From contig CAJXUF010000004.1 in assembly GCA_913061175.1 (NCBI GenBank), positions 1 through 43,834 of the forward strand: 43,834 bases of DNA. The letters are read 5' to 3'. Below, in pieces: positions 1-43,834 of this stretch (position 1 is the stretch's first letter; each line of letters starts with the position of its first letter). The position numbers and the translations under genes are program-made. The DNA comes from an uncultured Psychrobacter sp. Lineage in GTDB: Bacteria > Pseudomonadota > Gammaproteobacteria > Pseudomonadales > Moraxellaceae. Below the pieces are notes generated by a model. The model made no database searches. It had not been told where the DNA came from and saw nothing but the letters and a program-made list of their open reading frames with translations.

Positions 1-47
1 GAGATAGGAGTCCGTCTCGTGGGCTCGGAGATGTGTATAAGAGACAG
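1..47 (+). other. Nextera i7 sequencing adapter (artefact)
   Basis: The first 47 bases match the Illumina Nextera read-2 adapter: end of the P7 stem (GAGAT), an 8-base index (AGGAGTCC), GTCTCGTGGGCTCGG and the transposon mosaic end AGATGTGTATAAGAGACAG. This is library sequence left in the assembly. Biological sequence begins at 48. Confidence 0.97.
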
Positions 48-842
48 GGTATGAGTGGCTTTAAGGCGCTATTAAGTGGTGCTCATAGTATGGATGAGCA
101 TTTTGCACAGGCGGACTTTGCCGAAAATTTACCCGTATTGCTAGGCTTATTGGCAGTTTGGAACAGTACTTTTTTACAAGTAAATGCGCACACCGTATTG
201 CCGTATGATGGCAGGCTAGGCTATCTACCGAGTTATCTTACCCAGCTAGAGATGGAAAGTAATGGTAAGTCCGTTACTCGGGACGGGGATCATATTGACT
301 ACGATACTTGTCCAATTCTATGGGGTGAGATTGGCTCAAATGCGCAACATGCATTCTATCAGCTGCTACACCAAGGTACGCAGCAGGTCTCCTGTGACTT
401 TATCGCTTGTGTACGTCGCTACGGTGATGAAGCACAAAACTCATCATTGCAACAACAGCACGAGTTGTCTTTAGCAAATTGTTTGGCGCAAAGTCGAGTA
501 TTGGCATTTGGGAATGCTGCTGTGACGGATCTGGCCGATCCACAGACAGTGTCTCATGCGGATAAATATAAGTACTACCATGGGAATCAACCGTCAACCA
601 CATTACTGATTGATGAGTTGACGCCGCATAGCTTAGGAGCATTGATAGCGTTCTACGAGCATAAGGTCTATGTCATGGCCAGTATCTGGGATATCAATCC
701 GTTTGATCAATGGGGCGTCGAGATGGGCAAGCAAATGGCAGACTCGGTACACCATTCTATGCAACACGTGCAGAAAGAATCTCAAAGTCTATTCGATACG
801 TCTACAGAACAATTACTACAGCGCATCAAACAGCTATCTTAG
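48..842 (+). CDS. pgi: glucose-6-phosphate isomerase, C-terminal part (5' truncated)
   Basis: Cytosolic enzyme interconverting glucose 6-phosphate and fructose 6-phosphate; in capsule loci it links glycolysis to sugar-nucleotide synthesis. About 264 residues are present, roughly the C-terminal half of a family protein of about 550. Family blocks are clear: [23 protein letters not shown] (catalytic Glu), [20 protein letters not shown] (catalytic His) and [11 protein letters not shown] (catalytic Lys). The reading frame runs back into the adapter, so an apparent GTG start at 33 is artificial and the true start lies off the contig. The UDP-glucose-dehydrogenase-like gene follows 31 bp downstream, so the two are probably co-transcribed. 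Identification is secure; only the 5' end is unknown. Confidence 0.95.
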
Positions 843-873
843 TAGTATTGTTACGTCAATAATATAGGAAAGC

Positions 874-2265
874 ATGCTCATGGAGACGGCTTTAGATGGT
901 AGCCATATGAATAAATATCACAATAAATCTGAACCAAACCAATTAACTGATTTAACAGTTTGTGTGCTTATTGGTCACAGCATAGAGGCAATTACCAGCG
1001 CAGTGGTGCTGGCAAGTCTCGGCCAGTGTGTACATCTTTACGCAGACAAGGCGCTACTGACTCAGCAGATACAGCAATATGGTTTTGAGCATCACTTGCA
1101 GGCCCTATGGCAAATGTATGAGCAGCAGCAGGTTATTATCAGTAAGGAGTTACCAGCTAGTGCCGATATGTTAATAACAGGTTATGAAGCAGCTGGTCAT
1201 AACGAAGCTGATACTCAAAGTACGGTGACGCTTTATTGGTTATTTTTAGATAGTGTCAAGCTAGCATGGACAGAAGACAGTTGGATTATCGCGTTTAATC
1301 AAAGCCATCAGCAGGCGCTACCTGTGATTATGAGCGGCATTGAGCAATTAGGCTATGTAGCCGATTTGGCTCAGCGTTTACAACGTGCTTGGGTCTATTA
1401 TGTGCCATTTGTATTCTTACAAGATGGCGATGCGTATAGCTCGATGTTGAACCCTTCGTTATGGCTACTGGGTGAAAAGACAGCAAGTAGTAGCCAGCAC
1501 TTGAATGTGTTGAAGCCTTTAATGCAGCATGCACGCGCTACCCATCATGCTGATATCGCAACGATAGAGTTTGCTCGCAGTAGTATCATGGCGATGCTAG
1601 CAACCAGAGTAAGCTTTATGAATGAAATGTCTCGCTTGGCTGATAGTCAAAATGTCGATATCAGTCAAGTCAGTCGTATCATGGGATTGGATGAGCGGGT
1701 AGGCAGCAGTTATCTAAAAGCAGGGTGGGGCTTCGGTGGTAATACTTTGCCCACTGAGCTGGCTAAATTGCAACAATCAAGCCGCACACACAGTTTGGAT
1801 ATGCCTTTATTACAATCTATCGTGCATATTAATGAAGATCAAAAAGAGCTGATATTCCGTAAATTTTGGCAACATTTTGATGGTTTTATCGATAATAAAA
1901 CAGTCATGATTTGGGGCGGCAGTTATAAATCAGGCTCAGGACGTACTGCTGGCTCAGCTATCCATCCGTTATTAGCATTACTATGGTCTTATAATATTCG
2001 AACTCTGGTTTATAGTGACAAGGCACAGCACGAGCTTGCCGAGTTTTATCAGCAACAGCCATTGCTTGAGCTGATTACTAGTCCCTATCAACAGCTTTGC
2101 GATACCCATGCTATTTTCATCGTTAGTTGGTCACCGCGAGATCAATTGGATATCGCCAAAATCAATCAGCAAGCCATGCCAGTATTTGATGCGCAAAATG
2201 CCCTGACACGCTCGCAAATTAATAGCTTAGTAGGTGACTATATGGGTATTGGTCGAACTAAATAG
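874..2265 (+). CDS. UDP-glucose/GDP-mannose dehydrogenase-like protein, catalytic residues lost
   Basis: 463 residues. The middle is recognisably UDP-glucose 6-dehydrogenase: residues 240-290 (LATRVSFMNEMSRLAD, IMGLDERVGSSYLKAGWGFGG) follow the family's central helix and active-site loop. Key residues differ. The loop GGSCFPKD reads GGNTLPTE, giving Thr291 for the nucleophilic Cys and Glu295 for Asp. By alignment the catalytic Lys is Arg235 and the partner Asn is Met239. The N-terminal Rossmann motif GxGxxG has become IGHSIEA (about 33-39). The frame is intact over 1.4 kb, so this is not simple decay; a non-catalytic or altered role is likely (inference). ATG 874 is preceded by AGGAAAG; ATG 880 is an alternative. 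It lies between pgi and convergent manB, where Acinetobacter capsule loci often carry gne1. Confidence 0.8.
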   Translation: MLMETALDGSHMNKYHNKSEPNQLTDLTVCVLIGHSIEAITSAVVLASLGQCVHLYADKALLTQQIQQYGFEHHLQALWQMYEQQQVIISKELPASADMLITGYEAAGHNEADTQSTVTLYWLFLDSVKLAWTEDSWIIAFNQSHQQALPVIMSGIEQLGYVADLAQRLQRAWVYYVPFVFLQDGDAYSSMLNPSLWLLGEKTASSSQHLNVLKPLMQHARATHHADIATIEFARSSIMAMLATRVSFMNEMSRLADSQNVDISQVSRIMGLDERVGSSYLKAGWGFGGNTLPTELAKLQQSSRTHSLDMPLLQSIVHINEDQKELIFRKFWQHFDGFIDNKTVMIWGGSYKSGSGRTAGSAIHPLLALLWSYNIRTLVYSDKAQHELAEFYQQQPLLELITSPYQQLCDTHAIFIVSWSPRDQLDIAKINQQAMPVFDAQNALTRSQINSLVGDYMGIGRTK

Positions 2266-2292
2266 TTTGGTTTAAGGTTTTCTGTGTATAGA

Positions 2293-2328
2293 AAAAAGGC
2301 TCGCTAATACTCATTAGCGAGCCTTTTT
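2293..2328. terminator. bidirectional rho-independent terminator
   Basis: A 16-bp perfect inverted repeat (2293-2308 and 2313-2328, loop ACTC) whose arms begin with an A run and end with a T run. It therefore works on both strands, between the convergent UGD-like gene and manB. Confidence 0.9.
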
Positions 2329-2367
2329 CGACTGACAATCAGAATGATTTTTACTGGGTTAATGACT

Positions 2368-3855
2368 TTATGCTGGTACGGCACCTTGCGTTGCTAGCCA
2401 TTGCTGTATCTTTTGAGTCTCAGTAGCCAGTAATGGTTGATCGCCGCGACTTTCGATATTCAATCTAATAAGTGGTTCGGTATTCGAGGCACGCAAATTA
2501 AAGCGCCAGTCACCAAAATTCAGACTTAAACCATCAAGTGTTGATTTAGTTGGATTCTGTGAACTAAACTTCTCTTCAATCGCGCTAATAATTGTTGTTG
2601 CATCGTGAGTGGTGAGGTGAAAGTTTAGCTCGCCTGAGCTGGGATAGGCGGCAATATAGCCTGTGACCAATTCTGATAAGGTTTTACCGGTGATAGACAA
2701 CAGCTCAATGGTCAATAACCATGGAATCATACCACTATCGCAATAGAAGAAGTCGCGGAAGTAATGATGCGCAGACATTTCACCGCCATATACAGCACCT
2801 GAGTCACGCATGACTTGCTTTATAAATGAATGTCCAGATTTGCTAATGACAGCTGTACCGTTATGTTCTTCTATCACTGCTTCGGTGTTATAAATTACTC
2901 GTGGATCATAGACGATTGATTCACTCGGATATTTGTTCAAAAATGCTTGAGCGAGCATGCCGACGATGTAGCTACCATCAATAAATTCGCCACGTTCATC
3001 AAATAAGAAGCAGCGATCAAAGTCCCCATCAAAGGCAATGCCAAGATCCGCGTTATTTTCTAAAACGGCTTGCTGGGTAGCCACTCTATTGGCTTCAATC
3101 ATTGGATTGGGGATGCCATTAGGGAAGCTACCATCTGGTGTATTATGCAATTTAATCACTTCAATCGGTGCATCTACTTGTGCTAATTTATCAACTAATA
3201 AATTGACCACAGGACCTGCACTACCATTGCCTGAATTAACGACCAGTTTAAGTGCTTTTAGTTTATCAGTATCGATAAAAGTCATAACATGATCGATGTA
3301 CGCGCTTTTATCCGTCAATAACTGCAATTTACCTGATTGATTGTCAGTCGTGAATTGCCCAGATTCTGCCAGTGCTTGAATCTCTGCCAACCCATCATCG
3401 GCACTGATTGGTTTTGAATGCTCTTTAACCAATTTTAGGCCATTATAGTTGATGGGATTATGACTGGCAGTAACCTCAATACCACCTAACGCCTGATAGT
3501 GACTGGTAGCAAAATATACTTCTTCAGTACCACTCATACCCAAGTCAATCACATCAACGCCTGCATCCATCATACCTGTGATAGCTGCTTGCTTTAACTG
3601 CTCACTAGAGTGGCGAATATCACTACCAATAACGATAGCAGGTTTTAGAGTTGCCATATCATCGACTTGGGTTTGAGCCGCTGCCTGATAACGCTGATAT
3701 AGAATCTGTGCGAACGCGCGCCCGATACGGTAGGAAATCTCTTCATCGAGATTGACCCCAAGCTCACCCCGAATGTCATAGGCTTTGAATGAGCTGATAG
3801 TAATAGGGTCGAATGTCGCAGCTGGTTGATAGTTGGTGGTCGCAGAAGTGGGCAT
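2368..3855 (-). CDS. manB: phosphomannomutase/phosphoglucomutase (ManB/CpsG type)
   Basis: Interconverts hexose 6- and 1-phosphates, feeding GDP-mannose and UDP-glucose synthesis for capsule and LPS. 495 residues with all four alpha-D-phosphohexomutase motifs: the phosphoserine loop TASHNP (Ser131), the metal loop DGDFDR (276-281), the sugar-binding GEMSAHH (358-364) and the phosphate-binding RASNTEPLIR near the C-terminus. GEMSAHHYFRDFFYCDSG is the enterobacterial CpsG/ManB pattern rather than that of Pseudomonas AlgC. The open frame extends 39 codons upstream, but I chose the ATG at 3855 because it gives the family N-terminus and follows AGAGGA, about 11 nt away (a long spacing). It converges with pgi/UGD-like and diverges from mazG. 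In Acinetobacter the equivalent gene at this end of the K locus is called pgm. Confidence 0.92.
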   Translation of the reverse strand: MPTSATTNYQPAATFDPITISSFKAYDIRGELGVNLDEEISYRIGRAFAQILYQRYQAAAQTQVDDMATLKPAIVIGSDIRHSSEQLKQAAITGMMDAGVDVIDLGMSGTEEVYFATSHYQALGGIEVTASHNPINYNGLKLVKEHSKPISADDGLAEIQALAESGQFTTDNQSGKLQLLTDKSAYIDHVMTFIDTDKLKALKLVVNSGNGSAGPVVNLLVDKLAQVDAPIEVIKLHNTPDGSFPNGIPNPMIEANRVATQQAVLENNADLGIAFDGDFDRCFLFDERGEFIDGSYIVGMLAQAFLNKYPSESIVYDPRVIYNTEAVIEEHNGTAVISKSGHSFIKQVMRDSGAVYGGEMSAHHYFRDFFYCDSGMIPWLLTIELLSITGKTLSELVTGYIAAYPSSGELNFHLTTHDATTIISAIEEKFSSQNPTKSTLDGLSLNFGDWRFNLRASNTEPLIRLNIESRGDQPLLATETQKIQQWLATQGAVPA

Positions 3856-3993
3856 AATGATAAAATTCCTCTCGCATGAGCAGTGGTAAAATGAAGTCGT
3901 CAGTAGCACAATTATAAGCCAAGCTGTGTTCAATGATACACTAACTATTAGACGAATCAGCAAACAACACATAAAACGATAAGAGCCATCCTT

Positions 3994-4860
3994 ATGAGTA
4001 TTTCAGACAATAAAATTACCGTGCCCAAGCCCGTGCAAGGAACTCCAGACGCTACTGGCCAGCTTGATGATTTGTTAGCGTTGATGGCACGACTAAGGGC
4101 AGACTGTCCGTGGGACAAAAAGCAAACCAACCATAGCCTTATTCCGTATGCCATCGAAGAGGCTTACGAGCTAGGCGAAGCGGTACAAAGCGAAGATGAT
4201 GAAGACATCAAAGGTGAGCTTGGCGATGTGCTGCTGCAAGTGGTGTTTCATTGTCAGATGTATGCGGAACAAGGGCGCTTTGATATGAGTGATGTTATCA
4301 GTACTTTGCAAGAGAAGCTGGTTCGCCGTCATCCACATGTGTTTGAAGCCGAAACGCTCAAAGACGATGCGGCAGTAAAAGTACGCTGGGATGAGATTAA
4401 GCTCGAGGAGCAGCAGGCACGCGAAGTACGTGGTAAATCAAAACGACGCTTAGACCAAGTCAAAGCAGGCAGTGCCTTGATGCAGGCGCAAGATGTACAA
4501 AAGCAAGCGTCAAAGTTAGGTTTTGATTGGGAAGGCATTGCAGGTGCCGTAGATAAGCTAGACGAAGAGATTGCTGAGCTAAAACATGAGCTAACAGATA
4601 AGTCTACAGCTGAGGTTAAAGCTAACATCAGAGAGGTCGAAAAAGAATTAGGCGACTGTATGTTTGCGCTAGTCAATGTCGCACGCAAATTAAATTTGGA
4701 TGCAGAAGCGGCTACCTTAACCTGCGTGCACAAGTTTAAATCTCGCTTTGGTTATATTGAGGAGCAGCTAGAACTCGCTGGCAAGCAGTTAGAGGACAGT
4801 GACTTAACTGAAATGGATGCACTGTGGGAAGCGGCGAAACAGCATGAACGCTCATCGTAA
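3994..4860 (+). CDS. mazG: nucleoside triphosphate pyrophosphohydrolase MazG
   Basis: Cytosolic house-cleaning enzyme hydrolysing NTPs and dNTPs to monophosphates and pyrophosphate. 288 residues, the usual size for the two-domain enterobacterial form. The first MazG domain carries LRADCPWDKKQTNHSLIPY followed by the metal-binding helices EEAYELGEAV and GELGDVLLQVVFH. A second repeat follows, with IAGAVDKLDEEIAELKHE and EKELGDCMFALVNVARKL. The ATG at 3994 has only a weak ribosome-binding site. The gene diverges from manB across 138 bp, and its last 17 bp overlap the comEA start, which suggests translational coupling. Confidence 0.93.
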   Translation: MSISDNKITVPKPVQGTPDATGQLDDLLALMARLRADCPWDKKQTNHSLIPYAIEEAYELGEAVQSEDDEDIKGELGDVLLQVVFHCQMYAEQGRFDMSDVISTLQEKLVRRHPHVFEAETLKDDAAVKVRWDEIKLEEQQAREVRGKSKRRLDQVKAGSALMQAQDVQKQASKLGFDWEGIAGAVDKLDEEIAELKHELTDKSTAEVKANIREVEKELGDCMFALVNVARKLNLDAEAATLTCVHKFKSRFGYIEEQLELAGKQLEDSDLTEMDALWEAAKQHERSS

Positions 4861-5218
4861 ATTTTCACTTGTCAGCTTACTGACGACCACAGTTTTTAGT
4901 CTCCTATTGTCTGTGGTCGCACTCAATAACGCCAATGCAGATCCTTGTTTTGACGACCCTAAACGTGCCTATGAGTATTTAATCGCAAAAGAAAAAGCTA
5001 TCACACAAGCGCGTGAGCAGAAAGTCATCAATATCAATCGAGCCAATGAAGGAGAGCTGGTTTCGTTAGATGGTATCGGCAGCAGTAAAGCGCAGGCAAT
5101 AATTTTATATCGTGATATGTTTGGCGATTTTAAGACAGTGGATGAGCTGGCAAAGGTGAAAGGCATTGGCGCAAAAACGGTCGAGAAAAACCAAAGACGT
5201 TTAAGCGTGCGCGATTAA
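4844..5218 (+). CDS. comEA: ComEA-like secreted helix-hairpin-helix DNA-binding protein
   Basis: Periplasmic DNA receptor of the natural-transformation machinery, which binds and ratchets incoming double-stranded DNA. 124 residues: a short basic start (MNAHRKF), a hydrophobic stretch ending NANA before DPCFDD (Sec signal peptide, probable cleavage near residue 26), a linker, then a ComEA-type HhH module beginning ININRANEGELVSLDGIG and ending VDELAKVKGIGAKTVEKN. I chose ATG 4844, inside the end of mazG, because the frame upstream of it encodes no sensible signal sequence. The protein lacks the membrane anchor of Gram-positive ComEA, as is usual in Gram-negatives. A role in competence is inferred from the family. 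Confidence 0.85.
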   Translation: MNAHRKFSLVSLLTTTVFSLLLSVVALNNANADPCFDDPKRAYEYLIAKEKAITQAREQKVININRANEGELVSLDGIGSSKAQAIILYRDMFGDFKTVDELAKVKGIGAKTVEKNQRRLSVRD

Positions 5219-5384
5219 TGAGGGTGTTTTGCATTAATTAACCCCAATATTGACAAAATAGCATGTAAGTAAATGTCATAACACCCCCAGTAGGTCCAAA
5301 ATTTGTTAAACTAGCGGGTACATCCGCCTGATAAACGCTGTGTTATTCAGGGGTAGTTAAAGAATACCGGCGAGGAGTAGATGC

Positions 5385-7604
5385 ATGGCCGAGCGTGCCG
5401 CCAAGCAGTTAGAACTGAACAAATCTGAATTACCCAATTCCATTACTGAAGTGATTGCCACATTGACCCGTGCTGGGTTTGATGCGTATATCGTTGGTGG
5501 TGGTGTGCGCGATACTTTATTAGGTCTGCGCCCGAAAGACTTTGATGCCGTCACCGATGCCAAGCCGCATGAGATTAAAGATGTCTTTGGTAAGCGCTGC
5601 CGCATTATCGGTCGCCGCTTCCAGTTAGCACATGTGTATTCAGGTCGCGAGTTGATTGAAGTTGCTACTTTCCGTGGTCCACCAACCAGTGATGCTAATA
5701 CCAATCAAGACGGTATGATTCTACGCGACAATGTTTGGGGCGATATTCAACAAGATTTCTCCCGTCGCGATTTCTCTATTAATGCGCTTTATTATCAACC
5801 GCTCAAAGGCATCGTCCATGATTTCTGCGGCGCGCTTGATGATATTGATAACAGAATCATTCGTCTATTGGGCAATGCGCCAGTACGTATTGAAGAAGAT
5901 CCTGTGCGCTTGTTACGTGCCTTACGTTTCAAAGCCAAGTTGGGTTTTGAGTTTGATGAAGCATTATCTCAGCAGTTTAACGACGGAAACTGGGCGCTGC
6001 TTGAGCAAATATCACCGCATCGTCTCTATGATGAAACGCAAAAGATGTTTACCGGTGGCTATCTAGTACCCCTATTGCCATTATTGTTTGAATCAGGTGC
6101 GATTGATAGTCTCATTATCTATCCACCGTCTGAGCCAAGTGCTTTAGTCAATCAGGTAGCTATCAATACCGATAAGCGTATTGCGGCAGGCAAGAGTATC
6201 AACCCTGCGTTCTTCTATGCTGCCTTACTGTGGGAAAATTACCTGCATCAATTGGCAAAAGCCAAGAAGCGCAATATGCCGTTTGCCGAAGCGCAAATGC
6301 ATGCGGCTGGCAAAGTCATCGACCGTCAGCGTATCAAAACCGCTATTCCGAAATTTGCTGAGCAATTTATCCGTGATATCTGGATATTGCAGCCAAAACT
6401 TGCAGCCCCGCGTAGCAAACAGATCGTTCAGCTATCTGAGCATCCACGTTTCCGTGCGGGCTTTGACTTTTTGTTATTGCGTGAGCAATGTGGCGACGCT
6501 GAGCATCCGCTATCAGAGTCAACCAACGATATGGGTGACTGGTGGCAGACGTATCAAACCTTATCTGAACAAGAGCAGCAGCAGGCGATTGATGAATTTG
6601 ACGAAAACATTCGCCGAGGGTCTTATAAAAAAGGGCAACGTGGTCGCGGACGTAATCGTCAAGAATCAAAAACACAGACTACTGATAACGCAACACCTAA
6701 TCAGAACAGTACAAAGCAAAATAAAGCCGATGACCGTGCTGAAAAAGGTAGAAATAATCAAACAATGGTAAATGATTCGTCAAATATTCCAGCCCGTCGC
6801 CGCCGCGCTGCAAGTCAATCTAAAGCTGGTCGCACTGACAGTGGTATACATAACGTGCAGCAAGTAGAGCAAGACAATAACGAGCTTGCTCAGTTGCAGC
6901 AGTTGTCTCTTGCCAATAACAAGCAATCGGCAAGTCAACAGGCAAAGCCTAAGCCATTATTTGTTATCGAGCACGAGAACGTAGTGCCACCATTGCAGAA
7001 GCAACTGTCAGCTGATGATACATTGAAGCGCAGCAAAGCACCTGTACGAAAGTCACCATCAACCAATCAAGATGCACCAAAGCAAGCGGTTAAGTCTGAA
7101 CGCTCAAATAACGTTCAGCCGTCTAATACTAACCAACCAGAAGCTCAAGCGTCAGCTAGACCAACTCGCTCGATCGCAAGATCACCTGCGTTAGTTAGTA
7201 TGAATAACGAGCCGATCCCGCATAAGCGTCGCCGTCGTCAACCTACTGTAGATAGTGCGAGCCACATCGAAGTACAAGGCAATAGCGATGTGAAGGGCAG
7301 TAATGGCAAAGCACAGCCAGCAGCGAAGTATGTGAAAAAAGCGCCTAAACCTGCAGTTGAATCGACTGATAAAAGCGATACTAAAAGTGTAAAGGAAGTA
7401 GCTAGCAAGGCAGTAGATAGCAAAGACGCTACAAAAACCGCTGCACCTGCGAGAGCCAAGAAATCGGTGAAAGCAACTACTACAAAGGCTACTAAAGCGA
7501 AGCAAGATACGAGCGATCAGATACCTGCTATAAAAGTAACTGATAACAAAGGCCCTGTACCATCGAAGCGCCGCCGCCGTCAGCCTAGTACTGAAAGCGC
7601 ATAA
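5385..7604 (+). CDS. pcnB: poly(A) polymerase I with a very long basic C-terminal tail
   Basis: Adds 3' poly(A) tails that mark RNAs for decay. Residues 1-400 are a normal bacterial PAP I: nucleotidyltransferase motif GGGVRD (38-43), catalytic Asp pair in DFD (52-54), GRRFQLAHV, and the RNA-binding signature EEDPVRLLRALRFKAKLGF (about 171-189). From about 405 a low-complexity Lys/Arg/Gln/Ala-rich extension of some 330 residues begins with RRGSYKKGQRGRGRNRQ. The motif RRRR occurs at 471-474, 615-618 and 729-732, the last two as KRRRRQP followed by a Ser/Thr/Glu-rich segment. The E. coli protein is about 465 residues with a short basic tail. ATG 5385 is preceded by AGGAG seven bases away. folK starts one base after the stop. 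Confidence 0.93.
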   Translation: MAERAAKQLELNKSELPNSITEVIATLTRAGFDAYIVGGGVRDTLLGLRPKDFDAVTDAKPHEIKDVFGKRCRIIGRRFQLAHVYSGRELIEVATFRGPPTSDANTNQDGMILRDNVWGDIQQDFSRRDFSINALYYQPLKGIVHDFCGALDDIDNRIIRLLGNAPVRIEEDPVRLLRALRFKAKLGFEFDEALSQQFNDGNWALLEQISPHRLYDETQKMFTGGYLVPLLPLLFESGAIDSLIIYPPSEPSALVNQVAINTDKRIAAGKSINPAFFYAALLWENYLHQLAKAKKRNMPFAEAQMHAAGKVIDRQRIKTAIPKFAEQFIRDIWILQPKLAAPRSKQIVQLSEHPRFRAGFDFLLLREQCGDAEHPLSESTNDMGDWWQTYQTLSEQEQQQAIDEFDENIRRGSYKKGQRGRGRNRQESKTQTTDNATPNQNSTKQNKADDRAEKGRNNQTMVNDSSNIPARRRRAASQSKAGRTDSGIHNVQQVEQDNNELAQLQQLSLANNKQSASQQAKPKPLFVIEHENVVPPLQKQLSADDTLKRSKAPVRKSPSTNQDAPKQAVKSERSNNVQPSNTNQPEAQASARPTRSIARSPALVSMNNEPIPHKRRRRQPTVDSASHIEVQGNSDVKGSNGKAQPAAKYVKKAPKPAVESTDKSDTKSVKEVASKAVDSKDATKTAAPARAKKSVKATTTKATKAKQDTSDQIPAIKVTDNKGPVPSKRRRRQPSTESA

Positions 7605-7605
7605 T

Positions 7606-8127
7606 ATGAATAACAGTACAGATAATAGTAACTGGGTTACCTGTTATGTGGGCTTGGGTAGCAACCTCGCTAATGAGCTAGGTTCGCCTGCCGATCATTT
7701 GCAGCAGGCACTTGCAGTAATGCGAGCACATGAGCAGGTACGTGAAGTAAGTGTCTCTTCTTTTTATGCTTCAGCACCGATGGGTCCGCAAGATCAGCCA
7801 GATTTTGTTAATGCAGTAGCTGGTTTTGAAACGACACTTACCCCTTATGAGCTGCTTGCTTTTTGTCAGCAGTTAGAGAGCATGGCCAAGCGGGCACGTT
7901 TGCGTCGTTGGGGTGAACGTAGTCTAGATGTTGATATTTTGCTATATGGCGAGACGCAGATTACTGATCCAACACTGACAATACCGCATGCTGGCTTAGG
8001 TGAGCGCAATTTTGTCTTAATACCACTGCGAGAGTTGGCACCAAACTTAACCATCGCAGGTAAGTCTATAGGTGACTATTCCCAAAGTCGCGATTGGACA
8101 GGTTTAACATTATTATCAAGCGATTGA
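7606..8127 (+). CDS. folK: 6-hydroxymethyl-7,8-dihydropterin pyrophosphokinase
   Basis: Transfers pyrophosphate from ATP to 6-hydroxymethyl-dihydropterin in folate synthesis. 173 residues with the full HPPK pattern: YVGLGSNL at the N-terminus, SSFYASAPMGPQDQPDFVNAV, then RWGERSLDVDILLYG carrying the Mg-binding Asp pair, and IPHAGLGERNFVLIPLRELAP. The start is one base after the pcnB stop, so translation is almost certainly coupled. The pcnB-folK-panB-panC order is a known proteobacterial arrangement, although panB here is separated by 126 bp. Confidence 0.95.
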   Translation: MNNSTDNSNWVTCYVGLGSNLANELGSPADHLQQALAVMRAHEQVREVSVSSFYASAPMGPQDQPDFVNAVAGFETTLTPYELLAFCQQLESMAKRARLRRWGERSLDVDILLYGETQITDPTLTIPHAGLGERNFVLIPLRELAPNLTIAGKSIGDYSQSRDWTGLTLLSSD

Positions 8128-8253
8128 TTATAAGTAATTGATGCTAAGTGATAGACATTAAATGTTTGAAAGATTCGTCTAACGTATTTCAAGCATAGCT
8201 CTTATAGTAGCAATATTGATAATCAAAGGCATTGCAGATTAATTGAGGGTCAT

Positions 8254-9054
8254 ATGACGACATTATCTACTCTAAATAAGTTTAAAAAAGACGGTACCAA
8301 GTTCACTTGCTTGACCTGTTATGACTCGATGTTTGCACGAATGATGGAAAAAGCCGAAATTGACACGATTCTAATTGGGGATAGCTTGGGCATGGTTGTA
8401 CAAGGCCATGACTCGACACTACCTGTAACAGTCAATGATATGGCTTATCACACTGCCAATATTGCTCGTAGTAATAAACACGCGTTGATATTAGCTGATC
8501 TACCGTTTATGAGTTATGTGACATTGCCGGAAGCCGTCGCTAATAGTCGCACGCTAATGCAAGCAGGGGCGCATGTGATAAAAATCGAAGGTGGTAGCGA
8601 GCTGTGTGAACTGGTAACGACCTTAGCGCAAGCAGGTACACCAACTTGTGTACATCTTGGTTTGACTCCGCAATCAGTCAACGTGTTTGGTGGCTATAAA
8701 ATTCAAGGTCGCGGTGATGAAGCGGCTGATAAACTGCTTGCCGATGCTAAGGCAGTCGTTGACGCTGGCGCTGCACTGCTAGTATTAGAATGTGTTCCAG
8801 CTGCGCTTGCAAAAGCCGTTACTGAAGCTGTCGCTGTACCAGTCATCGGCATCGGTGCAGGCGCAGATACCGACGGTCAAGTACTGGTGATGCATGACAT
8901 GCTAGGTATGGCACATGGCCGAGTGCCACGTTTTGTCCATGACTTTTTAACGGATGAGCGTAATAGCGCACACAGTATCGAAGGTGCTTTTGCGCTCTAT
9001 CAGCAGTCAGTACGCGAAGGTAGTTTCCCGACTGAGCAGCACCAATTTAGCTGA
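8254..9054 (+). CDS. panB: 3-methyl-2-oxobutanoate hydroxymethyltransferase
   Basis: First committed step of pantothenate synthesis: transfers a hydroxymethyl group from methylene-tetrahydrofolate to alpha-ketoisovalerate. 266 residues, the normal length. Motifs include LTCYDSMFARMMEKA, the metal site in LIGDSLGMVVQGHDSTLPVT, IKIEGG, HLGLTPQSVNVFGGYKIQGR and PVIGIGAGADTDGQVLVMHDMLG. A GAGGGT ribosome-binding site precedes the ATG. It lies directly upstream of panC, and its one-carbon donor is a product of the pathway served by folK. Confidence 0.96.
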   Translation: MTTLSTLNKFKKDGTKFTCLTCYDSMFARMMEKAEIDTILIGDSLGMVVQGHDSTLPVTVNDMAYHTANIARSNKHALILADLPFMSYVTLPEAVANSRTLMQAGAHVIKIEGGSELCELVTTLAQAGTPTCVHLGLTPQSVNVFGGYKIQGRGDEAADKLLADAKAVVDAGAALLVLECVPAALAKAVTEAVAVPVIGIGAGADTDGQVLVMHDMLGMAHGRVPRFVHDFLTDERNSAHSIEGAFALYQQSVREGSFPTEQHQFS

Positions 9055-9120
9055 TTTTGAAGTTGTTAAAGTTATTTAAGCTATTGAACAACAGAACGTT
9101 TGAATAGAAGAAAAGTAATC

Positions 9121-10023
9121 ATGTCTCCAATTATTTATCATGATATCTCGTCACTACGTGAAGCGCTTCAGCCTTATCGTGGTCAGAAAAGTGACAAACA
9201 AGACCGTCAGCAGCGCATTGCGCTAGTACCAACGATGGGTAATCTGCATGACGGTCATCTTGAGCTGGTAAAAATTGCCAAGCAGTATGCGGATGTAGTG
9301 GTGGTCAGTATTTTCGTTAACCCCACTCAGTTTGGCGTTGGGGAAGATTTTGACAGCTATCCGCGTACGCTAGATGCAGATGTGGCTAAGCTTGCGACAG
9401 TGGATGCAGATTACGTGTTTGCACCTAGCATTGATGCAATGTATCCAGTATTACCACCACCTACTGCTGTATTAGCTGGTGCTGTTGCCAATCAGTTATG
9501 TGGTCAATCACGTCCTGGACACTTTGATGGTGTTGGTATTGTTGTCGCTAAACTATTCAATATCGTACAACCAGATGTGGCAGTATTTGGACAAAAAGAC
9601 TATCAGCAGCTTGCTATCATTAAGCAGTTGGTACGTGATTTGAGTTATCCTATTAATATCATTGGTGCGCCTATTGTTCGTGCTGTTGATGGCTTAGCGC
9701 TATCATCGCGTAATCAATACTTAAGTGCAGATGAGCGTCAAGCTGCCCCTGTATTACATCAAGCATTGCAAGACTTAGCGCAGAGTTTGAAAAGTAAGGC
9801 TCTTAGTCAGCAAGCATTTGATAAGCTATTAGTAGATACGCGGACACGTATTAGTGACGCAGGTTTTATTATTGATTATCTGGAAATAAAGACTGAGGAA
9901 TTAGATTCTGTCGTAAATGACTCTAAAACCTTTAATATAGAGAACAAAAACATCGTTATTTTAGTCGCAGCGTGGCTAGGAAAAGCGCGTTTGTTGGACA
10001 ATCAGTTGGTAGTAGTAAATTAG
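9121..10023 (+). CDS. panC: pantothenate synthetase
   Basis: ATP-dependent condensation of pantoate with beta-alanine to give pantothenate. 300 residues. The nucleotidyltransferase signature PTMGNLHDGHLELV carries the HIGH-like residues; FVNPTQFG, CGQSRPGHFDGV, FGQKDYQQ and LSSRNQYLS (KMSKS-like loop) follow. The frame opens at a TTG at 9100, but I chose ATG 9121: it follows GAAGAAAAG and places MSPIIYHDISSLREAL where the family begins. It is 66 bp downstream of panB and presumably in the same transcript. Confidence 0.95.
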   Translation: MSPIIYHDISSLREALQPYRGQKSDKQDRQQRIALVPTMGNLHDGHLELVKIAKQYADVVVVSIFVNPTQFGVGEDFDSYPRTLDADVAKLATVDADYVFAPSIDAMYPVLPPPTAVLAGAVANQLCGQSRPGHFDGVGIVVAKLFNIVQPDVAVFGQKDYQQLAIIKQLVRDLSYPINIIGAPIVRAVDGLALSSRNQYLSADERQAAPVLHQALQDLAQSLKSKALSQQAFDKLLVDTRTRISDAGFIIDYLEIKTEELDSVVNDSKTFNIENKNIVILVAAWLGKARLLDNQLVVVN

Positions 10024-10074
10024 CTTTTATGACATAGCAGTAGACTAGATACAATAGACTTGGATGAGTAGATC

Positions 10075-11040
10075 ATGGGTGTAAGTCAGGATCAAAATAG
10101 TAATGCAGCAGCAACGATAGCGGATCAGACGTCTACGAATAAGCTCAGTATATTGGTGGTCTCAGGGCGTTCAGGATCTGGTAAAACCTCAGTATTGAAT
10201 ATCTTAGAAGATCTAGGATATTACTCTATTGATAACCTACCGCTGTCTTTGTTACCTAATGCTGCTCATAAACTGGTCAATGAAAGCGGCATTCATCGTA
10301 TTGCGCTGGGTGTCGATATTCGAACGCCACGTGCTGATTTATCTAACTTTGCAGTAACGTATGCTTCTCTCAAGGAGACTTATGGGTCTCATGCGGTACA
10401 AATTTTATATGTGACTGCACAAGAGAGTACGCTGATAGCCCGTTTTAACGCGACGCGCCGTGTACATCCGCTGATGTCTCAAGATATTGAAAGTGACAAT
10501 GCTAAGCATGTTACTTTCAATTTACCTGCTGCTATCAAAAAAGAAGTTGAGCTATTAGAGCCAATTGCTAGTCATGCTGATATTAGGATTGATACCAGTA
10601 GCCTAAATATTCATCAGCTAAAAGACAGCTTGCGTGAACACATAGGCATGGACAACCAGATTTTCATCAATCTACTGTCTTTTGGTTTTAAATACGGTAG
10701 CCCTATCGATGCTGACTTTGTATTCGATGTTAGGATTTTACCGAATCCGCACTGGAACCCTGAGTTACGTGACTCGACAGGATTGGATACCGAAGTAGGC
10801 GCATTCTTCTCAGATTATCCAGAAGTAGCAGAAATGATGGGTGATATTGATAAGTTTTTGACCCGCTGGCTACCAGAGTTTTTACACAATAATCGTCATA
10901 CGGTCACGGTTGCCATAGGCTGTACGGGCGGTAAACATCGCTCTGTTTTTATTACTGATCATCTACAACGCCGCCTTGCTGAGGCCATGCCTAAAGGCGT
11001 GAAGGTATTGGCAAAACACCGCGAAAAAAGTCGTTGGTAA
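10075..11040 (+). CDS. rapZ: RNase adapter protein RapZ (YvcJ/YhbJ family)
   Basis: P-loop protein that in E. coli binds glucosamine 6-phosphate and presents the small RNA GlmZ to RNase E, so tuning amino-sugar synthesis. 321 residues, slightly longer than the E. coli protein through about 20 extra N-terminal residues. Walker A is GRSGSGKT (31-38), then LGYYSIDNLPLSLLP, a conserved middle, and the C-terminal RNA-binding part with SFGFKYG, FDVRILPNPHW, and TVAIGCTGGKHRSV. In enterobacteria rapZ sits in the rpoN operon; here it follows panC. Whether GlmY/GlmZ-type RNAs exist in this host cannot be seen. Confidence 0.93.
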   Translation: MGVSQDQNSNAAATIADQTSTNKLSILVVSGRSGSGKTSVLNILEDLGYYSIDNLPLSLLPNAAHKLVNESGIHRIALGVDIRTPRADLSNFAVTYASLKETYGSHAVQILYVTAQESTLIARFNATRRVHPLMSQDIESDNAKHVTFNLPAAIKKEVELLEPIASHADIRIDTSSLNIHQLKDSLREHIGMDNQIFINLLSFGFKYGSPIDADFVFDVRILPNPHWNPELRDSTGLDTEVGAFFSDYPEVAEMMGDIDKFLTRWLPEFLHNNRHTVTVAIGCTGGKHRSVFITDHLQRRLAEAMPKGVKVLAKHREKSRW

Positions 11041-11089
11041 TGATATCAGACACTATTTAATTTATTAATTATTATTTTGGAAAGCTTTT

Positions 11090-11602
11090 ATGATCGACTG
11101 GAAAGAACAGGATATGCGCGTTTCGCGCACAGAACTCAAAAAAGCCCATGAGCGCTTGCAGCAATTATCTATACCGCTTGCTAGCTTATCGAAAAAACAG
11201 CTAAAAGCTTTACCTGCTAGTGATTATTTTATGGCGGAGTTAATGGCATTGGCTGATATTACCAGCGCTAATGCTCGCAACCGTCAGACCAAACGTGTTG
11301 GCAAGCTGATGATTGAAGAAAATCGTCATGAGCTGATAAAGGCACTATTTGATGCCTTTTTTCCTAAAGAGCAAGTCTCAAAAATAGAGAGCTGGTACGA
11401 GCGCCTGAATATTAATGATGAAGGTACGCTCAAGCAGTTTGTGAAGCAATATAAAGCTTCTGAGCATCACAGTATGTATCAGTTACTATTGTGGATAGAG
11501 TATGCCAAACATATGCAAGATGATGAGTTGCTGGCAGAATCTAAAGCAGATTTGGCAAGTTATATTCGTGAAGTGGCTATTTTATCGCAGCTAAAGAAAT
11601 AA
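11090..11602 (+). CDS. darP: ribosome biogenesis factor DarP (YjgA/DUF615)
   Basis: Family that associates with late 50S precursors and assists large-subunit assembly in E. coli. 170 residues, entirely helical and charged, without signal or membrane segment. The family core VSRTELKKAHERLQQL and ANARNRQTKRVGKLMIEEN is clear. A GGAAAG ribosome-binding site precedes the ATG. Last gene of the rightward run; a bidirectional terminator follows before dsbA. Confidence 0.88.
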   Translation: MIDWKEQDMRVSRTELKKAHERLQQLSIPLASLSKKQLKALPASDYFMAELMALADITSANARNRQTKRVGKLMIEENRHELIKALFDAFFPKEQVSKIESWYERLNINDEGTLKQFVKQYKASEHHSMYQLLLWIEYAKHMQDDELLAESKADLASYIREVAILSQLKK

Positions 11603-11709
11603 CATCTATATACCAAGCTAGAAATCTATTAATTAGAATTTTATTAGTTGAAAGACTAGCAATTAAAAAATGAGTGATTAAAGGACGTATAGCTAAGAGG
11701 TTAAGATGC

Positions 11710-11742
11710 AAAAAAGCCAATCAATTTATGATTGGCTTTTTT
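11710..11742. terminator. bidirectional rho-independent terminator
   Basis: A 14-bp perfect inverted repeat (11710-11723 and 11729-11742) with loop ATTTA and A/T runs on both flanks, between the convergent genes darP and dsbA. Confidence 0.9.
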
Positions 11743-11802
11743 ATGCACGACATACAGATATGCTGTACGTCATGTGAGTTATTTAAGTATTTATGGCTCG
11801 AA

Positions 11803-12423
11803 TTATTTCTTTTCAGCGCGAGTTTTGTCAACTAAATAGTCAACAACTTTAGCAACTTTAGCGTTTTCACCAGTTACCACATATTTGCCTTGTACCACGA
11901 CAGATGGAACACCAGTGATTTGATAACGCTTGGCGCCTTCTTGAGAGCGACCGATTTTTGTACCAACGGCAAATGAGTTATATAGACTGTTAAATTTCTT
12001 TTCATCAACGCCTTTTGATGCATACCATTTGCTTAGTGACGCTTGATCAAACAGTTTTTTACCATCTTTATGGATAGCGTCAAATAATGCGTCATGAGTT
12101 TTGCTTTCAAAGCCTAAAAGCTGAGCCGCATAAAAACCGCGAGCATTGGCTTCCCAAACAGGGTTAAGTGCTGCTGGTGTCTTAAAGAATGCAACATCTT
12201 TGTCTTTGGTTTTTGCCCATTTTTCCATGTGCGGGTTAAGCGCATTACAATGTGGGCAACCATACCAAAAGAATTCACGAACAATGATAGCATCACCGCT
12301 GATTTTCTCTGGGTTGTCTAGCACACGGTAATCTTTTCCAGCGACATAGTCTGCAGCTTGTGCGCCCATAGAGGCAAGTCCAATGGCCATGGCTAGACCA
12401 GTCAGTGTGATGACACGTTTCAT
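11803..12423 (-). CDS. dsbA: periplasmic thiol:disulfide interchange protein DsbA
   Basis: Introduces disulfides into exported proteins and is re-oxidised by DsbB. 206 residues: a Sec signal peptide (MKRVITLTGLAMAIGLASMGAQA, cleavage after about residue 23), then a thioredoxin fold with the CPHC active site at 56-59 in FFWYGCPHCNALNPH, and the cis-proline loop in TGVPSVVV. AAGGA lies upstream of the ATG. It stands alone on the minus strand, diverging from ubiG. Likely clients include competence and pilus proteins (inference). Confidence 0.95.
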   Translation of the reverse strand: MKRVITLTGLAMAIGLASMGAQAADYVAGKDYRVLDNPEKISGDAIIVREFFWYGCPHCNALNPHMEKWAKTKDKDVAFFKTPAALNPVWEANARGFYAAQLLGFESKTHDALFDAIHKDGKKLFDQASLSKWYASKGVDEKKFNSLYNSFAVGTKIGRSQEGAKRYQITGVPSVVVQGKYVVTGENAKVAKVVDYLVDKTRAEKK

Positions 12424-12928
12424 ACTTTATCCTTGAGGTGTGGAGACTTAGAATGGGTTAAGAGGCTGGTATCTATATGGTTGTTAAATATATGACACTT
12501 TAAAATATATAGCTTTTAAAGCGTCTAAACCAGACAGTGTCGAGTATAATCGAACAATAGCAAAGTATCGACTATGATAACGTAAAATGTATGTACTTGT
12601 GAATCGCATTCTTAACCGATAGTTGTAAAGCTGTTAGCTATTATTTAAGGTATATTGCTCGTTACTTTCTGAACCTACTGTTTCTCAAACGTCTGCTTTA
12701 TTTCTATGTAAGATTTAAGACAGTCGAAAGTATCAGGATGCGATGTTGTCACGAGGATACGTACCTTTTCTATATCAAGATACTGCCCAAAAAACAGGGC
12801 AAAGTTTAAGCCTATTCACAATCGCTGACGATGTGCTTACGACAAAACTGCTACTCTCATGCTAATATTAAGCACATAATCGTGCACTGTAAACGATAAT
12901 AACGATAGTGACAATCAAGGAACATACC
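12424..12928. other. 505-bp divergent intergenic region (dsbA/ubiG)
   Basis: AT-rich spacer holding the promoters of dsbA (leftward) and ubiG (rightward). I see no credible reading frame, RNA gene or strong inverted repeat in it, and no promoter close enough to consensus to name. Confidence 0.5.
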
Positions 12929-13756
12929 ATGAGCTCAGCTTTAAATTCTTCATCAACTTCGAGTGATCAAAATAACAATAGCACTTTCAATAGTACAGAG
13001 TCTAACACCATCAACGTAGATCCTAGCGAAGTCGAAAAATTTAATAACTTGGCGAGTGAATGGTGGAGCAATACAGGTGCCTTTGCAACGCTACACGAGA
13101 TCAATCCATTACGTTTAAACTGGATAGAAGAAAACGTCAAACGTGGCTATCAAAACGCTGCTAATAAAACCGCTGAGCAAGGACTTTCTGGCAAAAAAGT
13201 ACTCGATGTAGGGTGCGGCGGCGGAATATTGTCAGAATCTATGGCACGCCGTGGTGCTGATGTGACAGGGATTGATTTAGGTACAGAGAACCTAAAGGCT
13301 GCTGCGTTACATGCAGAGCAAAGCCAGTTGGAGAGTACGCTTCGTTATCAGCATATACCCGTTGAAGAGTTGGCAAAAACACATGCTGGTCAGTTTGATA
13401 TGGTGACTTGCATGGAGATGCTAGAGCATGTGCCAGATCCTAGCTCGATTGTGCAGGCTTGTTATGAGTTATTGGCTCCTGGCGGCGTCTGTGTGTTATC
13501 AACGATTAATCGCAATCCTAAGTCTTATCTGTTTGCCATCGTTGGTGCAGAGTATGTGCTGCGATTGCTTGATCGCGGCACCCATGACTATGCCAAATTT
13601 ATTACACCAGCTGAATTAGACAAAATGGCACTTAATACTGGATTTGTTCGTCAGGATATTATCGGTTTGCATTATAATCCGCTGACCAAACGCTACTGGC
13701 TTGCCCAAAACGTCGATGTTAACTATATGATAGCCGTACAAAAGCCATTGGTTTAA
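12929..13756 (+). CDS. ubiG: ubiquinone biosynthesis O-methyltransferase
   Basis: SAM-dependent methylation of both ring hydroxyls in ubiquinone synthesis. 275 residues. The first 30 are a Ser/Asn-rich, probably disordered leader, followed by the family opening VDPSEVEKFNNLASEWW and LHEINPLRLNWI. Motif I is VLDVGCGGGI (91-100), then GADVTGIDLG, CMEMLEHVPDP and LAPGGVCVLSTINRN. The frame is open back to a GTG at 12908, but ATG 12929 is preceded by AAGGA at good spacing and is preferred. It is followed by mupP and an SDR gene, the order seen in pseudomonads. Confidence 0.95.
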   Translation: MSSALNSSSTSSDQNNNSTFNSTESNTINVDPSEVEKFNNLASEWWSNTGAFATLHEINPLRLNWIEENVKRGYQNAANKTAEQGLSGKKVLDVGCGGGILSESMARRGADVTGIDLGTENLKAAALHAEQSQLESTLRYQHIPVEELAKTHAGQFDMVTCMEMLEHVPDPSSIVQACYELLAPGGVCVLSTINRNPKSYLFAIVGAEYVLRLLDRGTHDYAKFITPAELDKMALNTGFVRQDIIGLHYNPLTKRYWLAQNVDVNYMIAVQKPLV

Positions 13757-13823
13757 TGCTGCACGCAGCTATTTATTTGCCATACTTTCACTAAACACGT
13801 CATCAATCTCAAGAGCATTCACT

Positions 13824-14534
13824 ATGACCCAATTTGTAAAAGCTGTTTTATTTGACCTTGATGGGACATTAATCGATACTGCTGCTGATTTTGTTCGTAT
13901 CATTGGTAAGATGAGTCTCGAAAACGATTGGCAGGCACCACCTGAAGCGGAAATCCGCGAGCAAGTCTCTGCGGGTGCCTCAGCCATGGTGCAATTGATG
14001 CTAAGACATAATGATCAGCTTGAAGTCAGCGAGGAAGCGTTGCTTGAGTTTCGTCAGCAGTTCTTAGATGATTATGAAGCAGATATCTGTGTCGATAGCT
14101 GCGTGTTTCAGGCGCTTGAAGCGGTACTGACTGAGCTTGAAGCAAAAGGTGTACCGTGGGGTATCGTTACCAACAAGCCACGTTATTTAGCCGAAAAGCT
14201 ATTAAGTGAGATGCAACTGGATCAGCGCTGTGCGGTTTTGGTCTGTCCAGATGACGTATCACGTACCAAACCAGACCCAGAGCCAATGTATATGGCGCTA
14301 GAAAAACTTGGTATCCCTCGAGGCGCGGCAGGCTGCGTACTCTATGTCGGTGACCATGTACGTGATATTGAAGCTGGCAACGCCGCTGGCATGCCAACGA
14401 TTTTAGCCGCTTATGGATATATTCCACCTGAAGATCAAAAGTCTTTGAAAAAATGGGGCGCCGACTATATTACGGATACGCCTGAGCAGTTAAATAAATT
14501 ACTGATATCGTCTGGTAAGTTTGAGTATTTATAG
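13824..14534 (+). CDS. mupP: HAD phosphatase, probable MurNAc-6-phosphate phosphatase MupP
   Basis: 236-residue class IA HAD hydrolase: motif I DLDGT (nucleophile Asp11, acid Asp13), motif II in IVTNKP, Lys in RTKPDPEP, motif IV GDHVRDIEAG. It would be called phosphoglycolate phosphatase (Gph) by similarity alone. MupP is preferred because the ubiG-mupP-SDR order matches Pseudomonas, where this gene dephosphorylates N-acetylmuramate 6-phosphate in cell-wall recycling towards UDP-MurNAc, and because VLVCPDDVSRTKPDPEP and AAYGYIPPEDQ resemble that subgroup. Gph remains the alternative. There is a 67-bp gap to ubiG. Confidence 0.8.
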   Translation: MTQFVKAVLFDLDGTLIDTAADFVRIIGKMSLENDWQAPPEAEIREQVSAGASAMVQLMLRHNDQLEVSEEALLEFRQQFLDDYEADICVDSCVFQALEAVLTELEAKGVPWGIVTNKPRYLAEKLLSEMQLDQRCAVLVCPDDVSRTKPDPEPMYMALEKLGIPRGAAGCVLYVGDHVRDIEAGNAAGMPTILAAYGYIPPEDQKSLKKWGADYITDTPEQLNKLLISSGKFEYL

Positions 14535-14609
14535 ACTGCTGTATATCACCAGTTTTACAACCATAAGCACATATCCTCAACGATTTAATGATAAGTAGTG
14601 AGCAATGCC

Positions 14610-15446
14610 ATGAGTGACAATAATAATCAACCAGTCGATCCACAAGACAATAAAAAAACTGTTCAGAGTCCTATTCATCCTTTGACTCATGATGATATTC
14701 GTAGCTTTGTACCGTCAAGTAACTGCCTAGATGGTAAGACTATTTTGGTGACTGGTGCGGGGGATGGTATTGGCCGTGTTGCTGCATTGACCTATGCGCG
14801 TTATGGTGCCACTGTTTTATTGTTAGGACGCACTAGTAGCAAGCTTGAATACGTTTACGATGAGATTGAGAGCCTTGGAGGTAAGCAGCCTGCTATGTTG
14901 CCGATGAATCTAGAAGGAGCGACTTATGCTGAAATGCAGCAGCTTGAAGGGCTAATTAATAAAGAAATCGGCCAATTAGATGGTATCTTGCATAATGCTG
15001 GTGTATTAGGTCAACTGACGCCGCTTGAGATGTATGACGTCGATACTTTTGCCCAAGTGATGAAAGTAAATTTCACAGCGACTTTTATGCTGACTCAAGC
15101 GCTATTGCCGCTATTAAAAGATGCTGATCATGGCTCTGTTGTTTTCACCTCTAGTACAGTAGGCACACATCCTCGCGCATTTTGGGGGGCTTATGCTCTC
15201 TCCAAACAAGCAGTAGAAGGTATGAGTGATATCTTTACTCAAGAGACGCAGAACACAACCAATCTACGTTTTAACTGTGTTAACCCGGGTGGTACTCGTA
15301 CCAATATGCGCGCCCATGCGTATCCAGGTGAAAACCCTATGAGTTTAAAAACACCTGAAGATATCATGGCAAGTTATGTCTGTCTGATGAGTGATGAAAG
15401 TATTGGCGTACGTGGGCAAGTGATTGAGTTACAGCCTAAAGATTAG
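14610..15446 (+). CDS. yciK: short-chain dehydrogenase/reductase, YciK-like
   Basis: Classical SDR of unknown substrate. 278 residues: a polar leader of about 40, then the cofactor loop TGAGDGIG (48-55), NAG (129-131), and the catalytic Ser181/182, Tyr195 and Lys199 in YALSK. VNPGGTRTNMRAHAYPGENP is the YciK-type C-terminal stretch. Downstream of ubiG-mupP as in pseudomonads, but no family function is established. Start is uncertain between GTG 14598 and ATG 14610; neither has a strong ribosome-binding site. Confidence 0.85.
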   Translation: MSDNNNQPVDPQDNKKTVQSPIHPLTHDDIRSFVPSSNCLDGKTILVTGAGDGIGRVAALTYARYGATVLLLGRTSSKLEYVYDEIESLGGKQPAMLPMNLEGATYAEMQQLEGLINKEIGQLDGILHNAGVLGQLTPLEMYDVDTFAQVMKVNFTATFMLTQALLPLLKDADHGSVVFTSSTVGTHPRAFWGAYALSKQAVEGMSDIFTQETQNTTNLRFNCVNPGGTRTNMRAHAYPGENPMSLKTPEDIMASYVCLMSDESIGVRGQVIELQPKD

Positions 15447-15604
15447 CAGTGAAATTTTAAGTTGAATTGAAATAACTATGTCATTCTTTATTGACGGTTT
15501 TATACACTATCGCAGGTTGCAATTAACCATGGCTAGCCCCATCTATTTGTTATTAAAGACATTTGTATTGTCTAATTATAATGAATAAAAAATAGGATAA
15601 GATT

Positions 15605-15871
15605 ATGGCAGGTGGCTGGTCAAGAGATGGTGCTGAGCACGAACAAATGGATGCAACTGTAAATGATGCATTGGAACGCGCGCGACGTTCGTTACCGACA
15701 GGTGTAAGTGCTGAGCTGTGTGACGAATGTGGTAAGCCTATTCCAGAAGCAAGGCGACTAGCAGTACCTGGTATTCAGCATTGTGTTAGCTGTCAGACAG
15801 AGCTTGAACAAGAAGCAAAAGCGGCTGAGCTATTTAATCGTCGTGGTAGTAAAGACAGTCAATTGCGTTAA
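15605..15871 (+). CDS. ybiI: small DksA/TraR-type C4 zinc-finger protein, YbiI-like
   Basis: 88 residues. A short helix (MAGGWSRDGAEHEQMDATVNDALERAR) leads to a C4 zinc finger with Cys39, Cys42, Cys60 and Cys63 (CDECGKPIPEARR...HCVSC) and the tail NRRGSKDSQLR, which matches E. coli YbiI closely. It lacks the long coiled coil with acidic tip by which DksA enters the RNA polymerase channel, so a DksA-like action cannot be assumed. It lies 158 bp after the SDR gene; a MITE begins 9 bp after its stop. Confidence 0.9.
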   Translation: MAGGWSRDGAEHEQMDATVNDALERARRSLPTGVSAELCDECGKPIPEARRLAVPGIQHCVSCQTELEQEAKAAELFNRRGSKDSQLR

Positions 15872-15880
15872 AAAATAGTT

Positions 15881-16052
15881 AGGGCGTGTCCTCAATTCAA
15901 TCGATAGTCATCTAAATGGGTTAAAAATGGCTAAATCTTGCCAGACAGCGTCAAATAGCTGACTAATATCTCGATATTATCTGCGCTATTTTCCTTGTTT
16001 GACTGCGATTTATCTCATTTTTATCACCATTTTTAAAATGAGGACACGCCCT
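15881..16052. mobile_element. 172-bp foldback MITE with 14-bp perfect terminal inverted repeats
   Basis: AGGGCGTGTCCTCA at 15881-15894 is repeated in perfect inverted form at 16039-16052, and AGTT stands immediately outside both ends (15877-15880 and 16053-16056), consistent with a 4-bp target duplication. The interior is a long imperfect palindrome: TAAAAATGG pairs with CCATTTTTA, and AAATAGC with GCTATTTT, around a centre near AATATCTCGATATT. No open frame is inside, so it would need a transposase in trans. Which IS family it belongs to cannot be settled here. It sits between ybiI and the terminator, so it is probably transcribed. Confidence 0.85.
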
Positions 16053-16070
16053 AGTTGCGTTGAAAAATGA

Positions 16071-16114
16071 AAGGGCGGACATGGCTAGATAAAATAGCAA
16101 TGCCCGCCCTTTTT
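16071..16114. terminator. terminator shared by ybiI and the CobW-like gene
   Basis: A 12-bp stem with one mismatch (16071-16082 with 16100-16111) and a 17-base loop. A T tract at 16110-16114 serves the plus strand; a weaker, interrupted A-rich stretch on the left could serve the minus-strand gene ending at 16125. Confidence 0.75.
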
Positions 16115-16124
16115 ATGCTTATTG

Positions 16125-17354
16125 CTATATAACCAGTGCCATCAGTTCGCGATCGCACTCTTCCCAATCTATCAATACTGATGACGCTTTGGCATCATTC
16201 TCAGTTTCTGATTTTTCTGTAGCTTTATCGACAGCATTTCCTAATTGCAAAATAATTTCCAATCGACTATCAGTCTGTGGATCAATGGTTTTGGTGGTTA
16301 GACTACCAGGATTAAAATTGATCTGCATCCAGCCATCAGAAGTATGTACCACGCCTTTGATACGTTGCCAGTTTGGCAATGCTAACAACCAATTCTGTAA
16401 ATCGTCAGCGTTTAGTATGTAGTGAGCGGGTAGTCGCCATCCAGCCAATTGAAAATCTTGCTGCTCTTCATGGTAGCGATAAGGGAGACCACTATCAGCA
16501 CTGGTCTGAGGATTGGCCTGAGCCTCGCTCTCATCGGTAGATGAACTCGATGATGGTACAGTTGCTAAAGAATTGGCTGGAGACTGTAAACCAATCATCG
16601 ATTTTTTAGGATTAGAGATAGTAACTTTTCGTTGATTCGAAATGATAGAGCTAGGCTGATTCAGTTGGTCGTTTAACGTAGACGAATATGCATCTGTTAC
16701 AAGACTATCTGATGAAGCTGTTGTCTCAGATGCTGTTAGTCCTGATGCTGCCCAAATGATTTTTACTTGCGAATTTAGCTTGGTTATCCATTCTACCAAG
16801 GCTTGTTTTTCGATAGTATCTAATTGGACATAACGATTGATTATCAGCACGTCGGCATCACGGACATGCGCTTGAAAACCATCATGGTCACGATACTTAA
16901 TCTGTTGCCACTGCTCGCCACTCAGTACGGTTATCACAGCATTCATTTTTAGGGCAGTTTGCCAGTGCGGCGCACTAAGTTGTAGTATCAGCTCACGTGG
17001 ATGAGCCAACCCTGTGGGCTCAATGAGTAATCGCTGCGGATGATGGTCACTGAGCAGGCGACTGATTGCAATTTGTAAGGGCAGCTGACTGGTGCAGCAA
17101 ATACAGCCACCACTGACCTCACGAATGGCAATCTTTTTTTGCTCAAGATTGCTATCTTGGGAGCTGGCTAGGAGTGCACCATCAATGCCGATACGGCCAA
17201 ATTCATTGATTAAGAGAGCCCAGCGCTCGTCATCAGGTTTCGAGGCCAGTAACTGATTGATTACGGTGGTTTTACCAGCACCTAAAAACCCTGTCACTAA
17301 CGTGCAGGGTATATTTTGAAAAATAATTGGGTTTTTCACAAATAGACTCATCAT
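16125..17354 (-). CDS. COG0523 (CobW/YjiA-type) G3E GTPase, putative metal chaperone
   Basis: Family of P-loop GTPases that deliver or traffic metals such as zinc or cobalt. 409 residues from ATG 17354: Walker A GFLGAGKT (22-29), LLINEFGRIGIDGALL, the metal-binding CxCC in GGCICC (84-87), EPTG (112-115), and a C-terminal CobW domain from about residue 290 (LPYRYHEEQQDFQLAGWRLP). The base-recognition motif normally NKxD reads NRYVQLD. A Ser/Thr/Asn/Gln-rich insert of about 70 residues separates the two domains. The frame continues upstream to a GTG at 17384, preceded by TAGG, so the start is uncertain. It follows ompR by a short gap on the same strand and is probably co-transcribed with it. 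The metal is not identifiable. Confidence 0.85.
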   Translation of the reverse strand: MMSLFVKNPIIFQNIPCTLVTGFLGAGKTTVINQLLASKPDDERWALLINEFGRIGIDGALLASSQDSNLEQKKIAIREVSGGCICCTSQLPLQIAISRLLSDHHPQRLLIEPTGLAHPRELILQLSAPHWQTALKMNAVITVLSGEQWQQIKYRDHDGFQAHVRDADVLIINRYVQLDTIEKQALVEWITKLNSQVKIIWAASGLTASETTASSDSLVTDAYSSTLNDQLNQPSSIISNQRKVTISNPKKSMIGLQSPANSLATVPSSSSSTDESEAQANPQTSADSGLPYRYHEEQQDFQLAGWRLPAHYILNADDLQNWLLALPNWQRIKGVVHTSDGWMQINFNPGSLTTKTIDPQTDSRLEIILQLGNAVDKATEKSETENDAKASSVLIDWEECDRELMALVI

Positions 17355-17417
17355 ATTGGCGCGTGTTTGAGAGTAAACAAACACGGCCTATATTAAAAAA
17401 ATTAAATCAGTCAAAAG

Positions 17418-18176
17418 TTATTCACTTTTGATGGCGTCTACCTCAGCTTCATCAGGAACGAACACGTAGCCCACGCCCCATACGGTCTGGATATAACGTG
17501 CTTGTGAAGGGTTGTCTTCAATCAGACGACGCAGACGCGATACTTGGACGTCGATAGAACGCTCCATCGCACCCCACTCACGACCACGAGCAAGGTTCAT
17601 CAATTTATCACGGGTCAATGGCTCACGTGGATGCTGTACGAGCGCTTTTAGCACTGAAAACTCACCTGTCGTCAAAGTGACTACGTTACCATCACGTTTA
17701 AGCGTACGAGTCGATAGGTCTAATGTCCATGGACCAAACTCGACCACTTCCATTTGATGACTTGGCGCACCTGGCAACTCACGGTTTTGACGACGTAATA
17801 CAGCTTTGATACGAGCCAACAGCTCTTTTGGGTTAAAAGGCTTGGGCAGATAATCATCTGCACCCGCTTCTAGACCTGCGATACGGTCAGCATCCCCACC
17901 TTTAGCAGTCAGCATAATGATAGGAATATCTGCATTGTCTTCACGTAGACGCTTACAGATACTGATACCGTCTTCGCCTGGCAGCATCAAATCGAGTACG
18001 ACCAAAGAGAAAAGCTCACGTTGCATGAGTTTGTCCATCTGACTGCCATCATGAGCGGTGCGAACGACAAAGCCGTCGTCTTCTAGGAAGCGTTGCAACA
18101 AAGAGCGCAGACGAGCGTCGTCATCGACGACTAAAATACGCTGAGTCAACGTGTCAGGGCTGTTGTTATCAGTCAT
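17418..18176 (-). CDS. ompR: response regulator OmpR
   Basis: DNA-binding osmotic and envelope response regulator. 252 residues. Receiver domain 12-130 with acidic pocket VVDDD, phosphorylatable Asp in VVLDLMLPGEDG, Thr in IIMLTAKG and Lys in LPKPFNP. A linker (RRQNRELPGAPS) precedes a winged-helix effector domain with LTTGEFSVLKALVQHPREPLTRDKLMNLARGRE, AMERSIDVQVSRLRRLIE and the C-terminal YIQTVWGVGYVFVP. These blocks match E. coli OmpR very closely. The expected partner kinase gene envZ is not next to it; a COG0523 GTPase gene follows instead. Confidence 0.95.
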   Translation of the reverse strand: MTDNNSPDTLTQRILVVDDDARLRSLLQRFLEDDGFVVRTAHDGSQMDKLMQRELFSLVVLDLMLPGEDGISICKRLREDNADIPIIMLTAKGGDADRIAGLEAGADDYLPKPFNPKELLARIKAVLRRQNRELPGAPSHQMEVVEFGPWTLDLSTRTLKRDGNVVTLTTGEFSVLKALVQHPREPLTRDKLMNLARGREWGAMERSIDVQVSRLRRLIEDNPSQARYIQTVWGVGYVFVPDEAEVDAIKSE

Positions 18177-18515
18177 ACAGGCATCCTTTTATAAAAATTA
18201 TTGTTATCAGAAACTACAAGTAAATAGCTATGAGCAAAAACACTGCCATTAATTATCATTATTTAATTATTGGTTACGAATAAGCACTTCATAAAATTAA
18301 AAACTATTGTTCAATACGTCAGCACATATCAATATTTGTGTTATTGATACTTTAGTGTATAAGATTGCACCGAGAATTGCATCACCCATGATAATAAATG
18401 CTGTATGCGTTTGTTTAACAAGTCCATAGGATGTTTGATATAGAACGATTTACGTCCTAAAAAGCGCAATAAATAACGAAAAGATAAAAAGGATTTTTAT
18501 TCATGCAGCTTTTGC

Positions 18516-18521
18516 TATAAT
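18516..18521 (+). promoter_or_regulatory. extended -10 promoter element for tex
   Basis: TATAAT preceded by TGC (extended -10), 34 bp before the tex ATG. No good -35 hexamer lies 17 bp upstream, which an extended -10 can compensate. The rest of the 378-bp gap 18177-18554 is AT-rich, must also hold the ompR promoter, and shows nothing else I can name. Confidence 0.6.
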
Positions 18522-18554
18522 GCAAAGCTACATTTCTCAACGATTGATACGTAT

Positions 18555-21098
18555 ATGAGTAGCACTGATACCTTAACGTCATCTCAAACCTCGACAAATG
18601 CACAGGTTTTAGATGCAACCACACACGCGAATATTCACGACAAGCTTGCTCGCGCGCTTGGCATTAAGACTGCTCAAGTCAATGCGTTTGTCAAACTTTA
18701 TGATGAAGGCGCGACGGTTCCTTTTATTGCGCGTTACCGCAAAGAAAAGACTCAGAATCTTGATGATGCGCAGCTGCGTGCTTTAGAGAAGTCTCTTAAT
18801 TACGAGCGTGACATGGCAACACGTCGACTCAAAATTACTGAGCTGCTAAGCACACAGGGCAATCTGACCGATGAGCTACAGACGCGTATCGATAATGCGA
18901 CGTCTAAGCTTGAGCTTGAAGACATCTATCTGCCATATCGTCCGCGTCGTCGTTCACCTGCTGCTAAAGCTCGTGCCGCTGGTCTTGATACTGCTGCTCA
19001 AGCGGTCTTGACCCAAGAAATCACTCCGACAGATGCCTTGGCTGATTATCAAGTCCAGTCAAGTATCACTGATGACAGTGGTAATGAAATTGAGGTTGAT
19101 TTTAGCGATATTGAAAAACAACTCGCTGGCGTACAGGCGATTATCGTTGATGAATGGACACAAGCATTGGGCTTGCTAGATAACTTGCGCAGTGGCTTTG
19201 CCAAAACTGCCAGTATCGTATCGAGCGTTGCGAGCGAAGAAAAGCGCGAAGTTGGCGAGAAATTCAAAGACTACTTTGAGCATAGCGAAAGCCTTGCTCG
19301 ACTGCCAAATCATCGCCTATTAGCAATGTTGCGCGGTCGTCAAGAAAACGTCTTAGGTCTAAAAATTGAAGGCGAAGACGCACCATTTATCGAAAAAATT
19401 ATCAATCATTTCGATGTTGATGCCAAAGCGCCAGCAGCACGCCGTGAGTTTTTGTCAGAGGCAGCCAGTAGCTTGTGGAAAGACAAATGGCGTCCGCATA
19501 TTGAGCATCGCCTATTAACTGAAAAGCGCTTAGCCGCAGAAGCGGATGCGATTGATGTGTTCGCTAGCAACTTACAGCATTTGCTAATGTCTGCACCTGC
19601 AGGTCCTAAAGTAATCTTGGGTGTCGACCCTGGTATCCGTCATGGCGTAAAAATGGCCATCGTCGATGCGCAAGGTCATGTCATGTCAGATAGCGAAGAG
19701 AAGCCTGTCATCGCGACAGTGTATCCGTTTGCACCTGATAATAAGATGGATGAAGCCAAAAAAGTCATCGATGCGCTGTTGAGCACTTATAGCGTTGATT
19801 TGGTCGCTATCGGTAATGGTACGGCAAGTCGCGAAACAGATGCGATGATCAAAGAGATTTTGGCTGCGAATGATGCACTAAAAGCCAAAGCCGTTATTGT
19901 TAACGAGTCGGGTGCGTCTGTTTATTCAGCGAGTGAACTTGCTAGTGATGAGCTTGCCAATCTAGACGTTTCTGTACGTGGTGCGGTTTCTATCGCGCGT
20001 CGCTTGCAAGATCCATTGTCAGAGCTTGTTAAAGTTGATCCAAAAGCCATTGGTGTGGGTCAATATCAGCATGACGTCAATCAAAACCAGCTTGCAGACA
20101 GTCTGGACAAAGTAACTCAAGATAGTGTGAATGCCGTGGGTGTGGATGTAAATACAGCCAGCCCAGCTATCTTAGCTCACATCGCAGGTCTTAACCGCAA
20201 TGTGGCGCAGCAAATCGTCACTTATCGCAAAGAGCATGGTGCATTTGATAGCCGTGAAGCGCTCAAAAATGTCCCACGTCTAGGCGCTAAGACATTTGAG
20301 CAAGCAGCTGGTTTCTTGCGTATTCATAATGGTAGCAATCCATTGGATGCCACTGGTGTGCATCCAGAGAGTTATGCATTGGTTGATAGCTTACTCGCAC
20401 AAGCGGACAAGCCGTTGTCAGAAATCATCGGTAATGATGGCGTGTTAAATACGATTGATACGACTGCGCTGGCTGCTAACGATGATAATGTCAGCGTAAA
20501 AGCGATTATCGAAGAGCTTGCTAAACCTGCTCGTGATCCTCGTCCTGAGTTTAAAACGGCCAATTTCCGTGATGATGTCAATAGTATCAAAGATTTGAGC
20601 GAAGGCATGACGTTAGAAGGGGTAGTCACTAACGTAACGGCCTTTGGTTGTTTCGTTGATGTCGGTGTGCATCAGGATGGTCTGGTACATATCTCGCAGA
20701 TGGCCAATGACTTTGTCGCAGATCCTATGAACCGTGTCAAACCTGGCGATATCGTATCGGTACGGGTTATCTCTATCGATGAGAAACGTGGTCGTATCGG
20801 CTTTAGCATGAAACCTGAGTCTGAAAAACCTGTCCGTACTGCTGCCAAGTCTACGACAGCTAGTACAGATGGCGAGAAAACCAGTCGTCCACGCAATAAT
20901 ACCAATAGTGACCGTCCAAATAATAGCCGTCCAGCTGCTGACAAACGTCCGTCTAAGCCACGTGGCAAGCGTCAGGATAAAGACAACGCGAGCAATCGTA
21001 GTAAGCCAGTAAAAAATGATAAAGCTGAAGCCCCAAGTAAAATGGGTACATTCGGCGCTTTATTACAAGAAGCTGGCGTGACTAAAACTAAGAAATAA
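18555..21098 (+). CDS. tex: Tex-family RNA-binding transcription accessory protein
   Basis: Conserved nucleic-acid-binding protein linked to transcription and RNA metabolism. 847 residues in the standard order: helical Tex N-terminal domain (KLARALGIKTAQVNAFVKLYDEG, FIARYRKE), YqgF/RNase H-like domain from about 352 (VILGVDPGIRHGVKMAIVD), HhH pair at 532-590 (VNTASPAILAHIAGLN, VPRLGAKTFEQAAGFLRI), S1 domain at about 684-753 (GVVTNVTAFGCFVDVGV, DGLVHISQM, RIGFSMKPE), then a basic Asn/Arg/Lys-rich tail of about 85. The tail is typical of this family and resembles that of PcnB in this window. Confidence 0.95.
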   Translation: MSSTDTLTSSQTSTNAQVLDATTHANIHDKLARALGIKTAQVNAFVKLYDEGATVPFIARYRKEKTQNLDDAQLRALEKSLNYERDMATRRLKITELLSTQGNLTDELQTRIDNATSKLELEDIYLPYRPRRRSPAAKARAAGLDTAAQAVLTQEITPTDALADYQVQSSITDDSGNEIEVDFSDIEKQLAGVQAIIVDEWTQALGLLDNLRSGFAKTASIVSSVASEEKREVGEKFKDYFEHSESLARLPNHRLLAMLRGRQENVLGLKIEGEDAPFIEKIINHFDVDAKAPAARREFLSEAASSLWKDKWRPHIEHRLLTEKRLAAEADAIDVFASNLQHLLMSAPAGPKVILGVDPGIRHGVKMAIVDAQGHVMSDSEEKPVIATVYPFAPDNKMDEAKKVIDALLSTYSVDLVAIGNGTASRETDAMIKEILAANDALKAKAVIVNESGASVYSASELASDELANLDVSVRGAVSIARRLQDPLSELVKVDPKAIGVGQYQHDVNQNQLADSLDKVTQDSVNAVGVDVNTASPAILAHIAGLNRNVAQQIVTYRKEHGAFDSREALKNVPRLGAKTFEQAAGFLRIHNGSNPLDATGVHPESYALVDSLLAQADKPLSEIIGNDGVLNTIDTTALAANDDNVSVKAIIEELAKPARDPRPEFKTANFRDDVNSIKDLSEGMTLEGVVTNVTAFGCFVDVGVHQDGLVHISQMANDFVADPMNRVKPGDIVSVRVISIDEKRGRIGFSMKPESEKPVRTAAKSTTASTDGEKTSRPRNNTNSDRPNNSRPAADKRPSKPRGKRQDKDNASNRSKPVKNDKAEAPSKMGTFGALLQEAGVTKTKK

Positions 21099-21132
21099 AT
21101 ACTGATAAAAATAGCTAAAATTGATAGTTTGA

Positions 21133-21170
21133 TATATAAAAAGGCAGCCATATGGCTGCCTTTTTATATA
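21133..21170. terminator. 38-bp perfect palindrome acting as bidirectional terminator
   Basis: Positions 21133-21170 form a perfect 19+19 palindrome with GGCAGCCATATGGCTGCC at its centre, flanked by A5 and T5. It lies between convergent tex and the acidic secreted protein gene. Confidence 0.9.
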
Positions 21171-21212
21171 AGTAGTACGCTTACAAACTAATCAAACAAA
21201 CTACCTATCTGC

Positions 21213-21791
21213 TTAGCGTGATACAGCGATACGACGGTTTTCTTTAAACTGTACGTTTGCTGGCTGAGTAGCTAATAACTCACCACGTTTGTCTTTTTTC
21301 TTTTCTTGCAAAGTACTAGCAGCATCTGCAACTTTATTCTCAGTAGCCGCTTCACCTGCGATTAAAGGCTGATAGTCTGCATTGCTGTGTTGCATGTTAG
21401 GCGCTTGAGCGTTCTGTACAGGAGCTTGAGCGGTTGTAGCAGTAGTCATTGCTGCCGCATTGGCTGTTGCTTGAGCGTTGTTCATCAAAGCTGCGTTATC
21501 ATCGCTTGCTTCATTATCCATATCGTCAGTTTCGTCGTTCATTTCATCTGCTTCATTATCCATGTCCATATCGACATCAGCAGTATTTGACGCTTCAACA
21601 TCTACAGCGCCAGGTTGAGTCGCTAACAACTCACCATCAGGACCTTCTATTTCGGCCTGTACAGTGCTCTTGACAGCAGAATTACGCATATCTGCTGGCA
21701 TTAGATCGCTATTGTTAACGGGTGCTGCCATTGCCATAGTTGGTAATACAAGGGTAGCGCCGACGATTAGTGATAAAATATTCTTTTTCAT
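21213..21791 (-). CDS. secreted acidic protein with two GELLATQP repeats, function unknown
   Basis: 192 residues. A clear Sec signal peptide (MKKNILSLIVGATLVLPTMAMAA, cleavage near 22-23) is followed by low-complexity sequence: a very acidic Asp/Glu/Met/Asn stretch (64-99), an Ala/Gln/Thr/Asn-rich part (100-150), and a basic end (KKKDKRG, ENRRIAVSR). The octapeptide GELLATQP occurs twice, at 53-60 and 170-177, bracketing the acidic part. It matches no domain I know. Periplasmic or extracellular location is likely; cation binding is only a guess from the acidity. Single gene with its own terminator, followed upstream by a long AT-rich gap. Confidence 0.75.
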   Translation of the reverse strand: MKKNILSLIVGATLVLPTMAMAAPVNNSDLMPADMRNSAVKSTVQAEIEGPDGELLATQPGAVDVEASNTADVDMDMDNEADEMNDETDDMDNEASDDNAALMNNAQATANAAAMTTATTAQAPVQNAQAPNMQHSNADYQPLIAGEAATENKVADAASTLQEKKKDKRGELLATQPANVQFKENRRIAVSR

Positions 21792-22474
21792 TATAGAACT
21801 CCATGATACATAATTAGCAATAGTTAAAAACGATACCTCATATTTAATGATGAGCCGTTTTTATTTAAAGGTGTCTGTAAATACTGTATGCAAATTATCA
21901 ATGATGTAGTTTATATTTCAGTAGCAAACTCATTAAGGTTCTAACAGTTTAATGTTTTCTTGTGACGTTATGAAACTGCCATATCTAAAGTCTAGCTAGT
22001 ATTCTGTCTTTAAATTTTGTTAAAGATTCATTAGTAGCAAAGGTTGATTGTGTTATTAAAGCTGTTAATAAATGAGTCTGTTGACTATAAATATCTACCA
22101 ATGTCTCTAGTATTCAACATATGAGTATTTGATTGCTTATAGTCGCTGTTTTATCTTAGCTAATTGTTATTAATAGTTTTTTGAGTGCTATCTATCAGTG
22201 CTATAGAGACTTCTTTTAAAAGTTTTTATTTATAATTCAAAACCAGTGTTTAGATAATTATCAGATTTTAGTACATAAGTTCTTTGATGATATACATTTA
22301 ATTAAACTAATGTTTACATATAATTTTTCTACAATATTTATAAAACGATAGTAGCAATATTGGATTAATGGTTAGTATCATAAAGTATTAAATAATTGGG
22401 AAACAGAAACATTGTTCACCAAAAAAATACGTTGTTCTCAATTTAATCCTAGCTGAAATTTTAAAGTAGGTAAT
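21792..22474. other. 683-bp AT-rich gene-free stretch
   Basis: The longest non-coding interval of the window, strongly AT-rich, with stops in all frames and no tRNA-like or riboswitch-like fold that I can recognise. It must contain the promoter of the acidic protein gene near 21800-21850. A small RNA cannot be excluded. Confidence 0.5.
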
Positions 22475-22505
22475 AAAAAACCGTATCTCGAAACCAAGAT
22501 ACGGT
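22475..22505 (-). terminator. rho-independent terminator of the saccharopine-dehydrogenase-like gene
   Basis: Stem ACCGTATCT/AGATACGGT (22480-22488 with 22497-22505), loop of 8, followed on the minus strand by a T6 run; 37 bp after the stop at 22542. Confidence 0.85.
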
Positions 22506-22541
22506 CATAAAAACATTGAGCCTTTGTTATCATTCAATAGA

Positions 22542-23828
22542 TTAACTATCAATCACTTCAAAGCTAAGACCAGAATGCGCTTCTAAGCGAGTTATTAGCT
22601 TATCTCCCATCGCAGATGCTGGTGTCCAGAACCCACCGCCAACGTCCTCTTTGCTGATATCTTGTGCCAGACATAATGCCGCCTGCGAAATCATACGAGA
22701 GGTACTGCCGTAACCAGGATCTCTATCACCTGTTACTTTAACAGTAATAGTGTCATTTTTGGCCGTTTGTCCAAAGTGACGAATATCAAAGTAGCCGTTC
22801 TCTTGCTCGTCTTTAGAAGGACCTGAGCCAGCTTTTGGTAAGACGTGCTTGGATAGTAACTCGCGACTTGGTTTGATCATCATCGCAGTAGCAAAGCCCA
22901 ATAAACCTGCGCTCATGGCATAGCTAGACAGTTTTCCTTTGACGCCATCTTTCATCCACATCGCTTCGTCATATTTAAAATCGCGACCGTATTCATAGCT
23001 GAGCAATTGGTTAGTACGATGGACGATACGCGTATTGATGGTTGCCATGACGAACGGTGCTAACCAGCGCTTATGATTGCTGTCATATACTGGTTTGCTG
23101 ACATTATTCTGGCGTACGTTTGGTGCATCATTATCATCGTTTAACAGGTAAGGGTTAGCCACTTGTTTGCGGCGTGCTTTGTCCTCACCAGCTTCTTCAA
23201 ATATTGATGCCATTGACGCAATAGTACCACCTGAAATACCACCTTTCGCTGCTTTGACACGCATATGGATGACATTGCAGGTCTCGCCGAATTTTTCTTC
23301 TGCCTTGGCTTGGGTAAAGTACGCACCCAAATCTGATGGGATAGAATCAAAACCACAAGAGTTGACGATACGGGCACCACTTTGCTTTGCAGTGTCTTGG
23401 TATTTATCCATCATATCTTTAATGAAAATAGCCTCACCAGTAAGGTCGACATAATCCGTACCGTTTTCAGCACAAGATTTAATCAGTGGCTCACCATATT
23501 TTAGATAAGGACCGACAGTAGAGATAATGACTTGAGTTTGTTTGGTCATCTTATCAAGGCTGGCAGCATCGTTACTGTTGGCAATAATAATGTCTACCTT
23601 GCTCTCAAGTTTGGCCTGCAACTTATTGAGTTTATCTTCATCACGACCTGCGATTGCCCATGATACATTTGAGCCATCTTCGTTCTTATTATTTGATAAA
23701 AAATTGGTTAAATAGTGGGCAGTGATCTGACCGACGAAGCTTGTCGCACCATATAGAACAACTGCATAAGGGCGTGTGTCGCCGCTGGTTTTTTGTATAG
23801 GGGTTTCAGTATCCGTATTGGTATCCAT
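22542..23828 (-). CDS. saccharopine-dehydrogenase-like oxidoreductase (trans-acting enoyl reductase family)
   Basis: 428 residues. N-terminal Rossmann fold with the family opening VVLYGATSFVGQITAHYL and WAIAGRDEDKLNKL, then VIISTVGPYLKYGEPLIKSCAENGTDYVDLTGE and ARIVNSCGFDSIPSDLGAYF, as in COG3268 proteins. These resemble mycobacterial trans-acting enoyl reductases and eukaryotic SCCPDH, not true lysine-pathway saccharopine dehydrogenases. A hydrophobic segment near 305-325 (SYAMSAGLLGFATAMMI) may touch the membrane. The substrate is unknown; a lipid is plausible by analogy. AAGGAC precedes the ATG. It is monocistronic, with its own terminator. Confidence 0.82.
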   Translation of the reverse strand: MDTNTDTETPIQKTSGDTRPYAVVLYGATSFVGQITAHYLTNFLSNNKNEDGSNVSWAIAGRDEDKLNKLQAKLESKVDIIIANSNDAASLDKMTKQTQVIISTVGPYLKYGEPLIKSCAENGTDYVDLTGEAIFIKDMMDKYQDTAKQSGARIVNSCGFDSIPSDLGAYFTQAKAEEKFGETCNVIHMRVKAAKGGISGGTIASMASIFEEAGEDKARRKQVANPYLLNDDNDAPNVRQNNVSKPVYDSNHKRWLAPFVMATINTRIVHRTNQLLSYEYGRDFKYDEAMWMKDGVKGKLSSYAMSAGLLGFATAMMIKPSRELLSKHVLPKAGSGPSKDEQENGYFDIRHFGQTAKNDTITVKVTGDRDPGYGSTSRMISQAALCLAQDISKEDVGGGFWTPASAMGDKLITRLEAHSGLSFEVIDS

Positions 23829-24330
23829 ATGTATTGTCCTTAATAGATTTGAGAATAAGTGGATAGTAAACTATAAACCAAGTCGTTTGATTAGGTTAGG
23901 GGTTTGTGAGGTCGCTACAGTTTATAGTTTGCAGCCTACCTCACATACTACTTCACATATAACGTGAGAAATTTAAAATAGTTCTACCTGCAGTTAGGGG
24001 AACAGAGTCCAGTAAAAGAGCATCTAATAAAAACACGTTCAATTAAAAAGCACTTAGTTTAAGAACGCTCAGTTAAATAACACTGTATTCAGAAATATAA
24101 TTCTATTTCGAAAATATCATCTATTAAAGAAAAAGAGGTATGAGACATTAACAGTCACTACAAACTTTACATAACCTACCGATATTATTACTAAAATGAA
24201 CGTTTTTTAGAGACGAACATTGCTAATCTATAAGCGTAAATAGTAATAACTAGCATTAGATAAAAACAAGTTAAATAGATGCTATATAAATTCTAATATC
24301 TGTTTTTTACCATTATTTGAGGAGAAGATT
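23829..24330. other. 502-bp divergent intergenic region with two interlocked inverted repeats
   Basis: AAACTATAAAC (23868-23878) is repeated inverted at 23920-23930, and TGTGAGGT (23905-23912) is repeated inverted at 23938-23945. Both lie upstream of the leftward gene starting at 23828 and could be operators. From 24000 to 24330 I see only AT-rich sequence. Confidence 0.4.
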
Positions 24331-24486
24331 ATGTTTCGTTGGGCTATTATTTTTGCAGTAATCGCATTATTAGCGAGTTTCCTAGGTTTTGGTGGTGTCG
24401 CAGGCTTGTCTGCTAATTTGGCATACATTTTCTTAGCAGTCGCTGTGATTTTGTTTATTGTTGCCTTTGTCAGTCGTAAAATGTAA
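24331..24486 (+). CDS. DUF1328/UPF0391 small membrane protein (YtjA-like)
   Basis: 51 residues, almost wholly hydrophobic: [20 protein letters not shown] forms the first membrane helix and [20 protein letters not shown] the second, joined by GGVAGLSAN, with a short basic end (SRKM). This is the UPF0391 pattern. Members are widespread in proteobacteria and often linked to envelope stress; no biochemical role is established. A strong GAGGAGAAG ribosome-binding site lies seven bases before the ATG, and a good terminator follows the stop. Confidence 0.92.
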
Positions 24487-24517
24487 ACACGACTCACTGT
24501 TATAAAGAATTATTATG

Positions 24518-24547
24518 AAAAAGACCCTCAATCGAGGGTCTTTTTTT
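24518..24547. terminator. rho-independent terminator
   Basis: Stem AAAAAGACCCTC (24518-24529) with GAGGGTCTTTTT (24534-24545), loop AATC, ending in a T7 run. It ends the DUF1328 gene and, through its A run, probably the leftward phhB as well. Confidence 0.92.
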
Positions 24548-24619
24548 GTCTGCTTTAACGAAGGTAATCGTTAGAAAACTAGGATAATCGGCATCAAGGT
24601 ATGCATTATAGACTTGCGA

Positions 24620-24913
24620 TTATAACCGTTTAGGCTGAATAATATGCTCCATACGCTTGGCTAAACGAATATCCAGACTAGATATACCACCTGTATCGTG
24701 GTTGGTTAAACGAACCTCTACGATATTGTAGATATTACGCCATTCTGGATGGTGCTCAAGCGCTTCAGCATGAAATGCCGCTTGATTCATAAAGCTCATA
24801 GCCTCGATAAAATCGCTAAAATGATAGGTCTTAACGATGCTATTGCCGTCACGCTGCCAACCAGCAAGCTCTTCTAGCTGTAGATTAATTTGTTTGTCAG
24901 ATAAACTACTCAT
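24620..24913 (-). CDS. phhB: pterin-4a-carbinolamine dehydratase
   Basis: Dehydrates 4a-hydroxy-tetrahydrobiopterin-type pterins, recycling the cofactor of phenylalanine hydroxylase; some bacterial members also serve molybdopterin enzymes. 97 residues, normal length. Family residues are present: W in LAGWQRDG, the motif [20 protein letters not shown] with the two catalytic His, and [15 protein letters not shown] with the third His. No phhA is nearby, so the partner must be elsewhere or absent. An AAAGG sequence precedes the ATG. Confidence 0.92.
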
Positions 24914-25069
24914 ATTAATAACCTTTATTGTTATGTCGAATTGGTTTATTAAAAGTGGTGCTGTGGTATGTCTCCTATGCTAAATAAATATCTACATATT
25001 TTTCTGCTTCGCCCGATATCACTTAACTGAGTCTCGTTAACGAATTAATTGAACCGATTACTTAGCTAT

Positions 25070-25363
25070 TTAAATTAAATCTTGATACTCAGGGTTCTTG
25101 CTAATGTATGACGCGACAAATGAGCATTGTGGTACTACTTTCTTGTTTTGCTCGCGTGCATAATTTAATGCGTGCTTTACCAGTACTGAACCAACGCCTT
25201 GACCGCCTAATTGCTGCGGTACGATAGTATGATCGTAGACCAACTTGTCAGCACTTTCCTGATAGCTAATATAACCTGTCTGACCATCGATAGAGGTTTC
25301 AAAGCGTTTTGCTGCTTGATTATGAACAATGTCTAGATTTGGTTTAGAGGCTTGATTACTCAT
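25070..25363 (-). CDS. small GNAT-like acetyltransferase (YjdJ type)
   Basis: 97 residues. It belongs to the short GCN5-related family with pattern IVHNQAAKRFETSIDGQTGYISYQ, HTIVPQQLGGQGVGSVLVKHALNYAR (the acetyl-CoA loop Q/GxGxG/A) and KKVVPQCSFVASYISKNPEYQDL, where the Cys is typical of the group. Such single-domain proteins lack part of the normal GNAT fold; substrates are unknown. A GGAG ribosome-binding site precedes the ATG. It lies 156 bp upstream of phhB on the same strand. Confidence 0.85.
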   Translation of the reverse strand: MSNQASKPNLDIVHNQAAKRFETSIDGQTGYISYQESADKLVYDHTIVPQQLGGQGVGSVLVKHALNYAREQNKKVVPQCSFVASYISKNPEYQDLI

Positions 25364-25562
25364 TAATATACTCCATTTCTTATTATCAAATTTTTATTAT
25401 GAACTAAATATTTTATTAATTTAATAGTGCCAGTTTAGTATGTGGGTTTGATGCTTAACAATCTAGACGCTTACCGTAATGGTTGATAGGACGACTGTTA
25501 ACGTCATCTATGTTTGTTGTCCTACCTTATCATGGCCGTATCTAGTTGCAAATCTGAATATG

Positions 25563-27011
25563 TCACCATGCATAGGATATGGCTTTACGAACGACTGGAG
25601 GTAGAAAGCGAGTGAGACCACTAGTACTTTCTGTCGATAATTTGTCTTCTAAATTGGCCGCTGACCTATCATCTTTATGAGTAGTACTATCTGCATTTTC
25701 CGTTGATTGCATATAGGCTTGCCATTCTTTTTCACTAGGTTTGCTAAAGTGATAAATACGTCCGAGTACTTGCTTGAGTTGCGTACCAAAGCGGCCAGTG
25801 TTATAGCTTAAACCATACTTACGGCATATGGCCTGTACCTGCGGTGCAATCTTTGCATAGTGGGCAGCTGGCATATCGGGAAATATATGATGCTCAATTT
25901 GGTGGGACAAATTACCTGTTAAAAGATGGAACCATTTACTGCCTTTAATATTGCTAGAGCCAAGGATTTGGCGTACATACCAGTCGCCTCTACTTTCATT
26001 GGCATCGAGATGGGTATAGATATGCGCTTGCTCAGTGAAGTGCCCACAGAAAATCACCGCCCACGTCCATAGGTTACGGACAGTGTTGGCAGTCATGTTG
26101 CCGCTCAGCGTACTAAAGGCGCTACGACGACCTAGTGTCAGCGCTACTACAGATGGCAGTGCGATATAGTCTTTGCCTATTTGCCGTCCAATTTTGGCAA
26201 ATAACGCGCGAGACTTTTGCTGCATGATTTTGTGCAAATCAGGAGAGTCAGCATATTCATCGGCACTGATTTGGATGTCGTGAAAAGCTACTGCCCATTC
26301 AAAGCCAAATGCCAGTACCGCTGTACTAAACATATTGTAGCGATCTTCTGGCGTCCAAGGCTGCTCGTTAGTCACTCGAATCAAGTGATAGCCTACGTCA
26401 TGATCACGGCCAACAATATTGGTAAAAGTGTGATGTAGATAATTATGAGAGTGTTGCCATAATGGAGCAGGGCAGACAATATCCCAGTCGAATTTTTGAC
26501 TATTAAGGTGCGGGTGTTGCATCCAGTCATACTGACCATGCATGACGTTATGACCCAGCTCCATGTTGTTCAATATTTTGCTAAAGCTAAGTAAAGACGT
26601 ACCTAGTAGCCAAGTAGTGACAAGACTGCGTTTTGATGGCATACGCCCAGCCGCTGCAAGTAGACCACGGGCAATAACTTCACTATATACCACAGTGGCA
26701 TATATCCGCTGTATGTAGCGTGCATCCTTACTGCCTAGCGAGTCCATGACGCTTTTATATAGGACATTGAGCTCTACGGCTAAAGCATCACTTTGAGGCT
26801 TTGATAGAGGAGCATCAGTTACTGTTGGGTAGCGAGTCCGTGTTGATGTGTCTGGCTGACCGCTATCATTGATTGCTTCATCATTAAGCTGCGAGTAAGG
26901 CGTTTGCGGCGTCAAAGGTAAAGGCGCATTTTTTGCTAGCTGTGCATCGGACAGGGGCGTCAAGATAGGCACTGCAGATTGTGGCGTAGTAACGGGTGGT
27001 AGTAAGCGCAT
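25563..27011 (-). CDS. membrane fatty acid desaturase
   Basis: Di-iron desaturase that introduces double bonds into membrane acyl chains, as expected in a cold-adapted genus. 482 residues with the three histidine boxes: HNVMH (154-158), HSHNYLHH (187-194) and HQIEHH (370-375), plus hydrophobic segments between. The first 75 residues are Pro/Thr-rich and the last 50 are polar; both are probably disordered. I chose ATG 27011, not the upstream extension, because AAGGA lies 7 nt before it. The ferredoxin-reductase gene 158 bp upstream on the same strand is its likely electron donor, a pairing known from Pseudomonas DesB-type systems. The position of the double bond cannot be told from sequence. 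Confidence 0.9.
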   Translation of the reverse strand: MRLLPPVTTPQSAVPILTPLSDAQLAKNAPLPLTPQTPYSQLNDEAINDSGQPDTSTRTRYPTVTDAPLSKPQSDALAVELNVLYKSVMDSLGSKDARYIQRIYATVVYSEVIARGLLAAAGRMPSKRSLVTTWLLGTSLLSFSKILNNMELGHNVMHGQYDWMQHPHLNSQKFDWDIVCPAPLWQHSHNYLHHTFTNIVGRDHDVGYHLIRVTNEQPWTPEDRYNMFSTAVLAFGFEWAVAFHDIQISADEYADSPDLHKIMQQKSRALFAKIGRQIGKDYIALPSVVALTLGRRSAFSTLSGNMTANTVRNLWTWAVIFCGHFTEQAHIYTHLDANESRGDWYVRQILGSSNIKGSKWFHLLTGNLSHQIEHHIFPDMPAAHYAKIAPQVQAICRKYGLSYNTGRFGTQLKQVLGRIYHFSKPSEKEWQAYMQSTENADSTTHKDDRSAANLEDKLSTESTSGLTRFLPPVVRKAISYAW

Positions 27012-27169
27012 AAATAAATCCTTAACCGAAACGGCATGAATAAGCAGCACTGCATCCGGTTTGATAAGTTATCTGAGTTGTAGCCTATAAAGTAACGCTT
27101 GTCTTCTATTTCTCATAGGTTGTCTGGCATATGCTTTCTATTGAGCCAGTCGTTCTATTAAACCATTAA

Positions 27170-28372
27170 TTAAACATCGAGTACCACATCAGTCATGGCA
27201 ATATTAATGCAAGTCTGAATAGACTCGTAACCATCCCCGCTCACTTTCCCTGTCTGGACGTTTTTGACCAAACCGCTGACTTTATTACAGCGGCACAACT
27301 GGCAAATGCCTTGCCGACAACCATAGGCTAGACGTATACCTGCATTTTCGGCAGCAACGAGTAATGTAGTGTCGCTATCGAACTGCCGTTGCCGTGATCG
27401 TAAATACACCGTATGCGACTCTGTCTGTAGTGCATTATCTAGTAACTGATTACCGTCGCCATCAAAATCAGTCAATGCATTACCGAAATTTTCTACGATA
27501 ATGTTGTCACGTAGCTGGATGTTTTGTAGCACGCTAATCTCGTTTACTGTTTTATATAAGCCAGCTAATAAAGCCTGTGAACCGCACGCAAATATTTTGG
27601 TATCTACCAATGGTAAATTAAGTGATAACAAACCCTCTGCGCTCAAGTATCGTTCGCCAGCCAAATAGGTAGTCGGATCTTCAGTATGGATTAGATGATA
27701 AATGAAGTCTGGATATGCATCGCTCAGCTGTTGCCACTGATGTTGCAGCTTGGATGAAACAGTTCGACTGTAATGCAATAGCGTCACCTGATGTCCATTA
27801 CTCAGGGCTTGATTGATAAGTCCGAGCATAGGCGTAATACCGCTACCACCAGCAATAAATAGCAAAGGAGTAGGTTTGTTGTCGTTTGAGGTGTTCTGCG
27901 CTGCTATCGAGGTCTGTTCCAAAGTGAAATGCCCAAGTGGCAGGCTTGTATCAACGACGCTAGCCAGTGGCATTTGCTTGGTTAAATGGTTAGATACCAA
28001 TCCTTGCGGTTTAATCGCGATAGTTATCGTATGGCATTGGTCTGCTGTATTATTATCGGTAGCATCATCGAGCCACCAGAGGGGTTGATGATCCAAGCCC
28101 ACTAACGAGTAGCTACGCTGGTGATAAACTCCATCGATACAAACACGCAAATCAAGATATTGACCGCCTTGCCAACCACCCATCAGCTCAGAAGTCTGCT
28201 GCCTAAAAGCTCGATTGGTCTCAAAACGAAGTGCTATCAAATCATCACTTAACGTATAGCGAGCGATCAGGCGTAGCTTGGGCGTTATCAATGACCAAAA
28301 CGGATGTAAGCGCGATCCGATAAAATCGACAAACGCACGTTGAACTATTTCAGGGCGATAGCCGTTGGCCAT
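27170..28372 (-). CDS. ferredoxin-NAD(P)H reductase with C-terminal 2Fe-2S domain
   Basis: Supplies electrons from NAD(P)H to the desaturase encoded next. 400 residues in the order FAD-binding beta-barrel (RSYSLVG, the R-x-Y-S flavin motif), NAD(P)-binding domain (LLFIAGGSGITPMLGLI, then IFACGSQALLAG) and a plant-type ferredoxin with Cys352, Cys357, Cys360 and Cys388 in YGCRQGICQLCRC and SIQTC. First gene of a two-gene minus-strand operon. A nested inverted repeat lies 49-98 bp upstream of its ATG, where a regulator could bind. No TetR-type regulator gene is adjacent, although such genes often accompany this pair. Confidence 0.92.
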   Translation of the reverse strand: MANGYRPEIVQRAFVDFIGSRLHPFWSLITPKLRLIARYTLSDDLIALRFETNRAFRQQTSELMGGWQGGQYLDLRVCIDGVYHQRSYSLVGLDHQPLWWLDDATDNNTADQCHTITIAIKPQGLVSNHLTKQMPLASVVDTSLPLGHFTLEQTSIAAQNTSNDNKPTPLLFIAGGSGITPMLGLINQALSNGHQVTLLHYSRTVSSKLQHQWQQLSDAYPDFIYHLIHTEDPTTYLAGERYLSAEGLLSLNLPLVDTKIFACGSQALLAGLYKTVNEISVLQNIQLRDNIIVENFGNALTDFDGDGNQLLDNALQTESHTVYLRSRQRQFDSDTTLLVAAENAGIRLAYGCRQGICQLCRCNKVSGLVKNVQTGKVSGDGYESIQTCINIAMTDVVLDV

Positions 28373-28420
28373 ATTATCAGTACCTGTATGATAGCTATGA
28401 AAGTGAGTGTTGAGACAAGC

Positions 28421-28470
28421 ACAAGGTCAGATGATCAATCGATTTTGATAATCGAACCATTAGACCTTGT
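28421..28470. promoter_or_regulatory. nested inverted repeat upstream of the desaturase operon
   Basis: ACAAGGTC (28421-28428) pairs with GACCTTGT (28463-28470), and inside it TCGATT (28439-28444) pairs with AATCGA (28450-28455). No T tract follows on either strand, so an operator or mRNA leader fold is more likely than a terminator. A function is inferred only from position. Confidence 0.45.
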
Positions 28471-28716
28471 TAAGCCACACTAACATGCTAACGGCTATTG
28501 ATTAAATTTGCGAAAGTTTTGATGCTATTTTTTGTGGTCTTTATAAAACGCTAATGAATCAAAATGTTAAGTTAGTTCATTAGGATAAGACCTCATAAGT
28601 TATTTTTTAAAGCGAGTTTTATAGCCAAAAGGCATAGCCTGCTGTCAAAAACAGTAAAACAACTGGTAAAACAACCTGTCAGCTTGCAGGGTATGCGCCA
28701 CAATGCGATAATGACC

Positions 28717-28722
28717 TATAAT
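28717..28722 (+). promoter_or_regulatory. candidate -10 element for ettA
   Basis: A perfect TATAAT 90 bp before the ettA ATG, without a convincing -35. The remainder of the 439-bp gap 28373-28811 shows only the nested repeat listed separately. Confidence 0.4.
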
Positions 28723-28811
28723 TTGTAACCCTGATTTTGAGGTACGGCACGCTTGGCATCATCGCTGAGTTGCATTTGCTGTTCTCTTCTATGCAGTCTA
28801 TCGGAGTGTTA

Positions 28812-30473
28812 ATGGCTCAATATATTTACACGATGAACAACGTGTCAAAACTTGTTCCCCCTAAGCGTGAAATCCTAAAAAATATCAACCTATCGTTTTT
28901 CCCTGGTGCCAAAATCGGTGTCTTGGGTATCAACGGTTCAGGTAAATCAACCTTGCTACGCATTATGGCAGGCGTGGATACTGAGTTTAGTGGTGAAGCG
29001 CGCGCTCAGGCAGGTACCAAAGTTGGCTATCTGCCACAGGAACCACAGCTAGATGATAGCAAAGACGTTCGTGGTAATGTCGAAGACGGTATGCGCGAAG
29101 CGTTAGATGCGCTCGCTCGTCTAGATGCTATCTATGCTGAATACGCAGAGCCTGATGCTGATTTTGATAAGCTTGCTGAAGAGCAAGGCAAGATGGAAGA
29201 CATCATCCAGTCTTGGGATGCGCACAACTTAAACAACCAGCTAGAAAAAGCGGCCGATGCGCTCCGTCTGCCACCGTGGGATGCGGACGTTAGCAAACTA
29301 TCAGGTGGTGAAAAACGCCGTGTGGCACTATGCCGTCTACTATTGTCTCGCCCTGACATGCTATTACTTGACGAACCGACCAACCATTTGGACGCCGAGT
29401 CTGTTGCATGGCTAGAGCAGTTCTTGCAGAACTACAGCGGTACTATCGTTGCCATTACCCATGATCGCTATTTCTTGGATAATGTCGCTCAGTGGATCTT
29501 GGAGCTTGACCGTGGCCATGGCTATCCGTACGAAGGCAACTATACGGAGTGGCTAGAGCAAAAGAACACGCGTCTAGAGCAGCAGAATAAGCAAGAAGAA
29601 TCATTTGCTAAAGCGCTGAAAAAAGAGCTTGAGTGGATTCGCAAAAACCAAAAAGGCCAACAGGCTAAGTCTAAATCTCGTGTACAGCGTTTTGAAGAGT
29701 TGAACTCAACTGAGTTCCAAAAACGTAATGAGACCTCTGAGATTTATATTCCACCTGGTCCACGTTTGGGTAACAAGGTTATTGAGATTAATGACATCTC
29801 TAAATCATTCGGCGATCGTCTGCTGTATGAAAACCTAAGCTTTAATGTACCAGCTGGTGGTATCGTTGGTATTATCGGTCCAAATGGTGCGGGTAAAACC
29901 ACGCTGTTTAACATGATTACTGAGCGCGATACACCAGATACTGGTTCAGTCGATTTGGGTGAAAGTGTTAAAGTTGCCTATGTCGGTCAGGTACGTGATC
30001 ATCTAGATGATAACAAAACCGTGTGGGAAGAAGTCTCTGATGGCCTTGATATCATTACCGTTGGCGACTACACCACGCCAAGCCGTGCCTATATCGGACG
30101 TTTTAACTTCAAAGGTTCAGATCAGCAAAAGCACGTCGGTCAATTATCAGGTGGTGAGCGTAACCGTCTGCAGTTAGCGAAGACGCTAAAGCAAGGCGCA
30201 AACGTATTGCTCCTCGATGAACCATCAAACGATTTGGATATCGAAACCTTACGTGCACTAGAGGATGCGATTCAAGTATTCCCAGGTACAGTAATGGTCG
30301 TATCGCATGATCGCTGGTTCCTTGACCGTATCGCGACTCATATCTTGGCATTCGAAGAAGAAGGCCCAGTTTGGTTCGATGGTAACTATACTGAGTTTGA
30401 AGCGTATCGTAAAAAGACAATGGGTGATGATGCCAGTCCTAAACGTGCCAAGTACAAGAAGATTACCAACTAA
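28812..30473 (+). CDS. ettA: energy-dependent translational throttle protein EttA (ABC-F)
   Basis: ABC-F ATPase that binds the ribosomal E site and gates the first elongation step according to the ATP/ADP ratio. 553 residues, against 555 in E. coli. Two ABC domains: Walker A GINGSGKST (39-47) and GPNGAGKTT, signatures LSGGEKRRVALCRLL and LSGGERNRLQLAKTL, Walker B LLLDEPTNHLD and LLLDEPSNDLD. The linker EWIRKNQKGQQAKSKSRVQRFEEL is the P-site tRNA-interaction region. The frame is open 25 codons further upstream, but ATG 28812 has GGAG before it and gives the family start MAQYIYTMNNVSK. No membrane segments, so it is not a transporter. Confidence 0.96.
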   Translation: MAQYIYTMNNVSKLVPPKREILKNINLSFFPGAKIGVLGINGSGKSTLLRIMAGVDTEFSGEARAQAGTKVGYLPQEPQLDDSKDVRGNVEDGMREALDALARLDAIYAEYAEPDADFDKLAEEQGKMEDIIQSWDAHNLNNQLEKAADALRLPPWDADVSKLSGGEKRRVALCRLLLSRPDMLLLDEPTNHLDAESVAWLEQFLQNYSGTIVAITHDRYFLDNVAQWILELDRGHGYPYEGNYTEWLEQKNTRLEQQNKQEESFAKALKKELEWIRKNQKGQQAKSKSRVQRFEELNSTEFQKRNETSEIYIPPGPRLGNKVIEINDISKSFGDRLLYENLSFNVPAGGIVGIIGPNGAGKTTLFNMITERDTPDTGSVDLGESVKVAYVGQVRDHLDDNKTVWEEVSDGLDIITVGDYTTPSRAYIGRFNFKGSDQQKHVGQLSGGERNRLQLAKTLKQGANVLLLDEPSNDLDIETLRALEDAIQVFPGTVMVVSHDRWFLDRIATHILAFEEEGPVWFDGNYTEFEAYRKKTMGDDASPKRAKYKKITN

Positions 30474-30499
30474 TACGGCTGCTTAATATAGTTCAATCC

Positions 30500-30534
30500 A
30501 AAAAAAGACCGCTAATGATTAGCGGTCTTTTTTT
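30500..30534. terminator. bidirectional rho-independent terminator
   Basis: A 16-bp inverted repeat (30500-30515 and 30519-30534) with core AGACCGCTAA/TTAGCGGTCT, loop TGA, and A7/T7 flanks, between convergent ettA and plsB. Confidence 0.92.
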
Positions 30535-30575
30535 GTTTAGCGTAAAATCTTAAAGGGTATGGGTAGTTGTTAAGA

Positions 30576-33380
30576 CTAACGCTTACGCCCAAATTTACGC
30601 TGTTTTTTATTACTAATCTCAGTAATGGCGTGAGTGATTTCTTCTTCGTCTAAACTAGCGACTTGCTGCAAGATTTGCATCATATCAGGCGTTAGCACGT
30701 ACTTAGCATGATGAGCGATGTCGTTAATACGATGGTCGAAAGTCAGTATGCCTGTTTCATCGTCTTTTTGTAGATAGTTAAGACGAGTCAACGCACTAAT
30801 GAAACTGGTAAATAAGGCGCGATCAAAGAAGTCAGGAATATCATCTGCATAAAGCACAGACAAACGCTGTCCGAGTAGGTGACACAGGTCCACAACTTCA
30901 TTTTCAGTCAAATTACCAGAGCCCTGTTGAGCAAGTAAAGCAAGCGTCATAAAATAACGCTCAAGGCTTTGTCCAACGGGTGTCGCCAGTACTTGCAGCT
31001 GCTGATAATGCTTACTATTAGACTCAGGAACGCTGAGCGTATCATCACCCAAGTCAACGATGAGTCCATGAGACAGCAGATTATCAACTTTCTTATTGAG
31101 CGTATCAGCCAAGCCGTGTGCTGGATAATATAAGAATAGCTCACTTTGTAAGAACGGATATAGCTGCTCAGCGATACTATCGAGACGGCTGCGTTTGATA
31201 CGTCCGTTGCGTGCGACTAGCGCAGATAGGAAAGATAGCAAAATAAAGACATGCAAAATATTGTTACGGAAGTAGCTAAGTAATGCCGCTTGCTTGCCTG
31301 CGACCTGAATGATATCGCCCAAGATGTGCGGCGTACGCTCAATAAGTTTTAGCTTAATACCATAATCGATGATTTGCTGCGGCGTCATATCAGTGATAAC
31401 CGTATCCTCTGCATAGACCAGCTGCTGAGCCAGACCTTGATACAAAGCGATTTGCTCACGGCAGATGTTTTCATCCAATGCAGCTTTCGGTGCCGATAGC
31501 AGAACCAATGACAGCAGCGAGACAGGGGTTACTACTGCAGCTTTATTGATATGCTGCATGACTTTCACCCCGATGTTATCAACCATGGCGCTGGTCTTTT
31601 CATCAAGCGGTGAGTCAGTACGATCGGATGGTAAGCTATTGGCTGGCACATCGAATTTTGTCATAAATTCGCTAAGGTGCAACGGCGTACCAAAGCTCAA
31701 GTGCACATTACCAAAGATACGTTCGATTTTACGGCCAACTTTGAGTAATCCAATCAAAGACTCTGACTCTTTTGGTTTACCTTTTAGCTCACCGACATAA
31801 GTACCGCCTTCCATAATACGCTCGTAACCAATATAAGTTGGAATAAATACCACAGGCTTATTGGTTTGACGTAGTTGGCTATGCACAGTCATCGCTAGCA
31901 TACCCATTTTCGGTGGTAGCAGGCGACCTGAACGTGAGCGACCACCTTCGATGAAGTATTCAATCGGGGTGTTACGCGTGATAAGGGTATGCATATATTC
32001 ACGCAGTACAGCGGTATATAGCGCGTTACCACGGAAGCTACGACGAATATAAAAAGCAACGGCACCGCGTAATAGTGGGCCTAATACAGGTACATCTAAA
32101 TTGTCACCTGCTGCGACATAAGGGATACTCAGGCCACGTTTGTAGATAACATAAGACAGTAATAGATAGTCGACATGGCTGCGATGACAAGGCACATAAA
32201 TCAGCTCATAATCGGTCGCAAGGTCACGTACTCGCTCGAAGTGATGAACTTCTACGCCGTCATACAACTGCGTCCATAACCATGTCAGAAATTTATAAAA
32301 ACCACGAATAATGGAATGAGAGTAGTCATTGACCATCTCATTAGCATAGCCTCTGGCCTGACTGCGAGCTTCTCGAACGCTGGTCCCTTTTTCGGCCGCT
32401 TCCATCTCAATTGCATGTTTGATCGCTGGCGAGTACACCAGTTTGTCTACCAAGTTACGTCTATCTGATAGATCTGGGCCGAGCATACTGGCGCGCTGCT
32501 TGTCTAAATAAATCGATAGCTGCTGCTGCAACATACGAACCAGTTCACGATTGCTATCAGCTGATGCGACTAACGCATAGCTTGGTGTCTGCTCAGCGTC
32601 AGCTGCGGCATCACTGTTAGTGGCCGTTGACTCTGTATCGACTGAATCCGCCGCGGTTAAATTTGCTTTAATGGCGTCTGTAGCGACTGAGTCAAAGGTG
32701 GCAGGCCCTTCCACGTCGCCTTTAAGATTGTCATTGATAATGGTACGTAAGTCTTGCGGTGGGTGAAACTGTACAAAAGTGTCGCGGCCCATCACCCCGA
32801 TATTAAATAATTGCTTAGTAATGCTAGGATCTTGCCAGTTGTCAGCAGTCAGTAGCTTAAATAACGAATCTTCTTTTTCAGGTGCGCGTCCCCACAGAAT
32901 CGATACTGGTACTAAACGTACCTTTAGCTCGGGATATTGCAATACAGCAGACACTAAGCGAGAAAGGCGAGGTGACAATTGGCTGTCTTTAGCACTTGGG
33001 TGATTCAAAAATATGATGGCCGCATTTTCTTTAATATTATGGGCGGCATCATTTACTCCAACCAGTGCTGGCGGTAAGTTGTGCTCTTGCGTCTGCAAGT
33101 CAATCAGAATACTGTTGGAACGAGAATAGTCCTGTAGTACATAAAACCGTAGCGTCTGATCATCATTGTCGAACTCAGGTAGCTCGCCTAATAACTTAGG
33201 TTTTACAGCGATATCGAGCATCTGACCTGACAGCTTACGATACAGCTGATTGATCGGTGCATTAGAATAAGGCTTAGTAGCAACTACATTGCCATCAGTT
33301 TCAGCAGTATCAGTTTCAGACGCACGGTCAGTCGCGACTGGCGCTTTAAAAATCCGTTTTTTTAAGAACTTCGGTATCAT
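30576..33380 (-). CDS. plsB: glycerol-3-phosphate 1-O-acyltransferase PlsB
   Basis: Inner-membrane enzyme making lysophosphatidate, the first step of phospholipid synthesis. 934 residues, longer than the 807 of E. coli. Acyltransferase motifs in order: HRSHVD (399-404, HX4D), AVAFYIRRSFRGNALY, YFIEGGRSRSGRLLPPKMGML and VFIPTYIGYERIMEGG. An Ala/Ser/Thr/Asp-rich insert around 220-270 accounts for part of the extra length. The frame extends four codons upstream to a TTG; I chose ATG 33380 (MIPKFLKKRIFK), although no good ribosome-binding site precedes it. Convergent with ettA, and functionally linked to the desaturase genes through membrane lipid composition. Confidence 0.95.
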   Translation of the reverse strand: MIPKFLKKRIFKAPVATDRASETDTAETDGNVVATKPYSNAPINQLYRKLSGQMLDIAVKPKLLGELPEFDNDDQTLRFYVLQDYSRSNSILIDLQTQEHNLPPALVGVNDAAHNIKENAAIIFLNHPSAKDSQLSPRLSRLVSAVLQYPELKVRLVPVSILWGRAPEKEDSLFKLLTADNWQDPSITKQLFNIGVMGRDTFVQFHPPQDLRTIINDNLKGDVEGPATFDSVATDAIKANLTAADSVDTESTATNSDAAADAEQTPSYALVASADSNRELVRMLQQQLSIYLDKQRASMLGPDLSDRRNLVDKLVYSPAIKHAIEMEAAEKGTSVREARSQARGYANEMVNDYSHSIIRGFYKFLTWLWTQLYDGVEVHHFERVRDLATDYELIYVPCHRSHVDYLLLSYVIYKRGLSIPYVAAGDNLDVPVLGPLLRGAVAFYIRRSFRGNALYTAVLREYMHTLITRNTPIEYFIEGGRSRSGRLLPPKMGMLAMTVHSQLRQTNKPVVFIPTYIGYERIMEGGTYVGELKGKPKESESLIGLLKVGRKIERIFGNVHLSFGTPLHLSEFMTKFDVPANSLPSDRTDSPLDEKTSAMVDNIGVKVMQHINKAAVVTPVSLLSLVLLSAPKAALDENICREQIALYQGLAQQLVYAEDTVITDMTPQQIIDYGIKLKLIERTPHILGDIIQVAGKQAALLSYFRNNILHVFILLSFLSALVARNGRIKRSRLDSIAEQLYPFLQSELFLYYPAHGLADTLNKKVDNLLSHGLIVDLGDDTLSVPESNSKHYQQLQVLATPVGQSLERYFMTLALLAQQGSGNLTENEVVDLCHLLGQRLSVLYADDIPDFFDRALFTSFISALTRLNYLQKDDETGILTFDHRINDIAHHAKYVLTPDMMQILQQVASLDEEEITHAITEISNKKQRKFGRKR

Positions 33381-33627
33381 AATCAGTATCAAAAATAGTC
33401 AAATATGTTGCGCTTATGATGCCATAAAAGCCACCAAAGCGATATATAGTGTCTGTATATACTACCAATATTAATACGGTTTGGTTACGCTGTAGTGAGT
33501 GACCAATTATACAAAATGCTCAAACATTTGAAAGTTCATATATTTAGGGTAATAATATATTTATATCACCGATGACTCATAAATATAGCGTCCATTTTTC
33601 AATTTCACTTTATTAAGCCTAAAACTT

Positions 33628-34116
33628 ATGACTCCAGCTATCGATCTTGCCAAAAAACGTAACCTTGATTACCAAGTACACGAATATATTCATGACAGCA
33701 ATGCCGCTTCATTTGGCTTAGAAGCCGCAGAAAAACTTGGCGTAGCGGTGACACAAGTTTTCAAAACTTTAGTAGTGACTACCGATACTAGCGTACTGGC
33801 TGTGGCGATATTGCCAGTCGATAAGACACTTAACTTTAAAAAAATGGCTAAGGCGCTATCTTCTAACAAGTTGCTATCTTGCAAAAAAGTACAGATGGCC
33901 GACCCCAAACAAGTAGAGCGTAGTACGGGCTATGTGTTGGGCGGTGTCAGTCCACTGGGTCAAAAAAAACGACTAAAAACTGTCATAGATAGCACAGCTC
34001 AAGATCGGGCCACTGTCTATGTAAGTGGGGGTCGCCGCGGTCTGGAGATTGAATTGCCGCCTTCACAGTTGGCCGCGACGCTTGATGCTTGCTTTAGTGA
34101 TATCACTGATGAATAA
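33628..34116 (+). CDS. ybaK: Cys-tRNA(Pro)/Cys-tRNA(Cys) deacylase YbaK
   Basis: Trans-editing enzyme that hydrolyses Cys-tRNA(Pro) made in error by prolyl-tRNA synthetase. 162 residues, usual length. Family blocks: YQVHEYIHD, SFGLEAAEKLGVAVTQVFKTLVV (with the catalytic Lys in VFKTL), VLAVAILPVDKTLNFKKMAKAL, DPKQVERSTGYVLGGVSPLGQKK and VYVSGGRRGLEIELPP. Only a weak ribosome-binding site precedes the ATG. Stand-alone gene following a 235-bp gap. Confidence 0.94.
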   Translation: MTPAIDLAKKRNLDYQVHEYIHDSNAASFGLEAAEKLGVAVTQVFKTLVVTTDTSVLAVAILPVDKTLNFKKMAKALSSNKLLSCKKVQMADPKQVERSTGYVLGGVSPLGQKKRLKTVIDSTAQDRATVYVSGGRRGLEIELPPSQLAATLDACFSDITDE

Positions 34117-34311
34117 AATATCCTACGGTTGTGATAATCTGTTTATCATAAAACCTCCATATTGCTAAGCATATTTATGAGTAATCTATACTGGTTTTGC
34201 TTGTATTGAAGATATTTTGGCGCAAGATTACTGTAGATTGACCATAGCGATAAGGAGTAGACTTGTACGCCAGCTTATCTATTATTTTTATCTACATTTA
34301 AGGACATGCTC

Positions 34312-34686
34312 ATGCCACATCTAACCATTCAAGTGACACCCAACGTCAGTATCGCTCACGAAGAATCATTGCTCAAATCGCTAAACAAAGTGTTATGGGA
34401 TAGTGGTCAGTTTAAGCAACCTGCTGATATCAAAGCACGCATTGTACCTATTGATTCATTTCTAGTAGGTGTTGAAGACGATGAACAAGCCAATGGATTT
34501 ATTTATGCTCACCTAAAGCTCATGAGCGGACGTGATATGGCCACTCGTGACCAGTTGGCTGAGCTGTTGGTTGCTACTATCGAGGAAAAAATAGGCGCAG
34601 AGCAGTCAGGGCGTGCGGCATTGCAGATATGTGTAGAAGTTGAAGAGATAAGTGCGGTGTATCATAAGAAAACGCTTGGTAGCTAA
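34312..34686 (+). CDS. 5-carboxymethyl-2-hydroxymuconate isomerase (HpcD/CHMI) family tautomerase
   Basis: Tautomerase-superfamily enzyme; in E. coli HpcD isomerises a homoprotocatechuate ring-cleavage product. 124 residues: MPHLTIQVTPNVSI, ARIVPIDSFLVGVEDDEQANGFIYAHLKLMSGRD, RDQLAELLVATIEEKI, and CVEVEEIS. The start is decided by chemistry: the family uses the N-terminal Pro after Met removal as catalytic base, so ATG 34312 (Met-Pro) is preferred over ATG 34306. AAGGA then lies at proper spacing. No other homoprotocatechuate gene is in the window, so the substrate is open. Confidence 0.87.
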   Translation: MPHLTIQVTPNVSIAHEESLLKSLNKVLWDSGQFKQPADIKARIVPIDSFLVGVEDDEQANGFIYAHLKLMSGRDMATRDQLAELLVATIEEKIGAEQSGRAALQICVEVEEISAVYHKKTLGS

Positions 34687-34749
34687 CAGTACTTGCCTTA
34701 AATTACTCATTGCTGTGTATTATGTATAAGCATGTTTTCAGTTAAGCAT

Positions 34750-34780
34750 AAAAAAGCGCCTAAATGATAGGCGCTTTTTT
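34750..34780. terminator. bidirectional rho-independent terminator
   Basis: 13-bp inverted repeat (34750-34762 and 34768-34780) with core AGCGCCTA/TAGGCGCT, loop AATGA, and A6/T6 flanks, between the convergent CHMI and acyl-CoA dehydrogenase genes. Confidence 0.92.
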
Positions 34781-34809
34781 ATTGATTATAGATGCTGTAT
34801 TAGTCAATT

Positions 34810-36630
34810 TTAATCTAAGAAAGCAAAGTGATCGATTTCCATTGATGTCATGCTTTCGCTTGGGGCAACCATCGCTTCTGCGTGACCAGAAGTGCGTGGT
34901 AGCAACTTATCAAAGTAGAATTCAGCAGTCTGAATTTTTGCTTTATAGAACTCTGGTGCTTCTGTGCCGCCATTTTCTAGCTTTTCATAAGCGACAGCTG
35001 CCATACGCGCCCAATGATAACCCATCATCACATAGCCTGAGTACATTAGGAAATCATCTGATGCTGCTGAGATGATTTCACGGTCTTTACGTGCCATCAG
35101 CATCAAGCGTACAGTCAAGGTATTCCACTCAGCACATAGTTTGGTTAGTGCCCAAACGAATTTACGCATGTCTTTATCCAGAGCATACTCACCACACCAT
35201 TTCATGATACTAGAGGTGTAATCACGGATGATTTTACCTTTAGACTGCAAGATAACCTTACGGCCTAGTAGATCAAGCGCCTGTACGCCAGTGGTGCCTT
35301 CGTACATCGTTGCGATACGAGCATCACGAGCGACTTGCTCCATGCCCCATTCTTTGATGTAGCCGTGACCACCATAGACTTGCTGACCATGCTTAGCAGC
35401 TTCGATACCTAGCTCAGTTAAGAAGCCTTTTAGAATTGGCGTATAGAAGCCCAATTTGTCGTCCCACTTTTCGAACTCTTCATCATCGCCATTAACGATA
35501 CCTTGTGCCATTTTATCGGCATAACGTGCTGAATGATAAATCATTGAGCGACCGCCTTCAGCAAAGGCTTTTTGCGTCAGTAGCATACGGCGTACGTCAG
35601 CATGATGGATGATAGCATCAGCTACTTTTTCAGGATCTTTAGTACCAGATAGCGTACGCATAGAACGGCGCTCTTTGGCATATGGCAGTGCATTTTGGAA
35701 AGACAACTCAGTATGCGCCAGACCTTGGATACCAGTACCGATACGAGCCGTGTTCATGAATGTGAACATGGCTTTTAGGCCTTTGTGCGGTTCGCCGATT
35801 AGGTAGCCGACTGCGCCATCAAAGTTCAATACACATGTCGAAGATGCGCTGATGCCCATTTTGTGCTCAATTGAACCACAAACTACGGCATTGCGCTCGC
35901 CAGCTTCACCTTCAGCATTCGGGGTGAATTTTGGTACGATAAATAGTGAGATACCGCGTGTGCCTTCTGGTGCATTTGGTAGGCGTGCTAGAACGATATG
36001 GACGATGTTATCTGTTAAGTCATGCTCACCGCTTGAGATAAAGATTTTGGTACCGCTGATTTTATAGGTACCGTCATCTTGTGGAATGGCTTTTGATTTA
36101 ACTTGACCCAAATCCGTACCACACTGTGGTTCAGTCAGACACATGGTACCTGCCCATGAGCCTTCGACCAGTTTAGGTAAGTACAGTGCTTTTTGCTCGT
36201 CAGTACCATACTGAAGCAGCGTGTTGATACAACCTGTTGATAGACCAGGATACATCGACCATGACCAGTTAGCAGTACCGATCATCTCAGCTTTGATAAG
36301 GTTGATTGACGTTGGCAAATTCATACCACCGAACTCTTCAGGATAAGAGATACCTTGCCAGCCGCCTTCTACAAACTGGTCATAAGCCTCTTTGAAGCCC
36401 TTTGGCGTGGTCACGACGCCATCTTCAAAATGACAGCCTTCTTCACCACCTGATTGATAGAGCGGGGCAATGACGTTTTCAGCAAAATCAGCCATGCCTT
36501 GTAGAATCATGTCTACAGTTTCAGGATCAGCATTTTCGCCGTTGTCTAAGCTTTTATAATGCGTCTGATAGTCAAATACATCATTAATCAAAAATTTGAT
36601 ATCACGTAAGGGGGCTTTGTAAGTTAACAT
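34810..36630 (-). CDS. acyl-CoA dehydrogenase (long, DmdC-like subfamily)
   Basis: FAD enzyme introducing the alpha-beta double bond into acyl-CoA. 606 residues, against about 380 for classical short- and medium-chain enzymes; this length and N-terminus (MLTYKAPLRDIKFLINDVF) are those of the subfamily that includes 3-methylmercaptopropionyl-CoA dehydrogenase DmdC. Flavin contacts in CLTEPQCGTDLG and ISGTKIFISSGEHD; the catalytic Glu lies in MYEGTTGVQALDL; QVYGGHGYIKEWGMEQVARDARI is typical. Substrate range cannot be told; a general fatty acyl-CoA is as likely as a DMSP product. Single gene with an AGAGAG site before the ATG. Confidence 0.92.
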   Translation of the reverse strand: MLTYKAPLRDIKFLINDVFDYQTHYKSLDNGENADPETVDMILQGMADFAENVIAPLYQSGGEEGCHFEDGVVTTPKGFKEAYDQFVEGGWQGISYPEEFGGMNLPTSINLIKAEMIGTANWSWSMYPGLSTGCINTLLQYGTDEQKALYLPKLVEGSWAGTMCLTEPQCGTDLGQVKSKAIPQDDGTYKISGTKIFISSGEHDLTDNIVHIVLARLPNAPEGTRGISLFIVPKFTPNAEGEAGERNAVVCGSIEHKMGISASSTCVLNFDGAVGYLIGEPHKGLKAMFTFMNTARIGTGIQGLAHTELSFQNALPYAKERRSMRTLSGTKDPEKVADAIIHHADVRRMLLTQKAFAEGGRSMIYHSARYADKMAQGIVNGDDEEFEKWDDKLGFYTPILKGFLTELGIEAAKHGQQVYGGHGYIKEWGMEQVARDARIATMYEGTTGVQALDLLGRKVILQSKGKIIRDYTSSIMKWCGEYALDKDMRKFVWALTKLCAEWNTLTVRLMLMARKDREIISAASDDFLMYSGYVMMGYHWARMAAVAYEKLENGGTEAPEFYKAKIQTAEFYFDKLLPRTSGHAEAMVAPSESMTSMEIDHFAFLD

Positions 36631-37011
36631 AATCGCTCTCTTTGGTTAGTTCGCTATCATAGACTTATGGCGCAATATTTGAGTCACAACTTATGTAAGC
36701 GATATTTACTTATTTTAGATGAGCTAGACGTTATATTAGTCATCAAGTGAATTATTAGTGAACAGCTTTCCAATGTATTAGTTATTAGAACGCCTTTAGT
36801 GGCGGACAGCTGTTATGGCGTTGATATGATTATAAATCTTAAACAGCGACAAATATATAACTAATAACTATTATTCATGATTAATTATGTTATTAATTCA
36901 TTTTAGTTTGTATAGGTAAATTGTATCTTCGCTTGAAATTATTCTATAAAGGGCTATGTAGACTTATCTAAATTTAAAGAAAAATGGACTTATCAAATAG
37001 GAAAGCCATTT
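36631..37011. other. 381-bp divergent intergenic region
   Basis: AT-rich spacer between the divergent acyl-CoA dehydrogenase and FUSC genes. AGTTATTAG near 36778 recurs inverted (CTAATAACT) near 36860, too far apart to call. No gene seen. Confidence 0.4.
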
Positions 37012-38133
37012 ATGAACACCTCAAAAAAGCAACAGCGAGCTTCTTGGTTGAGCGCACTATTAACTCGTATTAAGGGGTTAATCGATGGTGAGCTAAGTCA
37101 TTTACTCACAGTCAATCGCAGTCAGCGACCATGGCATATGCCAATCATCGCGGCGATTGCGATTAGCTTTCCGGTGTTTGTAGGGGCTTATTTTGGTGAT
37201 TTGTCTTCAGGTATCAAAGCCTCGCTAGGCTCAATGATTATTTTAAACCTACCATTTGCAGGAGGGCTACCACATCGGCTAGTGACAGTTATGGCTTGGG
37301 GGTTTGCGATGATACTCAGCTTTGCACTGGGTCTGATCGCGCAGCTATTGCCAGTGCTGCGGCTACCCGTGTTCATGTTGATTGGCATTAGCGTAGTGAT
37401 GCTAGGTCGTTACTATCGGCAACCACCACCAGCAGGATTGTTTGTATTGATGGCGGGTGCGATTGCGCTATTTATCCCTGTGCCGATTGATCAAGTGCTC
37501 TCAGCGATAGGGCTTGTGATATTGGGCAGTGGCTCCTCAATGTTGCTAGCGCTACTATATAGTTTGTTCTTATTGGCGACGCGACCTGTTGCTTCTGTAC
37601 CTGTCTATGACTATCAGCCGGATATGATTAGCGATAGTCTTATCGTGGTAAGTTTCGTCAGTTTGGCATTGGTCGTCGCCGTTCTGTTAGAGCTGCCTTA
37701 TCCATATTGGGCAGCGATGAGCTGCTTTATTATCATCCAAGGTATGCAGCTACGAACCATGTGGATCAAACAGTTGCATCGATTATTAGGTACATTGGCT
37801 GGCATGGGCGTGGCAGGTTGGATGCTGTCTTGGGGACACTCGGTATGGGGCATCGCTATCGCGATATTATGTATGATGTTTTTGATTGAGTCATTTGTGG
37901 ATCGGCATTATGGACTGGCGGTGATATTTATCACGCCGCTGACGATATTTATCGCTGAGTATGGTAGTACGATGTCAGTGCCACCAGTCGCTGGAGACGT
38001 TATCCAAGCGCGTATGATTGATACGGCGCTCGGCTGCGTGATTGGATTGAGCGGTGGTCTGGCGATACACTCTACGCGATTGCGTGTACCGCTACGCCGT
38101 TTTGAAAATTGGCTGTTACTACGTTTTAGTTAA
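37012..38133 (+). CDS. FUSC-family inner-membrane protein, putative exporter
   Basis: 373 residues with about ten hydrophobic helices in two groups: PIIAAIAISFPVFVGAYF to LLALLYSLFLLAT (about 45-190) and LIVVSFVSLALVVAVLLEL to ALGCVIGLSGGLAIH (about 210-355). The second half carries the FUSC pattern PYPYWAAMSCFIIIQGMQLRTMWIKQLHRLLGTLAGMGVAG. Related proteins (AaeB, YccS) export aromatic acids or are uncharacterised. This form lacks the large cytoplasmic domain of AaeB. The N-terminus is basic and cytoplasmic (MNTSKKQQRASW). Substrate unknown. Convergent with aroE across 32 bp. Confidence 0.83.
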   Translation: MNTSKKQQRASWLSALLTRIKGLIDGELSHLLTVNRSQRPWHMPIIAAIAISFPVFVGAYFGDLSSGIKASLGSMIILNLPFAGGLPHRLVTVMAWGFAMILSFALGLIAQLLPVLRLPVFMLIGISVVMLGRYYRQPPPAGLFVLMAGAIALFIPVPIDQVLSAIGLVILGSGSSMLLALLYSLFLLATRPVASVPVYDYQPDMISDSLIVVSFVSLALVVAVLLELPYPYWAAMSCFIIIQGMQLRTMWIKQLHRLLGTLAGMGVAGWMLSWGHSVWGIAIAILCMMFLIESFVDRHYGLAVIFITPLTIFIAEYGSTMSVPPVAGDVIQARMIDTALGCVIGLSGGLAIHSTRLRVPLRRFENWLLLRFS

Positions 38134-38165
38134 TAGGGTAGAGCTTTACAAAGATTTTTCTTTGA

Positions 38166-39029
38166 TTAACTGTCTTTATTTAGCGCTGTTGTCGCTTGTG
38201 CGACATCGATAGTATGCCCAGTCCAACGCTCAAAGCTTAAAGCGGCTTGACCGATAAGCATACCGTAGCCTTCAGAGGTCTGTGCGCCGCGAGCGGCAAA
38301 ATGCTGTAAAAATGGTAGCGGACGACCATACATCATGTCGTAAGCGTACTGACAGTTTAGAGTATCATCCAGCGGCAACGTATCACCTGACAAGCCAATC
38401 GAGGTGGCATTAATGATAATGTCAAAAGAGCCACTGAGTTCATTGGTCGCGCAAACCTCAATGTTTTGGTTATCGATTATTGAGCTGGCCGCGCTTAGCT
38501 CATTTACCAAATCGGCTGCCTTAGACACGGTGCGATTGGCAATCGTGAGAGAGCCAATACCCGCTTCAAATAATGGCAATATTACGCCACGAGCGGCACC
38601 GCCTGCACCTATTAGCGCCACACGAGCATCGGTCAGTGGCCAGTCCATACTCATAATGTGATTGATAAGTCCTTGTCCATCCGTGTTATCACCATAGAGT
38701 GCTTCGGTGATTGGTACGCCGCTTTCTAATAGTGCTTTGTTCAACAGTAATGTATTGACCGCGCCTGCCGTCTTGGCATGTTCTGATAAGCCACCACGCG
38801 CCGCACAGCAATCATAAGCAACTTGTTTAAAAGGAACTGTCACGTTAGCGCCCACACCGCCACCACAAAAAAATGCCTCAACGACAGCTGTAAAACTGGC
38901 GGCATCATCAGGGCAGTACTGACGCTGATAGCTAATATCAATCCCTGCTTGGATAGCAAACTGCTCATGAATCTCAGGAGATTTACTATGGGCAATTGGA
39001 TTGCCAATAACGATAAAGTGTTGGGTCAT
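38166..39029 (-). CDS. aroE: shikimate dehydrogenase (NADP+)
   Basis: Reduces 3-dehydroshikimate to shikimate in aromatic amino-acid and folate-precursor synthesis. 287 residues. IGNPIAHSKSPEIHEQF binds shikimate; ANVTVPFK carries catalytic Lys68; GDNTDG carries catalytic Asp117; the NADP loop is GAGGAARG (141-148), with NRT recognising the phosphate; GYGMLIGQAALSFERWTG closes the fold. Functionally upstream of pabC in this window through chorismate. Convergent with the FUSC gene. Confidence 0.95.
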   Translation of the reverse strand: MTQHFIVIGNPIAHSKSPEIHEQFAIQAGIDISYQRQYCPDDAASFTAVVEAFFCGGGVGANVTVPFKQVAYDCCAARGGLSEHAKTAGAVNTLLLNKALLESGVPITEALYGDNTDGQGLINHIMSMDWPLTDARVALIGAGGAARGVILPLFEAGIGSLTIANRTVSKAADLVNELSAASSIIDNQNIEVCATNELSGSFDIIINATSIGLSGDTLPLDDTLNCQYAYDMMYGRPLPFLQHFAARGAQTSEGYGMLIGQAALSFERWTGHTIDVAQATTALNKDS

Positions 39030-39504
39030 AAATAATCCGCTGGCTAGAAAATAAAAATACTATCAAAGAAGCACTAAGTGGCGCTCAATCATCATAAGTG
39101 ATAACGCTATGATTGACAAACCAAGAGGCTATCGCCAATCAATGATTAGGAAGTGACAGAGTTAGTCATAGACTGTCTTATCGCTTTTGAAAATAAATTG
39201 TGACATTGAAGCAAACATACGCTAAACACGCGCAAGCAGTTTTCTACTTTCTACTGAAGAGAAAGTCGTTTTGGTACGTTATATATTTAACAAATCTGTA
39301 CTCTCGGGGAGTGCTCCGCGTAACGTAAGAGGTAGTCAAGTGCTGAGCAGTTGGGTAAACTATAAAATATGGAAACCTATATCAATATGCTGTAATGACT
39401 GCTAGATTATAATATTTGTGAAATATGCTCTTTATTGAAAACTATTCGTTATCAGCGGCGTTCCTGCCAGCTCGTTAATACTATTTCGAGATCAATCTAA
39501 AAGT
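39030..39504. other. 475-bp divergent intergenic region
   Basis: Spacer between divergent aroE and the lipoprotein gene. It is AT-rich except for a more GC-rich patch at about 39300-39355 containing GGAGTGCTCC. I recognise no gene or riboswitch; a small RNA is possible but unsupported. Confidence 0.4.
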
Positions 39505-40182
39505 GTGAGTAAATTATCCATGTGGAATCCTAACCTACAGACCCTTCTAGTCGGTACGATAATGGCAGTTGGTGTGACGCTCAGTGGCTGTGACAGCACC
39601 AAAGAAGATGCTCCAAATCCAGATGCTGAGACCACTGAGCAGGCAACGACGAATGAGCCAGTACAGGACAGCGCAAACAATCCTGACCTAGATGGCGCCA
39701 CTGCTCAGCAAGGCACGCCAGTGAGATATGATGTTGCAGCATGGGGTACGGATAAGGTTGAGTCGCTCGCTGTAGATGAGTTAGATAGTATAAAATCGGT
39801 GTTTGGCGAAGTGATGAGCACTGACGAAAACAGCTTGGACTATGCCAGTAATCCAGCGGCAAAATATCGCTTTATGAAAACGGACGCGCCTTATCTAGAT
39901 ATTATCGACTCTGAAAAATATCTAGAGCTTGGCTGGTACTATGCCAATCCTACTGACACAGACAAAGAAAAAGAGCTGAGCCAAAACCACGCCAAAAAAG
40001 CCTATCAGTTATCGCGTCAATTGATGGGTGATGATGGCGGAAAAATGGTTGCTGATATGCTAAATAGCCAAATCATCAAAAACCGAATCGTCGGTGGACA
40101 AAAAATAGAGCTGGCAAAATGCGAGTTTTATAGCTGCATGCTGGTGATCAATAAAGCCGCTGCTCAAACAGACAATAGCTAA
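39505..40182 (+). CDS. predicted outer-envelope lipoprotein, function unknown
   Basis: 225 residues. A signal sequence with hydrophobic core TLLVGTIMAVGVTLSGC gives a lipobox LSGC with Cys29 as the lipidation site; Asp follows at +2. Then comes a Glu/Asp/Asn/Thr/Gln-rich tether (30-70) and a compact C-terminal domain (YDVAAWGTDKVESLAVDELDSIKSVF, GWYYANPTDTDKEKELSQNHAKKAYQLSRQLMGDDGG) with two Cys in CEFYSC that could form a disulfide. I do not recognise the domain. GTG 39505 gives a basic residue before the core and is used here; ATG 39520 is the alternative. pabC begins 3 bp after the stop, so the two are coupled. Confidence 0.75.
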   Translation: MSKLSMWNPNLQTLLVGTIMAVGVTLSGCDSTKEDAPNPDAETTEQATTNEPVQDSANNPDLDGATAQQGTPVRYDVAAWGTDKVESLAVDELDSIKSVFGEVMSTDENSLDYASNPAAKYRFMKTDAPYLDIIDSEKYLELGWYYANPTDTDKEKELSQNHAKKAYQLSRQLMGDDGGKMVADMLNSQIIKNRIVGGQKIELAKCEFYSCMLVINKAAAQTDNS

Positions 40183-40185
40183 ATC

Positions 40186-41154
40186 ATGATCGATATGACG
40201 TCAGTGCCAAACGGTTGGGTGTGTCTGTACCCACAAGTCAGCAGTGCGACCAGCCAAACGGTAACGATGTCTTTAGATAATCGTGGGCTGGCATACGCTG
40301 ACGGTTTTTTTACCACCATGGGTGTCATTGATGGGTTGATACTATGGTCAGATTATCATTATCGGCGGCTTGTCTCTCATGCTGAAGCCTTGCAGCTCAA
40401 TATAAACAGCGAAGAGCTATTAGCCGTACTGCAACTGTATGCCCAGCAGTTAGAGCAAGGTATGCTCAAGCTAGTAGTCACTCGCGCTGCGCAGAATGTA
40501 CGCGGTTATGGTTATATACCTAATGCAAATGGTAGCGACTGTGAGATATGGTTAAAGGCTACCGCAATGAGAGTTTCTACTGCGCTGCAATTGTCTTTGC
40601 CTGATGGAAACTTGGTACCCATCCAACCTTATGCTTCGGCAATATGTTTGTCTTCCCAAATTGCTTGCTTACCGCCACCGTTGGCAGGTCTCAAGAGCCT
40701 TAATCGTTTAGACAATGTCCTCGCTAGTGGTGAACTACAGCGGATAAAAGCTGAGCCATTGGCGTCAAATCTTGCTTCAACACTTAGTGAAGGTCTGCTA
40801 CGTGATATGAGCGGGCAGTGGGTTGAGGGTACGATGAGTAACGTATTCTATCAATTGGCAGAAGCGCCACTATCAGAATCCAAAACTACCTCTAGTACTC
40901 ATAAAGATGATGAAAACTACTACCTAACCACCGGTCAATGGTACACCCCTTCTATGGCTCAATCGGGTGTTGCTGGCGTCATGCGTCAAGTAATTATAGA
41001 TGCGCTATCCACGACGCAATATCCAGTCAGAATCAGGTCGCTACAAGATGAGGATTTGCCTAAGTTAACGCAGCTCTTCTTTTGCAATGCACTGCGCGGT
41101 ATCATGCCAATGAGCAGTCTGACGTTATTGTCAGGTGATGTTGTGGATTTTTAA
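40186..41154 (+). CDS. pabC: aminodeoxychorismate lyase (fold-type IV PLP enzyme)
   Basis: Releases pyruvate from aminodeoxychorismate to give p-aminobenzoate for folate. 322 residues, longer than the E. coli enzyme through insertions around 185-210 and 228-250. Markers: SLDNRGLAYADGFFTTMGV (family D-R-G-x-x-Y-G/A-D-G), the PLP Lys170 in LAGLKSLNRLDNVLA, and EGTMSNVFYQL (E-x-x-x-S/T-N). It starts 3 bp after the lipoprotein stop (ATG 40195 also possible). In related bacteria pabC is commonly followed by mltG and tmk; here a leftward DpnD-like gene and the DpnI cassette follow. Confidence 0.92.
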   Translation: MIDMTSVPNGWVCLYPQVSSATSQTVTMSLDNRGLAYADGFFTTMGVIDGLILWSDYHYRRLVSHAEALQLNINSEELLAVLQLYAQQLEQGMLKLVVTRAAQNVRGYGYIPNANGSDCEIWLKATAMRVSTALQLSLPDGNLVPIQPYASAICLSSQIACLPPPLAGLKSLNRLDNVLASGELQRIKAEPLASNLASTLSEGLLRDMSGQWVEGTMSNVFYQLAEAPLSESKTTSSTHKDDENYYLTTGQWYTPSMAQSGVAGVMRQVIIDALSTTQYPVRIRSLQDEDLPKLTQLFFCNALRGIMPMSSLTLLSGDVVDF

Positions 41155-41166
41155 TCCGTTTAGTTG

Positions 41167-41364
41167 TTATTGAAAAACAACAAATTTGGTATCAATAAAA
41201 TCATCTGGATATAAAACCACTTGCTCATTTCTATACATTTCTTGCGCTTTCAAAAGGGCACTTTGCTCATCTTCTGCGACAACATCCACGATAGTGCTTA
41301 ATGTTTCGACAATTTCAACTTGAAAGGTTTGTGCTGCCTTTTTATCTTTTCTTATTATATTCAC
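41167..41364 (-). CDS. DpnD/PcfM-family small protein
   Basis: 65 residues: FQVEIVETLSTIVDVVAEDEQSALLKAQEMYRNEQVVLYPDDFIDTKFVVFQ follows the DpnD-PcfM pattern (V-x-I-x-E-T-L...V-x-V-A-x-x-E-x-A...K-x-x-Y-x-x-x-x-I/V-V-L-x-x-x-D-x-x-D-T-x-F). The first member was named from the pneumococcal DpnI cassette, where dpnD accompanies the endonuclease gene; its function is not established. Here a DpnI homologue lies 1.6 kb away on the same strand, with two unknown genes on the opposite strand between them. The start is GTG 41364, with no ATG alternative. It diverges from the first paralogue, sharing the 143-bp control region, and converges with pabC. Confidence 0.8.
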   Translation of the reverse strand: MNIIRKDKKAAQTFQVEIVETLSTIVDVVAEDEQSALLKAQEMYRNEQVVLYPDDFIDTKFVVFQ

Positions 41365-41430
41365 ACTCGATTCTCATATATCACTTCAGTCATTTATACC
41401 AAGTAGATTAGCAAAAGCCCTCAAAACAAG

Positions 41431-41480
41431 TGATCGTCTTTTGTTACGCAGACTTGTGCCATAAAGCAAATCGATCAATG
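41431..41480. promoter_or_regulatory. duplicated GATC-bearing upstream module, copy 1
   Basis: TGATCGTCTTTTGTTA (41431-41446) and AATCGATCAATG (41469-41480) recur exactly, with the same 22-bp spacing, at 42314-42363 upstream of the second paralogue. The spacer itself is largely different (9 of 22 positions agree by hand count), so the two blocks look selected. TGATCG in the first block and CGATCA in the second are inverted to one another, with the two GATC sites 41 bp apart. This copy sits between the divergent DpnD-like gene and the first paralogue and could serve both. Confidence 0.65.
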
Positions 41481-41507
41481 CTGCTTATCTAATAAGGAGA
41501 TAAGCCA

Positions 41508-42074
41508 ATGTACGAAGTTTATGAAGATGAAAGTATCCCGCTACAAATCCGTCGTTTGATGGTTTTTGATGAAATCTGTAAATTAGCGAAGAAAGAACCT
41601 GATGAAATTATTCATTTATCAAAATTTACTCAGTTATCACTCGGAGTTATGTATCTAAAGGATTTTAAGAAATTTATAGCCTTTGGTGGTGTGTTTGAGT
41701 ATGCACAAACACCCGAAGAAGTTATTGAGCAACGTATTCGCATTTTTCCTAACGACGAGCCAGTAAAGTGCGCGCTGACTGTTAATCTAAAGCACTTTAC
41801 TCGCCCAGCTAGTACACCTATACAATTAGTGTGGTATTGGAATAAATATGTAAAGAATAGAATGCATGCTTATGTTGACTATCGTGAAGAAGTTTTCTTT
41901 CGGATAAATGATGAAATTGATTCGGATTACCCACCGCATAAGCTTCATGACCGTCTAGTTGCGACAGCTCGTCTGCCACTATGGGATGATAGAGATGAGT
42001 TAATTGCAGATGTATACCGCGACAATCAAGGCGAACCTAGACCTGAACGTTATAATGAAAGACGTCTGTTATAA
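41508..42074 (+). CDS. uncharacterised 188-aa protein, paralogue A of the DpnI cassette
   Basis: I do not recognise this family. 188 residues, soluble, without signal or membrane segments, rich in aromatic and charged residues. It aligns without gaps to paralogue B downstream (119 of 188 identical by hand count). The conserved parts are IPLQ(I/V)RRLM at the N-terminus, PDEIIHL, AFG.VF.YA, EEVIEQ, CALTVNL, HAY(V/I)DYREE and above all the invariant RLVATARLPLWDDRDELIAD near the C-terminus. The variable parts are 21-30 and 41-50. A strong AAGGAGA ribosome-binding site lies seven bases before ATG 41508. The context suggests an accessory role in methyl-directed restriction, unproven. Confidence 0.8.
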   Translation: MYEVYEDESIPLQIRRLMVFDEICKLAKKEPDEIIHLSKFTQLSLGVMYLKDFKKFIAFGGVFEYAQTPEEVIEQRIRIFPNDEPVKCALTVNLKHFTRPASTPIQLVWYWNKYVKNRMHAYVDYREEVFFRINDEIDSDYPPHKLHDRLVATARLPLWDDRDELIADVYRDNQGEPRPERYNERRLL

Positions 42075-42127
42075 TTCGAAATAATTACTATGTTATACGA
42101 AGCTCATAATTAAGTTACTACTTATAG

Positions 42128-42159
42128 TTATAGCTGCTAATAAATTTTAGCGGCTGTAA
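42128..42159 (+). other. RNA hairpin downstream of paralogue A
   Basis: A 13-bp stem (42128-42140 with 42147-42159, loop TAAATT) that is fully paired on the plus-strand RNA counting two G-U pairs. No U tract follows, so it is not a standard terminator. It lies 54 bp after the stop of paralogue A, in a 328-bp gap (42075-42402) otherwise holding only the second control module. Confidence 0.35.
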
Positions 42160-42313
42160 TATTATGATCTTGATACTGTGTTTATATGACGTATCAGCCT
42201 TCTTACATAAATCACCACTCGCCTTTGAGGCTCCGTCAATCGAAGTTAATGCACTGGTACTTTCGCAAGAAGTCTATTGAGTGATGCATATCTCCAATAA
42301 CGTTCTTCATAAT

Positions 42314-42363
42314 TGATCGTCTTTTGTTAATGAGTATTGCGTACTGATGTTAATCGATCAATG
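42314..42363. promoter_or_regulatory. duplicated GATC-bearing upstream module, copy 2
   Basis: Exact copies of the 16-bp block (42314-42329) and 12-bp block (42352-42363) found upstream of paralogue A, at identical spacing. The module ends 39 bp before the ATG of paralogue B, against 27 bp for A. TTGTTA inside the first block could be a -35, but neither copy shows a good -10 at 17 bp, so an operator is at least as likely. Confidence 0.65.
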
Positions 42364-42402
42364 ATTGAATTCTATCCAATACTATTTAACAGGGGATAAT
42401 AA

Positions 42403-42969
42403 ATGCGTACTACATATGAAGATCAACGAATTCCACTACAAGTTCGTAGATTGATGATATTTAATAAAGTTTGCTGTGCAGCGAAAAGAAACCCTGATGA
42501 AATAATTCACTTACCTTGTTATTCACAGATAGCATTTAGTATTGTTTATTCTAAGAAAGATAAAAAATACACAGCATTTGGGAGTGTGTTTAAGTATGCG
42601 CATACGCGAGAAGAAGTCATCGAGCAGGGTATCGACGTTATTGCTAATGATGAATTGGTGATGTGTGCATTGACGGTTAATCTAATTCCCTTTACCAAAC
42701 CTGCACGCAACTCGGTACAGCTGTTATGGCAGTGGAATCGCTATGTGTGTAATCGATTGCATGCTTATATTGACTATCGTGAAGAGCATTTTTTCAAAAA
42801 CAATGATGAAATTGATTGGGAGTATCCAGCACATAAGTTTCATCAGCGTCTTGTGGCTACTGCGCGATTACCATTATGGGATGATAGAGATGAGCTGATT
42901 GCCGATGTGTACCGTGACAAAAAAAGACAGCCAAGACCTAAGCACTACAACGAGAAGCGACTAGTATAA
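42403..42969 (+). CDS. uncharacterised 188-aa protein, paralogue B of the DpnI cassette
   Basis: Tandem duplicate of the gene at 41508, same length and no gaps in alignment; its family is unknown to me. Relative to A, it has more Cys (three in the first 40 residues: VCCAAK and LPCYS) and a more basic C-terminal end (KKRQPRPKHYNEKRL). The block RLVATARLPLWDDRDELIAD is unchanged, which points to a shared active or binding surface. Divergence at about 63% identity shows an old duplication with both copies kept intact. AGGGG precedes the ATG at seven bases. The last 9 bp overlap the end of the convergent DpnI gene, so the two transcripts must be complementary at their 3' ends. Confidence 0.8.
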   Translation: MRTTYEDQRIPLQVRRLMIFNKVCCAAKRNPDEIIHLPCYSQIAFSIVYSKKDKKYTAFGSVFKYAHTREEVIEQGIDVIANDELVMCALTVNLIPFTKPARNSVQLLWQWNRYVCNRLHAYIDYREEHFFKNNDEIDWEYPAHKFHQRLVATARLPLWDDRDELIADVYRDKKRQPRPKHYNEKRLV

Positions 42970-43725
42970 CTTTCGATAATGACCACGGCTCACAAATTCA
43001 ATGATGCCTTTATCTCGTAATACTTGTAACTGTTGGCGAATTTTATCTTTTACGTGCTTGTTTTCAGGATGTTTGAGCTGCAACTCATCAGCAAAAGCAT
43101 AAACTTGATTGAGAGAAAAACTGTCATCGAGTCGGTCGATACATTGCCAGACATCGAGTGTCCAACCGCGTGAAGCCATAGATTGCTTGCGTAAAAATAA
43201 AGTCTTTTGGAAATGTTGGGTGACATTTTCACGCGGTATAACTTGTTGGTCTTTGACCAAAAATACTTTGCCCGATTCGGGTACTTGGCGTAAGTCAATA
43301 TTGCAACCAACCCAACCTGCTCGTTTTGCCGTCACTGATAAGGGTTTACGCTTGACAATAATATCGGGTGTAAAGAAATGCTTGGGAATAATCAGAAAAT
43401 TATTGACGGTGTATTCTTTTGAGTAGGTTAAAAAGAAGAAGCTGGGATTATCCTTACTATTGATACGCTCAATCATCGTCTTATAAGCACCATCATTGAC
43501 AACATTGCTTAACTTAGCTTTTTTACTTTTCAGCTCATATTGCTCATTACAATTTTCGCAATAAAAATCAGCAACAGGTTTGTTATTAGCAAACTCAGCT
43601 AGCGATTGGGCGCTACAATTGGTGCAGTAACTATTTTCTTTTACCCATGCTTCGCTGAGTACACGAACTTTTTGAGGTTCAGAGTGATAGTTTTTAGCAA
43701 GACTTTGGTTGAAATGTAGGTTCAT
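42961..43725 (-). CDS. DpnI-like methyl-directed (Gm6ATC) restriction endonuclease
   Basis: Type IIM enzyme family that cuts GATC only when the adenine is methylated. 254 residues, the same length as pneumococcal DpnI. The N-terminal PD-(D/E)xK nuclease domain opens MNLHFNQSLAKNYHSEPQKVRVL; catalytic residues Asp53, Glu64 and Lys66 (VADFYC...YELKSKK) fall at the DpnI positions, with a zinc site formed by Cys34, Cys37, Cys56 and Cys59. FFFLTYSKEYTVNNFLIIPKHF and RKPLSVTAKRAGWVGCNIDL follow. The C-terminal winged-helix methyl-reader ends KIRQQLQVLRDKGIIEF and RGHYRKLY. Intact and apparently functional. Only 62 bp upstream remain before the adapter, so its promoter and any upstream partner may be missing. 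No GATC methyltransferase is in the window. Transfer is plausible given the accessory setting. Confidence 0.93.
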   Translation of the reverse strand: MNLHFNQSLAKNYHSEPQKVRVLSEAWVKENSYCTNCSAQSLAEFANNKPVADFYCENCNEQYELKSKKAKLSNVVNDGAYKTMIERINSKDNPSFFFLTYSKEYTVNNFLIIPKHFFTPDIIVKRKPLSVTAKRAGWVGCNIDLRQVPESGKVFLVKDQQVIPRENVTQHFQKTLFLRKQSMASRGWTLDVWQCIDRLDDSFSLNQVYAFADELQLKHPENKHVKDKIRQQLQVLRDKGIIEFVSRGHYRKLY

Positions 43726-43787
43726 AAGATATTTTCATTATTAATAGATAAGCTGAGAATACTGAAAAAAACGCCTAAGTATTAAGC

Positions 43788-43834
43788 CTGTCTCTTATAC
43801 ACATCTCCGAGCCCACGAGACGGACTCCTATCTC
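43788..43834 (-). other. Nextera i7 sequencing adapter (artefact)
   Basis: Reverse complement of bases 1-47, beginning CTGTCTCTTATACACATCT and including the same 8-base index. Not genomic. The 62 bp between it and the DpnI-like start codon are AT-rich, with no recognised feature. Confidence 0.97.

What the first reader, a model, noticed from the sequence alone, without database searches (positions are those of the whole stretch)
41167..43725. DpnI/DpnD-type methyl-directed restriction cassette in a Moraxellaceae chromosome, with two extra unknown genes
A full-length DpnI homologue with nuclease residues D53/E64/K66 and four zinc cysteines lies in the same cassette as a DpnD/PcfM-family small protein, the two protein types of the pneumococcal DpnI cassette. 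Between them, on the opposite strand, are two tandem 188-aa paralogues of a family I cannot name. This architecture (dpnD-like, A, B, dpnI-like) may be an extended methyl-directed defence system.
Basis: partly seen in the sequence, partly recalled or inferred. Interest (0 to 1): 0.82.

Follow-up and report, generated by a model that had tools for sequence, protein, structure and literature searches.

The report
Swappable methyl-DNA defence cassette in Psychrobacter
Psychrobacter bacteria carry, at one fixed chromosomal site, a gene cassette whose enzyme is predicted to cut methylated foreign DNA; some relatives hold a system predicted to methylate the same sequence instead, and the cutting version usually includes an unknown gene family behind a strongly conserved, presumed control element built around that same sequence, GATC.

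Summary
The window's right end carries dpnD (PF14207), two 188-aa paralogues (63% identical, no known family) on the opposite strand, and a full DpnI. The genus is Psychrobacter. In 105 Psychrobacter genomes the 188-aa family ('X') occurs in 65, with DpnI in 64 of them; in all 62 readable DpnI+X loci X is convergent to dpnI. The site (pabC to mltG) is a swap site: 84 genomes hold DpnI (some only fragments), 11 hold a GATC-type methyltransferase restriction cassette, six hold neither. Flanks of 93-96% identity end cleanly at the cassette, and five DpnI loci keep a truncated DpnA-type methyltransferase. This repeats the pneumococcal DpnI/DpnII alternation. New here: X, and a rigid 48-bp element with two GATC sites 41 bp apart upstream of it. 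The exact element occurs nowhere else in the 105 genomes and also precedes an unrelated gene that takes X's place in two. X is under purifying selection, recombines in modules, and was found only in Psychrobacter. Its function is not shown. My best reading is control of DpnI when GATC sites are methylated; a direct defence effector is the main rival. New variant of a known kind.

The parts
40186..41154 (+). pabC-like aminotransferase class IV gene: conserved left flank of the swap site (not part of the cassette)
   Evidence: PF01063 3.7e-30; found in 103 of 105 Psychrobacter genomes; homology of L112 with three methyltransferase loci breaks just after its stop codon
41167..41364 (-). dpnD-like gene, 65 aa
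   Evidence: PF14207 1.4e-11; 74 of 105 Psychrobacter genomes, 73 of them with DpnI
41431..41478 (+). 48-bp GATC-flanked element upstream of gene A (GATC at 41432-41435 and 41473-41476)
41483..41505 (+). predicted leader hairpin of gene A overlapping the ribosome-binding region
   Evidence: the L098 leader, same letters as window A in the listing: -8.6 kcal/mol, z -3.0 against mononucleotide shuffles; prediction only
41508..42074 (+). X gene A, 188 aa, family without a name
42314..42361 (+). 48-bp GATC-flanked element upstream of gene B
42403..42969 (+). X gene B, 188 aa; a chimera (N part of the 164-aa type, C part of another 188-aa type)
   Evidence: residues 1-69 100% identical to the 164-aa protein of L116, remainder 97% to L155 and L119
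42961..42969 (.). 9-bp overlap of the 3' ends of X gene B and dpnI (convergent)
   Evidence: overlap of exactly 9 or 4 bp in 45 of 62 DpnI+X loci
42961..43725 (-). dpnI-like gene, 254 aa, methyl-directed restriction endonuclease
   Evidence: PF06044, PF17726; PADLOC mREase_II; 4esj 3.8e-98

Best explanation
It is the Psychrobacter form of the DpnI methyl-directed restriction cassette, sitting in a chromosomal swap site (pabC to mltG) where it alternates with a DpnM/DpnA-type GATC methyltransferase restriction cassette. DpnI cuts G(m6A)TC in incoming DNA; no Dam-type methyltransferase was found in the host, so its own GATC sites should be safe (inferred from families). X is an accessory of the DpnI version only. 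Its 48-bp element with two conserved GATC sites is most likely its promoter or operator. I propose that methylation of those sites (when the cassette recombines into a GATC-methylated chromosome, or when a methyltransferase enters) changes X expression, and that X protein together with transcription running convergently into dpnI holds DpnI back until the methylation is diluted: an entry-control device that makes cassette exchange survivable. Shown by sequence: gene identities, swap, co-location, convergence, element, purifying selection. Inferred: that the element is a promoter, that it senses methylation, that X restrains DpnI.
For: Families. No PF02086 methyltransferase in the window's own genome (assembly 89.6% complete). 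Swap: DpnI match in 84 of 105 genomes including fragments, beside pabC in 82 of the 84 (81 fetched loci, plus the window; the contigs of G256 and G271 break inside the cassette); PF02086 methyltransferase at the site in 11 of 105, with no dpnI, dpnD or X remnant there. Two representatives tested: best solved match DpnM 2dpm (3.1e-87 and 2.4e-48); the partner of one matches CcrM and DpnA; in G330 the site holds a PF04556 DpnII nuclease (8.7e-92). Flanks 93-96% identical on both sides; in three comparisons with L112 the breaks lie right after pabC and 65-81 bp before mltG. Five DpnI loci (L093, L096, L115, L119, L177) keep a DpnA-type methyltransferase truncated at its N end between pabC and dpnD. 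X with DpnI in 64 of 65; 62 of 62 readable DpnI+X loci convergent, 58 of 58 with dpnD to the left on the other strand. Element: 71 hits in 63 of 105 whole genomes, reversed-pattern control 0; 69 hits fell in the fetched site loci and two are the window's own, so all lie at this site. Without requiring GATC, both GATC sites are present in 22 of 25 non-redundant upstream regions, the three exceptions being second-copy X genes. GATC upstream of X 167 against 45.5 expected, although GATC is depleted in the window (94 against 163.7). The same element precedes the unrelated gene that replaces X in two genomes, so promoter plus convergent orientation may be what is conserved. X dN/dS median 0.11.
Against: No expression, methylation or activity data exist here. 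DpnI hosts should have no steady GATC methylation, so a methylation-sensitive promoter could act only in rare events; the GATC pair may simply be part of a site for an unrelated regulator. No canonical sigma-70 promoter was called at the element. 20 of 84 DpnI genomes have no X, so DpnI does not need it. Nine of 84 DpnI genomes have some PF02086 match, four of them strong (below 1e-50) and outside the site (three beside a PF04556 nuclease) with an intact DpnI ORF; only one of the four has X, so X is not what lets them coexist. The modular shuffling of X suits an arms-race effector at least as well. The X fold matches nothing clearly.
Confidence: 0.4

Rival explanations
1. X is a defence effector that works beside DpnI: a protein that blocks phage or invading DNA by its own route, with modules shuffled by recombination under phage pressure.
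For: Co-location with DpnI in 64 of 65; purifying selection; mosaic X proteins such as window B; replacement of X by an unrelated gene of similar size behind the same element in two genomes looks like cargo exchange; predicted leader hairpins over the ribosome-binding region would keep a harmful product low; a weak, below-cut-off similarity of 4 of 18 X proteins to PF20797 HepT-like_2 (best 0.022) is at most a lead.
Against: X matches no PADLOC or PHROGs family above chance and has no relative in the plasmid or phage collections or viral contigs. Outside Psychrobacter the only hit in 243 other Moraxellaceae genomes is 52 residues with stop codons at 4.8e-4, and none in 368 other genomes sampled from the class. 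It was not found in genomes with the alternative cassette at the site.
Confidence: 0.27
2. X serves a function unrelated to methylation or defence; it is held at the site by chance and linkage, and the GATC sites are only part of a binding site for an ordinary host regulator.
For: DpnI hosts should not be GATC-methylated at steady state; much of the 48 bp is conserved, not the GATCs alone; many of the loci are related by descent, so co-occurrence counts are not independent.
Against: X is missing wherever the site holds the methyltransferase cassette (0 of 11) or neither (0 of 6); in the most diverged loci (L138, L151, L167, L172) the two GATCs and their spacing survive while the middle changes; the exact element appears nowhere else in 105 genomes.
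Confidence: 0.2
3. The 48-bp element is not a promoter but a recombination or protein-loading site used in exchange of the cargo gene between dpnD and dpnI.
For: Inverted TGATCG/CGATCA ends, rigid length, same element before two unrelated cargo genes, and one X-less locus (L149) that keeps it.
Against: It lies a short distance before the start codon (mostly 29-44 bp), was not found on the far side of the cargo, and is missing from second X copies that follow the first closely, as expected of a promoter.
Confidence: 0.08

Closest known systems
Pneumococcal DpnI (dpnC-dpnD) and DpnII (dpnM-dpnA-dpnB) alternative cassettes
   Same: Methyl-directed nuclease plus DpnD; a double-strand and a single-strand GATC methyltransferase with a nuclease as the alternative (PMC3573125 and PMC8515895, passages seen; Lacks 1986 seen only as a reference title). 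Exchange at one chromosomal site, tested here for Psychrobacter.
   Different: Psychrobacter places the X gene and its GATC element between dpnD and dpnI on the opposite strand. The alternative cassette carries an HTH gene like restriction control proteins (tested in L181) and exchanged nuclease genes; only one of 11 sites (G330) has a PF04556 DpnII nuclease.
Neisseria drg (dam replacing gene) at the leuS/dam locus
   Same: DpnI-family nuclease replacing or disrupting a GATC methyltransferase gene at a fixed site (PMC4269198 passages; PMC516771 start of abstract in a listing).
   Different: No DpnD, X or GATC element was mentioned in the passages seen; Neisseria was not compared by sequence here.
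Dam-controlled promoters such as agn43 and Mu mom (recalled; agn43/OxyR papers seen only as a search listing)
   Same: Two or three GATC sites at a promoter.
   Different: Here no Dam was found in the host and the cassette encodes a nuclease against methylated GATC; methylation control is a hypothesis only.
B. subtilis YkuJ fold (2ffg, 9a74)
   Same: A 164-aa X protein (L209) aligns over 74 of 79 residues, Z 5.3, rmsd 3.8; window A over 72 residues, Z 4.5, rmsd 3.7.
   Different: Z is below 8, sequence identity 6-7%, models of medium confidence (pLDDT 66.4 and 72.5); no relation is claimed.

Membership tests
DpnI-type methyl-directed restriction endonuclease | PD-(D/E)XK catalytic domain with D53, E64, K66 | tested here: met
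   PF06044 match and residues present; motif (E or Q allowed) in 70 of 70 loci with a dpnI ORF over 700 nt
DpnI-type methyl-directed restriction endonuclease | C-terminal winged-helix domain | tested here: met
   PF17726 1.5e-33
DpnI-type methyl-directed restriction endonuclease | cuts only methylated GATC | not testable with these tools
   needs an enzyme assay
DpnI-type methyl-directed restriction endonuclease | host without GATC methyltransferase | tested here: met
   no PF02086 match in the window's own genome, 89.6% complete; in the genus 9 of 84 DpnI genomes have some PF02086 match, 4 a strong one
DpnD/PcfM family | PF14207 match above cut-off | tested here: met
   44.6 bits against a cut-off of 25
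Complementary DpnI/DpnII cassette pair | both cassette types at one chromosomal site with homologous flanks | tested here: met
Complementary DpnI/DpnII cassette pair | alternative cassette has DpnM-type and DpnA-type methyltransferases | tested here: met
   PF02086 with best solved match DpnM in two representatives; PF01555 matching CcrM (best) and DpnA in one
Complementary DpnI/DpnII cassette pair | alternative cassette has an R.DpnII (PF04556) nuclease at this site | tested here: inconclusive
   met in G330 (L196, 8.7e-92); the nuclease candidates tested in the other ten sites have no PF04556 match, so ten sites use other nucleases, one type weakly like MutH (L195, 0.0067, below cut-off)
Known anti-phage family for X | match to a PADLOC, PHROGs, NCBIfam or Pfam model above cut-off | tested here: not met
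   window A and B; 18 members, Pfam; best 0.022 HepT-like_2
Dam-methylation-controlled promoter | GATC sites overlapping the promoter, conserved | tested here: inconclusive
   GATC pair conserved, but promoter not mapped and no sigma-70 match called
Dam-methylation-controlled promoter | expression depends on methylation | not testable with these tools
   needs a reporter assay
YkuJ-like fold | clear structural match | tested here: inconclusive
   Z 4.5-5.3 over 72-74 residues

The most novel reading that the evidence does not exclude
A methyl-directed restriction cassette that carries its own epigenetic safety switch: a GATC-bearing promoter reads the methylation state of the cell's DNA and, through X and convergent transcription, holds DpnI back until methylated GATC has been diluted out. 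It would be the mirror image of the control proteins that delay the nuclease in classical restriction-modification systems, and would explain how DpnI and GATC-methylating cassettes can replace each other without killing the recipient.
Probability: 0.22. Interest if true: 0.85.

Novelty: new variant of a known kind. Interest (0 to 1): 0.62.

Why it matters
How a cell survives the switch from a GATC-methylating to a methyl-GATC-cutting system is a puzzle posed by the pneumococcal cassettes: a DpnI gene that recombines into a methylated chromosome should destroy it. Psychrobacter shows the same exchange between close relatives, with clean junctions and with leftover methyltransferase pieces, and adds a gene family and a GATC-built element that exist only in the cutting version. 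That makes the question directly testable with a few constructs. If X is instead a defence effector, it is a new family tied to a classic methyl-directed restriction enzyme.

Tried and rejected
Rejected: X as a member of a known family (no match above cut-off in Pfam, NCBIfam, PADLOC, PHROGs; no PDB sequence relative: best 0.11, none). Rejected: X as a mobile or phage gene (no plasmid, phage or viral-contig relative). Rejected: spurious ORF (dN/dS 0.11). Rejected: X as the necessary regulator of the element, since the element also precedes the unrelated gene c21 in two X-less genomes. DpnD as the necessary regulator is unlikely: G235 has X and the element without a PF14207 match. Fold search gave no confident match: Foldseek no E <= 0.001 against PDB or viral models; the C-terminal part (about residue 118 on) was poorly modelled and not tested alone. 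A second model, of a 164-aa X, was no better than the first. Rfam: nothing in the cassette. The leader hairpin (mean z -1.47 against mononucleotide shuffles; z below -1 in 22 of 38 distinct leaders, which are not independent) is suggestive only. Fisher p-values ignore common descent and are not used as proof.

Searches showed a PF04556 nuclease at the site in G330, and that L115 keeps a truncated methyltransferase, so the break lies inside that gene.

A literature claim 'not described in Psychrobacter' rests only on (no paper with DpnI, DpnII and Psychrobacter; 11 papers listed with Psychrobacter, restriction-modification and methylation; PMC3346939 was searched for terms, with no occurrence of GATC, Dam or DpnI; the other ten were seen as listing only), in an open-licence library.
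Full report
What is in the window. The last 2.6 kb of the window carries dpnD (41167-41364, minus), X gene A (41508-42074, plus), X gene B (42403-42969, plus) and dpnI (42961-43725, minus). DpnI is complete: PF06044 and PF17726, PADLOC mREase_II, solved DpnI 4esj over residues 1-253, residues C34, C37, D53, C56, C59, E64 and K66 in place by counting in the translation. DpnD matches PF14207. The two 188-aa proteins are 63% identical and belong to no family of the four libraries. The window's genome has no PF02086 methyltransferase match, as expected of a DpnI host, but the assembly is only 89.6% complete.

The genus and the spread of X. Near-identical loci carry Psychrobacter record titles. In the 348 family genomes searched, X was found in 65 of the 105 same-genus genomes and, in the other 243, only as one 52-residue hit with stop codons at 4.8e-4. 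A profile of 18 diverse X proteins found none in 368 other genomes sampled from the class. Plasmid, phage and viral-contig collections gave no relative. DpnI (PF06044) matches in 84 of 105 (in some only fragments, for example 33 residues in G277), DpnD in 74 of 105. X is with DpnI in 64 of 65 and with DpnD in 62 of 65; 20 of 84 DpnI genomes have no X. Counts are of related genomes and are not independent events.

Geometry. Gene order was read in the fetched loci. In 62 of 62 loci with a DpnI and an X match, the last X is convergent to dpnI; where dpnD was also matched (58) it lies on the other strand to the left of X in 58 of 58. The X and dpnI 3' ends overlap in 49 of 62 loci, in 45 of them by exactly 9 or 4 bp. 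Of the 20 DpnI loci without X, 11 have a dpnD match, 0-148 bp from dpnI in nine of them and 577 and 660 bp in the two that carry c21. So X sits between two genes that are otherwise neighbours; in three loci of another, unnamed Moraxellaceae genus dpnI and dpnD overlap (L236-L238).

A swap site. The left flank pabC is found in 103 of 105 genomes; the right flank is mltG (YceG) and tmk. DpnI lies beside pabC in 82 of the 84 DpnI genomes (81 fetched loci and the window); in G256 and G271 contigs break inside the cassette. In genomes without DpnI I fetched the site. Eleven of 105 hold a different cassette there: a PF02086 methyltransferase, a PF01555-type methyltransferase, a small HTH gene like restriction control proteins and a variable nuclease candidate (HTH and PF01555 tested in one representative, the rest by clustering). 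The best solved relative of the PF02086 protein is pneumococcal DpnM in both representatives tested, those of the PF01555 protein are CcrM, then DpnA. Nuclease candidates: PF04556 DpnII in G330; a 429-460-aa type (PADLOC REase_II in L193; DUF6997/DUF7226) in three; a 225-228-aa type in five, which reads by eye like MutH/Sau3AI and has only below-cut-off matches (MutH 0.0067 in L195, MvaI_BcnI 0.0019 in L183, none in three); a 174-178-aa PD-(D/E)XK-like type in two, also below cut-off. Six genomes hold neither cassette (G260, G268, G274, G311, G335, G338, the last with an RCC1-repeat ORF), two are rearranged (G281, G309), two had no pabC match (G315, G322).

Exchange. DNA comparison of a DpnI locus (L112) with a methyltransferase locus (L189) gives 94.7% identity over 3.6 kb on the left, ending just after pabC, and 94.6% over 4.4 kb on the right, starting 81 bp before mltG, and nothing between; L194 and L195 break alike, with 93.6-95.7%. 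This is whole-cassette replacement between close relatives. The pair L193/L115 (93.4-94.1%) breaks instead inside the DpnA-type methyltransferase gene: five DpnI loci (L093, L096, L115, L119, L177) keep residues 45 (or 58) to 276 of that protein between pabC and dpnD, without the DPPY motif at residues 38-41 (motif role recalled). So in these the DpnI cassette replaced most of a methyltransferase cassette. No remnant of dpnI, dpnD or X was found in the 11 methyltransferase loci. Between two methyltransferase loci (L189, L195) only the nuclease gene differs. GATC specificity of these methyltransferases is inferred from relatives and, at G330 and in three genomes elsewhere, from a PF04556 neighbour.

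Same theme in relatives. In L236-L238 dpnI and dpnD sit after a valS-like gene; a 113-aa C-terminal piece of a PF01555-like methyltransferase follows in all three, and a 72-aa N-terminal piece of a D12-like methyltransferase precedes in L236 and L237 (all by eye). Outside Psychrobacter 11 Moraxellaceae genomes have a DpnI match; I fetched eight of them (not G163, G164, G192), and none of the eight has X or the element.

The GATC element. Upstream of X lies a 48-bp element beginning TGATC and ending GATCAA. Over 105 whole genomes the fixed-length form has 71 hits in 63 genomes and none for the reversed control; 69 correspond to the site loci and two are in the window. The three hits not upstream of X are also at the site: two before c21, an unrelated 164-166-aa gene in X's place (L128, L156; no similarity to X), one in an X-less locus (L149). 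Because that pattern contains GATC, I aligned 25 non-redundant upstream regions without requiring it: both GATC sites are present in 22, and the three exceptions are second copies of X. In diverged loci (L138, L151) the GATCs and the spacing remain while the middle has changed. GATC occurs 167 times in 73 upstream regions of 200 bp against 45.5 expected, 3 times upstream of 70 dpnI genes against 46.7, and 94 times in the window against 163.7. Five X genomes lack the exact pattern: G302 (both GATCs kept, neighbouring bases changed), G312 and G313 (both GATCs kept), G239 and G321 (X fragments). The start codon is mostly 29-44 bp downstream. Leaders are predicted to fold over the ribosome-binding region. 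No sigma-70 match was called, so promoter function is an inference.

X protein. dN/dS median is 0.11 for X (54 pairs), 0.09 for dpnI, 0.114 for aroE, 0.16 for pabC, 0.27 for dpnD (one gene per locus, pairs limited to moderate divergence). X genes recombine: window B joins an N part 100% identical to a 164-aa type protein to a C part 97% identical to another type. Two AlphaFold2 models (window A, pLDDT 72.5; a 164-aa X, 66.4) agree on a core of helix, three main strands and helix up to residue about 115, with an unresolved C-terminal part. Only YkuJ stands out, at Z 4.5 and 5.3, too low to claim.

Mechanism. The cassette most likely acts as DpnI does: it cuts incoming GATC-methylated DNA in a host that does not methylate GATC. 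For X I consider three readings. Control of DpnI is favoured by the convergence with dpnI, by an element built on DpnI's own target tetranucleotide, by its restriction to the DpnI version of a swap site, and by reuse of the same element before an unrelated gene. A defence effector is favoured by module shuffling and cargo replacement. An unrelated function cannot be excluded. Against control: nine of 84 DpnI genomes have some PF02086 match, four of them strong, and only one of those four has X. I put control at 0.4, effector at 0.27.

Known and new. The DpnI/DpnII exchange is known from pneumococcus (PMC3573125, PMC8515895: passages) and a DpnI relative replaces dam in Neisseria (PMC4269198: passages; PMC516771: start of abstract in a listing). 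I found no paper that reports it for Psychrobacter in the searches named under Tried and rejected. X and the 48-bp element are, as far as these searches go, undescribed.

Noticed in passing
43788-43834: The window ends in letters that read as a Nextera/Tn5 adapter (recalled), so the last about 47 bases are not genomic and the contig stops about 62 bp upstream of dpnI.
   Followed up: partly
L203 (G241), L204 (G298), L207 (G273), L200 (G308): Four genomes carry an apparently intact DpnI ORF and also a GATC-type methyltransferase elsewhere, beside a PF04556 DpnII nuclease in three of them; this should be self-destructive and is unexplained.
   Followed up: partly
L093 3789-4484, L096 3695-4351, L115 6316-7011, L119 3617-4312, L177 3603-4298: Five DpnI+X loci keep an N-terminally truncated DpnA-type methyltransferase between pabC and dpnD, 90-97% identical to the version in methyltransferase cassettes.
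   Followed up: yes
L189 5105-5664 and L195 5159-5852: Within the methyltransferase cassette only the nuclease gene is exchanged (178 aa against a 228-aa type) while flanking DNA is about 95% identical.
   Followed up: partly
L236-L238: In a second, unnamed Moraxellaceae genus dpnI-dpnD lies after a valS-like gene between pieces of a methyltransferase cassette, apparently an independent DpnI replacement.
   Followed up: partly
L128 4795-5289, L156 5294-5788 (minus): c21, a 164-166-aa gene without a Pfam match (weak PHROG 874, 0.0012), takes X's place behind the same GATC element.
   Followed up: partly
window 1-43788: GATC is depleted: 94 seen against 163.7 expected from base composition.
   Followed up: no
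upstream of dpnI in 70 loci: The 200 bp upstream of dpnI hold 3 GATC against 46.7 expected, the opposite of X; the loci are related, so this needs a test with phylogeny.
   Followed up: no
12908-13756 and 14598-15446: Two ORFs of exactly 282 aa, both with GTG starts, flank a 236-aa ORF; possible tandem paralogues.
   Followed up: no
plasmid collection records NZ_CP119142.1 and NZ_CP119140.1: Two 2.17-Mb Neisseria gonorrhoeae records sit in the plasmid collection and gave the only full-length DpnI hits there; they look like chromosomes.
   Followed up: no
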